This document shows, in pieces, positions 1-21,359 of a stretch of 21,359 nucleotides of DNA. Position numbers and translations under genes: made by a program. Origin of the DNA: a virus; the IMG/VR virus record IMGVR_UViG_3300010334_000330, positions 1-21,359 of that record, one strand, 5' to 3'. Numbering within the stretch: the stretch's first letter is position 1; each line of letters starts with the position of its first letter. Below the pieces are notes generated by a model. It saw only the letters and a list, made by a program, of their open reading frames with translations, ran no database searches and was not told where the DNA came from.

Positions 1-2
1 GG

Positions 3-176
3 CTAGACCTGCCGGAGTTCTGGAGGCAAGCAGAAGTTGAGGCGCTTAACTACGCTAAGGCTCGTGGTATCGGGGAAGTGCCACTGCATTATGTTGTAGT
101 TAAGCGTCGCAACGCTGGCATAGAGAAGGCTTGGGTGGTCCAAGACTTAACGCAATGGTTAAAGGAAAAGCAATGA
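3..176 (+). CDS. Holliday-junction resolvase-like protein, C-terminal part
   Basis: This is an open frame that enters from the left edge and ends at TGA 174-176, so only the last 57 residues are visible. The pattern is an LDLPEFWRQAEVEA segment, then VVVKRRNAG, then AWVVQDLTQWL. It matches the C-terminal half of the small PD-(D/E)XK resolvase-like nucleases common in actinobacteriophages, where an acid-rich helix precedes a VxxKRRGK strand. Such enzymes are thought to cut branched DNA during replication or packaging. The catalytic N-terminal half lies outside the window, so activity cannot be judged. The stop overlaps the next start as ATGA. Family assignment is from remembered pattern similarity and is moderate. 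Confidence 0.5.
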   Translation, partial: LDLPEFWRQAEVEALNYAKARGIGEVPLHYVVVKRRNAGIEKAWVVQDLTQWLKEKQ

Positions 177-331
177 CACCAGTACCAGAAGGAATTATCA
201 GCACATCAACAGGCCCAGTAGACCCAAGTGAGTCACTGATTGAAGAAGCAATTCTTGAAGCTGACGCAGAAGAAGCAGAACCATCTGAGTTTGACCCAGA
301 TATGGATGACCCATACGAGGACCAAGCGTGA
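173..331 (+). CDS. Small acidic hypothetical protein (52 aa)
   Basis: I chose ATG 173 because an AAAGGA ribosome-binding site lies just upstream and the start overlaps the previous stop (ATGA). Earlier in-frame starts at 131 and 155 would extend far into the resolvase gene. The product is strongly acidic, rich in Glu and Asp, and has no Cys, membrane segment or recognised domain. Its stop at 329-331 overlaps the next GTG start. The Asp/Glu-rich tail could mimic nucleic acid or be disordered, but no function is assigned. It is supported mainly by its place in an overlapping gene chain. Confidence 0.6.
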   Translation: MTPVPEGIISTSTGPVDPSESLIEEAILEADAEEAEPSEFDPDMDDPYEDQA

Positions 332-507
332 TCTGCTCAGACTGCGTTAAGGCAGGTGAAGAGAACAAGGCTAACCATTTCAAGCGTGCTGCACAGTGGC
401 ACGATAAGTGCAGTGTGAAGGGGTGTGTATGCCAGCACAGGACTGGAACAGGGTACGTAAAGGTGGCAAGTTCAAAGGCGCAGTTGACGCCAACGACATC
501 CCCATAG
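328..507 (+). CDS. Small Cys/His zinc-binding-type protein (59 aa)
   Basis: It starts at GTG 328, overlapping the previous stop (GTGA). The product has an N-terminal ICSDC (CxxC) and a later HDKCSVKGCVCQH cluster, enough ligands for one or two zinc sites. Small proteins with a leading CxxC and a C-x-C-x-H motif followed by a short basic tail are common between replication genes of actinobacteriophages; their role is unknown to me. The last 79 bases overlap the primase zinc-finger gene in another frame, and the zinc motif ends about where the overlap begins. The gene is too short to be picked up by a simple length cut-off. Confidence 0.6.
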   Translation: MICSDCVKAGEENKANHFKRAAQWHDKCSVKGCVCQHRTGTGYVKVASSKAQLTPTTSP

Positions 508-806
508 ATGCCATAGTTAAATTCTTTGGCGGTGAAGTAAGAGAAGGTAAGTCAGCCAGTGTCCGGTGCTGCTTACATACAGACAGTAGACGATCTGCTG
601 TTATCAACACATACGATAATTTGTACTACTGCCATACCTGCGGTAAGGGTGGCAATGCAGCAAACCTAGTGTGCATACTAGAGAACTTGGAGTTTAACGA
701 TGGCCTCAAACGTGCAATCGAAATTGCAGCTGGAAGCGGCGCAGCGATACGCACAGCAGATAAGTCCAGAGGCTCTAGCCGTGCTAGCCGAACGTGGGAT
801 ATCTGA
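429..806 (+). CDS. DNA primase, CHC2 zinc-finger subunit
   Basis: This 125-residue protein resembles the zinc-binding domain of DnaG-type primases, which recognises template DNA for RNA primer synthesis. Likely ligands are Cys47 or Cys48, His50, Cys68 and Cys71, in RCCLH and YYCHTCGKGG; the GNAANLV stretch after the last Cys matches CHC2 domains. ATG 429 is preceded by AAGGGG. No later ATG, GTG or TTG exists before the domain, so the overlap with the upstream gene is unavoidable. The TOPRIM half is encoded by the next gene, which overlaps by 107 bases in another frame. The C-terminal 25 residues past the overlap look non-conserved. Confidence 0.85.
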   Translation: MPAQDWNRVRKGGKFKGAVDANDIPIDAIVKFFGGEVREGKSASVRCCLHTDSRRSAVINTYDNLYYCHTCGKGGNAANLVCILENLEFNDGLKRAIEIAAGSGAAIRTADKSRGSSRASRTWDI

Positions 807-1350
807 AGAGGTAGCAGCTCTCTATATGTTAGGTAGCGTGGTTGATCCTATGAACGGCCACGAGATGCAGGAAGGTTGGATATCTATTCCATACATTACT
901 GCTATGAACTACTGCGTAGGCTTTAAGTTCCGCAGACTAGATGATGGCAAGCCTAAGTATGGTAGCCCTACTGGGCAGAAGGCTCACCTCTATAACGTAG
1001 TTGACTGCACTATCTTGAGTAAACACATCGTGGTATGTGAAGGTGAGTTAGATACAGTCATTGTCTCAGGAGTCCTTGGTATCCCTGCCGTTGGTATACC
1101 TGGAGTGCAGGCTTGGAAGCCACACTTTGCTAAGTTGCTGAACGGCTATGACAGTGTGTATATCGTAGGAGATAACGACATTAAAGAAGATGGTTCCAAC
1201 CCAGGCGCTGAGTTTGCAAAGCGCGTGGCTTCAGAGGTATTGAACTCAGTTATTGTTACACTACCACCAGGATTAGACATCAACGACTACTACCTAGCCT
1301 ATGGCGCGGAAGCGACTAAGACTTTGCTAGTAGGTGAGCAGATTGGATAA
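700..1350 (+). CDS. DNA primase, TOPRIM catalytic subunit
   Basis: A 216-residue protein with a TOPRIM fold, the catalytic core of DnaG-type primases. The VVCEGELDTV segment supplies the conserved glutamate (Glu114) and VYIVGDNDIKEDG supplies the metal-binding DxD (Asp158, Asp160); a GIPAVGIPGV strand lies between. ATG 700 has TTGGAG seven bases upstream, inside the zinc-finger gene, so it can be translated by coupling. Together the two genes would equal one primase split at the linker. Fusion by +1 frameshifting is possible, but no clear slippery site was seen. It probably works at the phage replication fork. Confidence 0.85.
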   Translation: MASNVQSKLQLEAAQRYAQQISPEALAVLAERGISEEVAALYMLGSVVDPMNGHEMQEGWISIPYITAMNYCVGFKFRRLDDGKPKYGSPTGQKAHLYNVVDCTILSKHIVVCEGELDTVIVSGVLGIPAVGIPGVQAWKPHFAKLLNGYDSVYIVGDNDIKEDGSNPGAEFAKRVASEVLNSVIVTLPPGLDINDYYLAYGAEATKTLLVGEQIG

Positions 1351-1356
1351 GGCAGA

Positions 1357-1758
1357 ATGGCAACAGATGATACAGACTTTGCAGCATATGGGCTTTCACA
1401 TCTTGGAGATCAATTTGGAAACCGAGACCTTACTAGTGCAACCTACACAGACAAGGTAGATGAGGCATTTGTTGCTGATGTCTGGCGCATTATGGACCAA
1501 GCTGGCAACCTGCTCGTGCGTAAGCACCACGACTACGGCCCAAAGAATATAGCGCACTCACCAGGTGGACCGCTTAATGGTTTGCGTGTGCGTATTTGGG
1601 ATAAGGTAGCGAGAATAAATAATCTACTAGACAATGGCGTGAAGCCATCTAACGAATCTCTTAGAGATAGTTTCTTAGACCTGTTAAATTATTCAGCGAT
1701 AGCAATGCTAGTACTTGATGGCGTATGGCCAGAGGTACAGGAAAAGAACAGTGACTGA
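1357..1758 (+). CDS. DUF1599 / nucleotide-modification-associated domain 1 protein
   Basis: A 133-residue protein. Its centre has the family pattern KHHDYGPKNI, then GLRVRIWDKVARINNLL, then an ESLRDSFLDLLNYSAIAM helix ending in LDGVWP. This agrees with DUF1599, renamed Nmad1 because of genomic association with base-modification genes; it is all-helical and is sometimes compared with nucleotide pyrophosphohydrolases. No reaction is proven for the family as far as I know. An AAGGCAG site lies before ATG 1357. The end overlaps the sigma-like gene by eight bases. A role in nucleotide-pool control or DNA modification is an inference. Confidence 0.8.
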   Translation: MATDDTDFAAYGLSHLGDQFGNRDLTSATYTDKVDEAFVADVWRIMDQAGNLLVRKHHDYGPKNIAHSPGGPLNGLRVRIWDKVARINNLLDNGVKPSNESLRDSFLDLLNYSAIAMLVLDGVWPEVQEKNSD

Positions 1759-2383
1759 ATTAAACCCAGCTATCTTTGATATCGTACCCAGTATTGCACG
1801 CGTTGTACATAACCAGTACAACAGGTATGTAGATAGAGATGATCTTAAGCAAGAGTGTGTGCAATGGGCGCTGATTCGCGTTGCTTATATCAACGAGCAG
1901 CTTAGTGTAGAAGATGCTACTGAGCGCAGACATAACGAGCAGAAGATAGCGTGGCAGATGAAGCGCGTAGCAGAACGCTACGCACGCAAGGAAAAGGCTA
2001 TCAAGTCTGGCTATCACACTAGCGATGAGGCTTACTACCAGATAGGCGCACTCGCTCAACTATTGCCGTTCGTTATTGCATCAGTCATAGATGGCACTGT
2101 GCTAGAGCAAGCACAAGAGATGATTAAAGATGGACAACCTAAAGGTTCTTCCTCACCCGCAGAAGGTGGCAACCTACTTGCAATGCTCCTTGATATTAAG
2201 AAGGGGTATGAGAAGTTAGAGCAGGAAGACCAGCGTATTCTTATGCTGCGCTACCACGAGAACCTTACACTGGCACAGATAGGTGAGATACTAGAGTGCC
2301 ACCTGACTACAGCAGATCGTAGATGCGACCACGCTTTGCGTGAGCTGAACGCCAAACTCGGTGGGCCTAGCCCGTACCAGTGA
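1751..2383 (+). CDS. Sigma-factor-like helix-turn-helix protein
   Basis: This 210-residue product starts at GTG 1751, after AGGAAAAG and overlapping the upstream stop; in-frame starts at 1715 and 1718 would lie deep in the Nmad1 gene. Residues about 158-205 form a region-4-like helix-turn-helix: QEDQRILMLRYHENLTLAQI and an ensuing recognition helix with TTADRRCDHALREL. The N-terminal half, with DRDDLKQECVQWALIRVAY, resembles the start of a sigma-70 region 2. The middle is charged and not recognisable. It probably binds promoter DNA or host RNA polymerase to redirect phage transcription. A simple sigma-like DNA-binding protein without full sigma activity is the alternative. Confidence 0.7.
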   Translation: MTELNPAIFDIVPSIARVVHNQYNRYVDRDDLKQECVQWALIRVAYINEQLSVEDATERRHNEQKIAWQMKRVAERYARKEKAIKSGYHTSDEAYYQIGALAQLLPFVIASVIDGTVLEQAQEMIKDGQPKGSSSPAEGGNLLAMLLDIKKGYEKLEQEDQRILMLRYHENLTLAQIGEILECHLTTADRRCDHALRELNAKLGGPSPYQ

Positions 2384-2763
2384 ACGAGTTAATCTTGTTT
2401 GACTTTCTTAAACTTAATCTTTACCCAGACTTACAGCGAGCACCTGGTATCTACGATGCTTTCGACTGCCATAGTGCCAAGGCCGGTCACTTCATCGAAC
2501 TCAAGTGTCGCCAAACCCATTATTCTACGCTACTTATACAGCAAAATAAGTACCGCAAACTGATTGAGCAAGCTTACCACCGCGAACTATTGCCTTTCTA
2601 TATCAACAGCACACCGCTTGGTATCTACTCATTCGATCTTACAGACTTAGATGAACCTGAGTGGTTTACCCAACCGATGCCAGCAACTACAGAGTTTGAG
2701 AATACTAATAAGATAGATAAGATAGTCGGGTACTTGGATATCGAGGAGGCAGTGAAGCTATGA
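2380..2763 (+). CDS. PD-(D/E)XK nuclease-like protein
   Basis: A 127-residue protein beginning at GTG 2380 (GTGA overlap). The YDAFDC segment near residues 25-30 followed by HFIELKCR at 37-44 fits a PD-(D/E)XK active site with Glu40 and Lys42, and QQNKYRKL after it resembles the QxxxY helix of this superfamily. The C-terminus (MPATTEFENTNKIDK) resembles phage endonuclease-like proteins of unknown target. It may process phage or host DNA. The first catalytic acid is uncertain (Asp26 or Asp29), so this is a fold-level call. Its stop overlaps the next gene (ATGA). Confidence 0.55.
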   Translation: MNELILFDFLKLNLYPDLQRAPGIYDAFDCHSAKAGHFIELKCRQTHYSTLLIQQNKYRKLIEQAYHRELLPFYINSTPLGIYSFDLTDLDEPEWFTQPMPATTEFENTNKIDKIVGYLDIEEAVKL

Positions 2764-2936
2764 CGTATGACTACGAGTGTCCAGGGTGCGGTGATGTACG
2801 CACTATCGAACGCAAGATGACCGACCCCGAAGAGACATACATTTGCACGCAATGTGACACAGAGTTTAGACGCAGATGGTCTGCTCCCACTGTAGTCTTC
2901 AACGGCAGTGGCTTCTACAGTACGGACAACAAATGA
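2760..2936 (+). CDS. FmdB-type zinc-ribbon protein (58 aa)
   Basis: A 58-residue protein with the N-terminal signature MTYDYECPGCGD, a second knuckle CTQCDTEFRRRW, and the tail FNGSGFYSTDN. This is the pattern of FmdB-family (CxxC_CxxC) putative regulatory proteins, whose last part typically reads GxGFYxTD. Four cysteines bind one zinc. Function is not established; phages often carry one near replication genes. ATG 2760 overlaps the previous stop and its own stop overlaps the methyltransferase start, both as ATGA. Confidence 0.85.
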   Translation: MTYDYECPGCGDVRTIERKMTDPEETYICTQCDTEFRRRWSAPTVVFNGSGFYSTDNK

Positions 2937-3505
2937 CATATCCTAATTGGTTTGCAGTAACAGCACAGGGTAACTTCGAGCAGTTCCTTACCTCACTAGC
3001 AGGTAAAGATGACCTCAAGTTCTTACAGCTTGGTGTATTCACAGGAGATGCAAGCGTATGGCTTGCTGAAAATATCCTTACTGGTAAAGGTTGCTGGCTT
3101 ATAGATGTAGATACTTGGGAAGGTAACGATGAACCTGACCACGAGCCTATGGACTTTGATGATGTGTTTAATACATACAAAGCTAAGACTGAACCATATA
3201 AAACTATTAAAGCTTTCAAGTCCACTACTACTTGGTTCTTATCTAGCGTACGCAAAGACCCTGACTATGACTTCATCTATGTAGACGCAGACCATACAAC
3301 TGTCGGTGTCATACTCGATGCTGAACTAGCGTGGCCACAGTTAAAGTCTGGTGGCATTATGGGCTTCGATGATTACACTTGGGGTCACGCCTCTGGCGAT
3401 CCTCGCCTTGCACCGCAGGTAGGTATTGACCTCTTTCTCCACCGCCATCTTGGTAACTATGAGTTACTCACCAAAGGTGGACAAGTCTGGATTAGAAAGC
3501 ACTAA
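2933..3505 (+). CDS. Class I SAM-dependent methyltransferase (Methyltransf_24-like)
   Basis: A 190-residue protein with a Rossmann-type methyltransferase core. The glycine motif FLQLGVFTGDAS (residues 30-41) would bind S-adenosylmethionine; LIDVDTW (56-62) supplies the acidic end of strand 2; FIYVDADHTT (114-123) and SGGIMGFDDY (139-148) match strands 4 and 5 of the Methyltransf_24 family. These features fit small-molecule or sugar methylation better than DNA methylation, because no (D/N)PPY motif is present. ATG 2933 gives an ATGA overlap; in-frame extension to 2876 is unlikely. It is the last gene of this + strand block. The substrate is unknown. Confidence 0.75.
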   Translation: MTYPNWFAVTAQGNFEQFLTSLAGKDDLKFLQLGVFTGDASVWLAENILTGKGCWLIDVDTWEGNDEPDHEPMDFDDVFNTYKAKTEPYKTIKAFKSTTTWFLSSVRKDPDYDFIYVDADHTTVGVILDAELAWPQLKSGGIMGFDDYTWGHASGDPRLAPQVGIDLFLHRHLGNYELLTKGGQVWIRKH

Positions 3506-3540
3506 GCCCCAACCGGAAAGAGGTAACGGCTGAGGCTTAG
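3502..3540. repeat. Inverted repeat at the convergent gene junction
   Basis: CTAAGCC at 3502-3508 is perfectly complementary to GGCTTAG at 3534-3540, with a 25-base loop. It begins at the methyltransferase stop and lies before the end of the - strand operon (3573), so it may slow or end transcription from either side. There is no T-run on either strand, so it is not a classical intrinsic terminator. A further GGCTTA copy lies at about 3558-3563. The 12-codon frame after ATG 3568 is considered noise. Confidence 0.35.
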
Positions 3541-3572
3541 CTGTGCCACGAAAGGAAGGCTTACGTAATGTA

Positions 3573-3740
3573 TCAGCTATCTAGCAATGATGCAAAGACA
3601 AACTGACAGGGATCGCCACCTTCCTCCCACTCTTGCATAGTTTCTTCTGACATATATTCTGTACCGCCATCGTGTGTTACACAGAATACAGGGCTGATGT
3701 AGCCTCTCTTAATTCCGTATCTATACCAGTACTTAAACAT
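3573..3740 (-). CDS. Conserved-type phage small protein with DPC motif (55 aa)
   Basis: I start it at the ATG whose first base is 3740, because this overlaps the lysozyme stop (ATGA) and has GAGG upstream; the longer frame to 3779 runs inside the lysozyme gene. The product contains FCVTHDGG, then EETMQEWEEGGDPCQFVF. Small actinophage proteins with a HDG start and a GxDPC end are familiar to me as conserved hypotheticals; no function is known. It has two cysteines too far apart for a zinc ribbon and no membrane segment. It is the last gene of the - strand operon. Confidence 0.65.
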   Translation of the reverse strand: MFKYWYRYGIKRGYISPVFCVTHDGGTEYMSEETMQEWEEGGDPCQFVFASLLDS

Positions 3741-4171
3741 CAGTACCAACCTCGTCTGTGGTGTGCGAGAGCGCGACACGCACTCCCTCCATAGCGATAA
3801 CCAATGTATCGTAAGCCGTGAAGGACTTGTATTGCAGGGTCTCCACTACGTTCTCCAAGCAGTTGAGCAATTCCGTAAGCCGTGCTTCGCTTTCTCCCTC
3901 TACTGTCTTTTGGCTTGGCAAAGTGGTCAAACCTACTTTCACGGGTCCATAGGGTGATGAGGCACGCAGTTTCTTTTCTCGAATATCCGAGAGCGCGACT
4001 ATATTCTCTTGCGATTCGCTTGTTCTCACGCTTCTCCTCCATAGTTGCTTTGGTTCGTGCTGATATTACTGGTGTTTCTTTTGATGTCGAGTGAGGTAAC
4101 GTGGGATACACCCAAGTAACCAGCACCGCCACTAGTAGCGATATTGTTACCGCTCTCGTTCGCTTGCTCAT
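3740..4171 (-). CDS. Membrane-anchored lysozyme / lytic transglycosylase-like protein
   Basis: This 143-residue protein has a signal-anchor N-terminus (SKRTR, then a hydrophobic stretch at about 8-22). A charged linker at 40-60 leads into a transglycosylase-like domain. Glu78 in WTRESRFDHFA is the likely catalytic acid; TAYGIAQLLG, DPAIQVLHGLRYIGYRYG and the terminal HHRRGWY match the actinobacterial and phage lysozyme-like domain that cleaves peptidoglycan. GGAGAGAGCGA precedes its ATG. It could serve host lysis or cell-wall entry. Its location far from the structural genes and the anchor suggest export through the host secretion machinery. The domain call is firm in outline, the exact family less so. 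Confidence 0.75.
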   Translation of the reverse strand: MSKRTRAVTISLLVAVLVTWVYPTLPHSTSKETPVISARTKATMEEKRENKRIAREYSRALGYSRKETACLITLWTRESRFDHFAKPKDSRGRKRSTAYGIAQLLGERSGDPAIQVLHGLRYIGYRYGGSACRALAHHRRGWY

Positions 4172-4186
4172 TCGCTCTCTCCATCT

Positions 4187-4429
4187 TCATCGGCTCGCTG
4201 CCTTTACTAGATCAGTTACGTCCAAAGGTTGTCCTATTAGCTGGGCATCTTCTTCGTTGCTTTCCCAACCCGAAACCAAAATTCTTTTGGCTGTGGGTGA
4301 TTTAGCTATCCAAGTAAGCGCCTCTTCAGGGCGCTCCCCTCCCCATTCTGCCACCCCTTCTGAGTCTACTACTTCATAGAGCAAAATTAAATCAGACTTG
4401 GGTGGGTGAAATGCTATAACGTTATTCAT
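4187..4429 (-). CDS. Hypothetical protein (80 aa)
   Basis: The 80-residue product has no recognised domain: an N-terminal NNVIAFHPP, a hydrophobic strand (LILLYEVVD), a tryptophan-containing EEALTWIAK helix, and KRILVSGWES. An ideal GGAGGAAACA precedes the ATG, and those bases also code the end of the thermonuclease gene, which overlaps by eight bases. The composition looks like a small folded soluble protein. It sits between the two exported-type enzymes of the operon, but this does not establish a link. Confidence 0.65.
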   Translation of the reverse strand: MNNVIAFHPPKSDLILLYEVVDSEGVAEWGGERPEEALTWIAKSPTAKRILVSGWESNEEDAQLIGQPLDVTDLVKAASR

Positions 4430-4835
4430 TGTTTCCTCCTTTACAATTCCACAAGCCTAGACGCTTTGCCTTTGCTTGTCTACCATATTTTGCAATAAGT
4501 CCTGCATATTTGCCACGCATACCCTTAAAGAACATAGGTTTTGCGTAGCCATTACGTACGAGTTCAAGGCTAAGGTTTTCATTACCCTTAAATACGTAGT
4601 CCAAACTTCTTCCATACTCATCTTTTTGATCGAGGCTAGGGTCGGACTTAAATTCTAGTTTTGAGTTCTTTTTTAAGAAGTTTTCTGTAAATTGTTTAGC
4701 CTCTTCTGCATAGCAGGTGCCAATTTCAGGTGCGTTAATCTGCAATACCCTTATGTGTTCACGGTTCAGAACTATTGTGTCTCCGTCAATCGCATAAGGG
4801 CTTGCAGAATATAAAGCAACTGCTAGTAAGAGCAT
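4422..4835 (-). CDS. Thermonuclease-like (SNase domain) nuclease, probably exported
   Basis: A 137-residue staphylococcal-nuclease-like protein that would cut DNA or RNA using calcium. Motifs are IDGDTIVL (Asp17, Asp19), HIRVLQINAPE (Arg29, Glu37) and KDEYGRSLDYV (Arg76), which line up with the Arg/Glu/Arg catalytic set of SNase. The position usually filled by Asp in DxPE is Asn34 here, so metal binding may differ. The first 15 residues (MLLLAVALYSASPYA) look like a short signal peptide lacking the usual basic start. The C-terminal GRQAKAKRLGLW fits the family. Its ATG overlaps the stop of the upstream mini-gene as TAATG. Confidence 0.85.
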   Translation of the reverse strand: MLLLAVALYSASPYAIDGDTIVLNREHIRVLQINAPEIGTCYAEEAKQFTENFLKKNSKLEFKSDPSLDQKDEYGRSLDYVFKGNENLSLELVRNGYAKPMFFKGMRGKYAGLIAKYGRQAKAKRLGLWNCKGGNNE

Positions 4836-4951
4836 TATTCGCTTTCTTCTTCTATGCCAAAGATACGCATAAGGGCTGAGTTAGCTAGGTTAAGCGTGGC
4901 TAGCATTTCATCTTGTTCTCTCTTCATTGCTTCTTGCATTGTCTCATTCAT
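4835..4951 (-). CDS. Mini-protein, helical (38 aa)
   Basis: An open frame of 38 residues begins at the ATG with first base 4951, has AAAGGGG upstream, and overlaps both neighbours as TAATG. The product is Met/Glu-rich and likely a single amphipathic helix (NETMQEAMKREQDEM then LATLNLANSALMRIFG). The acidic EEESE tail is coded by the purine tract that serves the nuclease start. No function is recognised. Support comes from the precise junctions and not from homology. Confidence 0.6.
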   Translation of the reverse strand: MNETMQEAMKREQDEMLATLNLANSALMRIFGIEEESE

Positions 4952-5070
4952 TAGTATTCCCCTTTCTTAATAGATACCCAACCACATCGGTCGCAAGTAA
5001 CATTGCCTTCCATTGTCTGACTATCGCCAGACATAACACACCCGCATACCCAACACTTACCATAACTCAT
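4951..5070 (-). CDS. Mini zinc-ribbon protein (39 aa)
   Basis: A 39-residue protein with KCWVCGC near the start and CDRCGW near the end, a four-cysteine zinc ribbon of almost minimal size. The ATG (first base 5070) overlaps the upstream stop as ATGA; the stop overlaps the next start as TAATG. It is one of five zinc-ribbon mini-genes in this operon. Zinc ribbons of this kind may bind RNA polymerase, ribosomes or nucleic acid, but nothing here identifies the partner. Confidence 0.65.
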   Translation of the reverse strand: MSYGKCWVCGCVMSGDSQTMEGNVTCDRCGWVSIKKGEY

Positions 5071-5243
5071 AATAAACACCCGCAATTCTTGACGTCTACT
5101 AAGTGGTCTCCGCAGAGCATTATTTCATTATCTTCTAATCTAATCTGACACTTTGAGCAGTACACTTCTCCCTCTTCCCAGTAGGCAGGGCGCCCGCAGT
5201 GCTCAAACGATATATCTTTTGTAGGCGTATTAGTCCAACTCAT
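5067..5243 (-). CDS. Small Cys/His-rich protein (58 aa)
   Basis: A 58-residue protein with potential zinc ligands in FEHCGR, VYCSKCQ, LCGDH and NCGCLL. The spacing suggests one or two zinc sites, less regular than in its neighbours. The start (first base 5243) overlaps the upstream stop and the end overlaps the next start, both as ATGA. No family is recognised. The central CSKC and the later CGDH could form a treble-clef or ribbon-like site. Confidence 0.6.
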   Translation of the reverse strand: MSWTNTPTKDISFEHCGRPAYWEEGEVYCSKCQIRLEDNEIMLCGDHLVDVKNCGCLL

Positions 5244-5488
5244 TTACTCTCTCCCTGTAATGTAGAATGAAAATTGATTAGATTATTTTGATCGAGTATA
5301 TCTGTCAGTTCTTCCGTTAGCTGTTCTTCTCTTCCGTTAAACTGCCCGTCTCCGAGGTATCCAAATTGCCAGCCTTCTTCGCTGTCATAGATAGTACCTT
5401 CAGGGAAGTTGGAACTCTCGGTGTCAGGGTCAATCTCCCAACCGCGTTCCTCGCTCCATTTAACTATGTAGTGATATTCCTTGCTCAT
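5240..5488 (-). CDS. Hypothetical acidic protein (82 aa)
   Basis: An 82-residue acidic protein with aromatic-rich repeats of Trp/Tyr/Phe (HYIVKWSEERGW, SEEGWQFGYLGDG) and a C-terminal helix (EEQLTEELTDILDQ). No domain is recognised. AAGGAGAAAGCGA lies before its ATG. Its last residues QGESK are coded by the purine-rich ribosome-binding site of the following gene. The strand-rich first half could be a small beta fold. Confidence 0.65.
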   Translation of the reverse strand: MSKEYHYIVKWSEERGWEIDPDTESSNFPEGTIYDSEEGWQFGYLGDGQFNGREEQLTEELTDILDQNNLINFHSTLQGESK

Positions 5489-5628
5489 TCGCTTTCTCCT
5501 TCTTTCTCTACACAGGCAGGACAGATATTGCCCTCCCTCTCTTGGTCGTCAAACTCCTCGCCACATTCGGCGCAGTCGATCAAATTTGCAACGTGGTTAG
5601 ACCACGAATCTCCGTCGTAGTAGCCCAT
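5485..5628 (-). CDS. Mini zinc-ribbon protein (47 aa)
   Basis: A 47-residue protein with CAECGEEF and, 15 residues later, CPAC: a standard four-cysteine zinc ribbon behind a short N-terminal segment (MGYYDGDSWSNHVANLID). An AAGGAG site lies 5' of the ATG (first base 5628). The end overlaps the next start as ATGA, and the tail EGESE coincides with the downstream ribosome-binding site. It was found by reading the strand directly; no specific family can be named. Confidence 0.65.
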   Translation of the reverse strand: MGYYDGDSWSNHVANLIDCAECGEEFDDQEREGNICPACVEKEGESE

Positions 5629-5632
5629 AGCC

Positions 5633-5752
5633 CTACTCCTTGCAGTCAGGACAAGACTTTACCCCGACATAATCGTTTGCTTGTATGGAATAGACAGCCT
5701 TAACCGCCTCCTCCTCTGTGTTACAGGTCGTGCAGATATATAAGGTACTCAT
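5633..5752 (-). CDS. Mini zinc-ribbon protein (39 aa)
   Basis: A 39-residue protein with YICTTCNT and SCPDC separated by about 24 residues, again a four-cysteine ribbon. The start overlaps the upstream stop (ATGA). Its last codons (AAGGAG) form the ribosome-binding site for the next gene, from which it is separated by four bases. EEEAVKAVYSIQ between the knuckles suggests a short helix. Function unknown. Confidence 0.65.
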   Translation of the reverse strand: MSTLYICTTCNTEEEAVKAVYSIQANDYVGVKSCPDCKE

Positions 5753-6015
5753 AGGTAGGACTCCTGTAATACATCTTCAGTAAGGCAGTCCAACGTGTAC
5801 TCAAGGCTTTCTGCTCCGTGTTGTTGAGAATCCTGCCACTCATTAGCCCACTCAGGCTGAGGAATAAACTTGTTGCCATCTAGAAAGTTCAAGTCATATC
5901 CGTCATAGCTATCCCAGTGCAGAAGTACCGAATACTCTACTCCTTCTCTCTCGAAAGTAATGCGCTTATCCCAAGCAGTTTCCTCTTTAGTAATGCCTTT
6001 AACTTCTAGTGTCAT
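5749..6015 (-). CDS. Hypothetical protein (88 aa)
   Basis: An 88-residue acidic protein with a likely beta-strand core (KRITFEREGVEYSVLLHWDS then GYDLNFLDG) and a helical C-terminus (GAESLEYTLDCLTEDVLQ). I do not recognise the family. The start overlaps the upstream stop and its own stop overlaps the next start, both as ATGA; AGAGGAGAGAGCA precedes the ATG. Its single cysteine rules out a zinc ribbon, unlike the genes around it. Confidence 0.65.
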   Translation of the reverse strand: MTLEVKGITKEETAWDKRITFEREGVEYSVLLHWDSYDGYDLNFLDGNKFIPQPEWANEWQDSQQHGAESLEYTLDCLTEDVLQESYL

Positions 6016-6218
6016 TTGCTCTCTCCTCTTTGTAGGTTGTCAATTTTGATCGACGCGCTTTCCATTATGCTGTCGAAAATTATGCCGTCAATACTGTAAG
6101 AACTCAAGACCTTTCGGGTGATATCTTCGGGGAATCCTTGAAGGATTAACTCCTTCACTATCGCCTCCTCCACCTCAAACCCGCACTCTGTACGGCTAAC
6201 TCCTGCCTTGTTAATCAT
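6012..6218 (-). CDS. Hypothetical protein (68 aa)
   Basis: I take the ATG with first base 6218, preceded by AAAGAGAGAGAAG, over a GTG 30 bases upstream that would lie deeper in the neighbouring gene. The 68-residue product is helical in appearance (ECGFEVEEAIVKELILQGFP, then DITRKVLSSYSIDGIIFDSI). It ends RGESK, coded by the next ribosome-binding site. No known family. It overlaps the upstream gene by eight bases. Confidence 0.6.
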   Translation of the reverse strand: MINKAGVSRTECGFEVEEAIVKELILQGFPEDITRKVLSSYSIDGIIFDSIMESASIKIDNLQRGESK

Positions 6219-6378
6219 CTTCTCTCTCTTTCTCGTGTAGATATCCACCCATAGTCGAGACTAGGTTTGTGTGGATTACTAGTGAGCCGTATGTGTCTTC
6301 TGTGATATGCGCGTTCGGCATATTCTCTTCAACCCATTCCTTCAGGTCTTTGAGTGTGTCTATCTCCTGTAGTTGCAC
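6211..6378 (-). CDS. Hypothetical small protein (55 aa), GTG start
   Basis: A 55-residue frame starting at GTG (first base 6378) with AGAGGGCGAA upstream; an in-frame TGA eight codons earlier limits the start. The sequence begins VQLQEIDTLKDLKEWVEENM, an amphipathic helix, followed by a strand-like GSLVIHTNLVSTMGG and a charged end. No family recognised. A competing ATG-initiated frame on the same strand ends early and is less likely. It follows a gap holding two hairpins. Confidence 0.5.
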   Translation of the reverse strand: MQLQEIDTLKDLKEWVEENMPNAHITEDTYGSLVIHTNLVSTMGGYLHEKEREDD

Positions 6379-6400
6379 CTTCGCCCTCTTTCTCTCTCAT

Positions 6401-6461
6401 CTGTCGTCTTTTGACTACAGACCGCCGTGCAGGGCAACCAATCCCTGCACGACAGACCGCC
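6401..6461 (-). other. Intergenic pair of hairpins flanked by direct repeats
   Basis: GTGCAGGG (6427-6434) pairs perfectly with CCCTGCAC (6443-6450) over an eight-base loop. The 10-base sequence ACAGACCGCC occurs directly on both sides (6417-6426 and 6452-6461). A second hairpin pairs CTGTCGTC (6401-6408) with GACTACAG (6413-6420), seven of eight bases, over a T4/A4 loop. The element fills one of the few gaps of the - strand operon, right after the stop of the membrane mini-gene. It may affect RNA stability or translation. The strand is inferred from the operon. Confidence 0.5.
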
Positions 6462-6462
6462 T

Positions 6463-6594
6463 TCAGTAAGTCTTGCCCGTCGCCTTGCAATAAATCCAGT
6501 AAACCAATTCCACGCCCTGCCATAAGAGCCAGCCTCCGACCGCGTAAGCGGTCAGGGCGAGCATTATGGAGAGAAAGTATTCAATTTCGCTCAT
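6463..6594 (-). CDS. Small membrane protein (43 aa)
   Basis: A 43-residue protein with one or two close hydrophobic segments (YFLSIMLALTAYAVGGWLLW then VELVYWIYC), a short acidic N-terminus (MSEIE) and a basic end (KATGKTY). Its ATG (first base 6594) overlaps the upstream stop as ATGA; a longer in-frame extension to 6744 runs across the whole zinc-ribbon gene and is rejected. It may be a host-membrane-acting peptide such as a small holin or superinfection protein, but this is only inference from size and hydrophobicity. Confidence 0.6.
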   Translation of the reverse strand: MSEIEYFLSIMLALTAYAVGGWLLWQGVELVYWIYCKATGKTY

Positions 6595-6752
6595 TCGTCC
6601 GACCCTGTACATTCTGAGCAGTTGTCTTCGTCCTCTCGCTCTATCAGGTCGCACTGCTGGCAGTTGAGTTCGTGGTCGTCGTCGCTGTGGATTGTGTGAA
6701 TGGCTTCGCCATAACCACAGTTTGGACATTCCAAAGAGTTCCAATCGCTCAT
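6591..6752 (-). CDS. Small triple-CxxC zinc-binding protein (53 aa)
   Basis: A 53-residue, acidic protein with three CxxC knuckles: LECPNCGYGE, NCQQCDL and NCSEC. The first two would form a zinc ribbon; the third may bind with His residues in AIHTIHSDDDH. The start overlaps the upstream stop as TAATG and the end overlaps the membrane mini-gene as ATGA. It is the largest zinc-binding member of the operon. Function unknown. Confidence 0.65.
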   Translation of the reverse strand: MSDWNSLECPNCGYGEAIHTIHSDDDHELNCQQCDLIEREDEDNCSECTGSDE

Positions 6753-6952
6753 TAGTTCTCCCCCTTCAGAATTGAGAGGACTAGACCGAGAGCGTCAGAA
6801 AAGCCCTCAGCATAGGTTCTGTCCATAGAGAGCATAGCGTCTGAGTAGTCGCTCTCCTCTTCTACTTCCTGAGCCACTTCTAGATTCTTCTCTGCTTCTT
6901 TCGCTTCTGCCTCAACCTTTGCGATGAGTTCTACGATTGTGTTCTGATTCAT
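6752..6952 (-). CDS. Coiled-coil-type hypothetical protein (66 aa)
   Basis: A 66-residue, acidic, helix-rich protein: VELIAKVEAEAKEAEKNLEV followed by DRTYAEGFSDALGLVLSIL. Heptad-like Ala/Leu/Glu spacing suggests a coiled coil or helical hairpin. The YAEGFxDALxxVLxxL ending is seen in many small phage proteins with no known role. AGAGG precedes the ATG, and the TAA overlaps the next start. Upstream lies a structured gap (6986-7040). Confidence 0.65.
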   Translation of the reverse strand: MNQNTIVELIAKVEAEAKEAEKNLEVAQEVEEESDYSDAMLSMDRTYAEGFSDALGLVLSILKGEN

Positions 6953-6985
6953 TTATTAACCTCTTCTGTTGGTTGTTGGTTATTA

Positions 6986-7040
6986 CTGACCTCGTCAGCG
7001 ACCGCGTAACGATCGGACGCCTCACGGCGTTTCGGTCTTA
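6986..7040 (-). ncRNA. Three-hairpin element, copy A
   Basis: Read on the - strand, it starts at the TAA stop of the upstream gene with TAAGACCGAA. It then forms hairpin 1 (ACGCC-GTGA-GGCGT), one C, hairpin 2 (CGATCG-TTACG-CGGTCG, one G-U wobble in RNA) and hairpin 3 (CTGAC-GAG-GTCAG). Copy B at 7250-7306 has the same order and spacing but different stem sequences. The wobble pairs only on the - strand RNA. No U-run follows, so it is not a simple terminator. Function unknown. Confidence 0.65.
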
Positions 7041-7229
7041 TGCTACGCGAAGGGTTGCCCAGCTATTTCCCTCGTTAGCCTTCTCAATCGCCTCCGATAC
7101 CATCGCCTGAAAAGCCTGCTTGAGTAGCGCGTTTCGGTCTTCCTCAGATAGTGAGAGCAAGGCTCTCGCTGTTGAGTTGGTCTCGTCTAGGTCTGTTGCT
7201 AGTTCGATTGAATAGTTGATGGTTGTCAT
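7038..7229 (-). CDS. Hypothetical protein (63 aa)
   Basis: A 63-residue protein beginning MTTINYSIELATDLDETN and continuing with a helical LSLSEEDRNALLKQAFQAMV segment. It ends WATLRVA immediately at the start of hairpin element A; its TAA is part of that element. AGAGAGAACA precedes the ATG. It lies between the two copies of the three-hairpin element, so it is the only gene bracketed by them. No family recognised. Confidence 0.6.
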   Translation of the reverse strand: MTTINYSIELATDLDETNSTARALLSLSEEDRNALLKQAFQAMVSEAIEKANEGNSWATLRVA

Positions 7230-7249
7230 TGTTCTCTCTTTTCTGTTTG

Positions 7250-7306
7250 CTGACCTCGTCAGTACCCGCCTTACGGGTAGACCGCCCTGAGGCGGTTTCG
7301 GTCTTA
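7250..7306 (-). ncRNA. Three-hairpin element, copy B
   Basis: On the - strand: TAAGACCGAA (the TAA is the stop of the upstream gene), hairpin 1 (ACCGCC-TCAG-GGCGGT), one C, hairpin 2 (TACCCG-TAAGG-CGGGTA) and hairpin 3 (CTGAC-GAG-GTCAG). All three stems are perfect. Hairpin 3 and the leading ten bases are the same as in copy A, while both strands of stems 1 and 2 changed together, which argues for conserved base pairing. It lies about 20 bases upstream of the start of the 63-residue gene. Confidence 0.65.
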
Positions 7307-7666
7307 TATCCAGCGCTGATTGAGTTCGTACCCTGCTCTCTCCTTCTCAGGGTAAAGGACGCTTGAGAGGTTATAGACAAGGTGAAAACCCATATCCATA
7401 CCGACGCCCTGTACCTTGATTACGTTGTATCCGTCCACTTGCGTACACTTCTCGCCTAGTGCCTGAGCGACGGCGTAAGTAATATCCAAGAGTCCTCCGT
7501 CCTTGATTACCTTGAGGGAGATGGCGCGGGTCATACCTGACGCGCTGACGCGTCGTAGGATTGTGTACACTTGGCGATTGTCTCCAAGAAGTTCCAAGAC
7601 TTGGCGCTTGCCTGACTGTTGGACTTGGTGAGCGTTGAACGCTCTGCGTGCTGTTTTGGTTGTCAT
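7304..7666 (-). CDS. Conserved-type phage protein, GMDMGFHLVY motif (120 aa)
   Basis: I start it at the ATG with first base 7666, after AGAGGCAAAGA; an in-frame extension to 7741 would cross a likely promoter. The 120-residue product has YTILRRVSASGMTRAISL (34-51) and GVGMDMGFHLVYNLSSVLYP (87-106), and ends GYELNQRWI. I recall this combination from a widespread phage and plasmid hypothetical family of unknown function. It is the first gene of the - strand operon, so it is probably expressed first. Its TAA is part of the three-hairpin copy B. Confidence 0.7.
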   Translation of the reverse strand: MTTKTARRAFNAHQVQQSGKRQVLELLGDNRQVYTILRRVSASGMTRAISLKVIKDGGLLDITYAVAQALGEKCTQVDGYNVIKVQGVGMDMGFHLVYNLSSVLYPEKERAGYELNQRWI

Positions 7667-7707
7667 TCTTTGCCTCTTTCGTGTGGTTGGTTGTGTCCAC
7701 AGGGAAG

Positions 7708-7737
7708 AAGATACGCCCCCGCAATTAGCAGGGTCAA
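7708..7737 (-). promoter_or_regulatory. Candidate sigma-70-type promoter for the - strand operon
   Basis: On the - strand TTGACC (7737-7732, five of six to consensus) is followed after 18 bases by TATCTT (7713-7708, four of six). Transcription would begin near 7700 and give a roughly 35-base leader to the first gene at 7666. Position and spacing are good but the -10 box is weak. A palindrome lies just upstream at 7750-7762. Confidence 0.4.
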
Positions 7738-7749
7738 CCATTTCAGCCC

Positions 7750-7762
7750 GTTATTCGATAAC
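7750..7762. promoter_or_regulatory. Palindrome 1 (possible operator)
   Basis: GTTAT-TCG-ATAAC is a perfect 5-3-5 palindrome lying just upstream of the candidate -35 box of the leftward promoter. It contains TCGATAA, which recurs at 7816-7822 within palindrome 2. A dimeric repressor or activator could bind it; no regulator gene is identifiable in the window. Confidence 0.4.
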
Positions 7763-7813
7763 ACTTTCATAACGATTTGCTGAGAGCCACCTGTGAATTG
7801 TTGCCCTGTTCAA

Positions 7814-7829
7814 TGTCGATAAGTCGACA
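7814..7829. promoter_or_regulatory. Palindrome 2 (possible operator)
   Basis: TGTCGA-TAAG-TCGACA is a perfect 6-4-6 inverted repeat. It shares TCGATAA with palindrome 1, about 61 bases away, close to six helical turns. This spacing would suit cooperative or looping binding of one regulator, but that is inference. Confidence 0.4.
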
Positions 7830-7850
7830 ATATGAAAGGCGGTCGGGTCT

Positions 7851-7870
7851 AAGTTACTGACGGGTAACTT
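7851..7870. promoter_or_regulatory. Palindrome 3 (possible operator or hairpin)
   Basis: AAGTTAC (7851-7857) and GTAACTT (7864-7870) form a perfect 7-base inverted repeat around TGACGG. It precedes the G-rich tract and the DnaA-box array. It could be an operator or part of a replication origin. Its sequence is unlike palindromes 1 and 2. Confidence 0.4.
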
Positions 7871-7958
7871 GCAGGGTCGAGGTCAGGTCGAGGGTTAGGG
7901 TGTGCAGGGGTGCCGTTTAATTAGTGACCCCTCCTATCTCTTGCAATACGGCAAGAAC

Positions 7959-8003
7959 TTATCCACATTGTTATCCACAGGCTGTGGACAGTGCTGTGGA
8001 CGG
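7959..8003. promoter_or_regulatory. DnaA-box array, candidate replication origin
   Basis: Two perfect DnaA boxes TTATCCACA lie at 7959-7967 and 7971-7979. They are followed by two reverse-oriented near-boxes, TGTGGACAG (7983-7991) and TGTGGACGG (7995-8003). All four starts are exactly 12 bases apart. An AT-rich stretch follows within about 100 bases and could be the unwinding element. Host DnaA binds such boxes to open origins; phages rarely carry so regular a set. A further GTGTCCACA lies at 7693-7701. Confidence 0.6.
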
Positions 8004-8143
8004 CTGGCAACGGGGTCGGGCGTGGCGCAAACAGACACCCCCTGTGTTAAGTTTTGACGGCTATGGTACATATACTCCCTGCAAAAATATATTTCCTAAA
8101 GTGAAACGGATCTGATATAGCCTCTGACCTGCACTTATACTGT

Positions 8144-8156
8144 ATGTGTTACACAT
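8144..8156. promoter_or_regulatory. Palindrome 4 (possible operator)
   Basis: ATGTGT-T-ACACAT is a perfect 6-1-6 palindrome. It overlaps the downstream side of a possible rightward -10 (TATACT at 8136-8141; CTGATA 18 bases before it is a weak -35), which would be a typical repressor position. Promoter support is weak. Confidence 0.35.
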
Positions 8157-8223
8157 CACATTCTAAAAACGCAAACAGCTCTTTTTTTAGCGCCTTATAT
8201 ATAGTAGGGGAGTAAAACGGGGA

Positions 8224-8310
8224 AGTGGTCCGGTTTACGAACCCTACGCTTCGGGTGAAACCCTTCGCGTAGCCCCCTAGGGCGAAGCGCCCAGTACCAC
8301 TAAACGGGCC
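8224..8310. ncRNA. Compact four-helix RNA-like element
   Basis: A closing stem AGTGGT (8224-8229)/ACCACT (8296-8301) encloses three hairpins. P2 is GGTT-TACG-AACC (8232-8243). P3 is CTACGC/GCGTAG (8244-8272), with symmetric TTC/TTC internal loops and a GGGT-GAA-ACCC tip. P4 is GGGCG-AAG-CGCCC (8280-8292). Every stem is perfect, and the block is much more G+C-rich than its flanks. It is not a tRNA: loops are too short and there is no T-loop. Bases 8301-8310 (TAAACGGGCC) can instead pair imperfectly with 8228-8237, suggesting an alternative fold. The strand cannot be fixed because no wobble pairs occur. Confidence 0.55.
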
Positions 8311-8436
8311 ATAGTTCTATCTAAATATAGATCACTGGTATATCAATATGTGAGACAGATAGCCTAGTAAAAAATTGCTACTTCCCTAGTATAAATGAAA
8401 TCCAATTCCGGCCGATTTTACTATTAGGAGCATTAC

Positions 8437-10296
8437 GTGGCAGAGAACTCAGCAGATATAGCCAAGAGGATTATCCTCGGCTGTGTGGCAGAAGGTATGA
8501 CCATTGACGCCGCTTGCGGCTTCGCTGGTAAATCTATGAAGACGTATGAGTACTACCGTCGCACCGATAAGGTATTTGCAGACAAGGTAGATCGTACAAG
8601 GTTAGGTCTGAAAGACAAGGCCTTTGCTTCCGGCGATGTTCACGATATTAACTTCGTGGAGTTCCGTCAGAAGTTTCTACACTCTAAGACTTTCCCACAT
8701 CAGATAAATCTGATTGATGTGATTGAAGGACGTGAGCCTAGCTGGCTACATCCCAGTATGAAGTTTGAACCAGGGCTGGCATCTAACCGAGTCCTAATTA
8801 ACATACCTCCCAACCACGCCAAATCCATTACGGTCACCGTAGACTATGTAACGTGGAAGGTAGCCCAGAACCCGAACTTCCGAGTTCTGATTGTATCCCA
8901 GACGCAGCAGCTAGCTGCCGACTTTCTCTACGCCATCAAGCAAAGACTGACGCATCCTATGTATGCAGACCTCCAAAGTGCTTATGCTGCTGGTGTAGGG
9001 TTTAACTCTAAGACAGCCTCCTGGCAGGCAACCCGCGTCACCTTTGGTGATGAGCTTCGTGAGTCTAGCGAAAAAGACCCGAACATCGAGGCCGTCGGTA
9101 TTGGCGGTCAGATCTACGGCAAGCGTGCCGATATGATTATCGTAGACGATGCGGTAACGCTAAAGAACGCAAATGAGTTTGAGAAGCAGATACGCTGGCT
9201 AACCCAGGACGTGAGATCTCGTCTTAACCCTACAGGTAAACTTGTAGTCATTGGTACTAGAGTTGCCTCAGTAGATTTGTACCGCGAGCTACGCCAAGAA
9301 GACCGATACCCAGGCGGTCTTGTTCCTTGGAAATATCTTGCGATGCCAGCACTCCTTGAGATTAACGAGGACCCCGACAAGTGGGTTACCTTATGGCCAG
9401 CCTCTGATGCTCCATTCGATGGACAAGAAGAAGCCGATAAGGATGAGAATGGTCTTTACCCTAGATGGTCTGGACGCAATCTTTACAATGAGCGTCAGGC
9501 TATGGACGCGAGTACGTGGGCTCTAGTATATCAACAACAGGATGTATCTGAAAACGCTGCATTCGACCCAGTATGTGTTCGTGGTTCTATGGACGGTATG
9601 CGTAAAGCAGGACGTCTGGAGATGGGCCACCCAGGTCATCCCAAGGATTTAAGTGGCTTCAGTTTTATCTGTGGTATGGACCCAGCGATTGTAGGAGATA
9701 CCGCTGCGGTCTGTTATGCCATTGATAGATCTACCAGTAAGCGCTACATCGTAGACGTTATGAAAATTACGCGTCCGTCACCGCAGCAAATTCGTGACAT
9801 TATTATTAACTGGACTCAGCTTTACAGCCCGTCCGAATGGATTATTGAGAAGAACGCATTTCAAGCTTTCTTGACTCAGGACGAAGGTATCCGTCAGTTC
9901 CTTGCAGGACGTGGCGTTGTACTGCGTGAGCACCATACCGGTTCTAATAAATGGGATACCGGATTCGGTGTGGCATCTATGGCTACGCTCTTTGGTACTA
10001 AGCAAGCAGATGGCAAGCACCATAGAGATAACCTAATACATCTACCTAGTGATCAGACAGAGAATATCAAAGCCCTAGTAGAGCAGTTAATTACCTGGAC
10101 TCCTACGACTAAGGGTAAGACCGATATCGTAATGGCTCTCTGGTTCTGTGAGATTAGAGCAAGAGAGATGCTCAACTATGGACAGTACGCTACGCATCAC
10201 CTTAAAAACCCTTTCCTATCTCGTGCCGAGCTAGGGAAACGTGTAGTCATTAACATTGACGAAGCACTAGCAGCACAAAATAAAACATTCGTATAG
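8437..10296 (+). CDS. terL: Terminase large subunit with N-terminal helix-turn-helix
   Basis: This 619-residue protein is the DNA-packaging motor. The ATPase has Walker A NIPPNHAKS (residues 122-130), Walker B MIIVDDA (233-239) and a motif III VIGTR (271-275). The nuclease has GMDPA (Asp415), IIEKNAFQ (Glu471) and TDIVMALWF (Asp563). Residues 1-56 (AEGMTIDAACGFAGKSMKTY and following YYRRTD) resemble the helix-turn-helix of small terminases, and no separate small terminase gene is seen next to it. The GTG start follows TTAGGAG, nine bases away. It begins the rightward head operon. Confidence 0.92.
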   Translation: MAENSADIAKRIILGCVAEGMTIDAACGFAGKSMKTYEYYRRTDKVFADKVDRTRLGLKDKAFASGDVHDINFVEFRQKFLHSKTFPHQINLIDVIEGREPSWLHPSMKFEPGLASNRVLINIPPNHAKSITVTVDYVTWKVAQNPNFRVLIVSQTQQLAADFLYAIKQRLTHPMYADLQSAYAAGVGFNSKTASWQATRVTFGDELRESSEKDPNIEAVGIGGQIYGKRADMIIVDDAVTLKNANEFEKQIRWLTQDVRSRLNPTGKLVVIGTRVASVDLYRELRQEDRYPGGLVPWKYLAMPALLEINEDPDKWVTLWPASDAPFDGQEEADKDENGLYPRWSGRNLYNERQAMDASTWALVYQQQDVSENAAFDPVCVRGSMDGMRKAGRLEMGHPGHPKDLSGFSFICGMDPAIVGDTAAVCYAIDRSTSKRYIVDVMKITRPSPQQIRDIIINWTQLYSPSEWIIEKNAFQAFLTQDEGIRQFLAGRGVVLREHHTGSNKWDTGFGVASMATLFGTKQADGKHHRDNLIHLPSDQTENIKALVEQLITWTPTTKGKTDIVMALWFCEIRAREMLNYGQYATHHLKNPFLSRAELGKRVVINIDEALAAQNKTFV

Positions 10297-10305
10297 GAGA
10301 CTAAA

Positions 10306-10446
10306 ATGGCAGCAGCAAAGAAGAAGATTTCACCAGCAATGAAGAAGAAGGCTTATGCAATGGCTGAAAAGGCTGAACCAAAGGCTGTAAAGGCTAAAGA
10401 AATGAAAGCTGGTATGGCTATGATGATGAAGAAAAAGGGTAAATAA
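10306..10446 (+). CDS. Basic Lys/Ala/Met-rich mini-protein (46 aa)
   Basis: A 46-residue, strongly basic protein (AAAKKKISPAMKKKAYAMA, ending MMMKKKGK) with AGGAGA just before its ATG. The composition resembles a DNA-binding tail or disordered cationic peptide. It sits between terminase and portal, and a second 46-residue basic protein lies just after portal (12748-12888). It may neutralise packaged DNA or be a minor virion protein, which is inference. Short repeats make homology hard to judge. Confidence 0.7.
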   Translation: MAAAKKKISPAMKKKAYAMAEKAEPKAVKAKEMKAGMAMMMKKKGK

Positions 10447-10448
10447 TT

Positions 10449-10631
10449 ATGACAATTACACCAAGTTGGATGACCAACGCAGAAGGTGAAGAAGTCTACA
10501 TCGATAAAGGTGCAGTAACTATGCCTCAGATGAATGAAGAGACAGACGCTAAGTACTCAGCTGGTAAGGCTCAGGCACTAGCAAATGACTATGTAGAATG
10601 GCCAACTAAAGTAACAGGACTTGAATACTAA
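10449..10631 (+). CDS. Hypothetical small protein (60 aa)
   Basis: A 60-residue protein starting two bases after the previous stop, with AAAGGG as its ribosome-binding site. The sequence (SWMTNAEGEEVYIDKGAVTM, then AKYSAGKAQALANDYVEWP) is acidic to neutral with no cysteine or membrane segment. It is not recognised. Its place between terminase and portal suggests a head-assembly or packaging accessory role. Confidence 0.7.
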   Translation: MTITPSWMTNAEGEEVYIDKGAVTMPQMNEETDAKYSAGKAQALANDYVEWPTKVTGLEY

Positions 10632-10632
10632 T

Positions 10633-10962
10633 ATGGCAATGACATATGACCAATACCAGAACAGACGTTCTTGGCTTGTTGATACTGCAGAAACTCCTGC
10701 TGATAAAAAGAAACTTGCTTCTGATCTAGCAAAACTAGATGCTGAATATAAAGCTTCAAAAGCAGCTAAAGGTACACAGGCAGATCATCACGTAACCGAT
10801 AACAATAGCCACACACAACCCGTTAAGCCAACAGGTTCTTTAACTGGAGATGCTGCTGTTAATGAATATCAGCGTCAAATTTCTCCAGAAGGAATGAAGC
10901 AATCTCAAGACAACATTCGTAAGGCAACTGACAAGAAGTATCCAGGCCTTTACAAGAAGTAA
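10633..10962 (+). CDS. Hypothetical hydrophilic protein (109 aa)
   Basis: I use ATG 10633 over an in-frame TTG 12 bases earlier; ATG 10639 is also possible. The product is a charged, Lys/Ala/Asp-rich helix (TPADKKKLASDLAKLDAEYK) followed by a Ser/Thr/Asn/His linker and a basic end (KATDKKYPGLYKK). It looks partly disordered, as scaffold- or packaging-associated small proteins often do. No domain is recognised. It ends nine bases before the portal start. Confidence 0.7.
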   Translation: MAMTYDQYQNRRSWLVDTAETPADKKKLASDLAKLDAEYKASKAAKGTQADHHVTDNNSHTQPVKPTGSLTGDAAVNEYQRQISPEGMKQSQDNIRKATDKKYPGLYKK

Positions 10963-10971
10963 GGATTACTA

Positions 10972-12729
10972 GTGCTAACAATTCGTGAAGTTACCGCAAA
11001 GGTATCTCGCCTACAGACCAAATACGCAGCGCGTGATGGTCGTATGCGTGACGTCCTTTCGGTACGTCAGGGGGATATCTCTAAGGTATACCCATCTATG
11101 TTTTCTGATGAGTACCCAAAACCTCTCATCGCTAACATCATTGACGTTGCCGCACGCGATCTTGCTGAGTCAATGGCTCCGCTGCCTTCATTTAACTGTT
11201 CAGCATCTAATACAGTCTCTGATACAGCCCGTAAAGCAGCAGACCTACGTGCTCGTATTGCAAACTTCTATGTAGACCGTTCAGAACTAGGCGTACAGAT
11301 GTATACCGGTGCTGATTGGTACAACACTTACGGAATGCTTATTGGTCGCGTTGAACTCGATTACGAGAATGACAACCCCATTATGAAATTGATTAACCCT
11401 TTCGGCTCCTATCCGGAGATTGACCGATTTGGTCGCTGTCTATCCCTTACCCAGATTGTGGGTATGGATGCACAGACTTTGGCATCTATGTATCCAGAGT
11501 TCTACGACCAGATTATTAGCAAGAACTCGTATACACCAGGCTCACCGTACCTTTCAATGGTACGTTACCACGATGCAGACCAAGATCTTATTTATTTACC
11601 AGAACGTAAGGATTTAGTTCTATCTAATATCCCTAACCCAATCGGTGAATGTATGGTCCGTGTGGCTATGCGCCCATCTATTGATGGTGAAGCACGCGGT
11701 CAGTATGATGATGTACTAGGCGTACAGCTTGCTCGTGCTCGCTTTGCAGTCCTACAGATCCAAGCAGCAGAGAAATCTATCCAAGCACCTATTGCTATCC
11801 CACAGGATGTGCAAGAACTTGCTCTTGGACCAGATTCTATTATGCGTTCTGCTAACCCACAGGGTATTCGTCGTGTTCCACTAGAACTACCAGCCGGTGT
11901 ATTTGGTGAATCTGGGGTCCTTGAGCGTGAACTACGTACAGGTGCTCGCTACCCAGAGACTCGTGGCGGTAACTCAGACGCTTCTATCGTTACAGGTCGC
12001 GGTGTTCAAGCCCTACAAGCTGGCTTTGATACACAAATCAAGGCAGCGCAGTCACACTTTGCTCGTATGTTTGTTGAACTTGTTGGTCTTTGCTTTAAGA
12101 CTGATGAGAAACTCTTTGGTAATAAGATTAAAGAGATTCGTGGCGTTGATGACGGCACACCTTATACACTTAAGTACAGCCCTTCTAAGGCAATCAATGG
12201 TGATTACACAGTAGATGTCCGTTACGGCATTATGTCTGGTATGAATCCAAACAATGCAACAGTAGCCTTGCTACAGATGCGTTCAGATAAACTTGTTTCA
12301 CGCGACTACGTACGTCGTGAACTACCTATTGAGATTAACGTCGGCCAAGAAGAACAAAAGGTTGACGTTGAAGAAATGCGCGATGCGCTTCGTGCAGCTA
12401 TTGGGCAGACCGCCCTTGCAATCCCACAGATGGTTGCACAAGGTCAAGACCCATCTAAGATTCTCGGTTCCTTTGCGGAAATGATTAAAGGCCGTCAAAA
12501 GGGTATGAGTATTGAAAGTGTTGTGGAAAAGGCGTTTACGCCAGAAGCACAGCCTGAGACAGCAGCGATGCAGCCTCAGCCTCCAGTAGCAGGTATGGCT
12601 CCCGCCTCTGCCTCGCAGCCAAGTATGGAACAACCTGGCGGTGCAGCCCCTGCTGCTGGCGGTCCACAAGCCCCTCAAGGCAAACCAGATATCGCATCAT
12701 TGCTCGCATCAATCGGCGGCGCAGCATAA
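10972..12729 (+). CDS. Portal protein
   Basis: A 585-residue protein assigned as the head portal. Support is its size, its place just after terminase, and a typical build: an N-terminal helix-rich start with VYPSMFSDEYPKPLIANIID, a central mixed domain with DWYNTYGMLIGRVELDYEND and INPFGSYPEIDRFGRC, and a later helix (TGRGVQALQAGFDTQIKAAQ) that may be the long channel-forming helix. The last 70 residues are Gln/Pro/Ala-rich and probably disordered. It forms the dodecameric ring through which terminase pumps DNA. It starts at GTG 10972 after AAGGA. Confidence 0.82.
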   Translation: MLTIREVTAKVSRLQTKYAARDGRMRDVLSVRQGDISKVYPSMFSDEYPKPLIANIIDVAARDLAESMAPLPSFNCSASNTVSDTARKAADLRARIANFYVDRSELGVQMYTGADWYNTYGMLIGRVELDYENDNPIMKLINPFGSYPEIDRFGRCLSLTQIVGMDAQTLASMYPEFYDQIISKNSYTPGSPYLSMVRYHDADQDLIYLPERKDLVLSNIPNPIGECMVRVAMRPSIDGEARGQYDDVLGVQLARARFAVLQIQAAEKSIQAPIAIPQDVQELALGPDSIMRSANPQGIRRVPLELPAGVFGESGVLERELRTGARYPETRGGNSDASIVTGRGVQALQAGFDTQIKAAQSHFARMFVELVGLCFKTDEKLFGNKIKEIRGVDDGTPYTLKYSPSKAINGDYTVDVRYGIMSGMNPNNATVALLQMRSDKLVSRDYVRRELPIEINVGQEEQKVDVEEMRDALRAAIGQTALAIPQMVAQGQDPSKILGSFAEMIKGRQKGMSIESVVEKAFTPEAQPETAAMQPQPPVAGMAPASASQPSMEQPGGAAPAAGGPQAPQGKPDIASLLASIGGAA

Positions 12730-12747
12730 CTTCTAAGGGGGTGAAAT

Positions 12748-12888
12748 ATGAACAAAGGATCACAAGCACCAGCACCATTCGCTAAGCCAATTCACGGCGC
12801 AGCAGGAGCAGGAGCAAAGGTAACAGGCGGCGACGTCAAGATGCCATTTGCAGGAGCACCAAAGCCAGGTAAAGCAGTAAAGAAGTAA
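12748..12888 (+). CDS. Gly/Ala/Lys-rich mini-protein (46 aa)
   Basis: A 46-residue protein following an AAGGGGGTG ribosome-binding site. It is Gly/Ala/Pro-rich and basic (GAAGAGAKVTGGDVKMPFAG, ending KPGKAVKK) and lacks any predicted fold. The same length as the Lys-rich mini-protein on the other side of portal and its basic end suggest a similar minor structural role, without sequence similarity. It is well supported as a gene by its start signal and its place in the operon. Confidence 0.7.
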   Translation: MNKGSQAPAPFAKPIHGAAGAGAKVTGGDVKMPFAGAPKPGKAVKK

Positions 12889-12915
12889 ATAACTTTAGAT
12901 AGCGGGGTGTACTGG

Positions 12916-13131
12916 ATGGATAACAAAGTTCGCCGTCCAGTGCGCTTCGCTGATTTCTTAGTAATCGGCGCAGAGATTACTTACAATATGATGCAGGTAT
13001 TTACGGCAGCAGCAGAAGACTTATTAGAATTGTCTATCTATAATGCTAACCGAACAACAGAATTAAACAATGTCTGGGAAGACTTTGCTACAGATTTAGA
13101 GACTATTCAGGAGGATACAGATGGCGCTTGA
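12916..13131 (+). CDS. Hypothetical protein (71 aa)
   Basis: ATG 12916, with GGGGTG seven bases before it, is preferred to GTG 12907, which would overlap that site. The 71-residue product begins with a basic patch (MDNKVRRPVRFADFLVIG) and continues as helix with an acidic end (FATDLETIQEDTDGA). It may be a helical head-to-tail or virion-associated small protein. No family recognised. Its end overlaps the next gene by 11 bases. Confidence 0.7.
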   Translation: MDNKVRRPVRFADFLVIGAEITYNMMQVFTAAAEDLLELSIYNANRTTELNNVWEDFATDLETIQEDTDGA

Positions 13132-13540
13132 AGACAGCACCAACCCTATGCAGGGTGTATCAGGTCCTGGTAAGTATGCAAAACGTACAGATCTTGCATA
13201 TCAATCACAATCTTACGGTGACGGAGTTGCATACAATGCAGCAAAATCAGGTGCTCCACTAGCGACTGCACCAAAGAACCCAATGCTTTCACAAGCACCA
13301 CAGGTGCCAACAAAACCAATGCCAGTAACTGGTCTATATGATCAGACCCAACGACCAGAAGAACCAGTAACTCACGGTATTGATCTAGGTCCTGGTGGCG
13401 GTTCTAATGTTCTTGCTATGCAAGATGCAACTGCAGGCCAGTATCAAAACGCCTACGATATGTTTCAGACAATGGCTCAAAACCCAAATGCGTCTCCATC
13501 CCTACAGTATTTGGCACAACGTATTCAGCAAGGATTCTAA
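13121..13540 (+). CDS. Hypothetical Pro/Gln-rich virion-module protein (139 aa)
   Basis: A 139-residue protein with AGGAGGAT before ATG 13121. The first 100 residues are low-complexity (Gly, Pro, Gln, Ala; for example APKNPMLSQAPQVPTKPMPV), and a C-terminal helical part contains YQNAYDMFQTMAQNPNASPS and YLAQRIQQGF. It is probably a flexible structural or assembly protein. It ends directly at the start of the 1472-residue gene. Function unknown. Confidence 0.7.
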   Translation: MALEDSTNPMQGVSGPGKYAKRTDLAYQSQSYGDGVAYNAAKSGAPLATAPKNPMLSQAPQVPTKPMPVTGLYDQTQRPEEPVTHGIDLGPGGGSNVLAMQDATAGQYQNAYDMFQTMAQNPNASPSLQYLAQRIQQGF

Positions 13541-16500
13541 ATGTCATCAAACTGGATAACGCCTGATCTAGCGCGTAACCCATCGCTGGCATTTGATGTA
13601 TCTAATCAAAAAGACCCTAGCGCTGTATCACAGCTTGTATCACATACTTCAAAAACAGTTGCAGTTAGTGATGCAGTAAATAGCCATATTGCAACTACTG
13701 GCTCACAGGGTTTCTGGTCTAAATTAGGACACGGTGCAGTTACTGGACTTGAATGGCTTGGTAAGCCACTACAAGAAGTGCAGAAAGATTATAAGTTTGT
13801 CCACTCTGTGTATACAGATCACGGATTTTTACCTGGCTTTGTTGCTACCCTTGGCATTACAGCTGGTGGTATTGGTGGTGCAATACTAGGTGGTGGAGTT
13901 GGAGCAGCACTTGGTGCTGATTTAGCTGCAACTACTTTACGTTATACAATGGGAAACTTTTACAAAGATTCATATGCTAAGTCTGAAGACCCAAATTATA
14001 AGGTATCACCCGGACGTGACTTTTCAAATGGCTTAGCTTCAGCAGTAGATGGTCTTGGTGGACCACAAGCTGCAGTTAAAGCACTAAAGAATACTAATTC
14101 TGGTATTGGTAAAATTACATCAGGTATTGGTGACTTGGGATTTGATATCACAGCAGATCCAATAATGATTGTTGGTCGTTTTGGTCAACTAATGCGTGGT
14201 GGAAAATACCTTAAACTAGGTGATGCAGCAGAGATTCAACTTCGCTACCCTATTATGAATACCATTCCTGGTATTAAAAATTTTTTAACTGCACGTACCG
14301 GTGTTGCGCTTACATCTGAACAGATGGATGCTGTATACAAAGGCACAGGTTTATTTAATGCAACTGCTCGCACTTATCGTGCAGCTCTTGATGATATTGC
14401 TAAATCAACTGCTGGTGAAATTATTCAAAAGTACCCAGCACTTGGAACATCAGCAGCTGGTCGCTTAGGAAAGATTGATACACCTGAAAAAGTACACCAG
14501 TTCTTAAAGGAAAGTCTATTTTTTGGTGAGCAAGAAGGAACTCTTGCTGGTCAAGCAATGCTTCCAACACGTACTTTACTTAAAGCAAAACTTGGTGACT
14601 CACAGGTAGTTGATTATTTGCGTAATGATGGCTCGCTACCAGGAAAGATTTACAAGACTTTCTCTGGATATATGCCTTACTCAATAGATCCTAAAACTCT
14701 TGAACTTTCAACTACAAAGTTTCGTTGGAATGCTAATGATGCAGCAACTGTAATCTACAGAATTGCACGATTTGGTATGGGCGATAGCGCAGCCAAAGAG
14801 TGGGCTGGCAAATATGCAGAATCAGTAGCAGTTGGTGACCAAGCGCTCGCTCGTTCTATTAAGAATCAAGCAATTTATCACACACTTCTTGCTGCTGGCC
14901 TCCCTGCTGATAATGCTATTGTATCAAAAGCTTGGGAAGAAGTAAGCAAATTAGGTGAGCCACTTGCAAGTTCACAGATTTATGGTGTGCATCCTGACGG
15001 AAATACAATCGGTGAATATGTAGCAAATGGTACACGCAAAGTTGGTGCTTTGTTTGAACACCAAGCAACAGATATGTTTGATATTCCAGACTTTATGACT
15101 ATTAAAGCTGCTATGCGTGAATCTGGACAGCTTTCTAAAGTACTAGGCAAAACTGATGATTTTATTTCCAAAAAATACACAGATAAAATCTTTAAGCCTT
15201 TAGCACTTGCTACAGCAGGATTTGGTCTTCGAGTAGCATCAGCAGAACTTATACCTACATTTGCCCGTTATGGTGTAATCAATACATTCAAGGCAAAGAT
15301 TGCAACAACAGTTGCCAAGAGTGGATATAATCTTGTTAAAGGTGAGGATGAGCATATTATTTCGGCAGCACTAGTAAGCCTTGGTGCTGGTGATGGTATT
15401 TCAGCAGATGTACTTGAAAAAGGTTTTCCTGCATTTAAGGAAGCAAAACGCCTTGGTCTAAACTTTGCAGCTAAAATGGTTCCAGCTGATCAAATAGATG
15501 TTGCTGTAAAGTTAATGATGGCAAATGATGCACACATTCTTGCAGAAGCTGTATCTACTGGACACGGTTATGATGTAAATAATGCTTACCAAGCATCACA
15601 GGCAGCTCATTATTATTTCCAAATTCAAAAGAATAGTCCTCTATATAGAGACTTGCCAGAATATACAACATACTCACCATCCGATAAACACTTTGTGCCT
15701 CGCTATGTAACTACACTAAATAAAGCATCAAAGGATATTGCTCAACGTAACATTTCGCGTGATGCACTTCAAGTAAGCCAGAAGTTGCGTGCTGCAGTTA
15801 AGGCATCAGGAGAACCATTATCACCAGCAATTATAGGTGAAGAGTTCTATACAACAAAGGCTTATCAAGAATTTAGAGATGCTCTTATCAATAGAGAATA
15901 CTCACGTATGCTTGATGCTACTAAGGGCAAATTCAAAGGTTATGACGAAGAAATAAAAACTATTACTCGCTGGAGAGATTCAGTAGCTAATGGTGATTTA
16001 CACGTCTTTGCAGCAGACCGTGTTGATGCAACACTTGGTATATTGATGGGTAAAGATGGAACGTTTCACACAGACTTTGCTCGCAACATTGCAGAAGGCC
16101 GCAGCACAGACCTTAATACTGTTGCAGAGATTGCAAAGTCAAAGCAGCAATCTATGCCACGTAGCGTTTCAGGACCTATCCTTCAGTCATATGTAGAAGG
16201 AACTACTGGATTTGAAAAGTTAATTAACATAGGCTTTAAGAAATTCATTGATCCTATTGTTAATAACCTATCTCGTGAAACTCTTTATACCATTCACGTA
16301 GGAGATTCCTTAGCCCGATTAGCACCTCGCATCGGTGCAGGGCTTACAGAAGATCAGGCTCTACGTATTGCACAGACACAATCTGTATACTCAATGTTAC
16401 CTCAGATTCACAACGTGGCACTTCGTAGCCAGTTTGCACAGATAGCCCGTAACTTTTTGCCATTCTACTTTGCTCAAGAACAAGCTCTTAAGCGTGCATT

Positions 16501-17959
16501 TAATACTCTTAAAGATACAAGTATTCTAAACCCAGCATTCTCGCGTGGATTCCGTTTCTATCAACTAGCAGAACAGTCTCTTAATGACCCAGGTTTTATT
16601 GAGTCAGATGAGAATGGAAATCGCTATCTGTATCTTCCAGTAGTTGGCGCATTTGGTGAAGGATTGCAAAGCGGTCTTTCTTACTTTGGTGCTAACATTC
16701 AATCAGGTTTGCCTATCACTGCTAAAGGCTCATTGATTTCTTTGAAATCAGTACTACCAGAATTGCAGATGCCTGGAGTATCACCATTTGTGGCTGTTGG
16801 TGGAAATATCATTACTAACTTTTTCCCAGCAACCAAGCCTATTGTTGATAAAGGTATTGGTGCTATATCTGTAGATAGAGGTATTGTAGATACTCTTATC
16901 CCTGCAGCTTGGGCAAAGACTTTTGTATCAGCAGCATCATCTTGGTTACCAGGTGGAGGCATTGACCTTAACCGACAGATGGGTAATGCTATCTCTTCAG
17001 CGCTAGCGTCAGCATACTACAATGGAAAAGTACCAGGGCCTGATTCAAATGAGTATGAGCGTCAAGCATTTGTAGATCGTATTAAGAATAATGCTCGCTC
17101 AATCTTGTTAATCAAGACATTCTTAAACCTTACATCACCACTTGCTCCAACTATTTCACAGGAAGATTCTGGATTCCGCGATGAGTTTTGGAAACTTGTA
17201 AAGTCAAAGGGTAACTTTGCTGATGCCTTGCAGACATTCTTAAATGAGCACGGCGATACTGCTATCTCTTACACAGTAGCAAAGACTTATTCAAATGTAC
17301 CAGGAGCTAAGGTTCCTTATATCCAGCCAACTATTGACTTTATTAAAAATAACCATCAGTTATTTGATATTAAAAATGGTACATCAAGTGGTGCATTCTT
17401 CCTAGTACCACAAGATGGTATTCAGGATCAGTCATCACGTACTGTATATAACGAATTGATGGCTATGCACTTTAGAAGCGAGCGCACACCTGCAGAACTT
17501 CTCAAGCAGTTCTATATTGCTCAGGGTGACCAAGCAATGTCTCAAGAAATTAAACAACACCTTGAGACTATGAAGACTGCTATTGACCCATTCTCACGCC
17601 AGCAAGAAAGAACTCGTTGGTCTGGAATTGTCGAGCAGATGAAAAACTTTTACCCAATCTGGTACAAGGATTACACATCAGGCGGGGCTGCAACAAATGC
17701 TCAAACCGCTTATAACCAAATTGTAAAGATTCTTGGTAGTGACCAGAATCCAAAAGATAAGCAATCACAACTTGTTGGAGATTTGGTAAAGAAGTACCAA
17801 GATCATCAACAACAGATGAATCAATACCAAGCACTAAACCTTCAAGGGTTTATGGTTCAGCAAAATAAAGATAGTTGGAATGAATACCTAACTCAACTAT
17901 CTGTGGATGAGCCACGATTGACAACAGTAATTAACAGCGTATTTATGAAGTTGGGATAA
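13541..17959 (+). CDS. Very large virion protein, candidate ejection protein (1472 aa)
   Basis: A 1472-residue protein with no motif I can assign with certainty. Near residues 99-131 is a glycine-rich hydrophobic segment (AGGIGGAILGGGVGAALGAD), the kind found in membrane-inserting virion proteins. The rest is mainly soluble and helix-rich, with charged stretches and a Gln-rich C-terminus. It lies between portal and scaffold. The size and glycine zipper suggest an internal protein released on infection to help DNA cross the envelope; a MuF-like head protein is an alternative by position. AAGGATTCTAA precedes the start, right after the previous stop. Confidence 0.6.
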   Translation: MSSNWITPDLARNPSLAFDVSNQKDPSAVSQLVSHTSKTVAVSDAVNSHIATTGSQGFWSKLGHGAVTGLEWLGKPLQEVQKDYKFVHSVYTDHGFLPGFVATLGITAGGIGGAILGGGVGAALGADLAATTLRYTMGNFYKDSYAKSEDPNYKVSPGRDFSNGLASAVDGLGGPQAAVKALKNTNSGIGKITSGIGDLGFDITADPIMIVGRFGQLMRGGKYLKLGDAAEIQLRYPIMNTIPGIKNFLTARTGVALTSEQMDAVYKGTGLFNATARTYRAALDDIAKSTAGEIIQKYPALGTSAAGRLGKIDTPEKVHQFLKESLFFGEQEGTLAGQAMLPTRTLLKAKLGDSQVVDYLRNDGSLPGKIYKTFSGYMPYSIDPKTLELSTTKFRWNANDAATVIYRIARFGMGDSAAKEWAGKYAESVAVGDQALARSIKNQAIYHTLLAAGLPADNAIVSKAWEEVSKLGEPLASSQIYGVHPDGNTIGEYVANGTRKVGALFEHQATDMFDIPDFMTIKAAMRESGQLSKVLGKTDDFISKKYTDKIFKPLALATAGFGLRVASAELIPTFARYGVINTFKAKIATTVAKSGYNLVKGEDEHIISAALVSLGAGDGISADVLEKGFPAFKEAKRLGLNFAAKMVPADQIDVAVKLMMANDAHILAEAVSTGHGYDVNNAYQASQAAHYYFQIQKNSPLYRDLPEYTTYSPSDKHFVPRYVTTLNKASKDIAQRNISRDALQVSQKLRAAVKASGEPLSPAIIGEEFYTTKAYQEFRDALINREYSRMLDATKGKFKGYDEEIKTITRWRDSVANGDLHVFAADRVDATLGILMGKDGTFHTDFARNIAEGRSTDLNTVAEIAKSKQQSMPRSVSGPILQSYVEGTTGFEKLINIGFKKFIDPIVNNLSRETLYTIHVGDSLARLAPRIGAGLTEDQALRIAQTQSVYSMLPQIHNVALRSQFAQIARNFLPFYFAQEQALKRAFNTLKDTSILNPAFSRGFRFYQLAEQSLNDPGFIESDENGNRYLYLPVVGAFGEGLQSGLSYFGANIQSGLPITAKGSLISLKSVLPELQMPGVSPFVAVGGNIITNFFPATKPIVDKGIGAISVDRGIVDTLIPAAWAKTFVSAASSWLPGGGIDLNRQMGNAISSALASAYYNGKVPGPDSNEYERQAFVDRIKNNARSILLIKTFLNLTSPLAPTISQEDSGFRDEFWKLVKSKGNFADALQTFLNEHGDTAISYTVAKTYSNVPGAKVPYIQPTIDFIKNNHQLFDIKNGTSSGAFFLVPQDGIQDQSSRTVYNELMAMHFRSERTPAELLKQFYIAQGDQAMSQEIKQHLETMKTAIDPFSRQQERTRWSGIVEQMKNFYPIWYKDYTSGGAATNAQTAYNQIVKILGSDQNPKDKQSQLVGDLVKKYQDHQQQMNQYQALNLQGFMVQQNKDSWNEYLTQLSVDEPRLTTVINSVFMKLG

Positions 17960-17960
17960 A

Positions 17961-19154
17961 ATGGCAGACAAAGTAGTTAAGTCAGTAACTCAGGTAGGTC
18001 CAGATGTAATTATCACCTACACTGATTTGTCTACCAAAAAAGTATCTTCTCTCAAAGCAACTGATGAAATTGCTACAGCAAAACTTGCCGGTTCTTATGT
18101 TCAAGGCAATCAAACAAAAGGTAGCGCCTTTGGGACAAGTGCTCAAACTGGTGGGGAAACTAATAATTCAACCACAATAGTTACGCCTGAAAATTTAACA
18201 GCTTACTACCAACAAGCTATATCATCTAAAGCAGATGGTTATGCAAAGATTCGTTCATCACTTATTGCTGCTGGACTTCTTGGTAAAGGCAGCAAAAGTT
18301 TAAGTTCAGTACAGAGTGCTTGGTTATCAGTTCTTCAGGGTGCCTCTGCAGATGGCACAGATCCATACACATATATTGCTAATATCAAAAAGCAAGGTGT
18401 TGGTTTAGATACAACTGCATCACAAAAGCAGAACCCTTATTCACAGGTAAATATCTGGGACCCTACTAAGGCTACAGATTATATTACTCAGTTGACTCAA
18501 AGCATTCTTAACCGCGAACCTACTGAAAAAGAACTCACTTCTTTACAGAAGCAGTTATCTGATGCTCAAAAGAAGAATGCTCTTAATACAACATATAAGA
18601 CTGACCCTAAGACTGGTAAGGTAACTAGTACTCAAACTGGTGGCCTTGATGAACAGCAATTCCTTACGGACCTTCTTAAGAAAAGCCCAGACTATTCTAA
18701 GATTAAAGAAGCAGGAACTACTGCTGCTTTGCAAGCAGTACAGAATGCAGCAAAAGCAAACGGCATTATGCTTACTCCAGAAGATGCGGCATCATATGCA
18801 GAGCGTGTTCGTAATGGTGAAAAGGTTGACGAGATTGCATCAACTTTCCGTAAGATTGCAGCCATCTCACAGCCTAAAGCAGTCCAAGATTTACTCAATA
18901 CTGGTACTGACTTAGCGACTATCTATCAGCCATATAAGGCTGCTATGGCACAGACTCTTGAGCTTAATCCAAATGCTATTGACTTAACAGATCCTGCTCT
19001 AAGTAATGCAATATCTGGTGATAAGACTATGACTACATATGAGTTCCAGCGTGCGCTCCGCAAAGATAACCGTTGGCAGTATACAAACAATGCACGTTCA
19101 GAAGCAGCTGATGTAGCAACACAGGTGCTTAAAGACTTTGGATTTATGGGGTAA
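17961..19154 (+). CDS. Virion-associated hypothetical protein (397 aa)
   Basis: A 397-residue protein starting one base after the previous stop, so probably translated by coupling. It begins with a beta-like VKSVTQVGPDVIITYTDLST, then a Thr/Ser/Gly linker, then mostly helices with paired-helix segments (ATDYITQLTQSILNREPTEK; EDAASYAERVRNGEKVDEIA). It has no cysteine and no membrane segment. With the genes on either side it forms a three-gene set inserted between the portal region and the scaffold. A structural or ejected role is likely; the family is not recognised. Confidence 0.65.
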   Translation: MADKVVKSVTQVGPDVIITYTDLSTKKVSSLKATDEIATAKLAGSYVQGNQTKGSAFGTSAQTGGETNNSTTIVTPENLTAYYQQAISSKADGYAKIRSSLIAAGLLGKGSKSLSSVQSAWLSVLQGASADGTDPYTYIANIKKQGVGLDTTASQKQNPYSQVNIWDPTKATDYITQLTQSILNREPTEKELTSLQKQLSDAQKKNALNTTYKTDPKTGKVTSTQTGGLDEQQFLTDLLKKSPDYSKIKEAGTTAALQAVQNAAKANGIMLTPEDAASYAERVRNGEKVDEIASTFRKIAAISQPKAVQDLLNTGTDLATIYQPYKAAMAQTLELNPNAIDLTDPALSNAISGDKTMTTYEFQRALRKDNRWQYTNNARSEAADVATQVLKDFGFMG

Positions 19155-19156
19155 CT

Positions 19157-20365
19157 ATGGCTAAAGCACCTATATCAAATGATGGTACAGTTTCATATAA
19201 CCCAACTACTGGGCTTTCTTACAACCCAAATGCAGTAAAGGCTCCAGCTGTTCCAGCGCCAGCAACTACACCTTCTGTATCATATAATCCATTAACAGGT
19301 CTTTCATATAATCCAAATGCACAGCCAGCACCTTCGGCACCACAAGGTCCAACACTTGCTTCAACAGAAACTGTAACTGGTACAAGTACTGCAACATCTG
19401 GTACAAATCAGACATCAACTTCACCCACAGTAATTAAACCAACTACAGTTACAGATACATCAGCAATAGATGCTCTTAAGCAACAACAACAAGATGAACG
19501 CGTTAGCGCATTTAACATTCTTAAAACTGAATTTAGTAAGTATGGGCTTGGTTCTCTTGTAGAGAATATCAAAGGACTACTTACTAGCGGAACCCCAGCA
19601 TCTGAGTTCTCGCTAAAATTACAAGAAACACCTGAGTATCAGAAGCGCTTTGCTGCAAATGCTGACCGCATTAAAGCAGGACTTGGTGCTTTGACACCAG
19701 CCCAATATGTTGCAATGGAAGACCAGTACCAGAACCTTATGCGTAACTATGGATTGCCAGCATCTTACTATTCTAAAGATGATATTGGAACACAAGCAGG
19801 ATTCCAGAAGTTACTTGCTAATGACGTATCTGCATCTGAGTTAGAAGACCGTATTGCTACAGCGCAACAGCGTGTACTCAATACAAACCCAGAAGTCCTT
19901 AAGGCATTTAAGCAATTCTATCCTGATATTAACAATGCAGATATTCTTGCTTACACACTTGATCCACAGAATGCTCTTAGCACAATTCACCGTAAGGTAA
20001 GTGCTGCTGAAATTGGTGGCGCAGCCCTTGCCCAAGGCTTACAGGCTAACGGCGGTACTGCAGAATCTCTAGCAGGACAAGGCATTACTAAGGCTCAGGC
20101 TCAGCAAGGTTACACAAATGTAGCTGAGATGGTTCCACGTGGCTCACAACTTGCTGACATTTATGGTCAGACACCTTATACACAGGGAACAGCAGAAGCA
20201 GAAGTATTTAATACAGCAGGAGCTGCAGATGCTGCAGCAAAGCGCAAGAAGTTAACATCTCTTGAGACTGCACAGTTTAGTGGTTCATCAGGCGTTGGTT
20301 CATTGAACCGTGACCGCCCAATATCGAACTATATGTTAGGACAGCCAGGAGCTGGTTCCTACTAA
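19157..20365 (+). CDS. Virion-associated protein with N-terminal SYNP repeats (402 aa)
   Basis: A 402-residue protein two bases after the previous gene. Residues 12-26 and 41-55 are near-identical 15-residue copies, VSYNP(T/L)TGLSYNPNA, followed by a Pro/Ala and Thr/Ser-rich linker to about 105. The remainder is helical (TPEYQKRFAANADRIKAGLG; YVAMEDQYQNLMRNYGLPAS; EIGGAALAQGLQANGGTAES). It resembles internal-virion or head-associated proteins in build, but no family is named. A noncoding gap with two hairpins separates it from the scaffold gene. Confidence 0.65.
   Translation: MAKAPISNDGTVSYNPTTGLSYNPNAVKAPAVPAPATTPSVSYNPLTGLSYNPNAQPAPSAPQGPTLASTETVTGTSTATSGTNQTSTSPTVIKPTTVTDTSAIDALKQQQQDERVSAFNILKTEFSKYGLGSLVENIKGLLTSGTPASEFSLKLQETPEYQKRFAANADRIKAGLGALTPAQYVAMEDQYQNLMRNYGLPASYYSKDDIGTQAGFQKLLANDVSASELEDRIATAQQRVLNTNPEVLKAFKQFYPDINNADILAYTLDPQNALSTIHRKVSAAEIGGAALAQGLQANGGTAESLAGQGITKAQAQQGYTNVAEMVPRGSQLADIYGQTPYTQGTAEAEVFNTAGAADAAAKRKKLTSLETAQFSGSSGVGSLNRDRPISNYMLGQPGAGSY
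19190..19321 (+). repeat. Imperfect coding repeat (VSYNPxTGLSYNPNA)
   Basis: Two 45-base copies, 19190-19234 and 19277-19321, differ at one amino acid but at several synonymous sites, so they are an old duplication kept by selection on protein sequence. Each copy carries SYNP twice. The repeats may be a binding site for another virion protein. Confidence 0.8.
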
Positions 20366-20375
20366 TTAAAGCCTG

Positions 20376-20453
20376 CCACTAGAACCACCGGCCTAGTGGA
20401 GTGACAACAACACCGGTAGCAGAAGCCATATAGGTGATCCCCAGAACTATATG
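20376..20453 (+). promoter_or_regulatory. Two hairpins ahead of the scaffold-capsid genes
   Basis: CCACTAG (20376-20382) pairs perfectly with CTAGTGG (20393-20399) over ten bases. CATATAG (20427-20433) pairs perfectly with CTATATG (20447-20453) over 13 bases. They occupy the only gap of more than 100 bases between coding regions in the head operon. They may tune mRNA processing or translation of the abundant capsid proteins; no clear promoter or T-run was seen. Confidence 0.45.
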
Positions 20454-20489
20454 AGGTCTGCGTTAACTAATATGAATGGGAGATGGACT

Positions 20490-20960
20490 ATGTCCAATTT
20501 CGAGTACGAGGATGACGAAGACGAAGTAACTACTAATGATACTTCAAATGATCTCGTCAAACAGTTGCGTAAAGCAAATAAGCAAAAGGAAAAAGAACTC
20601 GCTGACCTTAAAGCTCAGTTCGAGGGACTTTCAAAAGCGCAGAGAGAACGAGCCATTAAGGACGTCCTTGAATCTCGCGGAGTAAATGGCAAGATTGCTA
20701 AATTTATTCCATCGGACTTAGACCCAACTGAGGAGTCTTTGTCTAAGTGGCTAGACGATAACGGAGACGTTTTCGGTTTTACAGCCACTGATTCCAACCA
20801 GCCTGTCGTCGATCCAGCCCAAGCTGCAGCGTATAAGAAGATGAATAATGCCACTGACCAGGGTTTAACCCCTGATTCTTCAGATGACATCCTTCGTCGC
20901 CTTATGTCTGCTAACAGCAAGGAAGAACTGGACGAAGTAATTAGACAGTCTGGACTCTAA
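20490..20960 (+). CDS. Capsid scaffolding-like protein (156 aa)
   Basis: Start taken at ATG 20490, which has GGGAG about eight bases before it; in-frame ATGs at 20451 and 20472 lie in or next to a hairpin. The product has an acidic N-terminus (SNFEYEDDEDEV), a coiled-coil region (LVKQLRKANKQKEKELADLK), a central AKFIPSDLDPTEES and WLDDNGDVFGF segment, and a helical C-terminus (DDILRRLMSANSKEELDEVI). This build and the position just before the capsid gene fit actinophage scaffolding proteins, which guide shell assembly and then leave. Confidence 0.75.
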   Translation: MSNFEYEDDEDEVTTNDTSNDLVKQLRKANKQKEKELADLKAQFEGLSKAQRERAIKDVLESRGVNGKIAKFIPSDLDPTEESLSKWLDDNGDVFGFTATDSNQPVVDPAQAAAYKKMNNATDQGLTPDSSDDILRRLMSANSKEELDEVIRQSGL

Positions 20961-20985
20961 CCAACTAACCGAAAGGCAAACCTAA

Positions 20986-21359
20986 ATGGCAATTCCAACA
21001 GGTACGCTTACCGGCACATCCGCAATTAGCAACCTAGTCCAAACAGCGTACGATCAGTACGTTCGTATGGCACTTCGTAGCATTCCAGTAATGCGTGCTC
21101 TTGCAGATGTTAAGCCAGTACAGCAAGCAATGCCAGGTTCATCAGTTGTATTCTCAATCTATTCAGACTTAGCTCAGGCTACTTCTACATTGACAGAATC
21201 TTCAGATGTATCTTCTATTGCTCTTGGTAATCCAAACCAGATTACCGTTACACTTCAAGAATACGGCTCAGCCGTAACAACAACAAAGAAGCTCAATATG
21301 ACTTCTTTCAACGATGTTGACACAGCTCTTGCTGACATCATCGCATACAACGCTGCAGA
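20986..21359 (+). CDS. Major capsid protein, N-terminal part (N4-gp56-like)
   Basis: The first 124 residues are visible before the window ends. The start follows GAAAGG. Segments TAYDQYVRMALRSIPVMRAL, SSVVFSIYSDLAQATSTLTE and QITVTLQEYGSAVTTTKKLN fit the N4-gp56 family of HK97-fold capsid proteins, whose TVTLxEYG strand is typical. Position directly after the scaffold supports it. The protein would form the icosahedral shell. Most of it lies outside the window, so family placement is moderate while the capsid role is well supported. Confidence 0.8.
   Translation, partial: MAIPTGTLTGTSAISNLVQTAYDQYVRMALRSIPVMRALADVKPVQQAMPGSSVVFSIYSDLAQATSTLTESSDVSSIALGNPNQITVTLQEYGSAVTTTKKLNMTSFNDVDTALADIIAYNAA

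What the first reader, a model, noticed from the sequence alone, without database searches (positions are those of the whole stretch)
6986..7306. Repeated three-hairpin element with covarying stems
Copies at 6986-7040 and 7250-7306 share the same layout. Each has a TAAGACCGAA start that includes the stop codon of the gene before it, hairpin 1, a single base, hairpin 2, and an identical hairpin 3. In hairpins 1 and 2 both strands of the stem differ between copies yet still pair: TACCCG/CGGGTA versus CGATCG/CGGTCG, the latter with a wobble that works only on the - strand RNA. That is compensatory change, the usual sign of selected RNA structure. No U-run follows, so it is not a plain terminator. 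It could be a processing site, stability element or protein-binding site around the 63-residue gene.
Basis: partly seen in the sequence, partly recalled or inferred. Interest (0 to 1): 0.75.

Follow-up and report, generated by a model that had tools for sequence, protein, structure and literature searches.

The report
Paired hammerhead ribozymes between phage genes
The two "three-hairpin" copies are type II hammerhead ribozymes, RNAs predicted to cut themselves, each placed exactly on the stop codon of a small phage gene; hundreds of other uncultured phages carry them at the same kind of site, which suggests they chop one long phage message into single-gene messages.

Summary
Read on the - strand, both copies are type II hammerhead ribozymes (stem II open): 5'-A-GACC-GAA-[A stem III U]-C^[stem I]-CUGACGA-GGUC-AG. 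Copy 2 (7303-7252) passes Rfam's Hammerhead_II cut-off. A model built from 56 such elements scores the copies 75.7 and 72.1 bits, E about 1e-19 and 1e-18. Stems I and III covary strongly across phages, and stem II does too.

Across 443 held-out ribozymes, 67% sit within 6 nt of an upstream stop codon (2.3% of random positions), and a start codon follows at a median of 21 nt. In multi-ribozyme loci all copies lie on one strand in 109 of 110 cases. Best explanation: self-cleavage splits a polycistronic early transcript after each stop codon, leaving hairpin-capped ends. In the window this frees a 264-nt RNA carrying the 63-residue gene. Nothing was tested at the bench.

The class, its presence in phages and its clustering around genes are known (PMC3088659). 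Stop-codon embedding, the invariant A-1 and the core-competing tail appear undescribed in the papers I could search.

The parts
7252..7303 (-). Hammerhead ribozyme copy 2 (first in transcription order): stem II GACC 7303-7300 / GGTC 7255-7252; GAA 7299-7297; stem III 7296-7281 with loop TCAG; C17 at 7280; stem I 7279-7263 with loop TAAGG; core CTGACGA 7262-7256. Predicted cut between 7280 and 7279.
   Evidence: Rfam RF02276 39.2 bits, cut-off 37; model R1 75.7 bits, E 2e-19
6988..7037 (-). Hammerhead ribozyme copy 1: stem II GACC 7037-7034 / GGTC 6991-6988; GAA 7033-7031; stem III 7030-7017 with loop GTGA; C17 at 7016; stem I 7015-6999 with loop TTACG; core CTGACGA 6998-6992. Predicted cut between 7016 and 7015.
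   Evidence: Model R1 72.1 bits, E 2e-18; not listed by Rfam at E <= 1
7250..7262 (-).
   Evidence: Minimum-energy fold; within 0.3 kcal/mol of the hammerhead fold
6986..6998 (-). Alternative hairpin of copy 1, identical sequence
   Evidence: 0.4 kcal/mol from the hammerhead fold
7304..7306 (-). TAA stop codon of the upstream gene; its last A (7304) is the ribozyme's invariant A-1
   Evidence: A-1 is A in 56/56 of alignment A1 and 398/408 held-out ribozymes
7038..7040 (-). TAA stop codon of the 63-residue gene; its last A (7038) is A-1 of copy 1
7304..7666 (-). Upstream gene, 120 aa from ATG 7666 (the ORF opens at 7741), PHROG 12365, function unknown
7038..7229 (-). 63-residue gene between the two ribozymes; no family match; ATG 22 nt after stem II of copy 2
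7016..7279 (-). Predicted 264-nt RNA released if both ribozymes cut: 5'-OH, stem I hairpin, leader, 63-aa ORF, stop, stem III hairpin, 2',3'-cyclic phosphate
   Evidence: Calculated from the cleavage sites; chemistry from established hammerhead biochemistry
6752..6952 (-). Next gene downstream, 66 aa, acidic, no family match; ATG 35 nt after stem II of copy 1

Best explanation
Each copy is a type II hammerhead ribozyme placed between the stop codon of one small gene and the ribosome-binding site of the next, in the leftward operon of an uncultured tailed phage. SHOWN by sequence and comparison: the hammerhead core and three covarying stems; on the coding strand; stop codon abutting or shared with the ribozyme; start codon shortly downstream; the same arrangement in hundreds of contigs with unrelated neighbouring genes. 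INFERRED: the transcript cuts itself at 7280^7279 and 7016^7015, turning a polycistronic message into single-gene messages. Because stem II is the open one, each cut leaves an intact hairpin at both new ends: stem III plus 2',3'-cyclic phosphate right after the stop codon, and stem I plus 5'-OH at the start of the next message. Such ends should resist exonucleases and 5'-end-dependent decay and uncouple the genes. FURTHER INFERENCE: the tail re-pairs with the core (CUGAY/RUCAG), breaking stem II, the only helix that holds the two products together. This would release the products and make the cut irreversible, or delay cutting.
For: Rfam Hammerhead_II over its cut-off. Model R1 on both copies. 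Alignment of 56 elements: 99.9% of pair cells paired against 71.8% in shuffles, covariation score 0.695 against 0.127, 9 of 15 pairs changed on both sides. Stem II sequence varies and still pairs (GACC/GGTC, GATC/GATC, GGAC/GTCC, GAAC/GTTC, AGGC/GCCT and others). Core intact in 628 elements against 5 with one change, 3 of them U4C (most of the 628 were selected for an intact core). Stop codon within 6 nt of A-1 in 131/162 and 296/443 held-out, against 2.6% and 2.3% of random positions. Start codon median 24 and 21 nt downstream. One strand per locus in 109 of 110 multi-copy loci, median spacing 540 nt; up to 7 in 4 kb or 12 in one locus. Homologues of the upstream gene without the element have overlapping or abutting stop/start. 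Published relatives cut in vitro and in E. coli, and clusters flank genes (PMC3088659).
Against: No cleavage or transcript data for this phage. Patchy: 8 of 43 terminase relatives. The predicted minimum-energy fold of both copies is the non-catalytic one. The core-competing tail is not universal: it is typical of the GACC/GGTC class (AG tail in 99/116) but not of GGTC/GACC (11/147), so it cannot be the general mechanism. The loop I-tail pseudoknot reported for many type II hammerheads is not seen above chance here.
Confidence: 0.8

Rival explanations
1. Regulated ribozyme: the element switches between the active hammerhead and the core-sequestering hairpin. A ribosome finishing at the overlapping stop codon covers GACCGAAA and keeps it off; cutting happens only when the upstream gene is no longer being translated.
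For: The two folds differ by 0.3-0.4 kcal/mol in both copies and by at most 1 kcal/mol in 83% of 113 GACC-class elements, against 18% with shuffled tails. Where the arm does not end in UC, a separate NUCAG tail can appear whose first base matches the core (T-A 28, C-G 12, T-G 2, mismatch 1; Fisher p 8e-9 on the paired cells).
Against: The near-equal energies reflect one shared motif inherited many times, and energies ignore tertiary contacts. Most GGTC/GACC and GGAC/GTCC ribozymes lack the feature. The cells are not phylogenetically independent.
Confidence: 0.25
2. Circularisation: the two ribozymes excise the 264-nt RNA and its ends are joined (by RtcB or by the ribozyme itself), giving a circular message for the 63-residue protein.
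For: Two ribozymes flank one gene, as in plant retrozymes; cyclic phosphate and 5'-OH ends are RtcB substrates (established knowledge).
Against: 276 of 386 loci hold a single ribozyme (many are fragments), which cannot release a circle. Perreault and colleagues looked for circular products of tandem hammerheads and found none (PMC3088659).
Confidence: 0.07
3. Selfish or cassette element: the ribozyme DNA marks small gene cassettes that move between phages, and self-cleavage mainly removes its cost to the interrupted operon.
For: Patchy occurrence, unrelated neighbouring genes, exact placement after stop codons where relatives have fused stop/start.
Against: Stems covary instead of being conserved as DNA, so selection acts on the RNA. 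No target-site duplication or mobility gene was seen, although this was not searched systematically.
Confidence: 0.15
4. Non-catalytic stabilising hairpins or a protein-binding site.
For: The predicted minimum-energy fold is three hairpins.
Against: The single-stranded core (CUGANGA, GAA, the A-U pair and the H17 position) is kept with 5 exceptions in over 600, and stem II pairs over a long distance with changing sequence. Neither is explained by hairpins alone.
Confidence: 0.05

Closest known systems
Type II hammerhead ribozymes of bacteria and prophages (Rfam RF02276; Perreault et al. 2011, PMC3088659)
   Same: Core, permuted architecture with stem II open, clusters flanking single genes, phage setting, ardA among neighbours (Pfam ArdA in 3 of 142 downstream genes)
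   Different: Loop I-tail pseudoknot not above chance in the GACC-seeded set; stem II mostly exactly 4 bp with a near-invariant 5' A-1; in this class a tail complementary to the core; embedded in or abutting stop codons; Rfam's cut-off finds only 3 of 39 in six loci
Hammerheads of free phages and haloviruses (PaP3, Bcep176, HF1/HF2 in PMC3088659)
   Same: Phage intergenic position; in HF1/HF2 the ribozyme lies 13 nt upstream of an early gene
   Different: Those are described as core variants; here cores are intact and there is often one ribozyme per gene
Retrozymes and other circular-RNA hammerheads
   Same: Two ribozymes in tandem a few hundred nt apart
   Different: Type I or III, non-coding or retroelement setting; here type II around a phage coding gene

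Membership tests
Type II hammerhead ribozyme (RF02276) | Catalytic core CUGANGA ... GAAA ... UH at the cleavage site | tested here: met
   Both copies exact; descriptor
Type II hammerhead ribozyme (RF02276) | Stems I and III closed by loops, stem II open, all three supported by covariation | tested here: met
   Stems I and III. Stem II: arms vary and pair across classes
Type II hammerhead ribozyme (RF02276) | Score over Rfam's gathering cut-off | tested here: met
   Copy 2: 39.2 bits against 37. Copy 1 alone is not listed, but it has the same core and scores 72.1 bits with R1
Type II hammerhead ribozyme (RF02276) | Pseudoknot between loop I and the 3' tail (common, not strictly defining: PMC3088659 reports it for a majority of type II motifs) | tested here: not met
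   Not above permuted tails: 42 against 36.6. Copy 1 could form UUAC/GUAA; copy 2 could not
Type II hammerhead ribozyme (RF02276) | Self-cleavage giving 5'-OH and 2',3'-cyclic phosphate | not testable with these tools
   Needs in vitro transcription
Intrinsic terminator | GC-rich hairpin followed by a U-run | tested here: not met
   None in 6300-8440
Retrozyme / hammerhead circular RNA | Covalently closed RNA made by paired ribozymes | not testable with these tools
   Single copies prevail (many loci are fragments)

The most novel reading that the evidence does not exclude
A phage-wide RNA punctuation system: bistable hammerheads built into stop codons, in which the end of translation of one gene gates the cut that releases the next gene's message, and the tail hairpin then makes the cut irreversible.
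Probability: 0.2. Interest if true: 0.85.

Novelty: new member of a known kind. Interest (0 to 1): 0.55.

Why it matters
What hammerheads do in bacteria and phages is described as an open question (PMC6155905). The data here tie them to one precise place, between a stop codon and the next ribosome-binding site, on one strand, often after each gene in a row, in several hundred phage contigs. That makes a specific and cheap test possible and suggests a protein-free way for phages to cut operons into single-gene messages. It also shows that Rfam's model under-detects this class (3 of 39 in six loci) and that Rfam missed one of the two copies in this window.

Tried and rejected
Terminator: none found. 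Pseudoknot loop I-tail: not above permuted control. A third element at 7147-7132 (CTGAGGAAGACCGAAA): too short for stem II, inside the 63-residue gene, not found by the model; chance. Universality of the core-competing tail: strong in the first set (29 of 51 against 5.5 expected), but in held-out classes only 65 of 344 against 32 expected, within the range of permuted cores, so limited to some classes. Host-genome occurrence: the exact pattern found 5 stretches in 84,980 genomes, of which two or three look real; the phylum-wide Rfam search found none in 396 genomes, but its control did not ring either, so it proves nothing. Isolated relatives: no near match in phage records for the window or three other ribozyme loci. 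Anti-restriction enrichment: Pfam ArdA in 3 of 142 downstream genes against 0 of 140 control genes, too few to claim.

Full report
WHAT IS THERE. On the - strand copy 2 reads TAA GACC GAA ACCGCC TCAG GGCGGU C^ UACCCG UAAGG CGGGUA CUGACGA GGUC AG, and copy 1 reads TAA GACC GAA ACGCC GUGA GGCGU C^ CGAUCG UUACG CGGUCG CUGACGA GGUC AG. This is the hammerhead ribozyme in its type II permutation: stems I and III closed, stem II (GACC/GGUC) open. Rfam's Hammerhead_II model matches copy 2 above its cut-off. A covariance model built from 56 non-redundant relatives gives 75.7 and 72.1 bits in the window and nothing else above 10 bits. The window copies are among the 56, so those scores are partly by construction; the independent evidence is the Rfam match and the descriptor search.

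COMPARATIVE EVIDENCE. A pattern with the core and the GACC/GGTC stem but free loops found at least 119 virus contigs. Over 56 non-redundant sequences 99.9% of pair cells pair, against 71.8% in shuffles and 28-40% when the partners are slid, with a covariation score of 0.695 against 0.127. A descriptor with a free stem II found many other stem II sequences, all pairing, with 1 hit in 4 Mb of shuffled DNA. Four further scans with other stem II sequences gave a held-out set of 443 elements in 280 loci after removing near-duplicates. In all, 675 unique elements were found, 119 of which match none of the five search patterns. The core is intact in 628 elements and has one change in 5; most of these loci were selected for an intact core, so the 119 unselected ones are the fairer denominator.

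POSITION. The base before stem II is A in 56/56 and in 398/408 held-out elements with a 4-bp stem, although no search pattern asked for it. That A is usually part of the upstream gene's stop codon or directly behind it: TAG shares both its A and its G with the ribozyme in 63 of 162 and 91 of 443 cases, and TAA ends on it in 21 and 46. A stop codon of an ORF of at least 40 codons lies within 6 nt in 131/162 and 296/443, against 2.6% and 2.3% of random positions in the same contigs. A start codon follows within 80 nt in 156/162 and 432/443, median 24 and 21 nt. Multi-ribozyme loci have all copies on one strand in 109 of 110 cases, with median spacing 540 nt. One phage record has seven in 4 kb, and another locus has twelve.

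THE WINDOW'S PHAGE. The large terminase is about 43% identical to that of Streptomyces phages and the portal gene matches PHROG 104, so this is a tailed phage, perhaps of an actinobacterium (inference). A 39,113-base contig of the same phage (L121) has the same two ribozymes and no others. Among 43 terminase relatives with at least 3 kb of flank, 8 have ribozymes, always on the opposite strand to terminase and 1.1-2.3 kb from it. Homologues of the upstream gene without the ribozyme mostly have TAATG, with stop and start overlapping, where the window has TAA followed by the ribozyme. The ribozyme thus separates genes at a junction that relatives keep translationally coupled.

MECHANISM. Established hammerhead chemistry predicts a cut after C17, at 7280^7279 and 7016^7015. 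It would free a 264-nt RNA with the 63-residue ORF. In the type II layout the cut leaves stem III at the new 3' end and stem I at the new 5' end, so every product is capped by its own hairpin. After the cut only stem II holds the products together. The two folds are within 0.4 kcal/mol in the window and within 1 kcal/mol in 83% of the GACC class, against 18% with shuffled tails. Where the stem II arm does not end in UC, some elements carry a separate NUCAG tail whose N matches core position 7 (T-A 28, C-G 12, T-G 2, one mismatch; Fisher p 8e-9 without phylogenetic correction). The AG tail follows the GACC/GGUC arms (99/116) but not the swapped GGUC/GACC arms (11/147). I read this as a release or timing hairpin in some classes, not as a general property.

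GENE CONTENT. Neighbours are small, diverse and mostly unknown; the few with names include ArdA and other anti-restriction families, DUF932 and AAA ATPases. Control genes from the same contigs show methylases, SSB and WhiB and no ArdA. The numbers are too small for a claim but agree with the ardA link in PMC3088659.

WHAT IS KNOWN. Type II hammerheads, their presence in phages and prophages, their clustering around genes, and self-cleavage of such clusters in vitro and in E. coli were reported in 2011 (PMC3088659). The 2017 review calls their role in prokaryotes open and notes small non-conserved flanking ORFs (PMC6155905). The 2011 paper does not contain the phrase 'stop codon'. My searches of the open library found no report of stop-codon embedding, but preprints and most subscription journals were not searchable.

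VERDICT. Observation confirmed; identity: two new members of a known ribozyme class. The general rule about where they sit is the interesting part and is directly testable.

Noticed in passing
window 7959-7967 and 7971-7979: Two perfect TTATCCACA boxes (DnaA-box consensus, from general knowledge) in the divergent intergenic region between the leftward operon and the terminase operon; possible replication origin.
   Followed up: no
window 5240-5628 and 6012-6248 (-): Junctions of the same operon without ribozymes place the ribosome-binding site inside the end of the upstream gene with ATGA overlaps, which gives several small proteins the same C-terminus GESK or GESE.
   Followed up: partly
window 6426-6451 and 8244-8272: A perfect 9-bp inverted repeat with an 8-nt loop, and an imperfect 13-bp one, both in or near intergenic stretches; not hammerheads and without a T-run.
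   Followed up: no
L121, L230, L096, L025, L010, L356: Rfam RF02276 at its cut-off finds 3 of the 39 type II hammerheads that a descriptor finds there; the family model is too narrow for phage elements.
   Followed up: yes
L356: Twelve type II hammerheads on one strand within one viral contig stretch.
   Followed up: partly
window 4422-4835 (-): Staphylococcal-nuclease-like gene (Pfam SNase) in the same leftward gene block.
   Followed up: no
window 13541-17959 (+): 1472-residue ORF in the structural operon with no PHROG match.
   Followed up: no
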